Positions 1 to 64,000 of a stretch of 64,000 nt of DNA are shown piece after piece (the first letter of the stretch is position 1; each line of letters starts with the position of its first letter). The notes under the pieces were generated by a model, which saw only the letters and a list, made by a program, of their open reading frames with translations, ran no database searches and was not told where the DNA came from. Origin of the DNA: Rubidibacter lacunae KORDI 51-2 (lineage in GTDB: Bacteria > Cyanobacteriota > Cyanobacteriia > Cyanobacteriales > Rubidibacteraceae); assembly GCF_000473895.1 (NCBI RefSeq), contig NZ_ASSJ01000083.1, positions 1 through 64,000 on the forward strand. Direction: 5' to 3'. The position numbers and the translations under genes were made by a program.

Positions 1-1
1 C

Positions 2-280
2 GCGATGTGGTTGCGGCATTGGGAGCAAGTCATCCCGTTCTTCGATTACCCGCCGGAAATCCGGCGAGTGATTTACACGACCAACGCGATTGAATCGCTG
101 AACGACTCGTTGCGGAAGGTATTGAAGACCAAGGGGTCATTTCCGTCAGAGGCAGCGGTCTTCAAGTTGCTCTACCTAGCGCTGGAGAAGATTTCCGAGA
201 AATGGACGATGCCACTGGCGAACTGGAAGGCGGCGCTAGCGCGATTTGCCATCCAGCATCCCGAGTGCTTCACCGACTGA
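2..280 (+). mobile_element. IS256/Mutator-type transposase, C-terminal part (cut by window edge)
   Basis: The open frame runs in from the left edge and stops at 278-280. It matches the C-terminal end of IS256-family (Mutator superfamily) DDE transposases: the NAIESLN motif, whose Glu is the third catalytic acid, is followed by a basic stretch, GSFPSE and the typical [10 protein letters not shown] tail. These enzymes cut and paste their own element. No frameshift is seen in the visible part. Just after the stop, a TTACACAAAA...TTGACAC segment near 292-312 resembles IS256-type terminal repeats, so the element probably ends near 315. Whether the whole element is intact cannot be judged here. Confidence 0.88.
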
Positions 281-579
281 GGTCTACTTGCTTACACAAA
301 AAACTTGACACTCCCGCATTAGCTCCCGTGCCGATTAGGTGTTAAACGATGTAAAGTTGATTCATCCAATAGGGCTATGGATGGGCAATATAGCTATGAA
401 TGGGTTCAGATAAGATTACCTAAACCTAACTCGCCCTCCTAGCGCAGGCCCGTTCGGTCTTAAGCTCCCGGTTTCGCTTCTGGTTATGTACCCGTGTTGC
501 GGCCGGTGTGCCCCGTCTGTAAAGTTCGGTTTTTTGAGTCCGAACTGAATCCGGTTCATCCAGCGTAGGTGTAAGGATA
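281..579. other. intergenic, IS right end then promoter region
   Basis: The first ~35 bases look like the right end of the IS256-type element. The remainder has no convincing open frame and should carry the promoter of the pentapeptide protein. No clear regulatory site was recognised. Confidence 0.5.
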
Positions 580-1353
580 ATGAAACGCATTGCTCTGGTT
601 TCAGCAGTGTTTGTGGTCGGGGTCGCGCCTGTCACCCGTGCCGAAGACTTGCAACACGTTAATCAGCTGCTCTCGACTCGAGCTTGCCAACTTTGTAATT
701 TGCAGGGCACGGGCTTGGTCCATGCAAACTTGTCGCACGCGCAACTGCAGGGCGCGGATTTGCGAGATGCTAACCTCAGCCGCGCTATTCTTAGCGGTGC
801 CGACCTCAGCGGCGCCGACCTCAGCGGCGCGTCGCTGAATGGAGCTAATCTGCAAAATGCCATTCTGACCGGTGCGTCGTTGGACAACACCGACCTGCGC
901 GATGCATATCTCGTTGGTGCCACTTTCGACCCCGGCGACCTAGAGATGGCATACCTACAGGGAGCGATCGGCATCCCTGACAATTCCATCAGCCCCGAAT
1001 ACTACTATCAGCTCGGTGTTGCTGAAACTGAAGACGGTAACTACCCAGGAGCACTCGAATTCTACAACCGCGCGCTGGGTATCGACAGCGAGTTCGCGCC
1101 GGCATATCTCGGACGGAGCGTAGCGCTTTACCGTCAAGGTGACGACCTCGTCGCGATGCAGGACGCGCAGACGGCGATCGACTTGTTCATCGACCAAGAC
1201 AATCAAAAAGGGGTGCAGGCAGCAACGAAAATGCTTTATTTCGTGCAGTATGCCAACGCGCCGCGCGAAATCGACGAAGGCGATCCGGACCCAATGCAAG
1301 CAATTGGTGGAATCGTGTCGATGTTGGGGCAGTTCTTACCCCTACTCTTTTAA
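580..1353 (+). CDS. secreted pentapeptide-repeat and TPR protein
   Basis: A 257-residue protein. Residues 1-21 form a signal peptide ending in TRA, so export is expected. Residues ~45-125 are pentapeptide repeats of A(D/N)Lxx type (ADLSGADLSGASL), which fold as a right-handed quadrilateral beta helix. Residues ~143-205 hold two TPR-like units (YYQLGVAETEDGNYPGALEFYNRAL and the following helix pair), usually protein-binding. This mix is common in cyanobacteria but no biochemical role is established for this protein. The ATG at 580 is preceded by a GTAAGGATA spacer with a weak Shine-Dalgarno. The gene stands alone and ends at a strong hairpin. Confidence 0.85.
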   Translation: MKRIALVSAVFVVGVAPVTRAEDLQHVNQLLSTRACQLCNLQGTGLVHANLSHAQLQGADLRDANLSRAILSGADLSGADLSGASLNGANLQNAILTGASLDNTDLRDAYLVGATFDPGDLEMAYLQGAIGIPDNSISPEYYYQLGVAETEDGNYPGALEFYNRALGIDSEFAPAYLGRSVALYRQGDDLVAMQDAQTAIDLFIDQDNQKGVQAATKMLYFVQYANAPREIDEGDPDPMQAIGGIVSMLGQFLPLLF

Positions 1354-1377
1354 TGCGCAATCGACCTCGTTTAACTG

Positions 1378-1418
1378 ACAGCGGCGATCGCGCTCAGTAC
1401 TGAGCCGATCGCCGCTGT
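1378..1418. terminator. perfect hairpin between convergent genes
   Basis: ACAGCGGCGATCG at 1378-1390 pairs with CGATCGCCGCTGT at 1406-1418, and the inner GCTCAGT/ACTGAGC also pairs. It lies between the stops of the convergent genes at 1353 and 1424 and ends in ATTTTATT on the plus side, so it is probably a bidirectional terminator. Both arms contain GCGATCG (HIP1-like) sequence. Confidence 0.75.
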
Positions 1419-1423
1419 GGATT

Positions 1424-1789
1424 TTATTCGCGTCGGTAGATGCGCGGCACTTCCACATAGAGCAACGCGCCCCGATAATGTTCGGGATCGGGCTGCGATT
1501 GCAGATAGCTCAATAGAGTTTCTAGTAGCTGCGGCAGGTATTCAGGAAAGTTGCGAACCTGAAGGGCAATGATGCCGCCATAATTTGCGGGTGGGTAAGC
1601 GGCGAGGTTAGTGAAGTCGTTATCGAGGGAGACGAGAACGGCATCGAGATCTCGCGCGCAGCGGAGTACTGTGAGATCGCTGGCATCGCCCGGCAGGCGG
1701 TCGCGAACCGACGCGACGTCATACCCGACCGCGCCCAGGGCGGCGATCGCCTCGCCCGGCACGCAACTATCGACTAGCAATGTCAGCAT
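1424..1789 (-). CDS. DUF5615 family PIN-like protein (putative toxin nuclease)
   Basis: About 121 residues from the ATG at 1789. It starts MLTLLVDSCVPG, with an early Asp in the first strand, then has VLRCARDLDAVLVSLDNDF, where the Asp pair resembles PIN-domain acidic residues. This is the layout of DUF5615 PIN-like proteins, normally the toxin partner of a DUF433 antitoxin. A longer frame from a TTG at 1891 exists, but its first 34 residues (basic, RYRHRHR) do not look like the family, so the shorter start is preferred. No DUF433 gene adjoins it: heme oxygenase ends at 1931 just upstream. Role as a toxin is inference from the family. Confidence 0.7.
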   Translation of the reverse strand: MLTLLVDSCVPGEAIAALGAVGYDVASVRDRLPGDASDLTVLRCARDLDAVLVSLDNDFTNLAAYPPANYGGIIALQVRNFPEYLPQLLETLLSYLQSQPDPEHYRGALLYVEVPRIYRRE

Positions 1790-1930
1790 TCGATGGCGGT
1801 GCCGGTAGCGGGTGTTCGAGGTGAATTGTAGTAGAACCCAGTCGACTGATGACTTAAATGCCTCTAGCCAACTGGGTTCGACAGGTGCCAACGCTACAAA
1901 CGTTACGCCGGAATGGTAGGAAGGCGACGA

Positions 1931-2656
1931 TTACTCAGCCGCAACTAGTTCCGTGCTGCCGGGTTGCTTGCGACCGCGTCGGCGCGTCAGGCTGTTGAAG
2001 AGCATAATGCCGATCGCCTTAATCAAATTGCCTTCCAACTCCTGGAACATCTTCATGTTCGCACCGAAGGCGGAATTGGCTTCTTCGACGATCGCCTCGG
2101 CCGTTTGCTCGTCCACCGGCAGGTCGTTCAGCGTCTGGCGATAGTGTTGCTTGAAGGCCTTCTCGTCCTCGATCGCCTCGAACTCGTAGAAAGCCGTACC
2201 CTGACCTTCGGCTAGGTTCATGGCTTTCTGAGCAATACCCTTTAGGATCTGTCCGCCCGACAGGTCGCCGAGGTAACGCGTGTATGAGTGTGCCACCAGC
2301 AGTGCCGGTTGCGTTTCCGAGAGCTGGCGAATACGCTGCACGTAGGCTTCGCCAGCCGGGGATAGCGCGATTTCCTCTCGCCAGCTAGCACCGTAATAGA
2401 AAGTCAGATCGCGCTCCAAGCTTTGCTTGCGATCGAGCTCCGGGAAGTGCAGCTTGCCAACGACTGGATGCGCCTCGTGCCGTGCCATCTCCTCTTCCAT
2501 TGCCGAATAAACGAAGTAGAGGTTCCCGACTAGCTTGCGGTACGACGTTTTCTCGACGACGCCCTTCAAAAAGCAACGTACGAACCCGACGTTCTCCGCC
2601 ATCGTGTGGGACTTCTTCGTCCCCTCGCGCAGCATGGTTGCCAAATCCACAGTCAT
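1931..2656 (-). CDS. ho1: biliverdin-forming heme oxygenase
   Basis: Soluble heme oxygenase of 241 residues that opens heme to biliverdin IX-alpha, iron and CO, using ferredoxin as electron donor. In cyanobacteria this is the first step to phycobilins. The ATG at 2656 gives MTVDLATMLREGTKKSHTMAE, where the His of KKSH is the proximal heme ligand. The distal-helix motif GDLSGGQILKG is present near residue 140. Length matches the usual 238-240 residues. A longer frame to 2770 adds 38 residues with no family match. It is transcribed alone and its promoter should lie in 2657-2880. Confidence 0.95.
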   Translation of the reverse strand: MTVDLATMLREGTKKSHTMAENVGFVRCFLKGVVEKTSYRKLVGNLYFVYSAMEEEMARHEAHPVVGKLHFPELDRKQSLERDLTFYYGASWREEIALSPAGEAYVQRIRQLSETQPALLVAHSYTRYLGDLSGGQILKGIAQKAMNLAEGQGTAFYEFEAIEDEKAFKQHYRQTLNDLPVDEQTAEAIVEEANSAFGANMKMFQELEGNLIKAIGIMLFNSLTRRRGRKQPGSTELVAAE

Positions 2657-3391
2657 GTTATGCGTCCCAGTTTTCAAGTGAGCGAGCTCGAGAGAACGAG
2701 CCCAGTTGGGCGTTTCCAAGCAAACGGTTTCGGGTAGTCGCTCCCCAGCCACGACGAGCAACATGCCCATTCGAGCTCAAGGACCTTACCTTACGTGAAG
2801 GCCACGTGTTACAACCGTTCGTCGAAAAAAATGTAAAAAGTCATCAATTTGACAGGATAAACCGAAATAATGAGGCCCTCTATTAAAAATCGTAAAGCGA
2901 TGTGTTGGGCCGTTGCGACGATTGTTTACCCAGCAATGCCGACCGGGCGTCTGACAGGCTCGTGAAACGACAGAAATTGCGGTCGCGGCTTCGGACCATT
3001 GCGCGACTGCCTCTTTCCCAAAGAGGATGAATTGGCTGGGTGTGGGGTTTGAGGTAAAAACGCAGTAGGTGGCGCATTGACGAATTCAGAGGCGATCGCA
3101 TCCCGGGTATCGAGGCAAAAAGACGATCTTCTAGCGGGCGATTTAGCGCGACGTGTAGTTGCCTAGCAGCGATACGAGTGCCGTACTGGTTTCGTTTGTG
3201 GAGGTACCGTGCCAGCAGAGTCAGTGAGATAGCACCAACTGTCGACCTGTCCCGAAACCCGAACGTCCTAGCGTTAGCATTGTTCTTGAAGGGCTGACGC
3301 TCGCAGGTTTCAATGCCCGGCAGAAATCGCGGCGCCATTGGTTTCTGTATAGTCATCTGCCAGCCAAATTACCTGCATTTCTAGCACAGGC
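2657..3391. other. gene-poor stretch upstream of heme oxygenase
   Basis: Contains short frames on the minus strand with no recognisable domains. The first ~200 bases should hold the heme oxygenase promoter. The remainder has scattered coding-like fragments, for example a minus-strand frame at 3310-3534 that may be a frameshifted continuation of the next feature. Confidence 0.4.
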
Positions 3392-3706
3392 TTAATTGCC
3401 AACGGCGACTGAATCGACCAGTTTGGATAATCTAAGCGCGTGCCCATTGAAGTAGCCCCCAACTGCAGTACGTGAGACGAAAAACCTCCAAACAATAGCG
3501 CCTCGCCCAACATTGTCGTTGCTTTGGACAGCAATTGCTGGATGTAATGCCATGCGTGCGAATAGCTCGTCGTCGCGAATCAAGCTGTAGATTCGTTCCT
3601 TGCCTGCTCGTTGCTCGAGGGCTATAGTTGCCTGCGCACTTGCAGCCAAGTCCAGAATACATTTACACGCCTGCCGAGCTTCAAGGGAGATATCGCGTTG
3701 AGACAT
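3392..3706 (-). pseudogene. unrecognised ORF, probably decayed
   Basis: From the ATG at 3706 the frame gives an alpha-helical, coding-like N-terminal half (MSQRDISLEARQACKCILD..., then EQRAGKERIYSLIRDDELFARMAL). The reading quality drops after about residue 70, and a second minus-strand frame (3310-3534) takes over with equally plausible sequence, suggesting a frameshift. I do not recognise the family. It lies in a gene-poor region between heme oxygenase and the COP23 gene. It could instead be a short orphan gene. Confidence 0.3.
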
Positions 3707-4476
3707 AGGACATACCCGGTCCGTTGAAGAGGGTGCGGACGAGATCGGCAGTGTTTGGGGGAGCACTGGCAAACGTGCAATCGCATCGAGCGTCAGGGCC
3801 ACTTTGATCTTCTCGACCCAACAGTTCTCAACCCAAGGTCGAGCCACTTCTGGCAGACCGCCAATGAGGTTTCCTCAATCCTTAAATTAGTTGAGGTCGC
3901 GGCATTCCCATGCGTGTCGGAGCGACGGTGCTGAATGCAAACCGAGGGATGCTCGAAGCGCGCGCACCTAATCTTCATGTCAGGCGTCGCGAAAGAAACG
4001 CAATAGGTATTGCACAAGCCCGCGTAAATAGTGCGGTCGATCGCTCGAAATATCTGGCTTCCGGCAGCTGAAATTGTTAATCCAGATAGCACTTGGAGCG
4101 TGCAAGCAACCCAGAGCTGCTCCCAAACGCTTCGCCCTCACCTAAGTCAAATGGGGGTTTACAGCGATTGCGCTGACCTCAATCGAACTTTCCGAGGTCA
4201 TTGCCGAAAACTCCCATGAAGCTGCTCGAAATAAACTTGTCACAAATGAAAACAACAGATTAGGATCGTGCCCAACTCGAGATCCGCCTCACATGACCGT
4301 GGAGCCTTGTGACTAATGACTTCGGCGGAAAATCTCACAAGATTACTTGGCCTGGATTCCTGCGCTTCGGCAGGCGGGTTGCAACAATATATTCATTAAC
4401 AAGCGACCGCTCCCAAATCGTGCAGAACCAAGTATCAATAGCAATTGTCTAAATCACCACACGGAGGCTACTCCTC
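3707..4476. other. intergenic upstream of COP23 gene, no gene seen
   Basis: Only short frames on either strand, none with a recognisable motif or a good ribosome site. The last ~100 bases are AT-rich and should carry the promoter of the following gene. Confidence 0.5.
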
Positions 4477-5013
4477 ATGAACGCCAAACTTGCCTTTCTA
4501 TCCGCGATCGGCGTTGCACTGACCCTTGGCGCAGGCTCTGCAATCGCTAACCCCGTTGCCACCGATGCCATCGCACAAGCAAGCGAAAAGGATGCTGTTG
4601 TTACGTTCAGCTGCGACCAAGTGGACGGGCAACCCGTCACCCTTGCATCGATCGATCGCTCCGGCAGCGTGGAAAGCCGCCCCGTTTTGAACTGGGATGA
4701 TGCCTACTTCACCTCGGCTGAAGAAACCGAGCAAATTTGCCAGCAAGTCGCGAGCAAGTTGCAAAGCTACTACGACAACGGCGAGCTGGCCGAACTGACC
4801 CTTGTTGCCGAAGACGTTGCCGGCGAACCGACCGTCTGCTTGGAACAGGAGCAAGACAGCGGCTGCAGCGAAGGTCGCGTGTTGTTCTCGTTCAGTAATG
4901 TAAGCAACCCTCAATTTGCCCTGAACAACATCATGGAGCCGGAAGACCGCACGACGCAGGTATTGCGCGGCGACTTTAAGGCGCGTCTGGGCTTCGGCTT
5001 CCTACCGTTCTAG
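4477..5013 (+). CDS. COP23-domain secreted protein
   Basis: A 178-residue exported protein with a clear signal peptide (residues 1-24, hydrophobic AFLSAIGVALTLGAG, cleavage after AIA). The mature part has conserved Cys (FSCDQVDG, EQICQQ, VCLEQEQDSGCSEG) and a C-terminal segment matching COP23 (circadian oscillating polypeptide) proteins, a cyanobacterial family of unknown biochemical role. ACGGAGG lies about ten bases before the ATG, a strong ribosome site. It is monocistronic, with a strong terminator downstream. Regulation by the clock is known for the founding protein and not shown here. Confidence 0.85.
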   Translation: MNAKLAFLSAIGVALTLGAGSAIANPVATDAIAQASEKDAVVTFSCDQVDGQPVTLASIDRSGSVESRPVLNWDDAYFTSAEETEQICQQVASKLQSYYDNGELAELTLVAEDVAGEPTVCLEQEQDSGCSEGRVLFSFSNVSNPQFALNNIMEPEDRTTQVLRGDFKARLGFGFLPF

Positions 5014-5095
5014 TGTCGTCCTCGGCGGTCGCGACGATTGCGCGATCGCCCCCGGCCACTTTCAAATCCGGCTCTACGTTTTCCTCGAGCTCTCA

Positions 5096-5131
5096 CAGCA
5101 GTTAGCTGCCCCGCTAGCTGCTGTTTTCTTT
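5096..5131 (+). terminator. Rho-independent terminator after COP23 gene
   Basis: CAGCAGTTAGC (5096-5106) pairs with GCTAGCTGCTG (5113-5123) around a six-base loop with one G-U pair, followed directly by TTTTCTTT. Placed 83 bases after the COP23 stop on the same strand. Confidence 0.85.
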
Positions 5132-5601
5132 AATATTGGATTCAACATGGTTGCCATAGTCGTCCCCTTGACCCGACTTTTCCCAATATCTTTAGACCAG
5201 TAAAATCCGCAGGTCTGCGGGGCCCTAGAAAACCTCATTATCTCGTTGTGCGATCTCAATATCCTCAGCTTGTGGGTAATCGCTACAAGGCTTAGAACCC
5301 TAACTGCACGCATGTTATAGACTTAGCCGGAATAGCCAGGCGATCGCCTAGCTTGCCTGGATTCTTAACGAAGTTTTTGACGAAGCCTCAAACCCTTGCT
5401 CTGACTAGGCTCGAATCTAAGTGTATAGAAACGTAATGTCATTGAGCGAAAAAGTCTGCAAGCCCTGCACGGTAAAAGGTTTAGGGTCTCCGCATAAGAG
5501 TTCTTGAATAATCCAGTCTAAAGCCAAATGTAGCGGTTCGCTTCGTCCTGAACGATTGCGGGCACTCTCTCCAAGGGCTTTCTTGAAGCGCGCGATCGCG
5601 G
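5132..5601. other. intergenic, no gene seen
   Basis: Mixed composition, only short frames, stop-rich in all frames. No repeat or RNA gene recognised. Confidence 0.5.
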
Positions 5602-6900
5602 TTAGCGGTCGGCAAAAATCAACTCCAGGCGGCGCTGCGATTTTTGGAGTGCCTCCTCTGCCGACTGCTTGCCCAACAGTGTTGCTTCGATCGCCCGCCC
5701 GAAGTTCTCGGATATCTGCGTGTAGCCGGACACGATCGGACGCGATCTGGCAACCTCCATCTGCTGCAAAAACACCTCCAGCACGGGGTTTTCAGCCAAG
5801 TATTGCTGGTACGCATCGCTTGCGCGCGCGCGCTTGGCGATGGGTAAGTAGCCCGTCTGCAATGCCCACTGCGTCTGGAACTCCTCGCTCAAAACGTAAG
5901 CCAAAAACTCATGCGCAGCGCGTTCCCGCTCCGGCACCGTCGCCGTGACAAAAAGATTTTCTCCACCGACAACTGCTGCACGCCGTTCTTTGCGGGGAAA
6001 TGGAAAGACGCCGTAGTCCACTTTAAGCTGACTCAACTGTCCCAGCGTCCAAGGACCGGTGATTTGCATGGCAACTCGACCGCTCAGGAAAGCGTCAAGC
6101 TCATACCCCCGCTCCGGTGCCGACAATATAGCTGCTTCTGTCGCCACGAGGTTAGCTCCGAAGTCGAGCGCAGCGATCGCCCCCGGATTGGGCAAGTTCG
6201 GCTGTCCGTCTGCCAGCAGTTCGCCACCCGCACTGAAGACAAACGGCAGCCAGGCAAACACCGTCCATTCGCCTTTGCCGAGCGAAAGCATCATGCCGTG
6301 GCGATCGGCGATCCCATCGCCGTCGAGGTCGCGGGTCAAACACCGGGCGGCGGCTTCCAGCTCGTCCCAGGTCTGCGGCAGCGACTCGATCCCGGCTTCG
6401 GCAAACAGCGACGGTCGGTAAAAGATTGCCGCATTATTCGTAGCAAAAGGGACCGACCACCAATGGCCGTCAAGCTGCATCGACTCAAATAGTGCCGGAG
6501 CGATCGCTTCTCGCAACCGCGATCGCTCCAGCCAATCGTCCAACGGATGGATCGCACCCAAGGTCACGAGCTGCCCCGTCAACTGCGGCGTAAACCACAA
6601 CAAATCTGGCAGGACGTTGCCCGCCACCGCCGCCAGAATCTTAGGCAACTGTCCGTCTGGCTGTCCGATATACCGCGCTTCCAGTTGCACGTCCGAGTGT
6701 TGGCGGTTGAACTCTGCAACCAGGTCGGCCAATACATCGCGATTGGCCGGCGGATTGATCCCGTGCCATAGCATTAGCCGGACCGGACCGTTTCCCACAT
6801 CGCTACGCGGGACGAGCCCGCACCCCGCCAGCAACGCACAGAGAAAAATCGCTGCGACCTTTTGCGCGATCGTCTGCCAGCGACGCGACCGCTGCTTCAT
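5602..6900 (-). CDS. sugar ABC transporter substrate-binding lipoprotein (family 1)
   Basis: A 432-residue extracellular solute-binding protein, family 1. Residues 1-26 are a lipoprotein signal ending in lipobox LLAGC, so the Cys is probably acylated and the protein held at the outer face of the inner membrane. The start of the mature fold (PVRLMLWHGI, then VLADLVAEFNRQHSDV) and PFATNNAAIFYRPSLFAEAGI are typical of carbohydrate binders. An embedded DLDGDGIAD loop looks like an EF-hand calcium site, seen in some members. No permease or ATPase adjoins it. The only sugar-type permease in the window is at 50.6 kb. Substrate cannot be told. Confidence 0.88.
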   Translation of the reverse strand: MKQRSRRWQTIAQKVAAIFLCALLAGCGLVPRSDVGNGPVRLMLWHGINPPANRDVLADLVAEFNRQHSDVQLEARYIGQPDGQLPKILAAVAGNVLPDLLWFTPQLTGQLVTLGAIHPLDDWLERSRLREAIAPALFESMQLDGHWWSVPFATNNAAIFYRPSLFAEAGIESLPQTWDELEAAARCLTRDLDGDGIADRHGMMLSLGKGEWTVFAWLPFVFSAGGELLADGQPNLPNPGAIAALDFGANLVATEAAILSAPERGYELDAFLSGRVAMQITGPWTLGQLSQLKVDYGVFPFPRKERRAAVVGGENLFVTATVPERERAAHEFLAYVLSEEFQTQWALQTGYLPIAKRARASDAYQQYLAENPVLEVFLQQMEVARSRPIVSGYTQISENFGRAIEATLLGKQSAEEALQKSQRRLELIFADR

Positions 6901-6952
6901 CTAGGCTCTCCCACTATGGGCTGTGCGATCGTTACCAACCAGATACTCCCAT

Positions 6953-6988
6953 GAAAAAGCGCGAGGACAAGCAAACTTGACCCCGCGC
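6953..6988 (-). terminator. terminator after rplL
   Basis: Read on the minus strand, GCGCGGGGTCAAG and CTTGTCCTCGCGC form a stem with two mismatches and are followed by TTTTT. Located about 40 bases beyond the rplL stop at 7027, as expected for the end of the ribosomal operon. Confidence 0.75.
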
Positions 6989-7026
6989 AACAACCACTCG
7001 CAGCAGCGAGTTGGGTAGTGTCACAT

Positions 7027-7437
7027 CTACTTGATGGTGACTTTCGCGCCGGCTTCTTCCAACTTCTTCTTGGTCTCTTCGGCGTCTTCCTTGGTTGTCG
7101 CCTCCTTAATTGCCTTGGGCGTTCCTTCCACCATTTCTTTGGCTTCTTTCAGACCCAGGCCGGTGATCCCGCGGACCACCTTGAGAACGGCAATCTTCTT
7201 GTCCGAGGGGAACTCTTCGAGCACGACGTCGAACTCGGTCTTCTCCTCGGCTTCTTCTTCAGCCGCCGGAGCGCCCGGAGCGCCCGGCATGACACCCGGC
7301 ATCATCATCATGCCGCCGCCACTGGCTGCCGATGCATCAACGCCGAAGGCTTCTTCGATTTGCTTGACTAGCTCGGATGCTTCCAGTAGCGAAAGCGATT
7401 TCAACTGTTCGAGAATTTCGTCGGTTTTTGCAGACAT
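7027..7437 (-). CDS. rplL: 50S ribosomal protein L7/L12
   Basis: A 136-residue protein of the ribosomal stalk that recruits translation factors. The N-terminal dimerisation helices (residues 1-35, [20 protein letters not shown]) are followed by a flexible hinge rich in Gly, Met, Ala and Pro (~36-60), then acidic residues and the conserved C-terminal domain ([32 protein letters not shown]). The GGMMMMPG hinge is somewhat Met-rich. It is the last gene of the secE-rplL operon, 126 bases after rplJ, and is followed by a terminator. L7/L12 is needed in several copies per ribosome and is bound by L10. Confidence 0.97.
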
Positions 7438-7563
7438 GGTCTAGCTCCTCTTTGACTCTTAGAAACAACGAAAAAACGTATCGGAACCGGTAATGTAGGT
7501 AAGGCAGTTGCGAACCACCTTCCCAATCGTTCAATTGTCATGCTGTTGCGGGAACTCGCGACC

Positions 7564-8133
7564 CTAGGAGTCGGCTTGTTCGTCTTTGGCGGCAACTGCC
7601 TGCAGCGCGCGTGCCAGCGACGCCGGTACTTCGTTGATGCCTTTGACCAGCTTGGTTGGAACTGCGTTGATTCCGACCGCCACTCGGGTTGGAATTGCAT
7701 TTAGCATGCCGGCAATGCGTGCCATCAACTCTTCCTTCGTTGGCAGCTCGGTCAGCGCATCAACCTGCTTTTCAGTCAGCGCCTGACCGTCCATCACGCC
7801 ACCGCGCATGACGGTCTTGCTAGTAGCCTTCTGGAAGTCCTTGTAAGCTTTGATTGCACCGCCGAAGTCGTCCGGGACGAGAATGAACGCCGATGACTCC
7901 TTCAAGAACTCCTGCATCGGCTGCCAAGTGGTATTCCCTTCTACAGCAATCCGCATCAGGGTATTCTTGGTCACCTTGCACTTGGCTCCCACAGGGCGCA
8001 GACGCGATCGCAGATCGGTTATCTCTGCAACGGTCAGCCCTTTGTAGTCGATCACAATTGCCAGCTGCGCGGCGCTCAGCTCTTGCTTGAGACCGGCAAC
8101 GAGTTCTTGCTTTTCAGCTAACGTACGACCCAC
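7564..8133 (-). CDS. rplJ: 50S ribosomal protein L10
   Basis: A 189-residue protein that anchors L7/L12 dimers at the base of the ribosomal stalk. The N-terminal rRNA-binding domain has the family core (IVIDYKGLTVAEITDLRSRLR, TKNTLMRIAVEG). The C-terminal helix carrying the L7/L12 binding sites spans ~155-189. It begins at the ATG at 8133 behind GAGGTGAAAAAG, a good ribosome site. Translation of rplJ-rplL in bacteria is usually controlled by L10 binding its own leader, and the 336-base gap before this gene is where that leader would lie. Confidence 0.97.
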   Translation of the reverse strand: MGRTLAEKQELVAGLKQELSAAQLAIVIDYKGLTVAEITDLRSRLRPVGAKCKVTKNTLMRIAVEGNTTWQPMQEFLKESSAFILVPDDFGGAIKAYKDFQKATSKTVMRGGVMDGQALTEKQVDALTELPTKEELMARIAGMLNAIPTRVAVGINAVPTKLVKGINEVPASLARALQAVAAKDEQADS

Positions 8134-8220
8134 ACTTTTTCACCTCCTCGATTTAGAGCGATAGGTTTGCGAGCGATCTGAACTGCAACGAGCTGTTCGG
8201 GGAAGCTCGGCTGCAAATGC

Positions 8221-8245
8221 AAAGACCTCGGAGAATTCCGAGGTC
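8221..8245 (-). promoter_or_regulatory. hairpin in the rplA-rplJ gap (attenuator or L10 leader element)
   Basis: A perfect nine-base stem, GACCTCGGA (8224-8232) with TCCGAGGTC (8237-8245). On the minus strand it is followed by TTTGCATTTG. It lies between rplA and rplJ on the transcribed strand. It could be a partial terminator/attenuator or part of the L10 leader RNA; the exact L10 leader fold was not verified. Confidence 0.5.
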
Positions 8246-8469
8246 CAGCAGCTTCGATTCGGAAGCCCCCATACGGGGCAATCGCGAAACATAGAGCAGC
8301 AACCTCGGCAGGATGTTTAAGCCCCGGGGGCACCTGCTGTCTTCAGCACTGAAAAATCTGTTGATTGGATTTGAGGCCTAGGGCAAAGGCTTCTTCAACT
8401 CGGAATGCATCTGCGAGCTCAACTCAAGAGAAATTGACGTGTGCTGCGAATCAAGCATTCGAAAGGAAT

Positions 8470-9183
8470 TTAGATCTCGTCGAGCTTGAGGTCGCGCAGG
8501 GCACTAACATCAACTTCAATTGACGGACCCATGGTTGCCGTAACGTAAATACTACGCCAGAAGCGACCCTTTGCACCAGACGGACGATTGCGATCGATCG
8601 TCTCCTGCAATGCCTTGAGATTGACAAGCAGATCGTCAACGGGGAAATTAGCCTTGCCAAACATCACGTGCACGATGCCAGCGCGATCGGCACGGAACTC
8701 CTGCTTTCCGGCCTTGAACTCCTGAATCGCTCCAGCGAGATCGGTAGTTACCGTTCCGCCTTTCGGTGATGGCATCAAACCGCGCGGGCCGAGAATCCGC
8801 CCGAGCTTTGCCACGTCTTTCATCATGTCCGGCGTTGCGATCAACAAGTCGAAATCCATCCGCCCTTTCTGGATTTCTTCAATCAGCTCTTCAGAGCCGA
8901 CGATGTCAGCACCGCCTTCGTTAGCCTCTGTGACCTTCTCGCCACGTGTAATTACCGCCACTCGAACGGTTTGCCCGGTTCCCTTTGGGAAAGTCACCGT
9001 CGTTCTGAGCTGCTGGTCGGTGTACTTCGGATCGATACCGAGGCGCACGTGGACCTCAGCTGTTTCCTCAAACTTGGCAGTTGCCGTGTCCTTGAGCAAT
9101 TGCAGCGCTTCATGAGGTTGATAAGGTCGGGGCTCGACCTTATCCATCAACTCGCGCATGCGACGCGAGAGTTTTTTTGGCAC
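8470..9183 (-). CDS. rplA: 50S ribosomal protein L1
   Basis: A 237-residue protein of the L1 stalk of 23S rRNA, involved in release of E-site tRNA and usually a translational repressor of the L11-L1 mRNA. Conserved blocks are visible: [24 protein letters not shown] near residue 35, GAMPSPK-like block [12 protein letters not shown] near 150, and the C-terminal [20 protein letters not shown]. The ATG at 9183 has only a modest ribosome site (GGGAGATATTCAGTG upstream). The gap to rplK is about 258 bases, wider than in most bacteria. Confidence 0.97.
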
Positions 9184-9441
9184 TGAATATCTCCCTGGGT
9201 CCTAGCGAGGGTCAAACCTCTCCCCAAAATCATTGTCTAGCGAGCATTCACAAGGATAACTTAAGGAGTATGGAAGCTGCCATAAGCTACTCGGCGAGTT
9301 AAGCCACCTCAACCTCGTAGAAGTGGTAGTTCCTTTCTCCCGTTCACGCTCTCACAAAACTGGAACCCGTCAATTATCGGACCTTCTTTCATGAAAGCAT
9401 CGTAAAAAGAAATCAGTACCGCGCGTGCAAAGATCGAGTCC

Positions 9442-9870
9442 CTAGCCTTGGACGGCAATTCCCATGTTGCGTGCGGTTCCCTCAATAATGCGCATTGCGG
9501 CTTCGACGTTGTTAGCATTGAGGTCGGGCAACTTGGTCTGAGCGATCTCGCGCAACTGATCCCGAGTGACGGTGCCGACTGTCTCTTTATTCGGCTGGGC
9601 GGACCCGCGCTCGATCCCAGCTGCTTTACACAAAAGAACCGAAGCAGGGGGCGTCTTTAGGACGAACGTGAAACTACGGTCCTCATAAACCGAAATTTCA
9701 ACGGGAATGACCAGCCCTGCCCGGTCGGATGTTTTGGCATTATACTCCTTGCAAAATGCCATGATATTGACGCCATGCTGACCGAGGGCCGGACCAACAG
9801 GAGGAGCTGGATTTGCCTTACCGGCGGGAAGCGCTAACTTAATGAGCGCGACAACCTTTTTACGTGCCAT
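9442..9870 (-). CDS. rplK: 50S ribosomal protein L11
   Basis: A 142-residue protein at the GTPase-associated centre of 23S rRNA, needed for factor-dependent GTP hydrolysis and the stringent response. The start is diagnostic ([27 protein letters not shown]), as is the C-terminal rRNA-binding domain ending [23 protein letters not shown]. Length equals the usual 141-142. Its ATG is six bases after the nusG stop, so the two are translated from one message. Confidence 0.97.
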
Positions 9871-9876
9871 TTGCTA

Positions 9877-10506
9877 TTACTGTTTCTCGACCTGAGTAAA
9901 TTCCAATTCAACAGGTGTCTCGCGTCCGAAGATCGAGAGCAACGCCTTCAGCTTGCTGCGTTCTGAGCTAACTTCAACAACTTCGCCTTCGAAATCCTTG
10001 AACGGACCCGACAAAACCACAATTTTGTCGCCCACCTCCATATTGACCTGTACGGCGGGCTCCTGCTCTTGGGTCTGCCTGAAAATGCGCTCGACTTCTG
10101 CCGGACTGAGCGGAACAGGCTTTACATGTCCGCGTCCGCGTCCGTAAGGACGTTTTTGCTCGGCACCAACAAAATTGATGACATGCGGGGTGTTTTTAAC
10201 CACCTGCCAAGCATGATCGTCCATCGCCATCTTCACGAGCACATAGCCTGGGAAAACTTTTTCTTCCCCGTGGGCGCGCGTGCCATCTTTCCTTACCTTG
10301 ACGATGGGGGTCTGGGGGATCTGGATCTCGTGGATGCGATCGCTAACATCCAGTGTCAAGATCCGCTGCTCGAGGTTTGCTTTCACGCGCTTTTCGCAGC
10401 CCGATGCTACTTGCACGGCATACCAGCGCGGACGAAATGCTGGAGTCGTGACTTCACCTTCACTACTCTCGCGTGCTGCATCTGCTTGTTCGGCAGCGAA
10501 ACTCAT
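9877..10506 (-). CDS. nusG: transcription termination/antitermination factor NusG
   Basis: About 209 residues from the ATG at 10506. The NGN domain begins RPRWYAVQVASGCEKRVKANLEQRI, and the C-terminal KOW domain is VGDKIVVLSGPFKDFEGEVVEVSSERSKLKALLSIFGRETPVELEF. NusG binds RNA polymerase and couples it to ribosomes or Rho. The start overlaps the secE stop as ATGA, indicating coupled translation; the longer frame to 10530 is not needed. The ~30-residue acidic N-terminal tail is usual in cyanobacteria. Confidence 0.96.
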   Translation of the reverse strand: MSFAAEQADAARESSEGEVTTPAFRPRWYAVQVASGCEKRVKANLEQRILTLDVSDRIHEIQIPQTPIVKVRKDGTRAHGEEKVFPGYVLVKMAMDDHAWQVVKNTPHVINFVGAEQKRPYGRGRGHVKPVPLSPAEVERIFRQTQEQEPAVQVNMEVGDKIVVLSGPFKDFEGEVVEVSSERSKLKALLSIFGRETPVELEFTQVEKQ

Positions 10507-10823
10507 CAAAACACCTTCCCGGAAATCCAAGCGAAGAGGTTGTCAAAAAAGTAAATCAAAGTAGCCACCAAGGTCACCATCAGGATCACTGCTGCAGATT
10601 CGCTAACCAGCTGCTTGCGACTGGGCCAAACTACCTTTGCCAGCTCCTCCTGGGTTTCTTTAGAAAACTTGACGAGATCGAACCCACCTGCGGACTCTGC
10701 TTTCGGCTTGACCTCTTTACCGTTCTTAGCAGTGCTATTCTTCACAGAGCTACCGCTTGGCTTCGAAGCCTGCTGCTTCTGGGCTTTGACCGGCCGCTCT
10801 TTACTTTTGTCCTTCTTGGCCAC
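10506..10823 (-). CDS. secE: preprotein translocase subunit SecE
   Basis: Small subunit of the SecYEG membrane channel. It has a Lys-rich N-terminal extension, then the conserved amphipathic helix (FSKETQEELAKVVWPSRKQLVSES) and one transmembrane helix (AAVILMVTLVATLIYFF), with a short C-terminal tail. The WPSRKQ motif is diagnostic. I prefer the GTG at 10823 (VAKKDKSK) because GAGGGAGAG sits just upstream; the ATG at 10841 is the alternative. The stop overlaps the nusG start by ATGA. It follows tRNA-Trp, a common cyanobacterial arrangement. Confidence 0.92.
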   Translation of the reverse strand: MAKKDKSKERPVKAQKQQASKPSGSSVKNSTAKNGKEVKPKAESAGGFDLVKFSKETQEELAKVVWPSRKQLVSESAAVILMVTLVATLIYFFDNLFAWISGKVF

Positions 10824-10976
10824 CGCCGCTCTCTCCCTCATACAATCGCACGTCCATCGGGTGATACAGTGCCCGGGAATCTGGACATAGGCCACGCCTG
10901 CTCGCTAGTTGCATTTGCTCTCAGCGCCAGAACCTGCTAGGCGAATTGAACTACATGATATTCAGAATCGCGAAGC

Positions 10977-11048
10977 GCGCCCTGGAGGACTCGAACCCCC
11001 GACATCAGGTTTTGGAGACCTGCGTTCTACCAGCTGAACTAAGGACGC
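10977..11048 (-). tRNA. trnW: tRNA-Trp (CCA anticodon)
   Basis: On the minus strand a complete 72-base cloverleaf can be drawn: acceptor GCGTCCT with AGGGCGC (one G-U), the D-arm with AGTTCAGCTGGTAGAAC, the anticodon loop CTCCAAA giving CCA, and the T-arm GGGGGTTCGAGTCCTCC. The 3' CCA is not encoded. It precedes secE on the same strand and may be processed from the same transcript. Confidence 0.97.
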
Positions 11049-11226
11049 AGACTAGGTTTCACGATTGTAATAATTTGTATACACCCATTTTACCCATACA
11101 GATGTCACCCAGACAGACTTGATTGAGGGCATAAGGAACTTGCGCCCGGTCTTCAAGTGTATGCACAAACATCCCATTGTGTCAACATGCGTGCCACTTA
11201 AAATCTTTACTAGGACGGGGGATCTG

Positions 11227-11445
11227 TCAAGCTCTGGAACGCTGGATTGACAAAAATGCCTGGTTTTGGATGGCTTTGTTATCCAAATTATCTATCAAGA
11301 TCGGGGTTTTGTAGGTGTCGAAAATATAATGCGCGCACGTTCGGGAGAAGGCTTGCCAGCGAACACCTTTAATATGACGCCAGCATAGCTGTACTTGCCC
11401 AGCGCGTCCACGGATAGCTCCTTTACTTTTAATGCCGCAATTTTA
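11227..11445 (-). pseudogene. decayed gene fragment, family not recognised
   Basis: Two minus-strand frames read like real protein but do not join: an upstream part containing VKELSVDALGKYSYAGVILK and a downstream part containing AHYIFDTYKTPILIDNLDNK, ending at a stop at 11227-11229. A one- or two-base shift near 11330 separates them. The sequence upstream of 11445 has no open frame, so this is probably only the 3' end of a lost gene. Confidence 0.4.
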
Positions 11446-11909
11446 TTTCAATGCTCACAATTTATAATTTCTCTATACAAATTGATTCTGTAGTACTTTA
11501 TGGATTGCGGATTAAATAAGGCAGCTTTTCTTTCTTTTGCATCTCGTGAGGTTCTGCTGAAATATTCTTCCAAGCTTAAAGATGGAATATCACAATCAAA
11601 GTGAAACACGACATAAGTTCTGCGTAAGGTTCTAGGTTATGGAACTAGTTTTGCACTATTTTTGGTATTTATAGTAAGTGAACGAGGTCGAAGTCCTTAC
11701 TTATGGTCTCAGTAAAGTAGGGACCTAGAGTCGAGCCGCATCTACGTAATGGGACGCATCCATTTTTGACTGAGTCGAGCCCATTCTAGTTCTCTTATCA
11801 AAACGATCTATTCCTCTCTTTTAAGTTTGTTTCCTCTTGCACTAAGTAAGTCATGCTATTGTTTCGAGAAAACTAAAAATTGCCTTATCCACTGCAATAC
11901 CTTCTCGTA

Positions 11910-12040
11910 GAGCCTGTTTAAAAAGGGTCAAGCGGGTTTCGGGCTACCCTGGGCGACCCTGAAACAAGTCCCAAAAGTCCCGCTCTCTTGTCGTGATGCA
12001 TGTGCCCGATTTCACGTAAGTTGAATTTTCAAGCAGCCTC
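11910..12040. repeat. MITE-like element with inverted ends
   Basis: The left end GAGCCTGTTTAAAA (from 11910) and the inverted right end GAGGCTGCTTGAAAA (to 12040) match at 12 of 15 positions. The 131-base interval is non-coding. Size and ends fit a miniature inverted-repeat element mobilised by a DDE transposase. No clear target duplication is visible. Confidence 0.45.
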
Positions 12041-12755
12041 TTTGAGAGTGGAAGCGCGATCGTACTCCCACTACCACAACTCCCACGGTGACAAGTTCCC
12101 CTCAGCAAACACAACGAGTTGGGTTCAGATAGCGGAAGGTCTATTTTTAAGTGAAGGCGATTCTCTTTAAGACTCTGTCAACAGTGCGATTGTCGATCGG
12201 CTGGGACCAGCGCTGGGTCAGGAGCTGTTTGGCTACTTGCCCGTGTAAGGCAGCAAAGTAGCGCGAGAGGTCCTAACCATTGATTTTTGGCTGCGCCAAA
12301 TAAATTCAGATGGAGCGATCGAGCCTAGGTTTGGAGTCCTGTGAGCCAGTCGCCGAGGGTGCAGCGACCAATGCCGAGGGTGTGGCAGACGCGAGATTCC
12401 GAACGCGGAGGTCGACACCAACAAGAGCATTGAGGCGGGGTCACTCGCTATCGGTCCTAGGATGTGAGCCACTGGGCGTATCAGATTGGCTCGCGATTAT
12501 ACCCGAATCAGCCCATCACTGCTATAAAGCACGTGAAGCTCATACTGCCAATTTGTAGAACGAACAGCAGCTTAACGAGACTTCCATCACGGAACCCATC
12601 AATACAAAAGCTTCCGCAACCATTTTTACCCGGGTGTCTTAACTATCTCCGCTTTGGCTCGGAAGTTATAGCCTGCCAGGACCATCCAACTCACTAACCG
12701 AACGCAGGCTAAACCGACAAGACCTATAAATGAGGACGAAAAACCCACCAAAATC

Positions 12756-12780
12756 AAACCCGACCAAAAAAGTCGGGTTT
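12756..12780. terminator. hairpin just upstream of thrC
   Basis: AAACCCGAC (12756-12764) pairs perfectly with GTCGGGTTT (12772-12780) around CAAAAAA, followed by ATTTG. It lies 77 bases before the thrC start. It may end transcription from upstream or act as a leader attenuator of thrC. With no gene upstream on the plus strand, attenuation is worth testing. Confidence 0.5.
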
Positions 12781-12857
12781 ATTTGACTGTGGTTTTGGTC
12801 TGTGTTAGCATCTGGCGCAATGATGTAGAAGCGGCAGCGAGCGAGGAACATTCCACT

Positions 12858-14156
12858 ATGACCCAGGCAATTCCGGCGACGAAGCAAACAGCTACCTTTA
12901 CTAAATTGGTCTCTAAGGAAGGCGGCGTCGAGTACGACCTCAAGCCGATCCACGTGTGCGAAGAAACCTTTGCGCCGCTAGAAGTCCACTATGACTACGA
13001 TGCTATCCGCCGTCAGGTCAGCCGCGAGAGCATTGCTGCCGGTCCAAATTCCATCTGGCGCTACCGCGCGTTTTTGCCCGTTGCCAGCGAAAACCCGATT
13101 GATGTTGGTACGGGTATGACGCCGCTGCTGAAGTCCACGCGTCTTGCTCGTCGCCTGGGTCTTAAAGAGCTTTACATCAAGAATGACGCCGTCAACATGC
13201 CCACCCTGAGCTTCAAGGATCGGGTGGTTTCTGTTGCGCTAACCCGCGCGCGCGAATTCGGTTTCTCTACGGTTTCTTGCGCCAGCACCGGCAACCTCGC
13301 CAACTCTACGGCCGCGATCGCCGCTCATGCCGGTCTCGACTGCTGCGTATTTATCCCTGCCGACCTGGAAGCAGGGAAAGTCCTCGGCACGCTGATCTAC
13401 AGCCCAACCGTGATGGCGGTTAAAGGCAACTACGATCAAGTCAACCGCCTTTGTAGCGAAGTTGCTAATACCTACGGCTGGGGCTTCGTGAACATCAATC
13501 TGCGCCCTTACTACTCCGAAGGGTCCAAAACCCTAGGCTTTGAAGTTGCCGAGCAACTCGGCTGGAAGCTCCCCGATCACATCGTCGCTCCGCTGGCATC
13601 CGGCTCGCTGTTTACCAAGATTTACAAAGGCTTCCAAGAATTCGTGAAAGTCGGATTGGTTGCTGACAAGGCCGTCCGCTGCAGCGGTGCTCAGGCTGAG
13701 GGTTGCTCTCCGATCGCTCAAGCCTTTAAAGAAGGACGCGACTTCATCACGCCAGTCAAGCCGCAGACCATTGCCAAATCGATCGCGATCGGCAATCCGG
13801 CTGACGGTCCCTATGCTCTCGACGTGGCTCGGAAAACCGGTGGTAACATCGAGTCCGTCAACGATGCCGAAATTATCTCCGGTATCAAGCTGCTTGCCGA
13901 AACGGAAGGCATCTTCACCGAAACAGCTGGTGGCACGACCATTGCCGTTCTGCAGAAGCTCGTCGAGCAAGGCAAAATCGACCCCGACGAAACGACAGTT
14001 GTTTACATCACCGGCAACGGACTCAAAACCCAAGAAGCCGTCCAGGGCTACATCGGCGAGCCGCTGACGATCGAGCCAAAACTCGACAGCTTCGAGCGCG
14101 CCCTCGAGCGCTCCCGCACTCTCGATCGCTTGGAATGGCAGCAGGTGCTCGTCTAG
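12858..14156 (+). CDS. thrC: threonine synthase
   Basis: PLP enzyme of 432 residues that converts O-phosphohomoserine to threonine. The ATG at 12858 (MTQAIPATKQ) is preferred over an in-frame upstream start at 12783, which would add 25 unrelated residues. The PLP lysine motif PTLSFKDRVVSVAL is near residue 120. The phosphate-binding and substrate segments SCASTGNLANSTAAIAAHAG and SGSLFTKIYKGF follow. The family is the long cyanobacterial/plant-like type with an N-terminal extension. It is followed, on the same strand, by a sulfur-carrier-type gene after a 146-base gap with a hairpin. Confidence 0.95.
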   Translation: MTQAIPATKQTATFTKLVSKEGGVEYDLKPIHVCEETFAPLEVHYDYDAIRRQVSRESIAAGPNSIWRYRAFLPVASENPIDVGTGMTPLLKSTRLARRLGLKELYIKNDAVNMPTLSFKDRVVSVALTRAREFGFSTVSCASTGNLANSTAAIAAHAGLDCCVFIPADLEAGKVLGTLIYSPTVMAVKGNYDQVNRLCSEVANTYGWGFVNINLRPYYSEGSKTLGFEVAEQLGWKLPDHIVAPLASGSLFTKIYKGFQEFVKVGLVADKAVRCSGAQAEGCSPIAQAFKEGRDFITPVKPQTIAKSIAIGNPADGPYALDVARKTGGNIESVNDAEIISGIKLLAETEGIFTETAGGTTIAVLQKLVEQGKIDPDETTVVYITGNGLKTQEAVQGYIGEPLTIEPKLDSFERALERSRTLDRLEWQQVLV

Positions 14157-14175
14157 TTTCGGTTACTATCCGAAC

Positions 14176-14226
14176 GCAACCGGTTGCGGGGCGATCGCGC
14201 AGAGCCAGCGATCCGCAACCGGTTGC
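14176..14226. repeat. paired GCAACCGGTTGC palindromes forming a hairpin
   Basis: The 12-base palindrome GCAACCGGTTGC occurs at 14176-14187 and again at 14215-14226. Being self-complementary, the two copies and the flanking GG..GATC/GATCC bases can pair into one long stem. It sits between thrC and the MoaD-like gene; no T-tract follows, so an mRNA-stability or regulatory role is as likely as termination. Confidence 0.55.
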
Positions 14227-14302
14227 TCGGCGATCGCCCCGTGCGTCGCCCGCAGTTTGACGCATTGCTTCCAGTACGCAGTTCACGCACCCGGATCCAA
14301 CG

Positions 14303-14578
14303 ATGGCCGTAACAGTCCTAATCCCGACCGTTCTCCAGAAGTTCACCAGCGATCGCGCCACGATCGAAGTCGAGGGGGCAAACATCCTCGAGCTAATCGA
14401 CGCTCTAGAGCAAGCCTGCCCGGGTATCAAAGCACGTCTCTGCGATGACAGCGGCAAGCCGCGTCGCTTCCTCAACTTCTACGTCAACAGCGAAGACATT
14501 CGCTTCTTGGACAACGAAAAAACCGCGCTTAACGACGGTGACGAAGTCAGCATCGTCCCGGCAGTGGCTGGGGGCTAG
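14303..14578 (+). CDS. MoaD/ThiS family sulfur-carrier protein
   Basis: A 91-residue ubiquitin-like protein. The beta-grasp signature is clear: [13 protein letters not shown] at the start, the [13 protein letters not shown] helix, and the C-terminal [16 protein letters not shown] with the Gly-Gly end that is normally adenylated and converted to thiocarboxylate. Relatives carry sulfur for molybdopterin, thiamine or cysteine synthesis. Next to thrC it resembles the CysO-type carriers found beside threonine- or cysteine-synthase-fold enzymes, but the true target here is unknown. No MoeB/ThiF-type activating enzyme is adjacent. Confidence 0.85.
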
Positions 14579-14633
14579 CAGCGATCGCGATCGCTGCTAC
14601 GCTAAAACAAACCTTACGACCGAGTAGCAAATC

Positions 14634-15068
14634 ATGGCTGAAGAGGCAAAGCAACCTACAGCAAAAGCTGCCAAGAAAGAAAAGCCACCTGCTATTGAAA
14701 ATAAGCCGCTTCCTGAATTTGCTGCCGAGCACCTCATCCCAGCTCTGCGGGATGCGTTTCGAGCAGAAGGGATCGAGAACGTCGACCTCGAGTTCGTCGA
14801 AGGCGTGCTGCCGTTCGACGGTGCGGACCCAGAAGAAGATCGCTGTCAGTACTTGCTCGGCAACTGGAACGGTGGCGATCGCCGCTTCGGCCTCTACTTC
14901 CTCGATAGCAACCTAGTGGGGAATAAAATCTTTACACATGCATCTGGTGGGACACAACCGAGCGAGATTGAGTCTTTCATGATCGACGAGCGCAAGGTAA
15001 CCTTAGGGCTGTTAGTGCTTTACGTTATGCAGCGCCTCAACGGTCAGAAGTGGCTGTCACCCAATTGA
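14634..15068 (+). CDS. DUF2996 family protein
   Basis: A 144-residue soluble protein with a Lys/Ala/Glu-rich N-terminus (residues 1-25) followed by a compact domain (FAAEHLIPALRDAFRAEG, then CQYLLGNWNGGDRRFGLYFLD and ERKVTLGLLVLYVMQRLNGQKWL). This matches DUF2996, a family restricted to cyanobacteria and plastids; no enzymatic activity is known to me. It starts 55 bases after the MoaD-like gene, after a block of GCGATCGC repeats, and has no downstream partner on this strand. Confidence 0.82.
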   Translation: MAEEAKQPTAKAAKKEKPPAIENKPLPEFAAEHLIPALRDAFRAEGIENVDLEFVEGVLPFDGADPEEDRCQYLLGNWNGGDRRFGLYFLDSNLVGNKIFTHASGGTQPSEIESFMIDERKVTLGLLVLYVMQRLNGQKWLSPN

Positions 15069-15161
15069 TTGAAGCTTGCTCTCAAGCCAACCAGAACGGA
15101 CCCCCCTTTGCGGGACCGACCCGTTGCAGTCGAGCATTACATCTCACGAGCGCCGTTTGTA

Positions 15162-16319
15162 CTACTTCAGCTCAAGCTGTACTAGTCGGGCATTCTGGTA
15201 GTAATGTCCCAATATCTGCTGGTAACTGACACCCTGCTGTGCGAGGTAAAACGCCCCCCATTGGCTCAAGCCAACGCCATGCCCGAAGCCGCGACCGGTT
15301 ACATAAAACTGACTGCCGTTCGGCATGACCCGAAACAGGGTGCTCTTGAGGCCGAGAGCCTTCCGCAGAGCTTCCCCTGAAAGCTGCTTCGTGCCCAAAT
15401 CCCCAACGATTTTCGCCCTCACGATGCGGCCGCGTGGCGTAGTTTGCTCGGGGACGAACTGTTGGATATTGCCAACGCCACCGATCCGCCGCGTCAGGTC
15501 GCCACTGGAGAAAGTCTTCGTCCATTGAAACTCAGGCGAGGTTTGGTCGTAATCGACAACACCGCGCAAATAAGGCAGTGGTGTGAGCCACACATCTTCG
15601 ACATCCTCGGTGTGACCGCCGGAGGACGAGTGAAAGGCCGCCAAAATCGCCGTACCGTCGTAAGTCAGAACTTGTCCGGCCGTGCTGTCCGCTGCTTGGT
15701 GCGTGGTCGTTGCTTCCGACGACACACCGCGGTAGACCTGCGTCAGCGTCGTCGTCCCTATATCGAATAACTGGTTGTGCGCTTGCGAGCGCTGATAAAG
15801 TGCGTAGGAGCGTGCGGCAACTGCTTGAGCTCTGAGGGCTTCGAGCGGCCAGCTTGCCACCATTTCCGCCCCAACTATGCTGTAGAGATACGCTTCGATG
15901 TCGACGTAGTTCACTGCCGTGACGCCGCTAGCGTTCCCCAGCAACCGCACTCGACCGCGATACCAGCGATCGCCAATCCAGACAAAGCCGCCATTATGGG
16001 GCTCAACCCACAACTCGCCCCCCCGCCATTGCCCGAGCACCAAGCCGCCGCCACCGGATTCGGCATGAAAGGCTCCCATCGCATCGAGCTGACCGAGGGC
16101 GCGCCCGGACCCATCACGGACAGTCGCTGACGTCGAACTCCCGACGCGCACGCGAGACGCGCCCTGCCGAATGCCGACGCGCAACTCCACAGCTGCCTCC
16201 GCGGCAATCGCGCTCGCCAACCAGACCAACAATGCCAAACCGAGCGAGCGTTGCAGGACGAGCACGCGCAAACCACTTAGACGTGCTCGGAAATCGTATA
16301 GCAGCTTCCAGAGATTCAC
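15162..16319 (-). CDS. SpoIID/LytB domain protein (putative peptidoglycan lytic enzyme)
   Basis: A 385-residue exported protein with an uncleaved or cleaved hydrophobic segment at residues ~20-43. The SpoIID domain is recognisable: NYVDIEAYLYSIVGAEMVASWPLEALRAQAVAARSYAL holds the catalytic Glu, and the C-terminal YVTGRGFGHGVGLSQWGA is diagnostic. SpoIID proteins cleave denuded glycan strands as lytic transglycosylases; cyanobacterial members probably act in wall remodelling. It converges with DUF2996 and diverges from urtA. Confidence 0.88.
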   Translation of the reverse strand: MNLWKLLYDFRARLSGLRVLVLQRSLGLALLVWLASAIAAEAAVELRVGIRQGASRVRVGSSTSATVRDGSGRALGQLDAMGAFHAESGGGGLVLGQWRGGELWVEPHNGGFVWIGDRWYRGRVRLLGNASGVTAVNYVDIEAYLYSIVGAEMVASWPLEALRAQAVAARSYALYQRSQAHNQLFDIGTTTLTQVYRGVSSEATTTHQAADSTAGQVLTYDGTAILAAFHSSSGGHTEDVEDVWLTPLPYLRGVVDYDQTSPEFQWTKTFSSGDLTRRIGGVGNIQQFVPEQTTPRGRIVRAKIVGDLGTKQLSGEALRKALGLKSTLFRVMPNGSQFYVTGRGFGHGVGLSQWGAFYLAQQGVSYQQILGHYYQNARLVQLELK

Positions 16320-16575
16320 TACGTACGCTCCTCAACACCAATTTGGGTCGACAATCAGCCCCCGCGATCGTGAAGCATCAGGAGTTGTCACCGAACAAAT
16401 CCGTTTTGATGTATTTGTATCATGTCAGCGGCAGGCAACGCCAGTAGGCATTCTTAGCGGTGGCTTTGACTCGCAATGATACCTAAGAGTTCCCAGCAAT
16501 CTCCCCTGAAAAAGCGCTCTTTTCGGTGAAAATTCATAGAAAATGCCCTCTTTTCACGACCGCCCATATGAATTT

Positions 16576-16589
16576 GTATCGATTTATAC
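16576..16589 (+). promoter_or_regulatory. NtcA-binding site of urtA
   Basis: A perfect GTA-N8-TAC (GTATCGATTTATAC), extended to the palindrome TTGTATCGATTTATACAA. It is centred at about 16582.5. A TATCAT -10 element follows at 16612-16617, the spacing of NtcA-activated class II promoters (site near -41.5). That predicts transcription start near 16624 and induction under nitrogen shortage. Confidence 0.85.
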
Positions 16590-16611
16590 AAATTGAGCGA
16601 GATCCACGCCT

Positions 16612-16617
16612 TATCAT
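16612..16617 (+). promoter_or_regulatory. -10 element of urtA promoter
   Basis: TATCAT, 22 bases after the NtcA site, gives a predicted start of transcription near 16624, about 50 bases before the urtA ATG. Confidence 0.7.
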
Positions 16618-16676
16618 CCTGATGCCAAATGGAGCGGCGCTCCGCGCGATTATATTAGCGAGGTTTGAAGAGACGT

Positions 16677-18005
16677 ATGGCATGGCGAAGACTGGGTCGG
16701 CGGAAGTTTTTGATCTATGGTTCGGCAGCAATGGGAACGAGCTTCCTGCTCAAAGCTTGCGGAAACGGCGAGCAAGCTGCTCCTGGCAGCGAATCCGGCA
16801 CCGCTTCAGGAGCACCCGATGCAGCTAGCGGTAGTGGCGACACGATCAAAGTTGGCATCCTGCACTCCTTGAGCGGCACGATGGCAATCAGCGAGACGAC
16901 CGTCGTGGAAGCTGAAAAGCTTGCAATCAAGGAAATCAACGAAGCAGGGGGTGTCCTCGGCAAGCAGATCGAAGCCATTACCGAAGACGGTGCCTCGGAC
17001 TGGCCGACGTTCGCTGAGAAGGCAACAAAGTTGATCGACCAGGATAACGTCGTCACGATCTTTGGTTGCTGGACCTCTGCTAGCCGCAAAGCTGTCAAGG
17101 ACGTGTTCGAATCCAAAGACCACATGCTCTGGTATCCAGTGCAGTATGAGGGTCAGGAGTGTTCGAAAAATATTTTCTACACGGGTGCGGCACCCAATCA
17201 GCAAATCGAGCCTGCTGTGAGCTGGTTGCTGGAAAACAAGGGCAACCAATTCTTCTTGGTGGGTTCGGACTACGTTTTCCCCCGTACTGCTAACACCATC
17301 ATCAAAGAGCAACTCAACGCTCTCGGTGGCGAGACGGTTGGTGAAGACTATTTGCCCTTGGGCAACACCGAGGTTACACCGATCATCACCAAGATCAAAG
17401 CCGCCCTGCCCGATGGTGGCGTCATCTTCAACAGCCTCAACGGCGACAGTAACGTGGCGTTCTTCAAGCAGATGCAAGGAGCGGGACTGACGCCCGACAA
17501 GTATCCCGTGATGTCGGTGAGCATCGCCGAAGAAGAAGTTCGTCAAATCGGACCGGAGTTCCTGGTAGGACACTACGCTGCGTGGAACTACTTCCAGACT
17601 GTCGAATCGCCGGTCAACGAAGCATGGGTGAAAGCATTTAAAGACGAGTACGGCCAAGATCGAGTGACCAACGACCCGATGGAAGCGGCGTACATCATGG
17701 TCTACCTCTGGAAGCAGGCGGTAGAGCAAGCCGGTACGGCCGACAACCTCGAAGCGGTGAGGGCGGCAGCCGTCGGACAGAAGTTCGATGCGCCCGAGGG
17801 GCTGGTGACGATGAATGCCAACCACCATATCTCCAAGACGGTTCGAATCGGGCAGGTGCGCGAGGATGGCTTGTTCGACATCGTCTTTGCAACCGACGGT
17901 CCGGTCGAACCACTGCCGTGGAACCAGTTCGTGCCGGCTACGAAGGGCTTTGGCTGCGACTGGACCGACCCGGCTAAGGGTGGGAAATACCAGGTCGAAG
18001 CCTAG
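16677..18005 (+). CDS. urtA: urea ABC transporter substrate-binding protein
   Basis: A 442-residue periplasmic binding protein. The N-terminus [20 protein letters not shown] has a twin-arginine (RRKFL) segment and a lipobox-like LLKAC, so export via Tat and lipidation is plausible. The mature start [32 protein letters not shown] is diagnostic of UrtA, as are [20 protein letters not shown] and [12 protein letters not shown]. The ATG at 16677 is favoured; a TTG at 16665 would add four residues. It is controlled by the NtcA site upstream. It begins the urt operon, with a hairpin after the stop. Confidence 0.95.
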
Positions 18006-18019
18006 GCACTTCCGAAACG

Positions 18020-18044
18020 CGCGATCGCCGACCGGGCGATCGCG
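18020..18044 (+). promoter_or_regulatory. intercistronic hairpin built from two HIP1 octamers
   Basis: CGCGATCGCC (18020-18029) pairs with GGCGATCGCG (18035-18044). It stands 15 bases after urtA and 158 before urtB. Such hairpins often stabilise the message of a highly expressed binding protein or trim read-through to its permease. Confidence 0.55.
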
Positions 18045-18201
18045 TGGCGTGGGCGGCAGTTCGCCCCTGAGTGTTTCGACCGGTCGGGCAAACGCCGGGT
18101 CGAGCGACGATCTTGCCGAACGTTCGGTGCAAACGTTGCCAGCGTTCGGCAGTGCAGGAGAAGTGAATAAGTTTAGAAGGCGGCAGATGTGAGGGCAGCA
18201 A

Positions 18202-19365
18202 GTGCTACCGCTATTTGAAGGGATTTTCAACGGACTCAGTATCGGTGCGGTTTTGCTCGTGGCAGCGCTGGGTTTGGCTGTCGTGTTCGGGTTGATGGGC
18301 GTCATCAATCTCGCCCACGGCGAATTCATGATGCTGGGTGCGTATGTCACGTTCGTGGTTCAAAACGTCTGCAAGCCCCTGGGCGACCCGTGGTATTCCG
18401 CTTACATCATCATCGCGTTGCCGATCGCGTTTATCGTTACGGCAGCAATCGGGTTGGCGCTCGAACGCGGGGTGATTCGCTTTTTATACGGAAGACCGCT
18501 GGAAACGTTGCTAGCGACCTGGGGCGTGAGCTTGATTTTGCGTCAGTTCGTCCGCAGCGCCAATGGGGCGATCGCCCTCGGAATCGCGATGTTTTGCCTG
18601 CTATTGTTTGGCGGGCTGTGGGTGCTACAACGACAAACTGCCCTGGTGCAGCGACGCAACTGGGCGATCGCGATACTTTCGGTCCTCTCGGGCGCGATTG
18701 CCGTGGGTGCTGGGGCGATCGCAGCAGGGGGCGGCGAAACCTGGGCGCGACCGTGGTTTAGCGCGCGCAACGTAGATGTAACTCCGCCGGAGTGGCTGCG
18801 GGGCGGCATCCCTCTCGGCGATTTCCAATTGCCTTCCGCACGCCTGTTTATCATTGCGTTAACGATTGCTTGCTTGGTGGGAACCTATTGGTTTCTGAAT
18901 TGCTCTCGCTGGGGCTTGCGCATTCGTGCGGTTACGCAGAATCGCAACATGAGTGCTTGTTTGGGGATCCCGACGCGTACGGTTGACGCCCTTACATTTG
19001 CGCTCGGGTCTGGGTTGGCTGGACTGGCCGGCGTTGCTATTAGTTTGCTCGGGTCTGTGGGTCCTAACGTCGGTCAAAACTATATCGTCGATACGTTCAT
19101 GGTGGTGGTGGTCGGCGGTGTCGGCAAACTTGTCGGGACGATCGTGGCGGCTTTGGCGATCGGCACGCTCAACTATCTCATCGGCTCCGGCACCCTAGCG
19201 CTGCTGTCCTCCTCGATTGCCGCACTGCAACCGCTGACCGACTTCTTTACGTTTTTTGCCACGACCAGTATGGCGAAAGTAATGGTGTTTGCTGCAATCG
19301 TGGGGTTCTTACAGTTTCGGCCGTCGGGCATTTTCCCGCAGAAAGGGCGTACGGTTGATGCGTAG
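18202..19365 (+). CDS. urtB: urea ABC transporter permease UrtB
   Basis: A 387-residue integral membrane protein, the LivH-type permease of the high-affinity urea transporter. It has about eight hydrophobic segments. The N-terminus FEGIFNGLSIGAVLLVAALGLAVVFGLMGVINLAHGEFMMLGAY is characteristic, and the EAA-like cytoplasmic loop RAVTQNRNMSACLGIPTRTVDALTF is present. The start is GTG at 18202 with GAGGGCAGC upstream. It pairs with UrtC to form the channel and needs two ATPases (UrtD, UrtE), which are missing downstream in this window. Confidence 0.95.
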   Translation: MLPLFEGIFNGLSIGAVLLVAALGLAVVFGLMGVINLAHGEFMMLGAYVTFVVQNVCKPLGDPWYSAYIIIALPIAFIVTAAIGLALERGVIRFLYGRPLETLLATWGVSLILRQFVRSANGAIALGIAMFCLLLFGGLWVLQRQTALVQRRNWAIAILSVLSGAIAVGAGAIAAGGGETWARPWFSARNVDVTPPEWLRGGIPLGDFQLPSARLFIIALTIACLVGTYWFLNCSRWGLRIRAVTQNRNMSACLGIPTRTVDALTFALGSGLAGLAGVAISLLGSVGPNVGQNYIVDTFMVVVVGGVGKLVGTIVAALAIGTLNYLIGSGTLALLSSSIAALQPLTDFFTFFATTSMAKVMVFAAIVGFLQFRPSGIFPQKGRTVDA

Positions 19366-19484
19366 CAGCCCTCATCACGCGCCGCATCTAGCAGCCGGAT
19401 TGGTTGCTAGACCGCGCGCTGAATTTACTGGATTACTGAGTCGATCGCTAGGTCGACGCTGCATAGCATTCGGGGGAGTCAGGC

Positions 19485-20651
19485 ATGTTAGAAGGAGTGA
19501 CGCTGAAGGCACGAGCGCGAAAACGCCAGCAGCGCCAGAGACTGGCGATCGAGGCGATCGCGATCGCGGCAATTGTGTTGGTGCTGATTTTCGCGATGCC
19601 GGCTCTGCTGTCAGCATTCCGGCTGAAGTTGCTCGGACGTTTTCTGGCCTTAGCGATCGTGGCACTCGGGATCGATTTGATTTGGGGCTACACCGGATTG
19701 CTCAGCCTCGGTCACGGCATTTTCTTCGCCTTAGGAGGATATGCCTTAACCATGCATATCAACCTGCAGCTTCCAGAGGGCGAAATCCCCGAATTCTTTA
19801 CGCTTTACGGTGTTTACGAGCTGCCTGGTTTCTGGGAACCCTTTCGATCGTTCCCAATTGCAGCGATCGCGGCCTTCCTGGTGCCAGCGGTCGTGGCCGG
19901 ACTGCTCGGCTATCTCGTTTTCCGCAACCGCATTCGCGGCGTCTACTTTTCGATTTTGACCCAAGCAGCGCTGCTGGTCTTTTTCAACTTCTTCAACGGT
20001 CAGCAAAAGCTCATCAACGGCACGAACGGCCTCAAAACCGATACCGACCTAATCTTTGGAGTCGCTGCTGGTTCGGACTCGGCGCAGTTCGCGTTTTACG
20101 TGGCAACAGTGCTTTTTCTGACCGGTACTTACTTGCTCTGCCGGTGGTTGACTAGCGGTCGCTTTGGACAGCTGCTTATTGCCTTACGCGATGACGAAAG
20201 TCGCGTACGCTTTTCGGGCTACAACCCGACGGGGTACAAGGTATTGGTGTTTGCCGTGTCTGGGGCGATCGCGGGCATTGCCGGAGCGCTGTACTCGGTC
20301 CAGTCTGGGATCATTACGCCTGCAGCCATGGAAATCCCCTTCTCGATCGAGATGGTGATTTGGGTAGCTGTCGGCGGGCGCGCGACCCTGGTTGGTCCGA
20401 TTCTCGGCGCAGTTGCGGTCAACTATGCCGAAAGTTTATTGAGCGAACAGTTTCCCGAAATTTGGTCGTTCTTTCAGGGCGCTCTATTTCTCATCGTCGT
20501 GACCGTTCTGCCGCAGGGTGTCGTCGGTTGGGTCCGAGACACGGGGTGGACGGAGTTGCGATCGCGAATCACTGGCTCGCGGCGCCTCATTGCTTATCCC
20601 GAAGTGGACGCCAATCCAGTTGTGCAGAAGGAACGTGAAGAGGTCGGATAG
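19485..20651 (+). CDS. urtC: urea ABC transporter permease UrtC
   Basis: A 388-residue LivM-type permease with a basic N-terminus, about nine hydrophobic segments and the family motif DLIWGYTGLLSLGHGIFFALGGYAL. The coupling loop (ALRDDESRVRFSGYNPTGYKVLVFAVSGAIAGIAGALY) is intact, as is the C-terminal VQSGIITPAAMEI and VGGRATLVGP. It begins with ATG at 19485. Normally urtD and urtE follow directly; here the next 1.4 kb holds only insertion-sequence remnants, so the operon appears to be cut. Confidence 0.95.
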   Translation: MLEGVTLKARARKRQQRQRLAIEAIAIAAIVLVLIFAMPALLSAFRLKLLGRFLALAIVALGIDLIWGYTGLLSLGHGIFFALGGYALTMHINLQLPEGEIPEFFTLYGVYELPGFWEPFRSFPIAAIAAFLVPAVVAGLLGYLVFRNRIRGVYFSILTQAALLVFFNFFNGQQKLINGTNGLKTDTDLIFGVAAGSDSAQFAFYVATVLFLTGTYLLCRWLTSGRFGQLLIALRDDESRVRFSGYNPTGYKVLVFAVSGAIAGIAGALYSVQSGIITPAAMEIPFSIEMVIWVAVGGRATLVGPILGAVAVNYAESLLSEQFPEIWSFFQGALFLIVVTVLPQGVVGWVRDTGWTELRSRITGSRRLIAYPEVDANPVVQKEREEVG

Positions 20652-20869
20652 GCAAGCTAGAGTTGTTGATTTTTTTGGGGACTCATGCTGACTGACATAT
20701 CTCTGAAAACTGCATGCAGTCATGCATGACTGCTCAGAGGGCGAGTACAGGAAAACCAGATTTCGTTGTCATGTCTATCCCGAGCTTTCTTGGAAGCAAA
20801 ACAGGGCTCCAAGTCAACTACTGACAGTAGCACAGGCGTGGTCATGCCAAGGTTTAGTGGACAGTTCAG

Positions 20870-21084
20870 TTAAGTCGCTTGTGCGGCTTGCTCGAAGTTC
20901 GCGGGCGTTGCGGAGACCAGGGTCAAGTGCTATCGCTGCCGATTGTAGAACCTCTCGATTATTCGAAGATTTTGGACTTTGCTTCCTCATTGTTGAGGGA
21001 GTCGGTCTAATACACCAGCTCGTTTTTAAGCTTCGCAAACAAGCTCTCCACTTCCAGGTTGTCCCAGCAATTACCCCGCCGACT
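20870..21084 (-). pseudogene. IS3-family transposase remnant (C-terminal)
   Basis: Read on the minus strand from 21084, the sequence gives SRRGNCWDNLEVESLFAKLK, the conserved end of the IS3-family integrase core with its catalytic Glu, then NELVY and a stop. After stops and a shift the tail continues as ERFYNRQR...HLTLVSATPANFE, matching YNRxRRHSALGYLSPxxFE of the family. The AACTGTCCACTAAACC segment near 20857 resembles an IS3-group terminal repeat. At least two lesions make it inactive. It abuts the IS630 remnant. Confidence 0.75.
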
Positions 21085-21090
21085 CAACGA

Positions 21091-21782
21091 CTACTCTATG
21101 CGGTACGCTCCCAACCAGCGCTGGTATTCCTTCGATTCCCATTCCCCTAATGGCTTCACGCCGGAAAGCGTGATGCGACGACCCGTCGTGGTCTTCAGTC
21201 CGAAGCGACCCTCATCTTCCGTGATGTAGCGGATACGACCTTTGAGTGGCTTCTGCCCCAACCGGTGCGCCCCGAGCAGTGACAGGTCCGCCCCTAAGTT
21301 TTTTTTAAAGCCCCACGCCGCGCTTGACTCTGCCGTCGATGGCGCGGTCGCGGGACCTTCAGTTTCACTTGCAGCCGGTAGCGCACCAAGTGATGGACGG
21401 TGGCGTAGTCGGCCTCGACACCCAGTTAAGTGCGCAGCCATTGCTGAATCTGCGTTTAGCGCTCGAACCCGCCCTCTGGGTCCAGGAGTTGCTTCTGGAG
21501 GCAGCGCACCGCCCAATCGGGGATGACACGCGGACGACCGGGGCTAGCAGAGCGCGCCAGCATTTGTGGCAGACCGCCCTGGTGATAACGGGCCAGCCAG
21601 CGTTGGAGCGTGCCTCGATGTTTGCCCAGCACCCGCGCTGCAGCCGAGACCGTGAACTGCTCGGCTCGAATCAGGTAGAGCGCTCGCAAGCGCTCTTTCG
21701 CTGACGGCTGCTTCTCCGCGCGCAGCAGTGCCTGGAGTTCCTCGGTACTCTCGCGAATTTCAACGTGGGTGACGCCACTCAT
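21091..21782 (-). pseudogene. IS630-family transposase remnant, frameshifted and truncated
   Basis: The N-terminal half (21782 down to about 21456) is an intact helix-turn-helix part: VTHVEIRESTEELQALLR, SAAARVLGKHRGTLQRWLARY. Then a shift occurs, a middle part (QQWLRT, VHHLVRYRLQ) lies in other frames, another shift falls at the T8 run near 21303, and the DDE segment RIRYITEDEGRFGLKTTTGRR ends the readable sequence. The third catalytic acid is missing, since the copy stops at 21091 next to the IS3 remnant. Not functional. Confidence 0.8.
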
Positions 21783-22070
21783 CAGAATTTCCTCAGGTCG
21801 GTGTTCCTAGTTCTAGCATCCGATTCTTACTTTTTTCAATTTGGCATAAAAAGGAATTCGCGCTCTGCGCGAGAGCGATCCTAGATCTTGCTGGAGCGGG
21901 CTTTGCTCAACCTTCTATCGCTGCCTCCATGAGCGCTAGGCTTCAGCCCGTTCTCATCAGCGACCGCCTCGATCGAAGATTTGTTTCAGAGACTAGCTTG
22001 CTTGGGTGCGAACGGTTAAAATGTTTTAACAAAAAAATTCTGCAAACTTTAACTTTGCAATGGATTAATT
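21783..22070. other. intergenic between IS630 remnant and nitrilase
   Basis: Mixed sequence with an AT-rich end before the nitrilase ATG. No convincing frame. The last ~60 bases (AAAATGTTTTAACAAAAAAATT) should serve as the nitrilase promoter. Confidence 0.5.
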
Positions 22071-23009
22071 ATGAAGAAGATTGCAGTCATTCAAGAAGCC
22101 CCCTATGTTCTAGACAAAAAGAATACCATAAAGAAAGCAGCAGAGATTATTGAATCCGTATCAGAACAAGGTGCGGAACTTATAGTCTTTCCAGAAGCGT
22201 TCATCCCTGGATATCCCGCATGGATATGGCGACTAAGACCAGGTGGTGACTGGGGAATCAGTGAAGAGCTTCATGTTCGGCTACTTAAAAATGCAATTGA
22301 CCTATCATCAAACGATCTCGAACCAATGCTCGATGCAGCCAAAGAAAAATGCGTCACAGTAGTTTGTGGGATTAACGAACGGGATAATGCGAACAGCCAA
22401 TCTACAATTTATAACTCGGTGATAACAATTGATACTCAAGGCCGAGTTGTTAATCATCATCGTAAACTTATGCCAACCAACCCCGAACGCATGATATGGG
22501 GGTTTGGAGATGGGCATGGTTTAAATGTGATTGATACTCCTGTAGGAAAGATTGGCAGCCTCATATGCTGGGAAAATTACATGCCTCTAGCAAGGTACTC
22601 TCTATATTCACAAGGGATAGAAATATATATAGCGCCAACCTATGATAGTGGGGAGGCATGGACCGGGACCATGCAACATATTGCAAGAGAGAGCAAGTGT
22701 TGGGTTTTGTCTTGTGGTGTAGCCTTGGAAAGAAAAGATCTACCCAAGGACTTTCCTGATATAGACAGACTTTACCCCGCCAATGAAAACTGGATTAATC
22801 CAGGAGATTCTCTTGTTGTATCACCAAGTGGAAAAATTGTTTCCGGTCCCCTATCTAAAGAAAAAGGATACATTGTTTTAGATATAGATGTTGAAATAGC
22901 AGCCACTTCAAAGCGGTCTCTGGATGTGGCGGGGCATTATTCAAGGCCAGATGTATTTAATTTACAGGTAAATAAATCTCGGCAATCACCTACGCACTTC
23001 AAAAATTAG
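22071..23009 (+). CDS. nitrilase (carbon-nitrogen hydrolase)
   Basis: A 312-residue enzyme expected to hydrolyse an organic nitrile to the acid and ammonia. The catalytic triad can be placed at E42 (VFPEAFIPGYP), K132 (HHRKLMPT) and C166 (LICWENYMPLARY); CWENxMPLxR marks true nitrilases rather than amidases. Length is in the usual 310-370 range. Codons and base composition are strikingly AT-richer than the neighbours, with many AAA, ATA and TTT codons, and insertion-sequence remnants and a broken nuclease flank it. Recent horizontal acquisition is the best inference. The frame looks intact. Its natural substrate is unknown. Confidence 0.88.
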   Translation: MKKIAVIQEAPYVLDKKNTIKKAAEIIESVSEQGAELIVFPEAFIPGYPAWIWRLRPGGDWGISEELHVRLLKNAIDLSSNDLEPMLDAAKEKCVTVVCGINERDNANSQSTIYNSVITIDTQGRVVNHHRKLMPTNPERMIWGFGDGHGLNVIDTPVGKIGSLICWENYMPLARYSLYSQGIEIYIAPTYDSGEAWTGTMQHIARESKCWVLSCGVALERKDLPKDFPDIDRLYPANENWINPGDSLVVSPSGKIVSGPLSKEKGYIVLDIDVEIAATSKRSLDVAGHYSRPDVFNLQVNKSRQSPTHFKN

Positions 23010-23229
23010 AGTTTAAAGGGCTGCTTTTACGCTACGCTCCAAACATGCCATAAAGAGTAACGTTATGTCGCGCAAATCATGGAGGTACGGGCTTTTTTCT
23101 GCTTGACTGAAAAAACTTACTGCGTGGCGAAGGTATAACGAGAAGCTTGAATTTCGAACCCCAGCCATAGTAATAACGGCGATGCTCGTGCTGCCGTCGT
23201 GACGCTTGCGCCAGCTCAGGATCGGTTTT

Positions 23230-23540
23230 TTGACACGCGATCGCAATACCTTTGCCGTCACTTCCACGGCGGCACGTTCATCGCAGCAAATACACCGGGG
23301 TTTTTCGATCGCGCTTCTGACTCCGCCTCGACAATATGAGTGTGGCTGAGGCAGTTTTCTGAGATACTGCTCGAAATGCCACGCTATCCCAGCACGCACC
23401 ATCTCAGTTTCGATCGCGCTTCTGACTCCGCCTCGACAATATGAGTGTGGCTGAGGCAGTTTTCTGAGATACTGCTCGAAATGCCACGCTATCCCAGCAC
23501 GCATCATCTCAGTGTTGACTGATTCATCCCCCAAAAAATC
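23230..23540 (-). pseudogene. SNase (thermonuclease)-like pseudogene with internal duplication
   Basis: On the minus strand, GDESVNTEMMRAGIAWHFEQYLR matches the staphylococcal-nuclease fold (xVNxEMVRAGxAWHYxxY). Shortly after, the frame shifts: the neighbouring frame reads NCLSHTHIVEAESEARS and then NPGVFAAMNVPPWKWRQR, the canonical C-terminus (GLWAxxNxxPPWEWR). Within it a 105-base segment is repeated in tandem. The N-terminal half is missing. It is a dead fragment beside the nitrilase gene. Confidence 0.75.
23304..23513. repeat. 105-bp tandem duplication, two copies
   Basis: Copies at 23304-23408 and 23409-23513 are nearly identical. The period is 35 codons, so the duplication is in frame in the shorter coding frame of the dead SNase-like gene. 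Confidence 0.9.
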
Positions 23541-23657
23541 GTAGCGATGTCGGTTCTTAACGGTCCTGCTCTATCGGCGCGATCGCGCCCTCCTTCCTGT
23601 CAGGTAGCAGCGATCGCGGGGAGTCTTGCGACGCCTCTCCAAGGGGCTGGTCCTTGT

Positions 23658-24090
23658 CAGGAGGTCAATTTTGCAGAACCAGATCTTTAGCTCCTGCGAC
23701 CCCTTGGTAACTCCCATCGTGTAGCCCACATATTTAGAGCCGATCTTGACCTGCTAAACCTCCTGCGTTTGCTCTAAAGAAGACTACGCGATTGCACGCG
23801 GTTCGCTGGCGCGGATCTCGAGCTCAACTGGCTCGCGCTTGAGAAACAGAGTGGCAGCGAACGCGCTCCTCAACGACTTGGGTTGAAGCCCAAGAGAGGC
23901 TCGCAGACCGGTCGATCTCTTACTGCGTCCCCTCCGCCACGCCCTCTGCATCGGGGTCGATCGGCGGGTCGTCGCGATCGATTGCGAACACGGCCAGCCC
24001 TTTAATCGCCTCAGTTGGTACATCGTGCCCCCGGGCGATCGCCCGTGACTACTCCTGCTGCTCCTCGTAGAATGTCGCCGCCAAGAAGTC
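23658..24090 (-). pseudogene. decayed coding fragments, family unknown
   Basis: Two minus-strand stretches look protein-like but contain stops: DFLAATFYEEQQE, stop, then AIARGHDVPTEAIKGLAVFAIDRDDPPIDPDAEGV (23930-24090), and VKIGSKYVGYTMGVTKGSQELKIWFCKI (23658-23753). They may be pieces of one or two lost genes. No domain is recognised. Confidence 0.35.
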
Positions 24091-24102
24091 TTAGGGGTTC
24101 GG

Positions 24103-25002
24103 TTAGTAATCGCGCTCGGACGCTGGCTCCAACGGAGTTCTGGTTGAACCGACCGAGGCGATCGCGGGCGGATGTTCTAACGGAACCGGTCCGAGAATGC
24201 CTTTGCGGAAATCGTCGAGCAGCTGTCGGGCCGCACGCTCTATATCAGCAGAGTAGCGATCGCGGGCGAGTTGGTGCAGGAACGACTCGCCGGTCATGGC
24301 ACGAGGGTCGTAACCGTAGCGGGAGAGCAGAACCTCGACCTCGCCCAGTTCCGCGAGCATCTCCACCATCGCTGCCGACACGCGCTGGTTGTCGTAAGCA
24401 GCTTCACCGATATCCTCACAAATTGCTAGCTTCAGCGCGGCGACCCGATCGTCAAGCCGCGGTGGAATCACGCCCGGCGCATCCAACAGCTCGATTTCGT
24501 CGGAAATGCGCACCCATTTCAGTTGCCGCGTTACGCCCGGCCGCCGCGCGCTTTCGACCACTTTGCGTCCTACCAAGCGGTTGATCAACGCCGACTTGCC
24601 GACGTTGGGAAACCCCAAAACGACTGCCCGCACCGGACGCGGGCGCATGCCGCGATCGCGCCGACGTTGATTCACGGACGCACCTGCTCGTTGCGTGGCT
24701 TTAACAAGGGTTTTGATGCCGCGACCGCGTTGGGCGTCAGTTAGATAAGGCGTTTCGCCTCGGGCGACAAACCACGTTTGCCAATTTTGCAAAACCTCTG
24801 GCGGAACCATGTCCGTACGGTTGAGCACCAGCACGCGCGGCTTGCTCCCGATCCATTGCGGTATGTCCGGATGGTGCGATGCTAGTGGCACGCGCGCGTC
24901 GAGAACTTCCAGCACGACATCAACTCGTTTGAGCTGCTCCTTAAGCTGGCGCTCGGCACGAGCAATATGACCGGGATACCACTGAATCGTATAGGTGGAC
25001 AC
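24103..25002 (-). CDS. ylqF: ribosome biogenesis GTPase YlqF/RbgA
   Basis: A 299-residue circularly permuted GTPase. The motif order is G4 (LVLNRTDM, with Arg replacing the usual Lys of NKxD), G1 (GFPNVGKSALINRL), G2 region (RRPGVTRQLKWVRI), G3 (LLDAPGVI), the hallmark order of the YlqF/YawG family. The C-terminal helical domain (AAYDNQRVSAAMVEMLAELG) binds rRNA. It helps late assembly of the 50S subunit. It begins at ATG 25002 (MSTYTIQWYPGHIARAERQL, with the family's WYPGHMxKA variant). It is transcribed away from the Nudix gene. Confidence 0.92.
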   Translation of the reverse strand: MSTYTIQWYPGHIARAERQLKEQLKRVDVVLEVLDARVPLASHHPDIPQWIGSKPRVLVLNRTDMVPPEVLQNWQTWFVARGETPYLTDAQRGRGIKTLVKATQRAGASVNQRRRDRGMRPRPVRAVVLGFPNVGKSALINRLVGRKVVESARRPGVTRQLKWVRISDEIELLDAPGVIPPRLDDRVAALKLAICEDIGEAAYDNQRVSAAMVEMLAELGEVEVLLSRYGYDPRAMTGESFLHQLARDRYSADIERAARQLLDDFRKGILGPVPLEHPPAIASVGSTRTPLEPASERDY

Positions 25003-25282
25003 GAACTAACAAGGAGGCGGTGCGCCTAGCAATTCTAGCGAACTTGCCTCGCGCCCCAGCCGATAATCGTGCGGTTTTCAAACAACGCCTCTCCAGCCTG
25101 GCAAAACTTCGCTAGAGAGCAGCTGCGCTAACTCGTCTCTTGCCCTAGCTGTGACCCGAAGCACCCGTCGAACAACCGCAGCGCTTGGGAGCTCGCTTGG
25201 CCTGGAAGCACCGGCAACCCGCCGATTCGAGTACGCCAGAAACTCGCGTACACTGTGCGGTGATAGTTTTGAGTTCGCACCC

Positions 25283-25723
25283 GTGACCGATCCGCGCAAC
25301 CCCGCTCCCACTGTGGATATCATCGTCGAACTTGTCGATCGCCGCGATCGCCCGATCGTGCTGGTCGAGCGACGCTTTCCGCCCCACGGCTGGGCGCTGC
25401 CCGGCGGTTTTGTCGATTATGGGGAAGCCGTGGAAACTGCCGCCCGTCGCGAATCCCGCGAGGAAATCTGCCTTGACGTGGATTTGATCGAGCAATTCCA
25501 AGTGTATTCCGACCCACAACGCGATGCGCGCAAGCACACGCTCAGCGTTGTCTTCTTGGCAGCCGCCACCGGCACGCCCCGCGCTGCTGATGACGCCAAG
25601 GCGATCGCGATTTGCCCCGTCTGGGAACTGCCACGGCCATTGTGCTTCGACCACGCGCGTATCCTGCACGACTACCGCCGCTACCGCGACTACGGCATCC
25701 GCCCGCACTTGAGTTTTCCTTAA
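25283..25723 (+). CDS. Nudix hydrolase
   Basis: About 146 residues from the GTG at 25283 ([20 protein letters not shown]), the usual start of this cyanobacterial type; a longer frame from 25151 adds a basic, unrelated N-terminus overlapping the ylqF promoter. The Nudix box is readable in [18 protein letters not shown] plus [10 protein letters not shown]: the G, E, RE and EE positions fit, but the Gly near the end of the box is Cys (EEICL rather than EExGL). Members hydrolyse nucleoside diphosphates linked to another moiety; the substrate here is unknown. No strong ribosome site precedes the GTG. Confidence 0.8.
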
Positions 25724-25867
25724 TAGATATCTTCTTTTGGGTAGATAAAGAAGACGCGAATCTATTCGGAGTCAGCCGCTCTGCGTCGCGGTCGAGACGT
25801 TCGACGGCAACGCAGCAAGGGCAATTGGCGCTCTAGAATCGCGATTTTGATGAAGGGAAGGACGTCT

Positions 25868-25966
25868 GGGCACCTCGAAAAATTGCCAGATTGTGGCGTG
25901 CCAGCGGCTGAAATGCCCATGCTCTCGAGCCGACCTTCGGTCTCGAGCGAATTAATCGAAGTATCC
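25868..25966. repeat. MITE-like repeat, copy 1 (degenerate right end)
   Basis: Begins GGGCACCTCGAAAAATTGC and ends GAATTAATCGAAGTATCC. It shares with copy 2 the order: terminal repeat, AAAAATTGC, a GACCTTCGGTCT hairpin and GAGCGAATTAAT. The right end has diverged from GAGGTGCCC. Confidence 0.65.
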
Positions 25967-26084
25967 TTCTAACGATCGGTTTCATCTATTCTCAAGTCTA
26001 GAAAGCAGGTGCCGGAGACAAACTCGCCCAGCGATCGGTGCTGCTGCGGTCAGCGATCGACGAATTCGATGGCAATTGTGTACG

Positions 26085-26186
26085 GGGCACCTGGAAAAAT
26101 TGCAGGATTTTGGCGTAAGGCGGCTGAACTAAACGTGTTGTCGTTCAGACCTTCGGTCTTGAGCGAATTAATTAATCGAGGTGCCC
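26085..26186. repeat. MITE-like repeat, copy 2
   Basis: Begins GGGCACCTGGAAAAATTGC and ends ATTAATCGAGGTGCCC, so GGGCACCT and AGGTGCCC are inverted ends. An inner TCAGACCTTCGGTCTTGA hairpin is shared with copy 1. The right end TCGAGGTGCCC is the exact inverse complement of the left end of copy 1. Confidence 0.7.
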
Positions 26187-26233
26187 TATAGTGAGGCTGT
26201 CAACCTACTGCTTTCCTGCAGCTGCCACAACCG

Positions 26234-27499
26234 ATGGTGACATCTTCGCTTCCGCAGCGCTTTGCCAAGTTTCGTAGTGGTTGGCGGCACGTTGATTGGT
26301 CGTTGTTGCTGCTGTCGATCGCCTTGGTAGCTTGGGGCGGACTGGCCATTCGCAGTACCGAAATTGCCGATCGCTCCGACTTCGCGTTGCAGCACTGGAT
26401 TCTGGGCGGACTCTGTCTGCCGCTCGTGCTGCTCGTTGCGCGCTGTCGATACGAAGTCTTAATTCGCTGGCACTGGTTGACTTACGGATTGGTCAATGCC
26501 CTGCTGGTCGCTGTGATGGTTGCCGGCGTAAGCGCCAAAGGTGCACAACGTTGGATTCCGATCGGCGGCTTTAACATCCAGCCGTCGGAGTTCGCCAAAC
26601 TCGGCGCAATTGTCACTTTAGCGGCATTGCTACACGCGAAACCGGCTTCGACGCTGCCGGCACTATTTCGAACGCTGTTGGTGGTTGCCGTCCCCTGGGG
26701 ATTGGTCTTTCTGCAGCCGGACTTGGGGACATCGTTGGTGTTTGGCGCGATCGCCCTTGGGATGCTGTACTGGGGCAATGCCAAGCTGGGCTGGTTGGTG
26801 CTGATGGTATCGCCGTTAGTGGCTGCGATTTTATTCAACTTGTATCTGCCGGGATGGTTTGCTTGGACGGCATTGATGACGTTGACAGCCTGGTTGACAC
26901 TGCCGCTGCGCTGGATGTCGGCCCTGGGCGCGCTGGTGGTTAATGCCCTCTCGGGCGGTTTAGGTATCTTATTGTGGAGAGTGCTTAAGGACTATCAAAA
27001 AGACCGCCTGATTTTGTTTCTCGAACCGGAACGCGATCCCTTGGGTGGCGGCTACCACCTGATTCAGTCGCGGATCGCGATCGGGGCAGGCCAACTCTGG
27101 GGACGAGGGCTCAACGAAGGGACCCAAACGCAGTTGAACTTTATCCCCGAACAACACACGGATTTCATCTTCAGCGCGATCGGGGAAGAGTTGGGATTCA
27201 TCGGCAGTATCGGGCTACTGGTAATCTTTTGGTTGATTTGCACGCGACTGGTCTTCATTGCCCTCAATGCAAAGGAGAATTTCGGGTCGCTCCTGGCAGT
27301 CGGCGTCCTGTCGATGCTGGTGTTTCAAGTCTTTGTCAATATCGGCATGACGGTCGGACTCGCCCCAATTACAGGCATTCCGCTGCCGTGGGTGAGTTAC
27401 GGGCGTTCGGCAATGGTGACCAACTTCCTCGCGATCGCGCTGGTGGAGTCGGTTGCCAATCACAGCCAGATCCGCTCGTTTTTCCAATCCGGCGATTAG
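26234..27499 (+). CDS. rodA: rod-shape/elongation SEDS glycosyltransferase RodA
   Basis: A 421-residue polytopic membrane protein of the SEDS family that polymerises lipid II during cell elongation. About ten transmembrane segments are visible. Diagnostic blocks are GAQRWIPIGGFNIQPSEFAKL, FLQPDLGTSLVFGAIALGMLY, QSRIAIGAGQLWGRGLNEGTQTQLNFIPEQHTDFIFSAIGEELGFIG and PLPWVSYGRSAM. RodA is preferred over FtsW because of the GQLWGRGLNEGTQ and long WRVLKDYQKDRL loop. It converges with phoU across a 33-base gap. In the cell it works with a class B PBP, not in this window. Confidence 0.92.
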   Translation: MVTSSLPQRFAKFRSGWRHVDWSLLLLSIALVAWGGLAIRSTEIADRSDFALQHWILGGLCLPLVLLVARCRYEVLIRWHWLTYGLVNALLVAVMVAGVSAKGAQRWIPIGGFNIQPSEFAKLGAIVTLAALLHAKPASTLPALFRTLLVVAVPWGLVFLQPDLGTSLVFGAIALGMLYWGNAKLGWLVLMVSPLVAAILFNLYLPGWFAWTALMTLTAWLTLPLRWMSALGALVVNALSGGLGILLWRVLKDYQKDRLILFLEPERDPLGGGYHLIQSRIAIGAGQLWGRGLNEGTQTQLNFIPEQHTDFIFSAIGEELGFIGSIGLLVIFWLICTRLVFIALNAKENFGSLLAVGVLSMLVFQVFVNIGMTVGLAPITGIPLPWVSYGRSAMVTNFLAIALVESVANHSQIRSFFQSGD

Positions 27500-27532
27500 C
27501 GAACGCGCCCGTCGAACGGGGTGGGCGGAAGA

Positions 27533-28240
27533 CTAACCGCGGTGTCCCGTGACGATATAGGTAACGCGCTGGCCGATGTTGGTGGCATGATCGGCCATGC
27601 GTTCGAGGTGGCGGATGGCCAACCCGAGTAATAGAAACGGTTCGATCGGACCCGGAACGTCGCGGGTTTGGGCGAGCGCGCCGTAGATGCGATCGTATGC
27701 GTCGTCAACCGTATCGTCCATTTGCTTGACCCGGCGGCCGGTAGCGACATCGAGATCGGCTAGCGCCATCAAGCTAACAGCCAGCATCACCTGCGAGTGG
27801 TTGGACATGGACTCGATCTCGGCCATGTGCGGGTTCGGCGGATATGGAAATAATTTGAGGGCAAGCTCGGCGAGATCCTCGGCATAGTCTCCGATCCGTT
27901 CGAGGTCGCGCACGAGCTGCATCAACGCACTCAGCAGTCGCACGTCTTCTGCTAGCGTTGCCTGCAACGACATCAACATGGCGCAGTCGCTTTCGATCTG
28001 GCGGTAGTAGCGATCGATTTCTTCGTCCAGCGGTTTGATGTGCTTGGCAGCCGCCAAGTTACGTGCAAACAGCGCCTCGTGGCTGAGGCGAAATGACTGC
28101 TCTACAAGCGCCCCCATGCGCAATACATCTTGCTCCAGGCGTTTCAGACTGCGCTCGAAGGTGCGATCGCCGCCAACATTACTATGTGCTGACCAATCCA
28201 CGGTTCCAACATCGAGATCGTTGGTTTGCTGGGACACCAT
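27533..28240 (-). CDS. phoU: phosphate signalling complex protein PhoU
   Basis: A 235-residue all-helical protein with two PhoU repeats. Each has a metal-binding E/DxxxD motif: DLERIGDYAEDLAELAL near residue 110 and RHLERMADHATNIGQRVTYI at the C-terminus. PhoU modulates PstSCAB and the phosphate sensor kinase. It starts at ATG 28240. The N-terminal ~25 residues are variable. No pst genes adjoin it; a PstS-like protein lies 33 kb away at 61.6 kb. Confidence 0.93.
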   Translation of the reverse strand: MVSQQTNDLDVGTVDWSAHSNVGGDRTFERSLKRLEQDVLRMGALVEQSFRLSHEALFARNLAAAKHIKPLDEEIDRYYRQIESDCAMLMSLQATLAEDVRLLSALMQLVRDLERIGDYAEDLAELALKLFPYPPNPHMAEIESMSNHSQVMLAVSLMALADLDVATGRRVKQMDDTVDDAYDRIYGALAQTRDVPGPIEPFLLLGLAIRHLERMADHATNIGQRVTYIVTGHRG

Positions 28241-29172
28241 GACTATAAACCATGCATCTCTATCTTAGAAGCCGTTTAAAAAGTCGAGTTCCGGAAATCG
28301 GGTACATACCTTGCAAGGAGAGAATAGGGACTTTAAAGCTTCTCTAAAAATCTCTCAGAGTAGTCTGATGTCAAATTCGCATATTTACTCGCTGTATCTG
28401 CATCTTCAGATGAGGATGTGCCAGGAATTGCTGCAATCTGACTCGGTTAGTGTTCGGGTTTAGTAGGATATCTGCCCGGACCCTTTTCACCTAGTCTCTG
28501 AGCTCGACTTTAGCCGTTAGGTGGCGTAGCAAACAAGTTAGACCAGCACTCCCACAGTTCTTTCCGTACTTTTTCCGACTACCTGCCAGCGGGAGACCTG
28601 CGCAATAGTTCCGCCGCCCATTGCTGCCGCGGCACTAGGCCCGGCGCATCAACAAATGTCGGTTGCTCCTCGCGGTTCCACGCTTTCTGGGGCAGTTCCC
28701 AGTTGCCGTCTGTCTGGCTCAGCTGCGCTTGCAGCACTCCCAACGAAATAGACCAAGTAGGGTTTGCTCAAAAAGGCCGGAATTCTCTCAATGAAAGGAT
28801 CTCAGCGTTTTCTGTGACAGAAAAGTGCACGGTGATAGGCACCAGAGCCTTATAACCCTTACACTTAGGCTGAGATTCCGTGGCAAAAAGCTGGGGCTAG
28901 ATAGTAAAAGCCTGATTCCATAAACTCTCTGCCCCTAAATTCGATTTGTGGACTTTTCAGCGAACCCCAAGTAGCGGGGGGTGGCGTGCGGGCAATCGCT
29001 TGCGGAGACCCGTGCCGCTAGCTCTCGACTCCAAGATGAGCGGGCACTTCCTTAAATGCCACTGATAGCTGCCAGCCCCACCGGAACTACTTCAAGATTT
29101 ACGCCGCCCGTTGGGACCGATCCATATAGGAAAACAATAGGAAAACACTTTGTTCCCCTGCCCATAAAAGCA
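28241..29172. other. 0.95-kb non-coding stretch upstream of phoU
   Basis: No intact gene. It includes the phoU promoter near 28250, a weak inverted-repeat element around 28267-28343 (GAAGCCGTTTAAA and its imperfect inverse), a coding fragment at 28579-28770, and mixed sequence without a recognised RNA gene. Confidence 0.5.
28579..28770 (-). pseudogene. C-terminal fragment of a lost gene
   Basis: A minus-strand frame reads WSISLGVLQAQLSQTDGNWELPQKAWN and ends APGLVPRQQWAAELLRRSPAGR with a stop at 28579-28581. It looks like genuine protein, but there is no start, and upstream of ~28770 the frame has no coding character. I do not recognise the family. Confidence 0.4.
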
Positions 29173-29200
29173 ATCGACCCCACCGGCGGGTGAGGTCGAT
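29173..29200 (-). terminator. terminator after psbD
   Basis: ATCGACCCCACC (29173-29184) and GGTGAGGTCGAT (29189-29200) form a twelve-base stem with one mismatch. On the minus strand TGCTTTTATG follows. It is 36 bases past the psbD stop. Confidence 0.75.
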
Positions 29201-29235
29201 AAATAACCTAGATCGGCGATAAAACCGAAGCTGTC

Positions 29236-30294
29236 TTAAAGAGCATTACCTCGAGGCAGAACTTCCTCGGGGAATACTAAGTTCTCATGTGGCTGGTCTT
29301 GCGGTGCCATCCACGCCCGCAGTCCTTCGTTCAAAAGGATGTTCTTCGTGTAGAACGTCTCGAATTCCGGGTCCTCCGCCGCGCGGATTTCCTGCGACAC
29401 GAAATCATACGCCCGCAGATTCAGTCCCAGTCCGACTACGCCTACCGCACTCATCCACAGTCCCGTTACCGGCACGAACAACATGAAAAAGTGCAACCAG
29501 CGCTTGTTCGAAAACGCGATTCCGAAGATCTGGCTCCAGAATCGGTTCGCCGTCACCATCGAATACGTCTCCTCCGCTTGCGTCGGGTTGAACGCTCGGA
29601 ACGTATTCGAATCCTCGCCGTCCTCGAACAGCGTGTTCTCAACCGTCGCTCCGTGAATCGCGCACAGCAGTGCGCCCCCCAGGATGCCAGCTACGCCCAT
29701 CATGTGGAACGGGTTCAGCGTCCAGTTGTGGAAGCCCTGAAAGAACAGGATAAAACGGAAAATTCCCGCCACCCCGAAGCTCGGCGCGAAGAACCACGAC
29801 GATTGCCCCAGCGGGTACATCAGGAACACGCTCACGAACACCGCAATCGGTCCGCTGAACGCAATCGCGTTGTACGGACGGATGCCGACCAGACGCGAAA
29901 TCTCGAACTGACGCAGCATGAAGCCGATCAGACCGAAGGCACCGTGCAGGGCGACGAACGGCCACAGACCGCCCATCTGGCACCAGCGGGTGAAGTCCCA
30001 GTTAGCTTCCGGACCCCACAAGAAGAGCAGGGAGTGACCGAAAGCGTCAGCCGGGGTGGAGACGGCAACGGTGAGAAAGTTGCAGCCTTCGAGATAAGAA
30101 GACGCCAGCCCGTGGGTGTACCAGGAGGTGACGAAGGTGGTGCCGGTCAACCAGCCGCCGAGCGCCATGTAGGCACAGGGGAACAGGAGCAGACCGGACC
30201 AGCCGATGAAGACGAAGCGGTCGCGCTTGAGCCAGTCGTCAACGAGGTCGAACAGACCCCGCTCCGCGACTGGCCGCCCTACTGCAATAGTCAT
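29236..30294 (-). CDS. psbD: photosystem II reaction-centre protein D2
   Basis: A 352-residue five-helix thylakoid protein that with D1 binds P680, pheophytin, QA and the non-heme iron. The sequence is nearly canonical: [34 protein letters not shown] at the start, TyrD in [13 protein letters not shown], the His pair of [12 protein letters not shown], iron-ligand His in [14 protein letters not shown] and [13 protein letters not shown]. The length equals the normal 352. psbC, which usually overlaps psbD in cyanobacteria, is not found after it; a terminator follows, so this is probably a second, free-standing psbD copy. Such copies are often raised under strong light. GGAGATT lies upstream of the ATG. 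Confidence 0.98.
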
Positions 30295-30877
30295 TGGCTC
30301 AGAATCTCCAAATCTTTATGAGAGCAGAATGCAGTCACTTACAGCCAAGCCCGGCTTTCAATACCACCAATTGGCACCATTTGAGCCGAGTATTGCAGAG
30401 TGTTTACGATTCTTTACTCAACTATAATAATCAAACTGCCAAGGTATTTCCACTGCGAGTTCGATCTAGATCGAGGGATTGCGCGGGCGATCGCGCGATC
30501 GGAGGGCCGCTAAACCGCAAGCCAGCAAGCCAGCAAGCCCGTTTTCTAGCGTTACTTGTGGCTGCGGGTAGGGCACATGTCTTTTAGTCGGCGGGCGAGC
30601 ATTGCCATTCGTATGCTCGAATCTGAAGAAAACCTAAGGAATGAGAGCGGGCAATGTTCTTAAGGGAGCTAGGGTTCAACCCGCGATCGGCTCTAATCCT
30701 TGCCAAAGCAGGAGCTGTGGAGATACTAGCAACGCAGCAGACCGCTGTTTTGAGAGTTTGAGGTCTGTGGCTAGAGTTCGATGTCTGTAGCTAGAGTGTG
30801 AGGGTAAGCTCGAACGCCCTGCGGTAATCGGCTCGGTCTCGAGCGAGCGAGGTCCGGTTGCAAACAGGCTGAGAATC
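30295..30877. promoter_or_regulatory. psbD promoter region and non-coding leader of the next gene
   Basis: No gene. On the minus strand, AT-rich sequence near 30410-30435 (TTATTATAGTTGAG) may hold the psbD -10 box. A 14-base palindrome TCGATCTAGATCGA lies at 30461-30474. Short repeats (GCCAGCAAGCCAGCAAGCC) are near 30520 and three ~20-base units near 30754-30810. Confidence 0.5.
30754..30810. repeat. 20-bp imperfect tandem repeat
   Basis: Units starting at 30754, 30774 and 30794 follow GAGTTxGAxGTCTGTxGCTA; the first two differ at three positions and the third is partial. It lies 70-125 bases before the start of the next gene. Confidence 0.6.
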
Positions 30878-31375
30878 ATGGCATCCGAACAACGAGTCCG
30901 CGAGTATTTGGCCTGCTGGTTTCAGCTCGGCAAACGCCTCTTGCTGAGCAACGGTCGCGAAGCCTATTTGCCCCACCCGATCTTCAATGGCAAGGGATAC
31001 TCGCAAGATTTCGAGCGCTGCTGGCAGCTTGCAATCGCGCCCGAAAGTGGGATCTGTTACCTCGAAGGCACCGACTACGCGCTCTCCGAGTTGCTATCGC
31101 CGGCCTGGGAGCTCCCCAACTGTGTCCGCTGTGAAATGCCGCTTCCGGTTAAAGTCTTAGGCGTTCGATCGCCTGGATGCCCCTGCGCAGATTTGTTGGG
31201 CTGGCCCGACCCCGATCTGCCGCAACCGCATTTGCCCGGTGACAGCCGCGAGCACTTGCAGCGCATCCGCGATCGCGTCCATGCCCTTAGCATCGGCCTT
31301 GCAACTCAAGCAAGCGGTTCGCTCGAGCGTATTATCCGCAGCTCCCCTTCCTCTAACGTAGAGGACGGGGTTTAG
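30878..31375 (+). CDS. conserved cyanobacterial protein of unknown function
   Basis: A 165-residue soluble protein. Conserved-looking features are VREYLACWFQLGKRLLL near the N-terminus, CYLEGTDYALSELLSPAWELPNCVRCEMPLP with a CxxC pair, and a GCPCADL segment. I recognise the general type as cyanobacteria-specific, but no function is known. The last residues (EDGV) are encoded inside the first copy of a 50-base tandem repeat, so the original C-terminus may have been altered. The start at 30878 is an ATG with CAGGCTGAGAATC upstream, a weak ribosome site. Confidence 0.72.
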   Translation: MASEQRVREYLACWFQLGKRLLLSNGREAYLPHPIFNGKGYSQDFERCWQLAIAPESGICYLEGTDYALSELLSPAWELPNCVRCEMPLPVKVLGVRSPGCPCADLLGWPDPDLPQPHLPGDSREHLQRIRDRVHALSIGLATQASGSLERIIRSSPSSNVEDGV

Positions 31376-31464
31376 ACCGTATAGTCCTCATGTTTCGGGC
31401 GTAACTCTCTGGGTACGGGGTTTAGACCGTATAGTCCTCATGTTTCGGGCGTAACTCTCTGGGT
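31365..31464. repeat. perfect 50-bp tandem duplication
   Basis: Copies at 31365-31414 and 31415-31464 are identical. The first overlaps the stop codon (31373-31375) of the preceding gene. It probably arose by local duplication. Confidence 0.92.
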
Positions 31465-31767
31465 ACAAGGTCGAGCGTCACCAACCGTCAAACTATTATT
31501 TAGACTTAATGTCTAGGCGAGCGCTCGGCTATAGCAACGGAAAGGTTAGGCAAGACAATCTCCTGAATGGAAGTCCCGCCTTTACTTAGTCGTTCAAGAT
31601 TTGAAGTGTCCGAAGCAGCTCCCGAACTTCTGTATCTGCTTCCTCGAAGTAGCGCATTCGGTTACAGAGTCTGATTTTTGTCTCTTGCAGAAACGAATTC
31701 TGTCAGTTGGATGCACGGCCGATTCCACGGACAGGCAGCGCAAACCAGCTCGGTTCGGCAACGAAAA
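31465..31767. other. intergenic with a coding fragment
   Basis: A minus-strand stretch (about 31586-31702) reads QETKIRLCNRMRYFEEADTE followed by a helical LLRTLQILND and stop. It resembles the end of a real protein but has no start; its family was not identified. The rest shows nothing. Confidence 0.4.
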
Positions 31768-32319
31768 TTATCTGTCGAGGGAACCCAATTTCACTTCGTA
31801 ATCGGTTGCGTAATCGTGCAGTAGACTGCCGATTTGCCGGACGACCTCGCTGTCCAGCACTCCGATCGCTCGTCGAGAACTGACCCCCTCGGGACGGTCG
31901 AGGTGGTGGGAGACGGCTTCGCGCACGCGTGTCGCGATTAGCTCGGATAATTCTTCTCTGGCACGCTGGTATTGGTATTCCGCCCCCTCCTCAGTTGTGG
32001 CGTAGAGCGGTGGTAGGCGATTGAGCGCGTAAGCGGCAATGTCGCCGAGGTCGAGGGCGCGATCGCTCGTTGCCTCGATTTCGGCGGCGCGGGCAAGAGC
32101 TTCGCCGAGCACGAGTTCTTCCATCACATTGATAAATTGTTTGCGGCGGGCAGCCACGACGCTACCGACCATCAGCGCGCCCATCAATTGGTCGAGAGCG
32201 GCATACTCTTGTGGAGTGAGTTCGGGAACGGCTTCGCAAATACGCCCGATTTCTGCTTCCATAGCAGGCGTGAGATAACCGCTTCCCAAGGCCTGTTGGA
32301 CGATCGCTTGAATCCTCAT
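31768..32319 (-). CDS. ComFB-domain protein
   Basis: A 183-residue cytosolic helical protein. The central part (VMEELVLGEALARAAEIE and DIAAYALNRLPPLYATTEEGAEYQ) is the late-competence ComFB domain, which in cyanobacteria is widespread and linked to cyclic-di-nucleotide binding and natural competence or motility. The rest is an N-terminal helical extension (MRIQAIVQQALGSGYLTPAMEAEI). It starts at ATG 32319 and stands alone. Its precise role here is unknown. Confidence 0.85.
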   Translation of the reverse strand: MRIQAIVQQALGSGYLTPAMEAEIGRICEAVPELTPQEYAALDQLMGALMVGSVVAARRKQFINVMEELVLGEALARAAEIEATSDRALDLGDIAAYALNRLPPLYATTEEGAEYQYQRAREELSELIATRVREAVSHHLDRPEGVSSRRAIGVLDSEVVRQIGSLLHDYATDYEVKLGSLDR

Positions 32320-32513
32320 AATTGCCCGTAGAACGTTCCGGCATCGCCGAATTGTAGGCGGATGTTCCTTGCCCTAATTTATAAGGTTTGCCGGTAATAG
32401 CAGTTTCCAGCGTTTTTGGCAAGTTTACATTTAGTTACCGGTTGCTCGACGACTTTGCAGCGAATCGTCCTTGCAACCGATTCAAAGCATCTTGAATTTC
32501 CTTGACGCCTCGT

Positions 32514-33362
32514 TTAGTCGATGCCTTCGTAACGCCAGGGTACCGGATCGACAGCAGCACCGTGTACGTACAATCCCCAGTGCAGGTGAGGACCGGTGGA
32601 AGCGCCGGTGGAGCCGATAGTGCCGAGGCGCTGCCCGGCTTGAATGAAGTCGCCCTCGCGCACGTCAATGCTATTGAGGTGCAGAAAGATACTGATAACG
32701 CCCTGACCGTGGTCGATGCCAACGGTATTACCGTGCAGCCGGAACCCTTCGGCAACGGTGCCGACGAGAGCAACGCGACCGGCAGCAGGCGCGACGACGG
32801 GCGAACCCGTTCCTGCAGCGTAGTCTACACCGCGATGGTAGTAATCTCGAGCGAAAACACCATTGTAGTAGCGCTGAACACCGTAAATTGTCGAGACGCG
32901 TCCGGCGCTCGGACGCAGGAACGGTCCGTCCCAGAACTTTTCAGGACTGACGATTTTTTTGAAGGCGGCAACGCGATCGAGTTCGTGTTGGGTGGGGTCG
33001 GTGCCGCCCCCGGAAAGCGTGATGCGTTGGACGGGGAAGCTGCGATCGCTTACCCATACTGCGAGGTTGCGAGCATCGCCGTCACCGGTCACGCGCAGGT
33101 TGCTGCGGCCGGCAGTATCGAGGGGGGTCGTCGGCACGAGGGCGCGGTAGCGGTTTGGCCCGACGGCAAAGGCTGGATATGAGCGATCTTGCCAGTAAAC
33201 ATTTGGGGGCTCATCCGTATTGGTAAGGATTTCGACAGAAACGGTCGAGCCCAACTGCGGTATTTCCGGGGCAATACGAACTTCGAGTGCACGGATTGGG
33301 GAGGGTTGCGAGACAACTGCAAGGCTGCCAAGGAGTCCGCAGGCAAGTTGACGTAAAGTCAT
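32514..33362 (-). CDS. M23-family peptidase (LytM domain, exported)
   Basis: A 282-residue exported protein, from ATG 33362 (MTLRQLACGLLGSLAVVSQP, a signal peptide). The N-terminal half is beta-rich (EVRIAPEIPQLGSTVSVEILT), typical of the accessory domain in cyanobacterial M23 proteins. The C-terminal LytM domain has the zinc ligands in HRGVDYAAGTGSPVVAP and HLHWGLYV. It likely cleaves peptidoglycan cross-links. A longer frame reaching 33491 is not supported by any signal peptide. The gene is followed by ~190 bases to ComFB. Confidence 0.9.
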   Translation of the reverse strand: MTLRQLACGLLGSLAVVSQPSPIRALEVRIAPEIPQLGSTVSVEILTNTDEPPNVYWQDRSYPAFAVGPNRYRALVPTTPLDTAGRSNLRVTGDGDARNLAVWVSDRSFPVQRITLSGGGTDPTQHELDRVAAFKKIVSPEKFWDGPFLRPSAGRVSTIYGVQRYYNGVFARDYYHRGVDYAAGTGSPVVAPAAGRVALVGTVAEGFRLHGNTVGIDHGQGVISIFLHLNSIDVREGDFIQAGQRLGTIGSTGASTGPHLHWGLYVHGAAVDPVPWRYEGID

Positions 33363-33544
33363 GGCGGGTTTAAGTATTGTCGAGCGCGCTGGGATATGGC
33401 TACGGAAGGGAGTATCCGGACACCGTCCGGTTGAAGTCCTCGTCCAAATGGAAGTCGTTTTGGGCTTGAAGCGATCGAACCAGCTCCTCAACTGCTATAA
33501 CTGCCGGGTTAGAGATCTGCCGGGAATAAGCAAGCGGTTTAGCG

Positions 33545-33787
33545 TTAGGCTTCGAAATCCTCCGGCTCGCCGAGATTGCTGCCGGCCGCGATGGTGGCGA
33601 TCGCCTGCTTCCAGATCAAAACGGTTTTGCCGCTACTGTCGTTCAGCAATATGGAGACGGTATCTTGCCAGGCAACGGTTCCGGAGAGCTTATTGTTAAC
33701 GAGCAACTGGATTTCGACGGATTGCTTGTCGCGAATCAGCGTTTGGATGAAGCGCGTGCTCGGCAAGCCAGTGTCGAATTCGGGCAT
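33545..33787 (-). CDS. hfq: RNA chaperone Hfq, cyanobacterial type
   Basis: An 80-residue Sm-fold protein. The start MPEFDTGLPSTRFIQTLIRDKQSVEIQLLVNNKLSGTVAWQD and the end LIWKQAIATI match cyanobacterial Hfq, which lacks the classic KH motif of enterobacterial Hfq and is thought not to bind RNA in the usual way; in Synechocystis it acts with the pilus base in motility and DNA uptake. The divergent neighbour dapF repeats the order seen in other cyanobacteria, supporting the call. Confidence 0.85.
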   Translation of the reverse strand: MPEFDTGLPSTRFIQTLIRDKQSVEIQLLVNNKLSGTVAWQDTVSILLNDSSGKTVLIWKQAIATIAAGSNLGEPEDFEA

Positions 33788-33953
33788 GGGATTCCTCTTT
33801 TTTAGTGTGTTCTGGGCGACCTAGTCAGGAGAATCGATCTAGCTTAAGAATACAGATATCGGTTTGGATATCGATTGAAAGTTTGAGTGCGAGCATGTTC
33901 AGCTCATCAGGTCGCACCGACCCCTTTAGGAACAGTTCTGAGGAAACTTTAGG

Positions 33954-34811
33954 ATGGCGACAGGGTTTGCAAAGTATCACGGTCTCGGGAACGATTTCAT
34001 CCTGCTCGACAACCGCGACGCGCTCGCGCCGCACCTTAGCCCTGAGGAGGCAGTGCGCTGGTGCGATCGCCATTTTGGCATCGGGGCAGATGGCGTTATC
34101 TTCGCGCTGCCGGGACAGGCAGGTTCGGACTACAGCATGCGGATCTTTAACTCAGACGGCTCTGAGCCGGAGATGTGTGGGAACGGCATTCGATGTCTGG
34201 CGCGTTTTCTGGCTGCGCTGGAGGGGTTGGACGAAACCGCATCAGTCGGTAAGACCTATCGCATCCACACCTTAGCCGGATCGATTACACCGCAACTTGC
34301 TGGGAACGGTCGGGTCGCGGTAGATATGGGACCCCCTTACCTATTACCAAGACAAATTCCGACGACCCTGGCAGAGCCGGAAACGCGGGCGATCGATTGT
34401 CCGTTGCGCGTCGGCGATCGCGAGTACGCCGTCACCTGCGTCAGCATGGGCAATCCCCACTGCATTATCTTCGTGCCGGATGCTAGCGCGATCGCGCTAG
34501 AGGACGTCGGTCCGCAGATCGAGCATCATCCAGCATTTCCGCAGCGCACGAACGTCGAGTTCGTGGAAATTGTCCGGCCGGACTACCTCAAGGTGCGGGT
34601 GTGGGAGCGCGGGGCGGGCCCAACGCTAGCTTGCGGTACGGGGGCTTGCGCAACCGTGGTCGCAGGCGTTCTCAACGGTAAGTGCGAGCGCACGTGTACG
34701 GTGGAGCTGCCGGGGGGTCCTCTGGCGATTCGTTGGGCTGAAGATGGCGATGGGCATGCGTTCATGACTGGTCCGGCCGAGCGAGTGTTTGCCGGCAAAT
34801 ACGAGGGCTGA
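33954..34811 (+). CDS. dapF: diaminopimelate epimerase
   Basis: A 285-residue PLP-independent epimerase that converts LL-DAP to meso-DAP for lysine and peptidoglycan. Catalytic Cys pair: EPEMCGNGIRC near residue 80 and LACGTGACATVVAG near residue 225. Start MATGFAKYHGLGNDFILLDNRD is diagnostic, and the ATG at 33954 has GAGGAAACTTTAGG upstream. It is divergent from hfq with a 166-base shared promoter region. Confidence 0.96.
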   Translation: MATGFAKYHGLGNDFILLDNRDALAPHLSPEEAVRWCDRHFGIGADGVIFALPGQAGSDYSMRIFNSDGSEPEMCGNGIRCLARFLAALEGLDETASVGKTYRIHTLAGSITPQLAGNGRVAVDMGPPYLLPRQIPTTLAEPETRAIDCPLRVGDREYAVTCVSMGNPHCIIFVPDASAIALEDVGPQIEHHPAFPQRTNVEFVEIVRPDYLKVRVWERGAGPTLACGTGACATVVAGVLNGKCERTCTVELPGGPLAIRWAEDGDGHAFMTGPAERVFAGKYEG

Positions 34812-35326
34812 TGGCATACTACCGGCTGAGGCTGCGCTTCTGGCCGACGCTGTCAGTGGCAATCGGAAAATTGCAAAATGCGATCGGTGCAGGTGCGGCT
34901 CAATGGCTAACTGGTTCAGGGTCACGACTTTAGACGTCATGGCGGGCGGCTGGTTCGAGGCGATCGCCCATCGGCAGCATCAAGTAGGTGTTGGAAGGGA
35001 TACAGGTTGGGTGGGGGCGGCAATGGGGTCGATTCGGATCCCACCGAGGCGATCTCGCGTGTTGGCAGCCCGGACGCGATTCCAATTCGATACCGTCCTT
35101 GCCGGTAGCGCGACCGAGACGCCCGCAAGCAGGGGCGTGCGCGTGTTGCCTAGCGAGACCAGCCGGTCAAACTGCCCTGCTGTGACGGCGATTGGACTGC
35201 CGCTCGTCCCCCCATCGTCCGACTGTGCCCGATACGATCGCTGGACGATGCCGAACGCAGTTGCTTTCAGACAGCGGGCTTAAGGTTCCCAGACCCTGAT
35301 AGGATCACTCACTAACATCTCGAAGC
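34812..35326. other. intergenic, no gene accepted
   Basis: A plus-strand frame (34789-35283) spans it but is basic and Ser/Arg-rich, overlaps dapF and has no domain or ribosome site, so it is not called. Near 35320 the region should carry the sat promoter. Confidence 0.5.
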
Positions 35327-36538
35327 ATGCCGAGCGCTCAACAAGTTCCTATGACGACCAAACAGCAAGAAACGATCGCTCCCCATGGCGGGCATCTGGT
35401 CAACCGCGTTGCCAGCCCGGCTGAGAAAGCCGAATTCCTCGCCCAGCAAGATACTTTGCCCCGCCTGCAGCTCGACGATCGAGCCTTCTCCGACCTCGTC
35501 ATGATCGCGATCGGCGGCTTCAGCCCTATCCAGGGCTTCATGGAACAACAAGACTACGATCGCGTGGTTGATGAGATGCGTTTGGCAAACGGGCTGCCGT
35601 GGTCGGTTCCCGTCACGCTCTCGGTTGATGAAGACGTTGCCGAAACCCTTGAAGAAGGCATTTGGGTGCGTCTGGACGATAAAACCGGTCGCTTCGTTGG
35701 CATCCTGGAACTGACTCAGAAGTACCGTTACAGTAAAGCCCACGAAGCCATAAACGTTTACCGTACCGACGAAGACAAACACCCAGGCGTTGCCGTCGTC
35801 TATAACCAGGGTCCGATCAACCTGGCTGGACCGGTCTGGTTGCTAGAGCGCGACCCGCACCCGCTGTTTCCGAAGTATCAAATCGACCCAGCGGCAGCGC
35901 GCGCGCTGTTCGTCGAACGCGGCTGGAAAACCGTCGTCGGCTTCCAAACCCGCAATCCTATCCACCGCGCCCACGAGTACATTCAGAAGTGCGCTCTTGA
36001 AACGGTTGATGGGCTGTTCTTGCACCCTTTGGTCGGCGCGACTAAAAGCGACGATATTCCTGCCGACGTGCGGATGCGCTGCTACGAAATCATGATGGAG
36101 CACTACTTCCCTCAGGATCGGGTGATCCTGGCGATCAACCCTTCGGCTATGCGGTATGCCGGTCCGCGCGAAGCGATCTTCCACGCCCTGATTCGCAAAA
36201 ACTACGGATGTACTCACTTCATCGTCGGTCGCGACCACGCTGGTGTGGGCGACTACTACGGCACCTACGATGCCCAACAGATCTTCGACGAGTTCGAACC
36301 GAACGAGTTGGGCATCGTTCCAATGAAGTTCGAGCACGCATTTTACTGCAAACGCACCGGGCAGATGGCTACCGCCAAGACGAGCCCCAGCGGTCCGGAA
36401 GACCGCATTCACCTCTCGGGTACGAAGGTCCGGGCCATGTTGCGCAAAGGCGAGCTGCCGCCGCCGCAGTTCTCCCGTTCCGAAGTCGCCCAGGAGCTTG
36501 CTCGCGCTATGCAGGCCCAAGCTGAAGCTCAGGCATAG
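35327..36538 (+). CDS. sat: sulfate adenylyltransferase (ATP sulfurylase)
   Basis: A 403-residue homo-oligomeric enzyme forming APS from sulfate and ATP, the first step of sulfate assimilation. Signature blocks are [28 protein letters not shown] (the HxxH-type ATP site), [20 protein letters not shown] and [14 protein letters not shown]. Another in-frame ATG at 35351 is the alternative start. The length fits the single-domain bacterial form without an APS-kinase domain. It is free-standing. Confidence 0.96.
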
Positions 36539-36826
36539 CTCGCCATCGCCCGTGCCGACAGCACCCCGCCTCCTGCTAAGGGCTCCATTTAAATACTTGC
36601 GGTGAGGCTGAAAGACGTGACCGGCGCTCGGAGTATTAGGTGCACGTTTGCCGATACACCCGATACATCATTGCTAAAAAGCCAGTTGCTGCGGCCCGCC
36701 GGGCGGCAGCAGTCCCTAAACTTCAACCGGACAGGTGCGGGGAAATTGCCGAAGTCAATCCGGAAAAGTCGGTTCGGTTTTTTCCTGGTAGGCTGATAGC
36801 TGTTGCACGGAGCGTGGGGGACGAGC
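36539..36826. other. intergenic before pseudo-orthocaspase
   Basis: Non-coding ~290 bases. Contains the likely promoter and a GGGGGACGAGC ribosome site at its end. Nothing else seen. Confidence 0.5.
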
Positions 36827-39037
36827 ATGAAGCGGCGGGCGTTTCTGCACGGAGCGGGACTTTCTCTGCTGGCCTTAGGCAACGGCGATCGCATTCTCCA
36901 GCTCCCGGCGCGCTGGCAGCGGGCAGCTGCCGTGCTTGCCGAATCGTCTGCTCGCAAGCTTGCTTTTCTCGTCGGCATCGATCGATACAGCCACCTCCAG
37001 CCCCTGCGCGGTTGCGCGACGGATGTGCAACGACAGCGTGAGTTGCTTCTGTCGCGTTTCGGGTTCCAACCGTCGGACGTTCTGACCCTGACAAACGAGC
37101 AAGCCGAGCGCGAGGCAATTGAAACTGCCTTTACCGAACACCTGATCGAGCAAGCACGCACTGGCGATGTGGTCGTCATTCACTTCAGCGGCTATGGCTC
37201 CCAGGTACCGCTTCACACAGGTCAGATTGCGGATTCGGTTGCGAGTCTGATTCCAGTCGATGGCAACGCCGGTCAATCAGGAGAAACCAATCACCTTTTG
37301 TTGGAAACGCTGGCACTTTTGGCGCGATCGCTGTCGACTGACAAGGTCACCCTCGTTCTCGACACCAGCCATAACAGCAGCGGTCAAACACTCCAAGGCA
37401 ATTTGCGACTGCGTGCGTTACCCGACCCCGCGCGAGTCGCGGTAGCGGCGGACGAGCTGAACTATCGCAACACCCTGCGCCGCAAGTTCGACTCGCCGAT
37501 GCAGGCCTTGCTCGAAGGCAACAAGCTGCTACCGGGGCTGTGGCTGACCGCAGCTGGTGCGGGACAACTGGCAGCTGAAGCTGAATGGGGAGGCTTTAGT
37601 GCCGGTTTGTTCACCTACACCTTTACGCAGGCCTTATGGCATGCGGTTCCTGCCAGCAGCGTACAGATCGATCTCGCGCGCAGCGCTCAAACCATCGAGC
37701 GGCTGACCGGGCGGCTTCAGCAGCCGCAGCTTAGCGGTCGGGCAACGGCTGGCAAACCCCTTTATGCTTATTACTTGCAGCCTGACGCGATTAGTGCGGA
37801 TGGGGCGATCGCGGCGATCGAAAAAGACGGCACTGCCGTCGTCCGCCTCGACGGACTGCCGCTTCCGGTGGTGCGCGAGTACGGATCTAAGTCGCTGCTG
37901 GCAGTTGTTGCTCCCGACCGAGAGGGACCGATCGCCCGACTTAAGGTCAGCGCTCGCGAAGGTGCAATCGCTAAGACGCAATTGTTGGAGGAAAGCGAAC
38001 GAGATCTCCTTGCTGTCGGACAGCGCGTGCGCGAAGCCCTGCGCGTCTTGCCCCGCGACCCCGGTTTGACTGTCGCGCTCGATCCCGAACTCGGCCGCAT
38101 CGAACGCGTGGACGCTACGAGCGCGCTCAATAGTTTCCCGGAAGTGTCTGCGGTGGTCGCAGCTGGGGAATCCGCAGCAGATTGTTTGTTTGGGAAGGTG
38201 CCGGCGGTCGAAGGCGGCCGACGCAACAGCATTTTGGACAGCGGCTACAGTTTGTTTTCCATCGGCGGCGTGCCCTTTCCTAACTCAGTGGGAGCGCAGG
38301 CTGAAGCCGTTAAGTCAGCTGTTTATCGTCTCGCTCCCAAACTCAAAACACTGCTCGCTGCCAAGCTGTGGCGGCTGACTGCCAACGAAGGGTCGTCGCA
38401 GCTGGGCTTGCGCGCGACATTAGAAGCGATCGCGCCCGACAAGCGCCTACTCCTGCGGCGGCAAACACTGCGACCGCTTTCCCCTCCCTTTCCCGATGGT
38501 TCGCAGACCCCGTTAGCGCTCGCGAACAACCGCCTACCGCTCCTGTCAGTGCGGGAGCAAATTTGCTATCGGGTCGAAAACTACGACGAACGCCCGTTGT
38601 ATTTGCTGTTGTTGGGGATCGACTCTGGCGGCAACGCGATCGCGCTACTGTCGCCGCAGCCCGACTCTGCCGATGCAGGCGGTGCGGCAACCTTGAACGA
38701 CATCACCATTGCACCGGGAACAACGCGCCTGCTCCCCGATCCTGCCGCAACGTCCTTCGAATGGATTGTCCCCGGACCGGTCGGCCTGGCAGAAATTTAT
38801 GTGATTGCAAGCACGGCTCCGTTCGAGCAAACCCGCGGCGTCTTGGCTGCCACACCTCATCCGCGCGGCGAAGGCGAGCGGATTGTCGACCTAGATGACC
38901 CACTTGAGGTCGCTCGCGCCCTCCAACAAGACCTCCAGTCCGCCGATGCGGAAGCCTCAGCAACGGGCGACTCCACTACCTACGCCCTTGCCAGCAATTC
39001 TTGGGCAACGCTCGGTTTCGTGTATCAGGTCGGATGA
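36827..39037 (+). CDS. caspase-fold protein (pseudo-orthocaspase) with Tat-like signal
   Basis: A 736-residue protein. Residues 1-20 form a KRRAFL twin-arginine-type signal. Residues ~43-300 are a C14 caspase-like domain: KLAFLVGIDRYSHLQPLRGCATDVQRQ is the p20 start. The catalytic His motif, normally SGHGSQ, is SGYGSQ (Tyr123), and the catalytic Cys motif, normally DxCHSG, is DTSHNSS (Ser181), so peptidase activity is not expected. The C-terminal half (from ~540) has a DUF4384-like beta-rich domain (REQICYRVENYDERPLYLLLLGIDSGGN). Y/S pseudo-orthocaspases are known in cyanobacteria; their role is unknown. Confidence 0.85.
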   Translation: MKRRAFLHGAGLSLLALGNGDRILQLPARWQRAAAVLAESSARKLAFLVGIDRYSHLQPLRGCATDVQRQRELLLSRFGFQPSDVLTLTNEQAEREAIETAFTEHLIEQARTGDVVVIHFSGYGSQVPLHTGQIADSVASLIPVDGNAGQSGETNHLLLETLALLARSLSTDKVTLVLDTSHNSSGQTLQGNLRLRALPDPARVAVAADELNYRNTLRRKFDSPMQALLEGNKLLPGLWLTAAGAGQLAAEAEWGGFSAGLFTYTFTQALWHAVPASSVQIDLARSAQTIERLTGRLQQPQLSGRATAGKPLYAYYLQPDAISADGAIAAIEKDGTAVVRLDGLPLPVVREYGSKSLLAVVAPDREGPIARLKVSAREGAIAKTQLLEESERDLLAVGQRVREALRVLPRDPGLTVALDPELGRIERVDATSALNSFPEVSAVVAAGESAADCLFGKVPAVEGGRRNSILDSGYSLFSIGGVPFPNSVGAQAEAVKSAVYRLAPKLKTLLAAKLWRLTANEGSSQLGLRATLEAIAPDKRLLLRRQTLRPLSPPFPDGSQTPLALANNRLPLLSVREQICYRVENYDERPLYLLLLGIDSGGNAIALLSPQPDSADAGGAATLNDITIAPGTTRLLPDPAATSFEWIVPGPVGLAEIYVIASTAPFEQTRGVLAATPHPRGEGERIVDLDDPLEVARALQQDLQSADAEASATGDSTTYALASNSWATLGFVYQVG

Positions 39038-39188
39038 GCGTGGGACACAGCAGGGCTCTATCTGGACAAGCTTGCTGATATGCGGCACCACATGGAATCC
39101 CGGTGATGCTAGATTTGGAATGCTCACACCGTATCGAGTCGAGCCTGCTTGCATCGGCTCCCCTCGCAACGGTCGGGTTCGCTTCAGC

Positions 39189-39674
39189 ATGGATAGCGCA
39201 ATGAATAGTTCGACTGCCGCCTCGACCGTTGCCGACTTCATGACCGCCGACCCCGTCGTCGTCAATCCCGAGACGCCGATTGGCGAGGCGATCGCGTTGC
39301 TGGCCCAGAAAAAGGTTGGCGGATTGCCCGTCGTTGATGCCGATGGCTCGCTCGTTGGGGAATTGTCCGATGGCGACTTGATGTGGCAAGCATCGGGGGT
39401 AGAAACTCCACCCTACGTGATGCTGCTCGACAGCGTGATTTATCTGCAAAACCCCGCTCGCCACGATCGCGAAATCCACAAAGCGCTTGGTAGCACCGTT
39501 GGCGATGTGATGAGCGATCGCCTGCACTGCATTGCTCCCGACCAACCGCTATTCGAAGCTGCCCGGCAAATGCATCAAAAGGGGGTTGCTCGCCTCGTCG
39601 TCGTCGATAATAAGCGCGTTGTCGGGGTTATCTCCCGCAGCGATATCATCCGCTCGATGGCTGAAGAGAGCTAG
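39189..39674 (+). CDS. tandem CBS-domain protein
   Basis: A 161-residue protein from ATG 39189 (MDSAMNSSTAAS; a second ATG at 39201 is possible). Two CBS motifs are clear: VADFMTADPVVVNPETPIGEAIALLAQKKVGGLPVVD and DVMSDRLHCIAPDQPLFEAARQMHQKGVARLVVVDNKRVVGVISRSDII. CBS pairs bind adenine nucleotides and regulate partners; none is apparent nearby. The long open frame starting at 38895 overlaps the previous gene and is not used. Confidence 0.85.
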   Translation: MDSAMNSSTAASTVADFMTADPVVVNPETPIGEAIALLAQKKVGGLPVVDADGSLVGELSDGDLMWQASGVETPPYVMLLDSVIYLQNPARHDREIHKALGSTVGDVMSDRLHCIAPDQPLFEAARQMHQKGVARLVVVDNKRVVGVISRSDIIRSMAEES

Positions 39675-40346
39675 CCTACGGAGTGACACTGCCACCTGTC
39701 AAAATATCTTCTTATTTATTTCACCTCAACCGCTCAAAGCTGCCCGGCGCAATTAAAATCAGCCCGCCAACAAGTCGTGACGTGTGCTGCTCGAGACGCT
39801 TGCCAGAGCCTTACGATCGGTCGACCGATTTTTCGTTGCTCGGTTTCTAATCGCTAGTCTTGCCGATTGAGCGGCCCGTCGTAATCGAGATAAAGCATTT
39901 TATGGGGGCTGCCTCCGTTTGAGTAAACTTAGTAAGTAGCGGCGGCGACCGGCGCGATCGCGATCCAGCGACTGCGGTGAGAATTAACTGTCGCCAGCCT
40001 CAGACCGTGCTGAGAGTTTGATAGGAATCCCACTTAGGTTTCGGATCGGGAATAACCAACTGTCAATCCAGCCGCACATGCCGAATTTCCTGCTCGCCAC
40101 CAATCGCGCGGGGCTGGCACTCAATATCCGAACAGACCGCCTACTTGGCAATCGGGTTATAACGTCTCCAAACCTACAGCAATTGCCACTCGGCAACGAA
40201 CTCGATACAACCGGTGATGAATTCAACGGTGAGGCATTCAACACTGATAACTGCTGATGATTGACGATACTTTCTTAACCTTATAGGTCGTGGAGCTGAG
40301 TCCAGACAGCACGAAGCTCGAACCTGCTGAATTTGGTGGCAACTGA
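39675..40346. other. 0.67-kb intergenic region, no gene accepted
   Basis: Short overlapping frames on both strands (about 39984-40257) have no domain. The region is HIP1-poor in its second half. No RNA gene recognised. Confidence 0.5.
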
Positions 40347-41000
40347 GTGCTCCCCCGGCGATACCACAAGCTAGTACGCGTGCTAGAGCAGCGGCAACCC
40401 GACCTTACCGTCCTGCTCGAATCCGTCCACAAACCGCACAACCTCGCAGCAATTTTGCGGACCTGTGATGCCGTTGGCGTACTTGAAGCCTTCGCCGTCC
40501 ATCACAATCCCGAGGAAATCTTGCCGTTTTTTAGCGGCACCGCCCTCGGTAGCGAAAAATGGGTATTCCTCCATGCATTGCCCGACATCGATACCGCAAT
40601 CGGGTCGCTCCAGCAGCGGGGCTTCCGCGTCTACGCGGCCCATCTTTCCGAACGGGCGATCGCTTACGACAGCGTCGACTTTACCCAACCGAGCGCGATT
40701 CTCCTCGGCGCGGAAAAGTGGGGGGTGAGCGATCGTGCCTTGGAACTAGTCGACGCGCAGATTGCGATTCCCATGGTCGGCATGGTGCAGTCACTCAATG
40801 TGTCCGTAGCCGCCGCTACAATTTTGTTCGAGGCCCGACGCCAACGACAGGCTGCGGGACTCTACGATCGCGTCCGTCTCGAGCCGGAAACCTATCGACG
40901 CCTGCTTTTCGAATGGAGCTATCCCAAACTGGCAGCGCAGGTCCGCGAGCGCGGAGAATCCTATCCGCCGTTAGGTGAGGATGGCGAAATCCTGGTTTGA
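40347..41000 (+). CDS. trmH: tRNA guanosine 2'-O-methyltransferase (SpoU/TrmH)
   Basis: A 217-residue SPOUT-fold enzyme using SAM to methylate a tRNA ribose (Gm18 in TrmH). The three motifs are present: ESVHKPHNLAAILRTCDAVG, ILLGAEKWGVSDRALELVD and IPMVGMVQSLNVSVAAATILFEARRQR. The start is a GTG at 40347 with only a weak ribosome site (TGGTGGCAACTGA upstream). The C-terminal tail of ~35 residues is Glu/Arg rich. It is monocistronic. Exact target nucleotide is inferred from the family. Confidence 0.9.
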   Translation: MLPRRYHKLVRVLEQRQPDLTVLLESVHKPHNLAAILRTCDAVGVLEAFAVHHNPEEILPFFSGTALGSEKWVFLHALPDIDTAIGSLQQRGFRVYAAHLSERAIAYDSVDFTQPSAILLGAEKWGVSDRALELVDAQIAIPMVGMVQSLNVSVAAATILFEARRQRQAAGLYDRVRLEPETYRRLLFEWSYPKLAAQVRERGESYPPLGEDGEILV

Positions 41001-41086
41001 GCGTTAAGAAGCGAACGATAAAATGGCCGGATAGAGCAGATTCCTAGCACGAACCGCGTCAATGGTTTGGAGGAGAAACTGAATTA

Positions 41087-41506
41087 ATGGTAGTTAAAAT
41101 TCGCAAGAACGAAGATGAGTGGAAGGAGCAACTGACGCCCGAGCAGTATCGTGTAACGCGTAAAAAGGGAACCGAGCGCGCCTTCACAGGTGAATACCAC
41201 AACAAGAAGGACTCCGGCGTTTACAAGTGCGTTTGTTGCGATTTACCGCTCTTTTCGTCCGAAACCAAATACGATTCGGGCACTGGCTGGCCGAGCTATT
41301 GGGAGCCGGTTGTACCGGAGAATGTCCGCTACGAAAGCGATCGCAGTTTGTTCATGGTTCGTACAGAAGTCCTGTGTGCGGCCTGTGACGCCCACCTGGG
41401 ACACGTTTTCGAGGACGGTCCGCCGCCCACGGGGCAACGCTTCTGCATGAACTCAGCCGCGCTGAAATTCGAGCATGACGCAACTGCTTCGGATGCTGCT
41501 GGATAA
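41087..41506 (+). CDS. msrB: peptide-methionine (R)-S-oxide reductase
   Basis: A 139-residue enzyme that repairs oxidised methionine, with thioredoxin as reductant. Zinc Cys pairs are CVCCDLPLF and CAACDAHLGHVFEDGPP; the catalytic Cys lies in GQRFCMNSAAL. The signature SGTGWPSYWEPV is intact. GGAGGAGAAAC a few bases before the ATG is a strong ribosome site. It starts 86 bases after trmH on the same strand, maybe one transcript. Confidence 0.96.
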   Translation: MVVKIRKNEDEWKEQLTPEQYRVTRKKGTERAFTGEYHNKKDSGVYKCVCCDLPLFSSETKYDSGTGWPSYWEPVVPENVRYESDRSLFMVRTEVLCAACDAHLGHVFEDGPPPTGQRFCMNSAALKFEHDATASDAAG

Positions 41507-41589
41507 GGTGCTAATCATGGCAAATCTAGCGATTGCGTCGCGGACCTGGCAAGTTCGGTAGCGGCGCGATTGACGTAAGGGGAAAGGAC

Positions 41590-42879
41590 ATGACGATCGT
41601 GCGCCTCGATCCGGCAGCGATCGCGGCGATAGTGCGACGGCTGCCAATTGCATTAGAGCAATTGCCGGAGCCAACGTATCTGGTGGGTGGTGCCGTGCGA
41701 GACGCGCTGCTGCGGCGCGATCGCCACTACTTGGATTTAGACTTCGTCGTGCTGTCGAAATCGGTAGAAACGGCTCGAGCTATTGCCAAACAGCACCGAG
41801 CGGGCTTCGTCGTACTCGATGCAGAACGGCAGATCGCGCGAGCGGTGTTTGCCGAAGGCACGGCAGACTTTGCCCTCGCCGAGGGCGGCACGATTTCCTG
41901 CGATTTGCTGCGACGCGACTTCACGATCAACGCGATCGCCTTCGAGCTGAGGACGGGAACGATCTGCGACCCACTGGACGGTAAAAGCGACTTGGCGGCA
42001 GGTTTAATGCGGATGGTGTCATCAAAGAACCTTGCCGACGATCCGCTTAGGGTGATGCGCGCTTATCGTCAGGCCGCACAACTGGATTTCGCAATTGAGT
42101 CGCAAACGCTCTCGGCACTAAGAGAATTGGCACCGCGCTTGGTTGACGTGGCGGCCGAACGCGTGCAAACCGAGCTGGGCTATCTGTTGAGCTCGGCAGC
42201 TGGAGCACTATGGCTACAGCAGGCAGCCAGGGATGGCGTGTTGGCAGCTTGGCTGCCCGAGGCAACGCGCGACCACCGCCTGCTCAAGATCGCTGCCGTC
42301 GACCGCGCGGCACAGTGGCTCTGCAACTCGCCCTGGTCGGCAGTGCTAGATGCGCCAGCAACTGAGAAGCAACCGAACGCGATCGCGCTAGCAAAGCTCG
42401 CTTGCCTACTACCGTCGGATTCGCACGCCGCCGCCGAGCAACTGGCAACGCTGAAATATTCCCGTGCCGAGATTCGGGCCGTGACGGCTGCGATCGCCGC
42501 CCAACCGCTGTTGCAGCGACTCGCAACGCGTCCGCCAACGCCCCGCGACCTGTACGAGCTATTCCGTCACACCGGCACGGCGTTTCCCAGCGCGAGTTTG
42601 TTGGCAATTGCCACCGGCTTGGATGCAGAGGTGCTCGGACCCTTGCTCGTGCGCTTCCTCGACCCCAACGATCCGGCTGCCCATCCCGTCCCATTGCTGA
42701 GCGGTAAAGACCTGATGCGCGCGCTCGATCTGGCACCGTCGCCTCTGGTGGGGGAGCTGCTGACCGAGATCCAAATTGCCCGGATTGCTGGCTGTCTCGC
42801 GACGGCTGGAGAGGCACTCGCTTTTGCAGCAGACTACAGGGCGGCGGACTGCAGTAAAGTGTCAGAGAAGTATGAGTGA
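41590..42879 (+). CDS. cca: CCA tRNA nucleotidyltransferase / poly(A) polymerase family
   Basis: A 429-residue class II nucleotidyltransferase, from the ATG at 41590 (MTIVRLDPAAIAAIV). The G-loop GGAVRDALLRRDRHYLDLDFV carries the catalytic LDLDF aspartates. RRDFTINAIAF and the DPLRVMRAYRQAAQLDFAI block follow. The length and C-terminal helical tail fit a CCA-adding enzyme without an HD domain. In cyanobacteria separate enzymes may add C and A; which step this copy does cannot be told. A longer GTG frame from 41533 is less likely. GGGGAAAGGAC precedes the ATG. Confidence 0.88.
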   Translation: MTIVRLDPAAIAAIVRRLPIALEQLPEPTYLVGGAVRDALLRRDRHYLDLDFVVLSKSVETARAIAKQHRAGFVVLDAERQIARAVFAEGTADFALAEGGTISCDLLRRDFTINAIAFELRTGTICDPLDGKSDLAAGLMRMVSSKNLADDPLRVMRAYRQAAQLDFAIESQTLSALRELAPRLVDVAAERVQTELGYLLSSAAGALWLQQAARDGVLAAWLPEATRDHRLLKIAAVDRAAQWLCNSPWSAVLDAPATEKQPNAIALAKLACLLPSDSHAAAEQLATLKYSRAEIRAVTAAIAAQPLLQRLATRPPTPRDLYELFRHTGTAFPSASLLAIATGLDAEVLGPLLVRFLDPNDPAAHPVPLLSGKDLMRALDLAPSPLVGELLTEIQIARIAGCLATAGEALAFAADYRAADCSKVSEKYE

Positions 42880-42987
42880 TGCGTCCGAGCCTGGCTTGTA
42901 TGCAGCGCGTATCGAACCGAAACGCGGCTGCTCGGACTCCCCTCGGACATCAACGGGACCGTTAGAAGGAAACCAGCAAAAATACTC

Positions 42988-44445
42988 ATGGCGTCCATCC
43001 GCGAACTGCACGCGCAGCTAGTTGGCAAGCAGCGCTCCGCCCTCGAAATCACCGAAGCTGCCCTCGATCGCATCGCTGCTGTCGACCCGCAGGTCCGCGG
43101 CTTCCTTCACGTCACGGCCGAACGCGCCCGCGCTGCTGCCCGCGCCGTTGACGAGCACATTGCTGCTGGCGAAGACATTGGACTGCTCGCGGGCATTCCC
43201 ATCGCCCTTAAAGACAACCTGTGCACTACGGGCATCCCGACCACCTGCGGCTCGAAAATTCTCGCTAACTTCATGCCGCCCTACGAATCCACCGTTACGC
43301 AAAAACTATGTGATGCGGGCGCGATCGCGGTCGGGAAAACCAACCTCGACGAGTTCGCAATGGGCAGCTCTACCGAGAACTCGGCGTTCCAAGTGACTGC
43401 CAATCCCTGGGATGTCACCCGCGTGCCCGGCGGCTCCTCTGGGGGATCTGCCGCCGCCGTAGCGGCCGGTGAATGCGTGGTTGCACTTGGGTCCGATACG
43501 GGCGGTTCGATCCGCCAACCGGCAGCATTTTGTGGCGTTGTCGGTGTTAAACCGACATACGGTTTGGTATCGCGTTATGGCTTAGTGGCTTTCGCGTCAT
43601 CCCTCGATCAGATCGGCCCGTTCGGGCGCAGCGTTGAAGATGCTGCCATTCTGCTCGGCGCGATCGCCGGCCGCGATCCGCGCGACTCCACCAGTCTCGA
43701 CATCGAGATTCCCGATTACACCCAGTTTCTCAAGCCCGAACTTAAAGGCTGCAAGATTGGCGTCATCTCCGAAACCATTGGCGACGGCATCGATGCTTCC
43801 GTCAAAAATGCAATGCAAGCCGCGATCGAACAACTGAAAGATCTCGGCGCAGAGGTGCGCGAAGTCTCTTGTCCGCGCTTCAAATACGGTTTGCCTGCGT
43901 ACTACATCATCGCGCCATCGGAAGCCTCGTCAAACCTAGCGCGCTATGATGCCGTACGTTATGGCTTGCGAGCCGAAGGAGCCGACAATCTTTTGGGCAT
44001 GTACGGTAAAACGCGCGCTGCCGGATTCGGTGCCGAGGTCAAGCGCCGCATCATGCTCGGCACTTATGCATTGTCTGCCGGGTATTACGATGCTTACTAC
44101 CTCAAAGCCCAGAAAGTACGGACGGCAATTAAGCAGGATTTCGAAGCAGCTTTCGCGGACGTAGACGTCCTTGTCACGCCGACCACACCGTCGACAGCAT
44201 TTAAGACAGGCGAGAAAACAGACGATCCGCTCAGCATGTACCTGTCCGACCTCACCACCGTGCCGGTGAGCCTCGCCGGGCTCCCTGCCCTGAGCATTCC
44301 CTGCGGCTTTGACGCGCAGAATCTCCCGATTGGGATGCAGCTTATCGGCAATGTCTTGCGCGAGGACCGCATCTTTCACGTCGCTCACGCTTACGAACAA
44401 GCTACCGACTGGAGCGATCGCTTACCAGAGCTTCAGGAGCTTTAA
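42988..44445 (+). CDS. gatA: aspartyl/glutamyl-tRNA amidotransferase subunit A
   Basis: A 485-residue amidase-signature enzyme releasing ammonia from glutamine for the conversion of Glu-tRNA(Gln) and Asp-tRNA(Asn). Catalytic Lys in [10 protein letters not shown] near residue 75, the Ser/cis-Ser pair in [16 protein letters not shown] and [17 protein letters not shown]. It starts at ATG 42988, with GAAGGAAACC upstream. gatB and gatC are not adjacent. The C-terminal [11 protein letters not shown] and [12 protein letters not shown] are typical. Confidence 0.96.
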
Positions 44446-44501
44446 TTGCCCTCTAGCTTCCACTCGAGCCAAATTGCCCGCGCCGGACTGCGATACCGTT
44501 C

Positions 44502-45392
44502 ATGACGCTACCCTTGCTCGAATTCTCGCTTGCGATCGCCCCGATCGCGTCCGCGTCCTACCTCGGGATTTGCTTAGCATTGCGAGCATTTCAGCACCGG
44601 CTGATCTTCGTTCCTTGCCCAACTGTCGAGCGGTCGCCAGACGATCTCGACGTTCCTTACGAGGAAGTCCGCTTGCCTGCCGGCGATCGCCCCGCGGATG
44701 GCTACGTCTATGGCTGGTGGTTGCCCAATGCCGATGCAAGCCTCCCCACGTTGCTTTACCTGCACGGAAATGGCGGTAACGTCGGTACCAACCTCACCCG
44801 TGCGGTCGGCTACCGCGACTTGGGGTTCTCGGTGTTGCTAATCGACTATCGCGGTTACGGTCGCAGCCCCGGTCCGTTTCCCTGCGAACGTCAGGTCTAC
44901 GCCGACGCCGAACTGGCCTGGACGCATCTAGTCCGCGGGCGCCAGCGTCCCCCAGAGAATATTTACTTGTACGGTCATTCCCTCGGCGGTGCGATCGCCA
45001 TCGAACTAGCCATGCACCACCCGGAACTGGCTGGTGCGATCGTCGAAGGCTCGTTTACCTCAATGCTTGAAATGGCTCGAGCGACGCAGCGCTATCGGTG
45101 GCTGCCGCTGAAATGGCTCGTGACCCAGCATTTCAACTCCGTCGCAAAGCTCCCGAACCTCAACGTGCCGCTGCTATTCGTCCACGGTGCTGAGGACGAT
45201 GTGGTACCCGCCTGGATGAGCAAAGAACTGCACGCTGTTGCTCCCCCACCGAAAACCCTGCTAGTTGTCCCGGATGCCGACCACATCAACGTTCCGAGCG
45301 TTGGTGGCGAGACATACCTTCAGTCCGTCCGCGATTTCATAGCGCGCACCGAGTCGTCGCTTTGTGGCGCGCCTCCGGTCGGTAACCGGTAG
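44502..45392 (+). CDS. membrane-anchored alpha/beta hydrolase (ABHD13/BEM46-like)
   Basis: A 296-residue protein with an N-terminal hydrophobic segment (residues 3-27). The hydrolase core is complete: LYLHGNGGNVGTNLTRAVGYRDLGFSVLLIDYRGYGRSPG, the nucleophile elbow GHSLGG near residue 160, Asp in FVHGAEDDVVP and His in PDADHINVPSV. Its substrate is unknown; relatives are esterases or thioesterases. It converges with folE and starts 56 bases after gatA. A composite hairpin lies downstream. Confidence 0.88.
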   Translation: MTLPLLEFSLAIAPIASASYLGICLALRAFQHRLIFVPCPTVERSPDDLDVPYEEVRLPAGDRPADGYVYGWWLPNADASLPTLLYLHGNGGNVGTNLTRAVGYRDLGFSVLLIDYRGYGRSPGPFPCERQVYADAELAWTHLVRGRQRPPENIYLYGHSLGGAIAIELAMHHPELAGAIVEGSFTSMLEMARATQRYRWLPLKWLVTQHFNSVAKLPNLNVPLLFVHGAEDDVVPAWMSKELHAVAPPPKTLLVVPDADHINVPSVGGETYLQSVRDFIARTESSLCGAPPVGNR

Positions 45393-45421
45393 ACTTCGCG
45401 TCCCGTCGTCATCGCGAGTTA

Positions 45422-45463
45422 TTCGAGCAAAGCCACTTGTTCGTGCGAACTTGTTTGCTCGAA
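45422..45463. terminator. nested inverted repeat between convergent genes
   Basis: TTCGAGCAAA (45422-45431) and TTTGCTCGAA (45454-45463) are exact inverse complements, and GTTCGTGCGAAC (45439-45450) is an inner palindrome. The structure stands between the stops of the alpha/beta hydrolase and folE and may terminate both. No T-tract is obvious. Confidence 0.5.
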
Positions 45464-45605
45464 CCGCTATTGTTTGCACGTACAGGTATTGGCACGTACT
45501 AGCGAACTCTACAGACTCCAAATCGCCTCAACCTCAGCAGGATCCTGATAGTAGTCAGTCGAATCCTGGAGCGGCGCATCTACAGGTGCTGGATACGAGT
45601 CAATA

Positions 45606-46376
45606 CTAATGGAAACTCGGTTGGTGTCGGATTAGATTGAGGAACTCTTCGCGTGTCTTCTGGTCGTCCTGGAAAACACCAAGCATGGCACTGGTCACCG
45701 TCCACGAGCTTGGCTTCTGCACGCCGCGCATGACCATGCACATGTGCGTTGCTTCGACCACAACAGCCACGCCGCGCGGTTCGAGAATCGTCTCCACCGC
45801 CTCGGCCACTTGGCGCGTTAGGCGCTCTTGAACTTGCAGCCGCCGAGCGTACATCTCGACAATGCGCGCTAGCTTGCTCAGACCCACTACCTTCTGATTT
45901 GGGATGTAGGCAACGTGCGCTTTTCCTAGGAACGGCAACATATGATGCTCGCAGAGGCTGAACAGGTCGATATCGCGGACGAGCACCATTTCGTTGTGCC
46001 CCTCGTCGAAGATGGCACCGTTTACCAGCGTTTCCAGGGATTGATTGTATCCCTGGGTCAGGAACCGCATCGCTTCTGCGACACGCTGAGGCGTCCGCAA
46101 TAGACCCTCTCGCTCGGGATTTTCACCGACACCGACCAACAACTCGCGGACTGCGGATTTCATAACCCCCAGGGTAGCATCGACGTCGGCTTCCACCGGT
46201 GAAGGAGCGTCCGCCCGAACGCCCCCACCTTGACCGTCAGCTACCTGTTGCGCCAAGGCGCTAGCTTCGGCCATGGGTGAGATCTTGCCGTTCCCATTGC
46301 CGATGGATTGCCCTTTGCCGTATGACGCTCGAGCGCCTTTAGAACCGTTGGAACCGTTAGAAGCAGCCATTGTCAT
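45606..46376 (-). CDS. folE: GTP cyclohydrolase I
   Basis: A 256-residue enzyme that opens GTP to dihydroneopterin triphosphate for folate (and pterin) synthesis. Zinc site: [20 protein letters not shown] and [11 protein letters not shown]. The core is canonical ([21 protein letters not shown]), while the N-terminal ~65 residues are a low-complexity Ser/Gly/Asn leader. The ATG at 46376 is used; 46370 is possible. It is the last of the minus-strand block starting at aar. Confidence 0.95.
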
Positions 46377-46436
46377 GGTTTGAGAGTTCGAGAATTGTCT
46401 CTTAACAAACCGCGCGAGCGCGGACTGGACGGGGCG

Positions 46437-47156
46437 CTAGAGCGCGCCTGCATTGGGCATGAGGGTCAGGTCCTCAACCACGGCCTGCGGGGACAGCAGC
46501 GCTGCCTGCAAGATGAATTGCGCGACGGAATCGGGCGGAAGCATGGCCGCCCGATTCAAGTCCGCTGCTACCGTATCGGTATCCCAGAGGGGTGTATTGA
46601 CCGCACCGGGGCAAATTGTGACGACGCGCACGCCGCGATCGCGTTCTTCCGCGGCCAGTGCTCGCGACAATGCAACCAAGCCGGCTTTGCTGGCGCTGTA
46701 TGCACCCCAGGTCGGGAATGGACTGCGCGCGGCAATGGATGCGATGTTGATGATGGTGCCGCCGCGCTTGCGCAATACTGGCAGCGCGCCTTGAATACAT
46801 TGAAAAACGCTCGTCAGGTTGAGGTCTAGCACGTAACGCCACTCGGACAAGGGGGTGTCGGCGATCGCGTTGGTGTAACCGATTCCGGCATTATTCACTA
46901 GTACGTCAATGCCGCCACAGTCTGCGATCGCTGCTGCCACAGTATCTGCCACAACTTCTACCCGAGCTAGATCTAGCACATAAGTCCTAACGTCCACGCG
47001 ATCGGTAACGTTGGCGACCGCGGCGCTCAGTTTTTCGTGAGAGCGTCCGAAAAGCGCAAGATCGATACCGGCGTTAGCAAAGGCCAGGGCAGTCGCTTTA
47101 CCGATGCCGCTATTGGCACCCGTAATCAACACCCGCTGCGGTCGAGCGGCAGTCAT
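46437..47156 (-). CDS. short-chain dehydrogenase/reductase
   Basis: A 239-residue NAD(P)-dependent oxidoreductase, from ATG 47156 (MTAARPQRVLITGANSGIG). Rossmann motif TGANSGIGKAT, NNAGIGY, catalytic Ser region NIASIAARS and YSASKAGLVALSRALA. FabG-like; the substrate is not known. In many cyanobacteria an SDR gene lies between accA and folE beside the alkane genes, as here. A longer frame (to 47327) has no support. Confidence 0.9.
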   Translation of the reverse strand: MTAARPQRVLITGANSGIGKATALAFANAGIDLALFGRSHEKLSAAVANVTDRVDVRTYVLDLARVEVVADTVAAAIADCGGIDVLVNNAGIGYTNAIADTPLSEWRYVLDLNLTSVFQCIQGALPVLRKRGGTIINIASIAARSPFPTWGAYSASKAGLVALSRALAAEERDRGVRVVTICPGAVNTPLWDTDTVAADLNRAAMLPPDSVAQFILQAALLSPQAVVEDLTLMPNAGAL

Positions 47157-47373
47157 AAGGTAAATCTCTCGCTTCAGTCCGGTCGCTCCGGTAGCCGCAC
47201 GTCTCTCTGTAGACTGCTTGCGGTTCGTTTCCACGCTTGCTGATGGCTTAGGGAGTTCGCATGGTCTCCAGCTACGGCACCCGTTCCATCTGCGCGTTGC
47301 GTTCGTTTGTGCCGTTGCCACCCGCAAGTCTCGCTCATTCTAGCACCCTGGGATCGTGCCACCGCAATGCCTC

Positions 47374-48390
47374 TCAGGTCGAGATAGCGCGATCGCTGCC
47401 AGCGGCGTCCCGAGCTGCACGTTCCTCCACGCGACCCATGCGACGAAATTTCTCGTAGCGTAACTCGCGTCGCTGCTCGGGGGAGAGCTGCAGTAGGCGT
47501 TCGAGATCGGCAACGAGGACTTTCTTAAGAACGGCTGCCGCGGCGAGCGGATCGGCATGGGCACCGCGCAGCGGCTCGGGGATCAGACTGTCGACAATGC
47601 CCAACTCGCGTAAGTCCCATGAAGAAATGCGCAGAGCCGCCGCCGCTCGATCGGACTTGCTAGCGTCTTTCCAAAGAATCGCCGCACAAGCTTCAGGCGT
47701 GGCTACCGTATACACAGCATGTTCGAACATCAACAGGCGATCGCCAACGCCAATTCCCAGAGCACCGCCAGAGCCCCCCTCGCCAATGACCGTGCAAATA
47801 ATCGGCACGTCGAACCCAAACATTTGCCGAAGGTTGTAGGCAATTGCTTCCCCTTGACCGCGCCGCTCGGCCTCGACCCCAGCCCAGGCACCAGGCGTAT
47901 CGATAAAGGTCAAAATCGGCATCCCGAACCGGTTGGCGTGTTCCATCAGCCGTAGGGCCTTACGATAGCCGCTGGGGGTAGGCATCCCAAAGTTGCGCGC
48001 GACATTGTCCTTGGTGTCGCGCCCCTTCTGATGCCCGAGCATCACAACCGGCCGACCCTCAAGGCGGGCAATCCCGCCAACGAGGGCCGGATCGTCGTCA
48101 CCGAGGCGATCGCCGTGAAGTTCTAGCCACTCATCGCAGATGGACTGAATGTAATCGAGCGTACTGGGACGACGCGGATGTCGGGCAAGCTGCAAGCGTT
48201 GGGATGGCGTCAGCGTCCCGAAAATTTCTTTGCGCAGCTGAGCTGCTTTGGCTTCGAGTTGCTGAATGTGCTCGGACACGTCTACATGACTGTCAGATGC
48301 TAGTTCGCGGATTTGCTCGATGCGCGCCTCGAGTTCGTCGAGTGGTTTCTCAAAGTCGAGTTGGAAAGTACGGCGGGACGAATTGGACAT
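47374..48390 (-). CDS. accA: acetyl-CoA carboxylase carboxyltransferase subunit alpha
   Basis: A 338-residue subunit of the enzyme making malonyl-CoA for fatty-acid synthesis. From ATG 48390 ([27 protein letters not shown]). Crotonase-fold carboxyltransferase core: [38 protein letters not shown] and [19 protein letters not shown]. It needs AccD, AccB, AccC elsewhere. Its position directly after aar is conserved among cyanobacteria. Confidence 0.95.
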
Positions 48391-48505
48391 GAGCAGTTTG
48401 GCAGTCGCTGCGAGCGCGTCTACGGGGTTGAGAACGGTGAACCGGCAAAGGGGGCGCGGCGGCAATACCGTGCGGTCGGTGCTAGCCTCACGACTGCAAA
48501 GACAG

Positions 48506-49549
48506 CTACGCGCTCATCGCGACTGATTCGCAATTCAGGAGCGGTTGGAAGCCATGCTTGAGCGAAGCGGCACCGATCTGTTCCATCTTTTCAACTGTGA
48601 TTTGATTGCGGCCCCAAGAAAAGTTTGTATGCCACTGCTCGAACTCCAATAACATGGCTTCGGCAAAGCAGGCAAACAGCTGGCGGCTGGGAACGTCCAT
48701 TTCGATGAGGTGCATGATCTGCCAGTCAATATCGAGGGCGTGCTCGACAATACCGCCTTTGAGCACGAATACGCCTGGTGACTGTACCAGCGTGCTTAGG
48801 TTTTTCGGATAGCCGCCATCGATTAGCAAACAGGGCTTTCGCAGTCGCTCGGGCGAGATCGTTACCCCTTTGGGCATGCTCGCCACCCAAACGACAATGT
48901 CAGCGAGCGGTAAAGCCGACTCTAACGGCAAAATCTTCCCGCGTCCGAGTTCGCCCTGCAATGCTTGCAAGCGTTCTTGATTGCGCGCCACCAGCAACAG
49001 CTCGGCAACATTGGTTTTTGCATTCAGCCAACGACAGACGGCACTGCCGATGTCGCCCGTCGCCCCGCAGACAGCTACCGTTGCGGAATTGAGGTCGATG
49101 CCGATACGTGCGGCAGCTTGCTCGACTTGGCGGCAGCTAATGTATGCAGTATGCGTGTTGCCCGTAGTGAAGCGACTGTAGTCTAGAGCCACGTCGCGCA
49201 CCTGCATTTTGTCCTTGAGATTGAAGTTCTCGAACACGATCGATGAGAATCCGCCGAGTGCCGTGATATCGATGCCGCGCTTCTGGGCACATGCCATGGC
49301 ATTGAGAATCTTGCGGATTGCAGACTTGATGCGGCGGTTCGTCAGCATTTCCGGCAAGAAGCACGACTCAACGTAAAGTCCTTGTATGGTCTGTCCTGTC
49401 GCACTGGTCACGGTGATTTCATCGACCACCTGTGGCGGAGCGGCACACCAGAAATCCAATCCTTGGCCGGCATAATCTTCATAGCCGTAGTGACGGGCAA
49501 TAGACTGGGCGTGCTCCAAGTTGGTCAAATGACCGATCAAACCGAACAT
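48506..49549 (-). CDS. aar: long-chain acyl-ACP reductase
   Basis: A 347-residue enzyme that reduces acyl-ACP or acyl-CoA to fatty aldehyde with NADPH, the first step of cyanobacterial alkane synthesis. The N-terminus [26 protein letters not shown] is diagnostic, and the NADPH loop [18 protein letters not shown] lies near residue 165. The C-terminal [17 protein letters not shown] is conserved. It starts at ATG 49549, 66 bases from the terminator of ado. Followed by accA with a 115-base gap. Confidence 0.97.
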
Positions 49550-49610
49550 GCTCGACCCTCTAAGACGGTTTAAGACTAAGAAAACATTAAGGACTCTAAC
49601 GATATTACAG

Positions 49611-49638
49611 AAAAACTGCCGCTCGAAGCGAGCGGCAG
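49611..49638 (-). terminator. terminator between ado and aar
   Basis: CTGCCGCTCG (49616-49625) and CGAGCGGCAG (49629-49638) form a perfect ten-base stem with a 3-base loop. On the minus strand TTTTT (49615-49611) follows at once, a textbook Rho-independent terminator for ado. Confidence 0.9.
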
Positions 49639-49687
49639 AGACCTGAATCCAGATTTTGGGGTGCGGCCGCCATTCGCGGCAGTTGCG

Positions 49688-50383
49688 TTAGGCAGCAGCC
49701 AGTCCGTGGACGGACATGCGGGCAATCTCGCGGGCGTTGAAACCAATGTTGCTGAGAGCCTCGCTGTAGGCGACCATGAAGTCTTCGATCAGCTCCTCCT
49801 TGCCCATGCCGAGGACGGCAGCGTCGTCCTCAACTTGATTGAGCATCTGCCAGACGATTGGCAGGTTCTGCTTGTTCGCTTCTAGCAAGCGCTCTTTAAC
49901 GTCCTCGAAGTGCTCGCGGAGCCAGACCTCACCGAAGTTGAGGTGCAAGTACTCATCTTTGACGACCCCCTCGGTGATCTTGCGCGCAAACGGGTCGGCA
50001 ACCGGAATGTAGATGTTGTAGGCTGCGATCGCGAAGCACTCAATGATCAGCGACTGAATCAAAAAGCAGGCGACGACATCGCCGTCGGCAAGGGCCTGCT
50101 GGAAGTTGCCGTGGAGCCGGGCGAAATAGTCGCGAGCGAAATCCATATCCGGCGTGACGCTAAGGTTTTTACCGCAGGCTTGAAAACCCTTCATGTGCCG
50201 GCCTTCCATTTTAGCGAGCTGCGTAAGGTCCTCAGCGCTGTCGGGCAATAGCGTTGCGAGCTGGGTGTAGTTACCCTTTGCCTCCATCTCGCCTTCGATA
50301 ACGATTGCGTTGATGCGGCTATAGGCATCTTTGTAGACATCGCTGTCGTAGTCGAGCGCCGTGCTCGCTGCAAGCTCTTGCAT
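49688..50383 (-). CDS. ado: aldehyde-deformylating oxygenase
   Basis: A 231-residue ferritin-like di-iron enzyme that turns fatty aldehyde into alkane (or alkene) plus formate with O2. All six iron ligands are visible: E32, E60 and H63 (MEGRHMKGF), E115 ([12 protein letters not shown]), E144 and H147 ([14 protein letters not shown]). The length is canonical. The gene is followed by its own terminator before aar. GGAGAGATTCG lies just upstream of the ATG. Confidence 0.97.
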
Positions 50384-50565
50384 GAGTCGAATCTCTCCTT
50401 AAAATCTGAAATCTGACCTGCCGGCTGACTGGTGACGCTCTACGCTGACGGGTAGGTCGTCGTTGTTCTCTATGATATCGATCGCCGCCAATCTTAAAGG
50501 TGCATAACACCTACTGGATAATACCGTATGAACCGAACATATACCTAGAGCCAGCAGGAGGAGTT

Positions 50566-51402
50566 GTGATCGAGTTGCGTCAGGCACGTGGCGGTTGGCT
50601 GGGAGCTGCACTGTTATTGGCACTGCTAGTAATGGGAGCTGTGCTCGTACTGCTGCCGCTAGTTGTGGTTGTCCTGACATCGCTCGCACCGTCAAGTACG
50701 ATCCCGAGCACGTTCGCGGCATTGCGGCAGCCAACGCTGGCTAATTACATTGAGGCATGGCACCGAGGCAGATTTCTGCTGGCGTTTGCCAATTCAACGT
50801 TGGTTGCGGGAGCGGTGATGGTGATTCAAGTTTTCACGTCGGCGCTGGCAGGATATGCGCTGGCAAGAATGCGTTTTCGCGGCCGCCAGGCATTACTACT
50901 GATGATTATCGTCGCGCTAGTAGTGCCGTTCCAGGTACTGGTAGTACCGATTTTCCTGGTCTTGAAGTGGGGAGGTTTAATCAACACCTACGGTGCGCTA
51001 ATTTTACCGACGGCAGCAAGTGGGTTCGGGATCTTCTTAATCCGGCAATATATTTCAACGCTGCCTCCGGAGCTAGAGGAAGCGGCGGCCTTGGATGGGG
51101 CAACGCGCTGGCAAATTGTTTGGCAAGTATTGTTGCCACTCGCCCGGCCGGCACTCGTAACAGTCAGTTTGTTTGCATTTATCGGTGAGTGGAACGACCT
51201 CTTTAAACCACTCATATTTGCGACGCGCCCGGAGCTGAAGACGGTGCAGATAGCGCTTGCAGATTTCCAAGAGCAATTCACGAACAACTGGCCGCTACTG
51301 ATGGCGGCAGCAACGATCGCAATCTTGCCGATTGCATTGCTGTTTTCGATCGTACAGCAGCAATTCGTGCGCGGGATTGGAACGACAGGACTAAAAAACT
51401 AG
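50566..51402 (+). CDS. sugar ABC transporter permease (MalG/UgpE type)
   Basis: A 278-residue permease with six hydrophobic segments. The MalG-type EAA loop EEAAALDGATRWQIVWQVLLPL at about residue 190 marks it as a carbohydrate importer subunit. GCAGGAGGAGTT stands right before the GTG at 50566, the preferred start, while a longer GTG frame to 50500 would add 22 odd residues. Its MalF-like partner and ATPase are not nearby; the matching type of binding protein is at 5.6 kb on the other strand. Substrate unknown. Confidence 0.88.
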   Translation: MIELRQARGGWLGAALLLALLVMGAVLVLLPLVVVVLTSLAPSSTIPSTFAALRQPTLANYIEAWHRGRFLLAFANSTLVAGAVMVIQVFTSALAGYALARMRFRGRQALLLMIIVALVVPFQVLVVPIFLVLKWGGLINTYGALILPTAASGFGIFLIRQYISTLPPELEEAAALDGATRWQIVWQVLLPLARPALVTVSLFAFIGEWNDLFKPLIFATRPELKTVQIALADFQEQFTNNWPLLMAAATIAILPIALLFSIVQQQFVRGIGTTGLKN

Positions 51403-51549
51403 ATCGAACGCATTCCCGAGTCGCGATCGAGGTTTTTTTGCACATTAGCTGCGGCAAAGATGTTTGCTTGTGAATTTTTCCACAAAGCCTGCAAACAACA
51501 GCAAAGCCGAGGTTTTTAGCCGTTTAGCATTCCTGACAAGCAGAGGCTA
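51403..51549. other. intergenic after sugar permease
   Basis: AT-richer, with GAGGTTTTTTTGC near 51430 as a possible weak terminator. No frame accepted. Confidence 0.4.
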
Positions 51550-51801
51550 TTAAGATTTAACGGCGGGACATGAAGGCTTACGAGCACCCTGTAGAGCTGT
51601 CAACATTACTCGACAAAAAATATTGGGAAAATGGGGTATACAAACGCCAACCAAGGCGATTGCACGTGAGTGAAATGACGATGGCTTAAGTTTGCGTTGC
51701 ACGAGCGCCATCGCGTCGTCCTTGCTCAACCCATAAACGGCAGCGATCGCCTCAAGGGAAATGTTATCCTCACCGACTTTTAAACACGTGCTACCTGCCA
51801 T
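51550..51801 (-). CDS. small hypothetical protein (uncertain)
   Basis: An 83-residue frame. The first ~40 residues (MAGSTCLKVGEDNISLEAIAAVYGLSKDDAMALVQRKL) look like a genuine helical domain; the rest (Cys/Pro/His-rich) does not, so it may be truncated or shifted. No family recognised. It lies between the sugar permease and a GNAT gene, with AT-rich flanks. Confidence 0.3.
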   Translation of the reverse strand: MAGSTCLKVGEDNISLEAIAAVYGLSKDDAMALVQRKLKPSSFHSRAIALVGVCIPHFPNIFCRVMLTALQGARKPSCPAVKS

Positions 51802-52141
51802 GCCAAATTCGAATAATTACTCACCACAAAAAATAAGCTGGTGCTGAAGAGCTTTTGGCAATTTGGTTTAGATGATACTTTCCGGGACTTGTTATCGTCG
51901 GCAGAAAGGTTCGTGTTGAAATGCCAATGGCTGCAAAATTTACGGAGTTTGTGGCGAATGGTGCGTCAGTCTAGCAACCGCGTTTTCCCGATGCATATTC
52001 ACAGCTTGGTTGCATCTAGACGCTCACCCCCGTCCCATTTACACTATTGCCATTGATGTCGTACTGTTCTTCTTGCTCTTGTTGGGGTGTTGGCAATGCG
52101 CTCGCGTGACTGAATTTGCCAAACCACCCTCTCTCTCGGGT
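51802..52141. other. intergenic, no gene accepted
   Basis: A plus-strand GTG frame (51841-52056) is Trp/Phe-rich without a known motif; not called. AT-rich beginning. It should hold promoters for neighbouring genes. Confidence 0.4.
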
Positions 52142-52618
52142 CTAGAGTGCATTGCCTGCCTGTAACCGTTCGGTGGGCACGAAGATGCCGTTGCGGTTGT
52201 AAAGCACCATCGTTGTCGTCTCATTTTTCTCGAAGCCGATGCGATCGTAGAACCGCTGTTGGTGCGTTGTCATCAAATACACCCGTTCGACGCGGTTGAG
52301 GCGCGGGTGAGCCAAAACGGTTTCTACCAACTTGCCGCCCAGACCTGCACCGCGATAGTCCGGATGCACGATCACGTCCCAAATCGTGGCACGGTAAACG
52401 CAGTCGGAGGTGGCGCGGGAAAATCCGATCAAGCGATCTCCATCCCAGATGCTGATGACGGGGTCGCTATTGTCGAGTGCTACGCTCAGGTCGTCGCAGT
52501 GGCGGTCGCGCGCCCAAAACGCACATGTCTCGAACAACGCTTGCAATTGGGGCAAGTTAATGACATCCCTGCGATCGCAGAACTGAATGTGACTGCAGTC
52601 TTTGAAGGGCGTAGACAT
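52142..52618 (-). CDS. GNAT-family N-acetyltransferase
   Basis: A 158-residue acetyl-CoA-dependent transferase. The acetyl-CoA loop is in IVHPDYRGAGLGGKLVETVL, followed by FYDRIGFEKNETTTMVLY, the family ending. The substrate cannot be told. It is transcribed alone on the minus strand, starting at ATG 52618. Confidence 0.88.
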   Translation of the reverse strand: MSTPFKDCSHIQFCDRRDVINLPQLQALFETCAFWARDRHCDDLSVALDNSDPVISIWDGDRLIGFSRATSDCVYRATIWDVIVHPDYRGAGLGGKLVETVLAHPRLNRVERVYLMTTHQQRFYDRIGFEKNETTTMVLYNRNGIFVPTERLQAGNAL

Positions 52619-53786
52619 GGCGAAAAGAGGGTAGGTAGCAAACAGCGCAGCTAAGCTTTCGGCGTGGCGGCGATTGCTTCAGACTCGAATAGGATCCCTA
52701 CTGCGCCTAAATTGCGCGTAAATTCTTTATCTTACAGTATAGAATAAAGTGCCTTTCGTTAATAAATCAACTGTTCTGCTCCAACCTTTGATGACAATTG
52801 CTAACATCTTGCCTCCGCGGCCGCGAGTTGGGTCCTGGCGCACTGGCAGCTTCTTCAATAATGCCTATGATGTCAGGGTCGGCACGAGGCGGATAATTCC
52901 AATAGGCTCGCTCTAGCCAAAATTCTTCCGTTTCAAAAATGGCGGTATTAATCAAAATGGAATTATAAATCAAGGAGAAACAGAGTCTGCAATGCCTTGA
53001 ATGTAGTTAGTCACATATTCCTAAACATATGGCAAAAATTGGGAAAGTAGAATTATTTTTGTGCTGCCTGCAGACGTTAGTTCTTCGAACCCAAACTCTC
53101 ACCGAGGCTACCCAGATTCGGTCATGCGCCTTTGCCTCAAAATGTACATTATCTGCATGAGCTTTCGAGCGATGAGTACGTAAGCTGCGCACGCATCGAA
53201 ACTATCATCACGTAGGTCAACCAGGTTGGAGAACTGCTAGTTGATGTCTACGACTCAGAATTCACTTTTGAGGTGGGAGTGCTCGAAGATCTAGATATTG
53301 TATGGGTTAAAAAACAAAATCATATTAAACAGCCATTGATCGTTGCTATGCTGGGATGCTCGGATGAATGGTTGGGGACCATAGTGCGAGCAAGATTGAA
53401 GAGTTGTGGAAACAGGTGGAAAAGTAGAGGTAAAAATTTGACTTACCGGAAGGCTACCAATTACACCAGTGTTTTTTGACGATGGGGAGCAAGTTTTCCG
53501 GCAAGACTTATACCAATTTGCACAATGCTTAAAAAGATGAGGAAAAAATCTTTTTGGGTAAAGGAGTCCGTCGGTCATCTTTTGCAGCACTTCTTAGAGT
53601 TGGTATTACATGACGCAAGTTAAAGGGGAGGGAGAAGAAACTCAAACAAAAACTCGCGATCGCGCTTCAAAATGCTTTGCGACTCAAAATCGGGAGTGAT
53701 GCTCAAGACTCCTCTCAAACTATTAATGAACTATTTAAAATATTGGGAGGAACCTGTGCCAGCTAGATTCATACTTTCATTCATGG
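52619..53786. other. 1.2-kb AT-richer region without an intact gene
   Basis: Contains scattered short frames. A minus-strand frame at 52767-52973 and a plus-strand frame at 53216-53479 look partly coding, yet neither has a full domain. The base composition is lower in GC than the neighbours. Probable accessory debris. Confidence 0.5.
53216..53479 (+). pseudogene. open fragment of unknown family
   Basis: An 88-codon stretch without an ATG start (from a stop at 53213) reads GELLVDVYDSEFTFEVGVLED and on through DEWLGTIVRARLKS. It appears to be part of a lost gene. The frame ends at 53479 and no neighbour continues it clearly. Not recognised. Confidence 0.3.
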
Positions 53787-54344
53787 TTAAGGTTTAAGGG
53801 GGCAATCCACGCCTTCTGCTGTCCGCATGGCACCGAGGATGGTCGAGACGAAGATGCATCGAGGCTTTGCAGGGCTGTTGGTGTGAACGAGTGTCACTCG
53901 ACCCTGATCGCCGGGAGTTACCTGTCCGCGATCGTCAAAGTCAACGCTCCATTCAAATGGCGAGGAGTTATCCTCATTAGTCGTTCGATCGGTATCAACT
54001 TCTATGAACTCGGACAAACTAGTCCAACCGTTCGATGGAGGGTTATCAGGATCTGAGAAATAGGCATATTCTAAATCGCCATTATTATCCGCTCGAATGC
54101 TAAATCGCCAAGTACTTGCTGAGGCGCGCGCTCGTTCCTGAGCGCTGCGGATAGAGGCGTACAAGTCGCTGCGTGCAGCTCCAACTCGCTGATTTTCAAC
54201 GAAACGGAGCCAATTCGCTGAGCCAATCGTTGCCAGGATTCCGACGATAACGATTGTGACCAGCACCTCCAGCAGCGTAAAGCCCGCATTAATTGCCGGC
54301 TGATGCTCTTTCGATTGCCGCTGAGATTTCAAATCAAGTTTCAT
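53787..54344 (-). CDS. type IV pilin-like / GspH-family prepilin
   Basis: A 185-residue prepilin from ATG 54344 (MKLDLKSQRQSKEHQPAINAGFTLLEVLVTIVIVGIL). Cleavage by prepilin peptidase is predicted between G21 and F22, with Glu at +5 and a long hydrophobic helix. The C-terminal domain (LYASIRSAQERARASASTWRFSIRADNNGDLEYAY) is the GspH/FimT type of minor pseudopilin, with a possible Cys pair (RCIFV, VDCPL). It may serve type IV pilus assembly or DNA uptake. It is a lone gene here. A longer frame to 54470 is rejected. Confidence 0.85.
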   Translation of the reverse strand: MKLDLKSQRQSKEHQPAINAGFTLLEVLVTIVIVGILATIGSANWLRFVENQRVGAARSDLYASIRSAQERARASASTWRFSIRADNNGDLEYAYFSDPDNPPSNGWTSLSEFIEVDTDRTTNEDNSSPFEWSVDFDDRGQVTPGDQGRVTLVHTNSPAKPRCIFVSTILGAMRTAEGVDCPLKP

Positions 54345-54786
54345 GGCTAGTGTGAGTAAATAAGAATGGAGTGAATTTGAGGCAAGGAATAATAATCGAT
54401 GTTCTAGCGGTCGAAAGCCAATGTCGATACGAGGCGATATCTTAAAATATCCTAAGCGATTTGCTAGCAAAAATATTCATAGCCGTATTCAAGCAAATAT
54501 GTGCGTTGGGAAAAGTGAGATATATCACCGATCGCCGTTGCTCGGTGTAGGCGATCGCCCGTGTCCGAGCCGCTTAAGGCAGCGCGTGAGGTCCCCAAAA
54601 ATCACCTGCAGACACCCTCTGGTGTACTACCACCTTCCGCACTGTTCCGAACAACTTTTCTTGCAATAGGCCCGATGCCGGCTTCTAACTACCCGAAACC
54701 GATGTAGATCCGCACCGGAAATTTTTGCTCCAGACATGGACGCTCGACGAGACTCAAGAGCTGATGCCAAACCAAGGGATTTGTCA
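54345..54786. other. intergenic, no gene seen
   Basis: Contains the promoter of the pilin-like gene, HIP1-like octamers and no convincing frame. Confidence 0.5.
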
Positions 54787-56127
54787 TTATTCTTCAGCTA
54801 AAACTAGCGGTCCGACCGGAGCGTTGATGAAGTGTTCGTAGGCGCGCCGCGAGAAATTGCGGATAAGCTCTTGGGCGCGCGAGTCGTTGTGCGGTCGGGC
54901 AACGAGAACGGCTGCTAAGTAGCGCTTGCCCGTGGGTAGGTCGATCGCGCCAACGTCGCCGACCGACGAACCAATGTCGCCGGTTTTATGGGCAATAGTC
55001 GCGCCCGGACCCAAACCGCGCGGGAGCAAGGTTTTTGTTTTCGTTCGCTCCATGATGGCAAACAAGCGATCGCGCGATCGCAGCGAGAGCAATTCTCCGC
55101 GTTCGACGCGTGCTAGCAGTCGCACCATATCCTGCGGGCTGGTCGTGTTGGTGCCATCTAAGTCGGGCAGCGGATTGCGGATCGCCGTTTCCGTTAAACC
55201 CCAATCTTGGAACTGAGCGTTTAGTACGTCGGCACCGCCCAAACGGTGAATCAGCATGTTCGTTGCGGTGTTGTCGCTGATCACGATTGTCTGGGTAGCT
55301 GTCTCGAGTGCGGTAAATTGCGTGCCGGGAGCCTGATACTGCATCGCCCCCGATCCACCTCCAATGAGGTCGGGCGTCATCGTCAACAACTCGTCGAGCT
55401 GCACCTCGCCGCGATCTAGAGCTTGGAAAAACGCCACTAACACCGGTACTTTGATCGTGCTGGCGGCGGAAAATGCGCGGTCGCCATTGAAGTTGACGTA
55501 TTCGCCAGTGTCGAGGTCGTAGAAAAACGCACCCGGCTCGAGGCCGGATTGAGCGGCAGCCAGCTCCGAAAATTGATTCTGCAGCGAGGCGATCGCCTGA
55601 GTCGGCATGAGGATTGGTTTGGGTTCGGGTTCGGGGTCCGTCTCTTGCGGCATGACCTCGAGTTCGGGCACGGTTACGGTAGCGTCTGTTGGGAGAATTG
55701 CCCGGCCGAGGGCAAGGCGGCCGCCACGCCATATGAGAACGGGATCGAGGTTAGCACCGGCCATAGAAGTTGCCGCGATCGCCCCCAGCCCGACGCCGAG
55801 TATCCCCAACCGCGTGCAGAGCAGCAGCATAGAAAACGGTCGCCATTGCGGCGGTGGAGCATTCATGGTGGATGTAGTTACCGCAGCTGCGCTAGTTGGC
55901 GGCACCAGCTCACTCGGCGACACGTCGAGATAAACGGCGTCGGCGTAGGGAATATCGACAGAAGCCTCGAGCTCAGATGCCTCGAACGGAGAAGGATCGG
56001 GAATGTAGGGATCTGGGAAAGGGGCGTTGGGAAATGCTGGCGTCGGGGTTTGCGGCTCTGCAGCGCCCTCCGAGCGGCGCGGTGCAACCCCAGGGAGGGA
56101 AATGGACGGTTGGGATGGACGAGCCAT
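54787..56127 (-). CDS. serine hydrolase, class A beta-lactamase-like fold (anchored)
   Basis: A 446-residue protein with a Pro-rich N-terminus (1-95), one transmembrane helix (~97-121), a Pro/Glu linker (~155-175), and a penicillin-recognising domain. Active-site motifs are S223-xx-K226 (STIK), SDN at 284-286 and KTG at 381-383. The Glu166-type motif of true class A beta-lactamases (ExxLN) is not evident, so it may be a transpeptidase-like or carboxypeptidase protein rather than an antibiotic-degrading enzyme. It probably faces the periplasm. Confidence 0.85.
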   Translation of the reverse strand: MARPSQPSISLPGVAPRRSEGAAEPQTPTPAFPNAPFPDPYIPDPSPFEASELEASVDIPYADAVYLDVSPSELVPPTSAAAVTTSTMNAPPPQWRPFSMLLLCTRLGILGVGLGAIAATSMAGANLDPVLIWRGGRLALGRAILPTDATVTVPELEVMPQETDPEPEPKPILMPTQAIASLQNQFSELAAAQSGLEPGAFFYDLDTGEYVNFNGDRAFSAASTIKVPVLVAFFQALDRGEVQLDELLTMTPDLIGGGSGAMQYQAPGTQFTALETATQTIVISDNTATNMLIHRLGGADVLNAQFQDWGLTETAIRNPLPDLDGTNTTSPQDMVRLLARVERGELLSLRSRDRLFAIMERTKTKTLLPRGLGPGATIAHKTGDIGSSVGDVGAIDLPTGKRYLAAVLVARPHNDSRAQELIRNFSRRAYEHFINAPVGPLVLAEE

Positions 56128-56491
56128 AGGCAGTAGGCGATCGAACGACAGGCGACTGGACGACAGGCGATCGCGACTCTGGCGGGCAAGCGCAGTCAGA
56201 ATACTCTATTTCTTGCTCCTTAGATTTTGAAAACGCGCGGAAAGTTTCGCCGAATTTTACGATCTTGCCCAGTGCCGATGTTTAGTTGGATGCCTTTCGT
56301 CCGCTCTACCGCGGACACACCTTAGGTGGAGGGGGACCCGATGCGTCTCGATGGCTGGAGACCCAGACGCAATTGTTTCCCCTAACTACTAGGGATCCTG
56401 ACACCAAAGTCTGCTTCGGGGAGGTGTGGATTGCGAGCGGCTCGGCTAATATCGGGGAAGGAAATGTTACGGAACTTTACGCGATCCGGTT
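56128..56491. other. intergenic between divergent genes, no gene accepted
   Basis: Holds promoters for the serine hydrolase and the HlyD-type adaptor. A plus-strand frame (56286-56495) with no motif is not called. Confidence 0.45.
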
Positions 56492-57901
56492 ATGAAGCTT
56501 CCATTACTCGGAAAAGTCGCTATCCCGCTGTCTTGGACGACCGGGGCAATCGCTATTGGAGCGATTGCAGTTGGCGGTGTGTTGTTCGCGCTCGATGTTC
56601 TCCGCAACCGGGAGGACCTCGACGCGTTGACCGTGACCGTGACCCGTCAGGACCTGGTCGTGCGCATAGAAGCGAGTGGTACTATCGTTCCTGACAAAAA
56701 CGTTAATGTCAGTCCCAAGACTGCCGGTCGTCTGGAGAGACTTTTCGTCGATCAAGGCGATCTCGTCGAGCGGGGCCAGAAACTGGCTGAGATGGAAAAC
56801 GACGAACTCGAAGCTCTGTTTCTGCAAGCTCAGGCCAACTTACAGGAAGCGATCGCGAGTCTAGACGAAGCCGAAGCCGGCACGCGTGCCGAGGAGGTCG
56901 CTCAAGCTCGAGCTCGCTTCGACCAAGCCCGTGCCAGCCTCGAACGAGCCCGCGAGCGGATCCCCCGCGAAATCGACCAAGCTGAGGCGCGCGTGGCATC
57001 GGCCCGGGCACGATTCAACCTCGCAGAAGAACGGCGCGATCGCAACAATAACTTATTAACCGAGGGAGCTATTTCCCAGGATGGCTTCGACGAGATTATC
57101 AACGAATATCGCAGCGCCGAGGCGGATCTCTCCGAAGCTAGGCAACGCCTCGAGGAAGTGCGCAACACTACCCGTCCGGAAGTCGACGAACTTGCGGCGG
57201 CCGAAGCTGAAGCCCGCGCTGCTTGGCAGCAGGCACAGAACGGTCCGCGCGTCGAAGAAATTGCCCGTCTGCGTGCCGCAGTGACTGCCGCGCGCGCGCA
57301 GCTACAGGCGGCTGAGTCGAACTACCGCGACACGACGATCCTCGCGCCGTTTGCGGGCGTCATCACCCAAAAATACGCGACGGAAGGCGCATTCGTTACG
57401 CCGACGACATCTGCGTCGACGACGGCATCGGCGACATCTACCTCAATCGTGGCGATCGCCAGCGGCTTGGAGGTGCTCGCGAAAGTACCGGAAGTGGATG
57501 TCGGGCTACTGCGCCCCGGACAAGCCGTCGAGATCGTTGCCGATGCTTACCCCGACCGCATCTTTACCGGTCGCATCGAGCGCGTCGCCCCAGAAGCCGT
57601 GGTCGAAGAGAACGTCACGTCCTTCGAAGTCCGCATAAAGCTTGATGCCGGCATGGACGTGCTGCGCTCGAACATGAACGCCGATGTGACCTTCATCGGC
57701 GAAACGATTGATGGTGCTGTTGTTGTTCCTACGGTTGCGATCGTGACGCGAGAGGGAGAAGCTGGCGTGCTGGCTGTTGGGATCGATGACGAGCCAGATT
57801 TCCGCGCAGTGGTGCTGGGACCGAATTTCGATACCCAAACTCAAATCCTCAACGGCATTGCACCGGGCGATCGCGTGTTCATCGACCTTCCTGACAAATG
57901 A
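56492..57901 (+). CDS. HlyD-family efflux periplasmic adaptor (membrane-fusion protein)
   Basis: A 469-residue protein. It has an N-terminal membrane anchor (residues ~14-35), a lipoyl half-motif (ASGTIVPDKNVNVSPKTAGRLERLFVDQGDLVERGQKLAEM), a long alpha-helical hairpin rich in Ala, Glu, Arg (~100-280), the second lipoyl half (TTILAPFAGVITQKYATEGAFV) and beta-barrel domains. It joins an inner-membrane exporter to an outer-membrane channel. The MacB-type permease gene follows 90 bases later, so the two likely form one efflux pump. It starts with ATG 56492. Confidence 0.92.
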   Translation: MKLPLLGKVAIPLSWTTGAIAIGAIAVGGVLFALDVLRNREDLDALTVTVTRQDLVVRIEASGTIVPDKNVNVSPKTAGRLERLFVDQGDLVERGQKLAEMENDELEALFLQAQANLQEAIASLDEAEAGTRAEEVAQARARFDQARASLERARERIPREIDQAEARVASARARFNLAEERRDRNNNLLTEGAISQDGFDEIINEYRSAEADLSEARQRLEEVRNTTRPEVDELAAAEAEARAAWQQAQNGPRVEEIARLRAAVTAARAQLQAAESNYRDTTILAPFAGVITQKYATEGAFVTPTTSASTTASATSTSIVAIASGLEVLAKVPEVDVGLLRPGQAVEIVADAYPDRIFTGRIERVAPEAVVEENVTSFEVRIKLDAGMDVLRSNMNADVTFIGETIDGAVVVPTVAIVTREGEAGVLAVGIDDEPDFRAVVLGPNFDTQTQILNGIAPGDRVFIDLPDK

Positions 57902-57991
57902 CGCGATCTCCCCGAAAACTGACGTGCAAGTCCGGAACTACCCCATCAAAGTCTGTGCCCTTACCCACATTACTTAACGGCTTTTATTGTT

Positions 57992-59245
57992 ATGGTTGCC
58001 CAAACCCAGCTCCCGCAGTTATCGGGCACTAGTTTCGACGAAACCGTCAAAATGGCGATTACGACCCTAACCGCCAACAAGCTCCGCAGCCTCCTGACCA
58101 TGCTCGGTATCGTCATCGGCAACGCCTCGGTGATTGCGATGGTCGGCATCGGGCAAGGAGCGCAACGTCTTGCGGCCGAGCAATTCGAGTCCCTCGGTCC
58201 GAACACGCTGTTCGTGTTACCGGGCACTCCCGAGGAACGTAGCACGAGTTTCGACTTTACGCGCACTCTGGTGTACGAGGATGCGTTAGCGATCGCCGAG
58301 CAAGTTCCGGCCGTCCAAGCCGTCGCCCCGCAAATCAACCTCAACCGCGTCATCACCTACCGCGATAAAAACACCAACGATCCGGTTGTCGGGACGACAC
58401 CGGACTTTTTGAGCGTTCGCAGTTTCAAAGTGGCGCGCGGACGCTTTATCAGCGATCTCGATTTGGAGCGCAACAATCGGGTTGCTGTCCTCGGTGCGGA
58501 AGTGGCTCGCATTCTTTTCGATGAGGGGAATCCAATCGGCAAGCGCGTGCGCGTCGGTGCCGTCAGCTTTGAAGTCATCGGTGTCATGGAGCAAAAAGGG
58601 TCATTTCTGGGCGAGGACCAGGACAACCGCGTTTACCTGCCGCTGACGACGATGGCCAACCAGGTTGTCGGTCGCACCTCTCCGTTCGGATTGGAAGTGA
58701 CGATTATTTCCGTTTCTGCCAAGGACGAGAAGAGCGTGAGCGCCGCGCAATTTCAAATCAAAAACTTGCTGCGCTTGCGACACAAGATTTCTGGCGAAGA
58801 TGACTTCGAAGTCCAGACGCAAAAAGACATCCTGCAGATTGTCGGCACCATCACGGGCGGCTTGACGTTGATGCTGGCCGCGATCGCCGCTATTTCTTTG
58901 TTGGTAGGTGGCATCGGCGTCATGAATATCATGCTCGTTTCGGTGACCGAACGCACGCAGGAAATCGGGTTACGCAAGGCTATTGGCGCGCGCGAAAGGG
59001 ATATCCTCGTCCAGTTTTTGGTCGAGGCTACGATTTTGGCCGCAGCCGGCGGCGCGATCGGAACGTTAGTCGGGGTCAGTGGTGTCTTAGTCGTCGGTGC
59101 GCTGAGTCCCCTGCCGGCACCCATTTCGCCCGTTGCTATCGTCTTAGCGGTTGGCGTGTCTGGTGGCATCGGACTGTCGTTTGGCGTATTTCCCGCGCGC
59201 CGCGCTGCCCGACTCGACCCGATCGTAGCTTTGCGAACGGCTTAG
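57992..59245 (+). CDS. MacB-type ABC transporter permease
   Basis: A 417-residue permease: an N-terminal helix (MAITTLTANKLRSLLTMLGIVIGNASVIAMVGIGQGAQ), a large periplasmic MacB-PCD domain (~50-270), and three C-terminal helices of the FtsX core (VERTQEIGLRKAIGARERDILVQFLVEA). No ATPase domain is present, though some MacB proteins carry one in the same chain, and no ABC ATPase gene is adjacent. It should pair with the preceding adaptor. Substrate unknown. Confidence 0.92.
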   Translation: MVAQTQLPQLSGTSFDETVKMAITTLTANKLRSLLTMLGIVIGNASVIAMVGIGQGAQRLAAEQFESLGPNTLFVLPGTPEERSTSFDFTRTLVYEDALAIAEQVPAVQAVAPQINLNRVITYRDKNTNDPVVGTTPDFLSVRSFKVARGRFISDLDLERNNRVAVLGAEVARILFDEGNPIGKRVRVGAVSFEVIGVMEQKGSFLGEDQDNRVYLPLTTMANQVVGRTSPFGLEVTIISVSAKDEKSVSAAQFQIKNLLRLRHKISGEDDFEVQTQKDILQIVGTITGGLTLMLAAIAAISLLVGGIGVMNIMLVSVTERTQEIGLRKAIGARERDILVQFLVEATILAAAGGAIGTLVGVSGVLVVGALSPLPAPISPVAIVLAVGVSGGIGLSFGVFPARRAARLDPIVALRTA

Positions 59246-59283
59246 GCCCATTAGCATCGAGCACCACGTCGATCGCGATTGAC

Positions 59284-60072
59284 TCAAACTGCCGTCCGAT
59301 CCTGCACATCGGCAAAGCGACGGCCCAAGCATGCTCGGTCTGCCAACGACTGCCAAAACGCTTTAATCGTTGCATCGACACAATGGGGCAGGCGGTAGTG
59401 GAAGAAATGCCGTCCGCTCGGACACTCCCAGCGGCGATCTCCCGGCTTAAAGTAAGTTTCCCAGGCTCGCAGCGCGCCTGGATCGACGATCGCGTCGTCA
59501 GCACTACCGCAGGTCAGTAACGGCACCGGAACGCCACCGATCGGAATACGCTCGCGCTGCCATAGCGAATGCGGTGACGCTGCCAGGTCCAAATCTTGCT
59601 CGAGCATGGACACGAGCAGGCGCACGCGAGTCCGTACCTCATCACCAAACAGCGTGCCCGCCATCTGCGCGAGCACCATTTCACGGCTGCAGGGCATCAG
59701 CTCTCGCACAGCGTAATAGTGAGCGTGCCAATCTACTGCTGGCTGGACGCCCACGCCCAGCAGTGTCAGCGATCGCACTCGTTCGGGAAAACGCCGCGCG
59801 TAGAGCAGCCCGACCGTTCCGCTCGTGCCGTGTCCGATGAGGTGTACTGGTTTGGGCAGGTGGGAGACGTACTCGTGCAGCAAGGCGATCGCTGGTTCCA
59901 GAGCCCCGGATTCATCGGCATCTTGGCGATACCTCCACTGCGCCACGCACTCCTGCCGTCTCAGCACGCGCAGCAACGGTTGGTGGAATATCCCCAAACT
60001 TGGGCTGAGGTCCAGCCAGAGCGCAGTGGGAGTCTTGTAATTAGGACCTGCAGACATTGACTGTTCGGACAC
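59284..60072 (-). CDS. alpha/beta hydrolase-fold protein with altered nucleophile elbow
   Basis: About 262 residues. The GTG at 60072 is the chosen start because GAGAGGAAAG is directly upstream; the first 26 residues of a longer frame are repetitive Asp/Tyr/Pro. The fold is typical (LLHEYVSHLPKPVHLIGHGTSGTVGLLYARRFPERVRSLTLLGVGV), but the elbow reads GHGTSG, where GxSxG would have Ser at the third position: Gly occupies it. Asp in CGSADDAIV and His in CPSGRHFFHYRLPHC remain. Activity cannot be assumed. Confidence 0.82.
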   Translation of the reverse strand: MSEQSMSAGPNYKTPTALWLDLSPSLGIFHQPLLRVLRRQECVAQWRYRQDADESGALEPAIALLHEYVSHLPKPVHLIGHGTSGTVGLLYARRFPERVRSLTLLGVGVQPAVDWHAHYYAVRELMPCSREMVLAQMAGTLFGDEVRTRVRLLVSMLEQDLDLAASPHSLWQRERIPIGGVPVPLLTCGSADDAIVDPGALRAWETYFKPGDRRWECPSGRHFFHYRLPHCVDATIKAFWQSLADRACLGRRFADVQDRTAV

Positions 60073-60626
60073 GATCTTTCCTCTCCACGCAGTTCCACGA
60101 TTACGTTCGTTGGGATAACGGTCGTCGGGATACCAGTCGTCCGGATGCATAGCTAAGCGCAGTCTGCTTAGACACCTATTACTAGTGAGTCGGACTGATG
60201 CGGTGTTTGGGGGGCAGATGTCTACAGCTCAATGCTCCTTGCTATAACTTCACGGGTTCACACATAACTTAAAGGAACTATTTCGAGCTTTGGCCGCCCG
60301 AAGATTTCTGCGACCATCCCGCAGTCTCCCACCAGCGATAAAGATTGCGGAAATTTAAGCTAATTGACTAGCCCCAAGCTTAACAGACACTATTGAAACT
60401 AAGATTCAACAAAACAGACGATCTGTTCCCTGCTCGTGCAACGAAACTGTGGGACTGATACCTGCCAGAACGTAGGATCGAGCCCACAAAGCTAGAGCTT
60501 GAGGTGCCTGAGGTCTAGGGGGCACGCGCCGCATTCGGCTTGAATAGCACTGGCGTTGATTGCTCTGTTGGCCATCAGCTCAGTGCTGGTATCAGCATTG
60601 GTATGCATGCCAGGGTGCGGGGGACG
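60073..60626. other. 0.55-kb intergenic region, no gene seen
   Basis: Includes the promoter of the hydrolase. Frames are short on both strands. No RNA gene or repeat was recognised. Confidence 0.5.
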
Positions 60627-61595
60627 TTAGAGCTGCTTATTAAGTCTCCCGAACCGCTGCCACGCCAATTTTGCAGCACCCACTGCACCCGCCCGACTGC
60701 CCAGTTCGGCTGCCAGAATGTGCAATTCGAAGCGCGACTGCGCCACGATCCGCCGCGACACTTCCGCCCGCGTTGCCGGTAAGAAGAATTCTGCACTGGC
60801 GCTGATGCCGCCACCCAGCACTACAGCCTGGGGCATCAGCACATACACCAAGCTGGCAATTCCTGCCCCCAAATACTGCCCGTACTGCTCCCAGTAAGCG
60901 ATCGCCGCTGCATCGCCCGCTCCTGCCAAGGCCCCTAGTTCGGCCGGGGTCTTGCCCGTATCGCGCCAGATTGCCCGCGCGCAAACGTGCTGCTCCAGCG
61001 ACCCATGATTGCCGCTGTTGCACTCCGGGCCGTTGTAGTCGATGCCGATCAAGCCGAGTTCGCCGGCGGCGCCCGTGCGCCCGGTGAAGAGCTGCCCATT
61101 TAGCACGATCGCGCCACCGACGCCCGTTCCCAGCGTCAGCAAAATCGAATCACGGACCGACCGCGACGCACCCAACCAGGCCTCGCCCAATCCAGCACAA
61201 TTAGCGTCGTTTTCTACCGCAGTTGGCAAGCCAGTTTGCGTTTCCAGGAAGTCCGCGACCGGAACGTCGATCCAGTCGGGTAAATTGATCGCAATATACG
61301 CCACGCGGCAATCCGCATCGGAGGGACCGGGCGTGCCGATACCGATCGCGATCGCCCGTCGGTCTGGGTCGAGGTCGCGGACAGCTACCGCGACCGCATC
61401 GAGGACGGGTCCTGGACGTGCTGGCTGTGGTGTTGCGATCGCGGCTTCAGCCGTACAGGTGCCGTCGGCTTGGAAACGGCCGAGCTTGATCGCCGATCCG
61501 CCGAGGTCGATCCCGATGACTTCCGTCCTGCTGACTTCGGGCGGCTTTGTTTCGGGAACTAAATTGGAGTCTAAAGCGGGATCGACAGGGGGCAA
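60627..61595 (-). CDS. ROK-family sugar kinase (glucokinase-like)
   Basis: A 322-residue kinase. Phosphate-1 motif VIGIDLGGSAIKLGRF, the NDANCAGLGEA catalytic segment, and the phosphate-2 motif LTLGTGVGGAIVLNG. The zinc motif, usually CxCGxxGCxE, appears as ECNSGNHGSLEQH, so two or three of the usual Cys are absent. It should phosphorylate a hexose using ATP (polyphosphate forms exist). The TTG start at 61595 (MPPVDPALD) has GAGG upstream; no better start is present. It begins 12 bases after the stop of the upstream PstS-like gene. Confidence 0.85.
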   Translation of the reverse strand: MPPVDPALDSNLVPETKPPEVSRTEVIGIDLGGSAIKLGRFQADGTCTAEAAIATPQPARPGPVLDAVAVAVRDLDPDRRAIAIGIGTPGPSDADCRVAYIAINLPDWIDVPVADFLETQTGLPTAVENDANCAGLGEAWLGASRSVRDSILLTLGTGVGGAIVLNGQLFTGRTGAAGELGLIGIDYNGPECNSGNHGSLEQHVCARAIWRDTGKTPAELGALAGAGDAAAIAYWEQYGQYLGAGIASLVYVLMPQAVVLGGGISASAEFFLPATRAEVSRRIVAQSRFELHILAAELGSRAGAVGAAKLAWQRFGRLNKQL

Positions 61596-61607
61596 CGCAA
61601 CAGAACC

Positions 61608-62708
61608 TCAACGAATAGGAACGAAACCGGCATCGGCGATCGCCTTTTGCCCTTCCGGCGAGAGTAGTAAGTCGGCGTAGGCTTGACCTGCTTGTTGGTC
61701 CGGTCCGCCATCCATTTTGACGATGACGAACAGGCGGCGCGAAAATGGATATGTGCCCTCCGCGAGCGCCGGGATGTTGATAGCATTGCGCTGGGCAGGG
61801 CATTGGGCGGGATCGATGCGCGGTTCCCGGTGGAGGGACACTAGTCGGTCGGCCGTGCGTCCGATCGCGATCGTCTTGACTGCGCACTGGGGGACAACTT
61901 CCGGCGCCGAGGCGTAGTAGATGCCGCCAGGGTTGTCGGCCACCGCACGCAGTCCCGGTGTCGTGCTATACACGGTCTCGACAGTACTGCCGAAGGGTGC
62001 GTCTTCGAGAATATTACTGACGAAAAACTCTACCGTTCCCCCATCTGCAAGGTCGCGCGTGTAGGGCGCAATCGTCAGATCGGGACCGCCAACTCGATCC
62101 CAGTTGGTGATTTTGCCCGTGTAGATATCCTTTAGCTGCGAGACAGTTAACCCTGGAATGTCCAGGGCCGGGTTGACGGCGATCGCGATCGCGTCGAGTG
62201 CTACGGCAACTTCCTTGAGCCGGTAGCCCTTTGCCTCGGCAGTTTGGATTTCCTCGACTTTCAACCCGCGCGATGACTGGGAGAAGGACAGCTGCCCATC
62301 GAGCAACATCTGAATACCGCGACCCGAGCCGGGCGATCCAGAGACTGGGTCGACATAACGTAACTGAAAGTCCGCTGTGGATGCCAGTAAAGTTGGGTCG
62401 ACTTCAGCGCGAATGGGTGCCCAGGTTGTGCTGCCACCGTAGTTGAATGTTCCTTGAGGCGGATCGGCCGCCGCCGGCAGCGAGGACGGCGCTGACGGCG
62501 TTGGATTGCTTGCAGCTATTTGCGGCGGCAATGGCGAGCTGGCGGATGAATTCGTTGTGGGTTGACCGGAAGCAGCCGAGCCCGACGGTCCGGAAGCTTG
62601 GGGTTGCTTTTGTTGTTGCAGCAACCACCACCCGCCACCGCCCAGGCACGCAGCTGTCACGACAAGGGCGACGAGCAGCGGGATCGTTTCGTTCGTGCGT
62701 CGGGCCAT
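61608..62708 (-). CDS. PstS-like phosphate-binding protein (anchored)
   Basis: A 366-residue substrate-binding protein of the PstS/SphX family. From ATG 62708 (MARRTNETIPLLVALVVTAACLGGGGWWLL, a membrane anchor), followed by a Ser/Pro/Gln-rich linker (~32-85) and the fold: GTFNYGGSTTWAPIR, DGQLSFSQSSRGL, LDIPGLTVSQLKDIYTGKITNWDRVGGPDL. Phosphate binding is inferred. The ROK gene starts 12 bases after its stop, suggesting one transcript. Pst permease genes are absent here. Confidence 0.85.
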   Translation of the reverse strand: MARRTNETIPLLVALVVTAACLGGGGWWLLQQQKQPQASGPSGSAASGQPTTNSSASSPLPPQIAASNPTPSAPSSLPAAADPPQGTFNYGGSTTWAPIRAEVDPTLLASTADFQLRYVDPVSGSPGSGRGIQMLLDGQLSFSQSSRGLKVEEIQTAEAKGYRLKEVAVALDAIAIAVNPALDIPGLTVSQLKDIYTGKITNWDRVGGPDLTIAPYTRDLADGGTVEFFVSNILEDAPFGSTVETVYSTTPGLRAVADNPGGIYYASAPEVVPQCAVKTIAIGRTADRLVSLHREPRIDPAQCPAQRNAINIPALAEGTYPFSRRLFVIVKMDGGPDQQAGQAYADLLLSPEGQKAIADAGFVPIR

Positions 62709-62950
62709 GATTCTTCGCTCGTAAGCTGGTGCTCTTGGGCAACTGTTTCGGGCAGAACTATACCGCACTTATGCCAGCGTTTGCATCCGATCGCAACCTG
62801 CGCTAGTGGCAAGGTCGATTGCGGGACGCCATTGCGGCGCGCAATCGCATAGAGATTATTCTCGAGACTATTCTCAAGGAAAGCTCCGCGCGCCAGGATT
62901 GACTACGCTGAAAATTAGGTGCCACTTACTAAGCGTATTTTGCAAAGGTT

Positions 62951-63490
62951 ATGACTATCTATCTCATTGCGGTTTTAGCCGATCGCATCCAGGCTGAAGC
63001 TGCCTCTATTGCCCTCACGGAAGCCGGACTAACCCCAGAGCGGGTTTCCATTCTCGGGAAAGGCTACAAAAGCGCGGACGAATTCGGTCTGATCGACCCC
63101 AACCAACAAGCTAAGGAGCAGATTCTGCGCATGGTCGTGTGGTTATCGCCCTTTGGCTTCGCTTCCGGTTATCTCTTCAATCTGCAAACTGGTATCCAAC
63201 TTTTTGATTGGGCGGGCGTCTTGGGCAACCACATCATCGGTGGCATCTTCGGCGCGATCGCGGGAGCGATGGGTGCGATCTTTGTCGGCGGCGGCGTCGG
63301 GCTGTCAGCTGGGAGTGGCGATGCACTGCCCTATCGCAATCGCCTCAATTCCGGTAAGTACCTCATTGTGGTAGCAGGCTCGGATGCTGACCGAGCCCTT
63401 GGCACTCGCGTCTTGCGGCAATTCGAGCCCGAAAATCTGCAGGGCTACGTCGAGCTGCCCTCTGCCGGCACCCGATCGCCAAAACAATAG
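62951..63490 (+). CDS. conserved membrane protein of unknown function
   Basis: A 179-residue protein. The N-terminal part (MTIYLIAVLADRIQAEAASIALTEAGLTPERVSILGKGY) has a small alpha/beta regulatory look; two Gly-rich hydrophobic segments (~60-120, WLSPFGFASGYLFNL and IIGGIFGAIAGAMGAIFVGGG) are membrane helices; the end (YLIVVAGSDADRALGTRVLRQFEPENLQGYVEL) mirrors the start. The layout resembles general-stress 17M/DUF1269-like proteins common in cyanobacteria. Function unknown. Divergent from PstS-like gene. Confidence 0.72.
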   Translation: MTIYLIAVLADRIQAEAASIALTEAGLTPERVSILGKGYKSADEFGLIDPNQQAKEQILRMVVWLSPFGFASGYLFNLQTGIQLFDWAGVLGNHIIGGIFGAIAGAMGAIFVGGGVGLSAGSGDALPYRNRLNSGKYLIVVAGSDADRALGTRVLRQFEPENLQGYVELPSAGTRSPKQ

Positions 63491-63580
63491 CTCGCAGTTG
63501 CAGAGTCCGAACCTCGCGCTGGGAGCGAACGAGCTATGTCGGCATGCTCCATGGGCTGCGATCGCGGGGAAACTTGCTAG

Positions 63581-63907
63581 CTAGCGCAGCCGCACGGCTG
63601 TGCCCGTTGCGGTAATCAAAAACAACACGCCTTCTCGATCGACATTGATAGTATCGGTATCGATGCGCACCCCGACGACCGCGTTACCCCCCAGGCGTTC
63701 CGCACGCTTTCCCAGTTCCTCGATCGCATTTTGCTGTCCTTTTTCAAAGAGGCGTTCGTAACTGCCCGTGCGCCCGCCAATGAAATCGCGCAATCCGGCA
63801 AACAAATCGCGCAGGGCGTTGGTGCCGTAGACGATTTCGGCCGTGACAATGCCCAGGTACTCTTCAATTTCGGCGTTTTGAAAACTATCGGTGGTAGTCA
63901 CCAACAT
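63581..63907 (-). CDS. YbjQ (UPF0145) family protein
   Basis: A 108-residue protein from ATG 63907. The family core is intact: LGIVTAEIVYGTNALRDLFAGLRDFIGGRTGSYERLFEKG and AIEELGKRAERLGGNAVVGVRIDTDTI. YbjQ proteins form pentamers and are described as heavy-metal-binding in annotation, although no function is proven. It converges with the membrane protein gene. Confidence 0.88.
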   Translation of the reverse strand: MLVTTTDSFQNAEIEEYLGIVTAEIVYGTNALRDLFAGLRDFIGGRTGSYERLFEKGQQNAIEELGKRAERLGGNAVVGVRIDTDTINVDREGVLFLITATGTAVRLR

Positions 63908-64000
63908 GGTGGAGCAAACCTCTTTAACGCTAGCGATCGCTAGCCTATCAGGATCGTGCTTCAGCCATTCCAGAAAAGGTCCACCGAACGTTGCATGCCA

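Follow-up and report, generated by a model that had tools for sequence, protein, structure and literature searches.

The gene at positions 36827-39037 of the forward strand encodes a YS pseudo-orthocaspase, a caspase-fold protein in which Tyr and Ser occupy the positions of the catalytic His and Cys, while the residues of the substrate pocket are retained. Homologs of this gene are kept under purifying selection in endosymbionts without intact photosystems and without any other C14 gene, and at most of the loci compared the gene lies directly downstream of sat, which encodes ATP sulfurylase. The window referred to below is the whole 64,000-nucleotide stretch of the Rubidibacter lacunae KORDI 51-2 genome that was analyzed. 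We propose, with confidence slightly above even, that the protein is a Tat-exported, non-proteolytic orthocaspase that acts constitutively as an adaptor or receptor, with a housekeeping role in the thylakoid lumen or periplasm, independently of both photosystems and a partner orthocaspase.

Domain architecture and the catalytic dyad

The 736-aa reading frame was confirmed by ORF listing, with the stop codon ending at 39037. The start was assigned to the ATG at 36827, and an alternative TTG at 36803 is less likely because relatives begin with M-x-x-x-RR, a pattern that the ATG fits. Orthologs are present in most cyanobacterial relatives. The Tat-like N-terminus, MKRRAFL...VLAES (residues 1-38; 36827..36940, +), contains R3, R4 and F6, which are invariant in 34 of 34 orthologs; the RRxF of the window protein belongs to an RRx[FLW] motif shared by 87 of 89 pseudo-type relatives and 13 of 14 relatives with a His-Cys (HC) dyad. 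It is followed by the p20 caspase-fold domain (PF00656, E = 1.5e-17; residues 43-304; 36953..37738, +), over which the match reaches position 225 of 233 in the Pfam caspase model, a figure that bears on whether a p10 domain, which orthocaspases lack, could be present. AlphaFold2 modeling from 34 orthologs (mean pLDDT 85, pTM 0.86, with pLDDT mostly about 90 in the p20 region) produced a structure resembling metacaspases and caspases. In a Foldseek search with the whole model, all listed PDB matches at E ≤ 0.001 were metacaspases, paracaspases or caspases, the best being a metacaspase at E = 2e-13. Both the PF00656 match and the structural match identify the p20 caspase domain that defines orthocaspases (peptidase family C14B).

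The C-terminal half had no structural relative among the listed whole-model matches at this threshold, which were restricted to the caspase family. It includes the most conserved segment of the family, residues 396-460 (38012..38206, +; consensus RIERVDATSAF), with a mean majority-residue frequency of 0.672 versus 0.647 for the p20 core; I425, E426, V428, D429, T431 and S432 are invariant in 34 of 34 orthologs, and no Pfam family is assigned to the segment. Further downstream, DUF4384 was detected at residues 588-665 (38588..38821, +; Pfam E = 6.5e-8) and in 28 of the 34 orthologs, whereas the original description of the YS clade reported no identifiable C-terminal domain (PMC6426788). An earlier sequence-only reading of this DNA had noted a C-terminal domain and a Tat-like signal, and both are borne out by DUF4384 and by the recurrence of the RR motif across the relatives.

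The same reading placed SGYGSQ and DTSHNSS at the sites of the His and Cys motifs of active enzymes, and the alignments agree. A phmmer search aligned HFSGYGSQVP of the query with HYSGHGTRLP of plant metacaspase-4; when 13 HC orthocaspases of matching architecture and the three HC paralogs of the genome were aligned with it by MAFFT, Tyr123 (37193..37195, +) stood in the column of the catalytic His (SGHG) and Ser181 (37367..37369, +) in that of the catalytic Cys (DTSHNSS versus DSCHSGG). The window protein therefore carries Tyr123/Ser181 in place of the His-Cys dyad of active orthocaspases. The outcome that would overturn the reading, as named in it, was an alignment placing Tyr123 and Ser181 outside the dyad positions, with neighboring His and Cys filling them, and the alignment with cyanobacterial orthocaspases revealed no such arrangement. 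Compensation by a nearby residue was also considered and rejected, as His119 is invariant in HC relatives too; residue 182 was discarded as a stand-in, being His, Tyr or Phe in HC relatives as well.

Across the 125 full-length pseudo-type relatives that are distinct in sequence, the dyad is YS in 106, FS in 11, CS in 4, LS in 3 and YC in 1, and a complete HC dyad occurs in none; deeper relatives add YG, HG, LG and YR. Ser is the commonest residue at position 181 (79 of 89 pseudo-type relatives), as might be expected if the protein were still an enzyme, namely a serine hydrolase using Ser181. However, the general base is missing: Tyr, Phe, Leu or Cys fills position 123, and the only two relatives with His there carry Gly at 181. 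Gly or Arg is also found at 181 in deep relatives; we consider residual hydrolase activity very improbable.

Two observations concern the history of the dyad. The sole relative to show Cys in the catalytic-Cys column (L026 in genome G026, Tyr-Cys) is nested among YS sequences and looks like a single reversal. In two deep lineages, represented by L205 (G210) and L211 (G071), His is kept and Gly replaces Cys; these sequences, both on long branches, might point to Cys having been lost first.

Pocket conservation, selection and clade membership

The predicted S1 pocket for a basic residue is formed by Cys63 and Asp66 (37013..37024, +), together with Ser121 (37187..37189, +) and Asp179 (37361..37363, +), positions that were matched to those of metacaspases by motif. 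In metacaspases the equivalent residues bind the basic P1 residue, as described for the type I metacaspase TbMC2 (PMC6426788). Asp66, Ser121 and Asp179 are present in all 124 pseudo-type relatives compared and Cys63 in 121, so that all four are kept in 121 of 124. As the dyad varies while the pocket residues are kept, the cutting residues have been free to change and the binding residues have not, although a need for correct folding, instead of ligand binding, could account for the retained pocket.

Values of dN/dS between close relatives are mostly 0.1-0.3, as estimated by a simple counting method that saturates at large distance and is noisy for pairs with small dS. The comparison of selection on the caspase and C-terminal domains gave about equal values for three regions of the protein, namely p20, the middle and the C-terminal part. 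Chance survival of a decaying gene could be suggested by the broken copy in a relative from the same family (G004); this explanation is refuted by selection, as well as by the open 700-800-aa frames in most genomes, and retains practically no probability. The claim of a selected pseudo-enzyme is instead supported, given the full length of all 125 relatives, the consistent absence of the HC dyad, the conserved pocket and the low dN/dS, and the window protein is predicted to be non-proteolytic.

A scan of genome contigs with an alignment as the query detected relatives; a single-protein query gave no matches. In a tree built by a quick method and with long-branched deep rows, 89 pseudo-type rows separate from the HC rows at the starred branch with an SH-aLRT of 100. 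With its Tyr/Ser dyad, acidic S1 pocket, Tat-like N-terminal extension and separation from HC sequences, the window gene falls within the YS pseudo-orthocaspase clade. This clade was described, including its Tat-like N-terminus, by Klemencic et al. in 2019 and is near-universal in cyanobacteria; its published members share with the window protein the dyad, the intact acidic pocket, the N-terminus and a long C-terminus (PMC6426788).

Active HC orthocaspases have the same p20 fold and pocket residues, and the closest ones are of the same length and begin with a Tat-like sequence; they differ in possessing the catalytic His and Cys and in their genomic context. SyOC (sll0148), the only orthocaspase in the genome of Synechocystis PCC 6803, is a pseudo-orthocaspase like the window protein but has a Tyr-Gly instead of a Tyr-Ser dyad, and the knockout of this ortholog shows normal growth and better H2O2 tolerance (PMC7889975). 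In the pseudo-metacaspase TbMC4 of Trypanosoma brucei YS also replaces HC, but this is a eukaryotic metacaspase that is processed by the active metacaspase TbMC3 (cited in PMC6426788).

Retention in endosymbionts and the photosystem question

The spheroid body of Epithemia turgida (EtSB, G166) has no intact PsbA/D or PsaA/B, these being represented by fragments, mostly with stops, or by nothing. The same holds for RgSB (G200), which fits the spheroid body of Rhopalodia gibberula, and G299 and G300, from the same genus as EtSB and RgSB, are likewise without intact PsbA/D or PsaA/B. Each of these four genomes holds an open 754-755-aa gene with the YS dyad. Two further genomes, G267 (1.49 Mb) and G268 (1.44 Mb), which we take to be UCYN-A from their size, the genes they contain and their place beside Crocosphaera in the tree, yielded no PF00124 match, keep PsaA/B and carry an intact YS gene. 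In endosymbiont pairs the dN/dS of the YS gene is 0.152-0.157, compared with 0.07-0.16 for neighboring retained genes in the same genome pairs. TatC is present in the window genome, and testing of three genomes or records from diatom endosymbionts showed it in each.

No match to the YS gene or to C14 was found in G003, G038 and G269 (draft, 96% complete), all of which have photosystem genes. In G004, a single-contig photosynthetic genome from the family of the window, the YS copy is broken (L036 5936-7099; G004:C1:1888935-1890098). This copy has lost ~340-350 internal codons; the flanking parts meet at the SGYG motif, and a TGA lies where they join.

Since the YS gene is kept without photosystems and is absent or broken in some photosynthetic genomes, it is neither required for nor dependent on photosystems, and a photosystem-bound role is unlikely. 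This bears on the published hypothesis of a specific role in photosynthesis, which draws on the occurrence of the YS clade in nearly all thylakoid-bearing cyanobacteria and its light regulation in two species (PMC6426788). In our phylum sample, too, strong full-length matches were confined to genomes of the window's own class. The endosymbiont data nevertheless lend the hypothesis no support, as the gene is kept at a dN/dS of about 0.15 in the four photosystem-less diatom endosymbionts and the two PSII-less genomes, and its loss or breakage in photosynthetic G003, G038, G269 and G004 also counts against it; a specifically photosynthetic role therefore appears improbable. The protein may still have a wider role in the thylakoid membrane or lumen, because diazoplasts retain thylakoids (PMC11070190, PMC5638926).

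The endosymbionts also bear on the idea that the pseudo-protease regulates an active orthocaspase within its own cell through dimerization or as a decoy, comparable with cFLIP acting on caspase-8. Animal and trypanosome pseudo-caspases act in this way (PMC6426788), and the window genome carries three further C14 proteins, all with an HC dyad. However, in EtSB, RgSB, G299, G300, G267 and G268, and likewise in G110, PF00656 matches no gene other than YS, which makes action via an active orthocaspase in these genomes unlikely; Klemencic et al. argued similarly from unicellular cyanobacteria (PMC6426788). We consider such regulation improbable.

Linkage to sat and the proposed function

In the window, sat (PF01747/PF14306; 35348..36538, +) is the conserved upstream neighbor, separated from the YS gene by 288-291 bp. 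Clustering of neighbors across 121 loci placed the sat family in 79 and the next family in 29. Among 111 distinct loci, sat was found in the flank of 77; in 75 it immediately precedes the YS gene in the same orientation, with a median gap of 155 bp. It is the one strongly conserved neighbor of the YS gene. Distant lineages have the pair too, namely L207 and L217, where 13-14 bp separate the genes, and L211. By contrast, sat was upstream in none of the 12 HC relatives tested. In the UCYN-A-like genomes G267 and G268 (L192 and L193), sat lies directly upstream of the YS gene with gaps of 152-153 bp. In the diatom endosymbionts (L153, L184, L194 and L195) the YS gene is unlinked from sat, which persists elsewhere in the genomes of those tested (G166, G200 and G300).

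In Nodularia, a 2016 study reported that one of three metacaspase genes has sulfate adenylyltransferase as its neighbor, and it suggested a connection to sulfur (PMC4933709). No published account of how widespread the linkage is was found among the open-access papers searched, and both the breadth of this linkage and the endosymbiont retention go beyond those papers. The linkage raises the possibility that the protein acts in sulfate assimilation or in sulfur/redox balance alongside the adjacent ATP sulfurylase. The frequency of sat relative to the next neighbor family, the short gaps in distant lineages, the absence of sat upstream of HC relatives, the Nodularia precedent and the altered H2O2 tolerance of the Synechocystis knockout (PMC7889975) would all fit such a role. 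On the other hand, ATP sulfurylase is expected to be cytosolic while the YS protein looks exported, sat remains in genomes without the YS gene, and the pair is split in many lineages, with at least 19 changes of linkage state on the tree. A promoter scan detected no promoter-like site ahead of the YS gene; the sat-YS gap of the window contains a terminator-like hairpin, which also speaks against the role, though such sites are not above background. The linkage may mean no more than shared expression. We regard a role in sulfur assimilation or sulfur/redox balance as unlikely, albeit less so than the photosynthetic and regulatory explanations.

Under the preferred reading as an exported adaptor or receptor, the protein would leave the cytoplasm via Tat, as read from its RR motif. 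The p20 fold with its acidic Arg/Lys pocket could then bind a peptide or stretch of protein with basic residues and leave it uncut, and the C-terminal half, comprising the RIERVDATSAF segment and DUF4384, would probably provide an effector function or membrane contact. Its activity in the lumen or periplasm would be constitutive and tied neither to photosystems nor to an active orthocaspase partner. Because G003, G038 and G269 lack the gene and the copy in G004 is broken, housekeeping does not equal essential. More tentatively, and at somewhat less than even confidence, we suggest that this photosystem-independent protein of the lumen or periplasm was linked to sat early in cyanobacterial evolution, is needed even in near-organelle genomes such as those of the UCYN-A-like bacteria and the Epithemia/Rhopalodia diazoplasts, and serves respiration, the envelope or redox/sulfur upkeep instead of photosynthesis or cell death.

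Pseudo-orthocaspases are near-universal in cyanobacteria, and the functions suggested for them in the literature are photosynthesis and cell death. Their retention in photosystem-less endosymbionts without other caspase relatives is a natural experiment that narrows the choice of functions, and the linkage to sat supplies a concrete pathway to which the function may relate. The intact copy in the UCYN-A-like genomes of 1.4-1.5 Mb indicates that the protein may work inside a nitrogen-fixing organelle.
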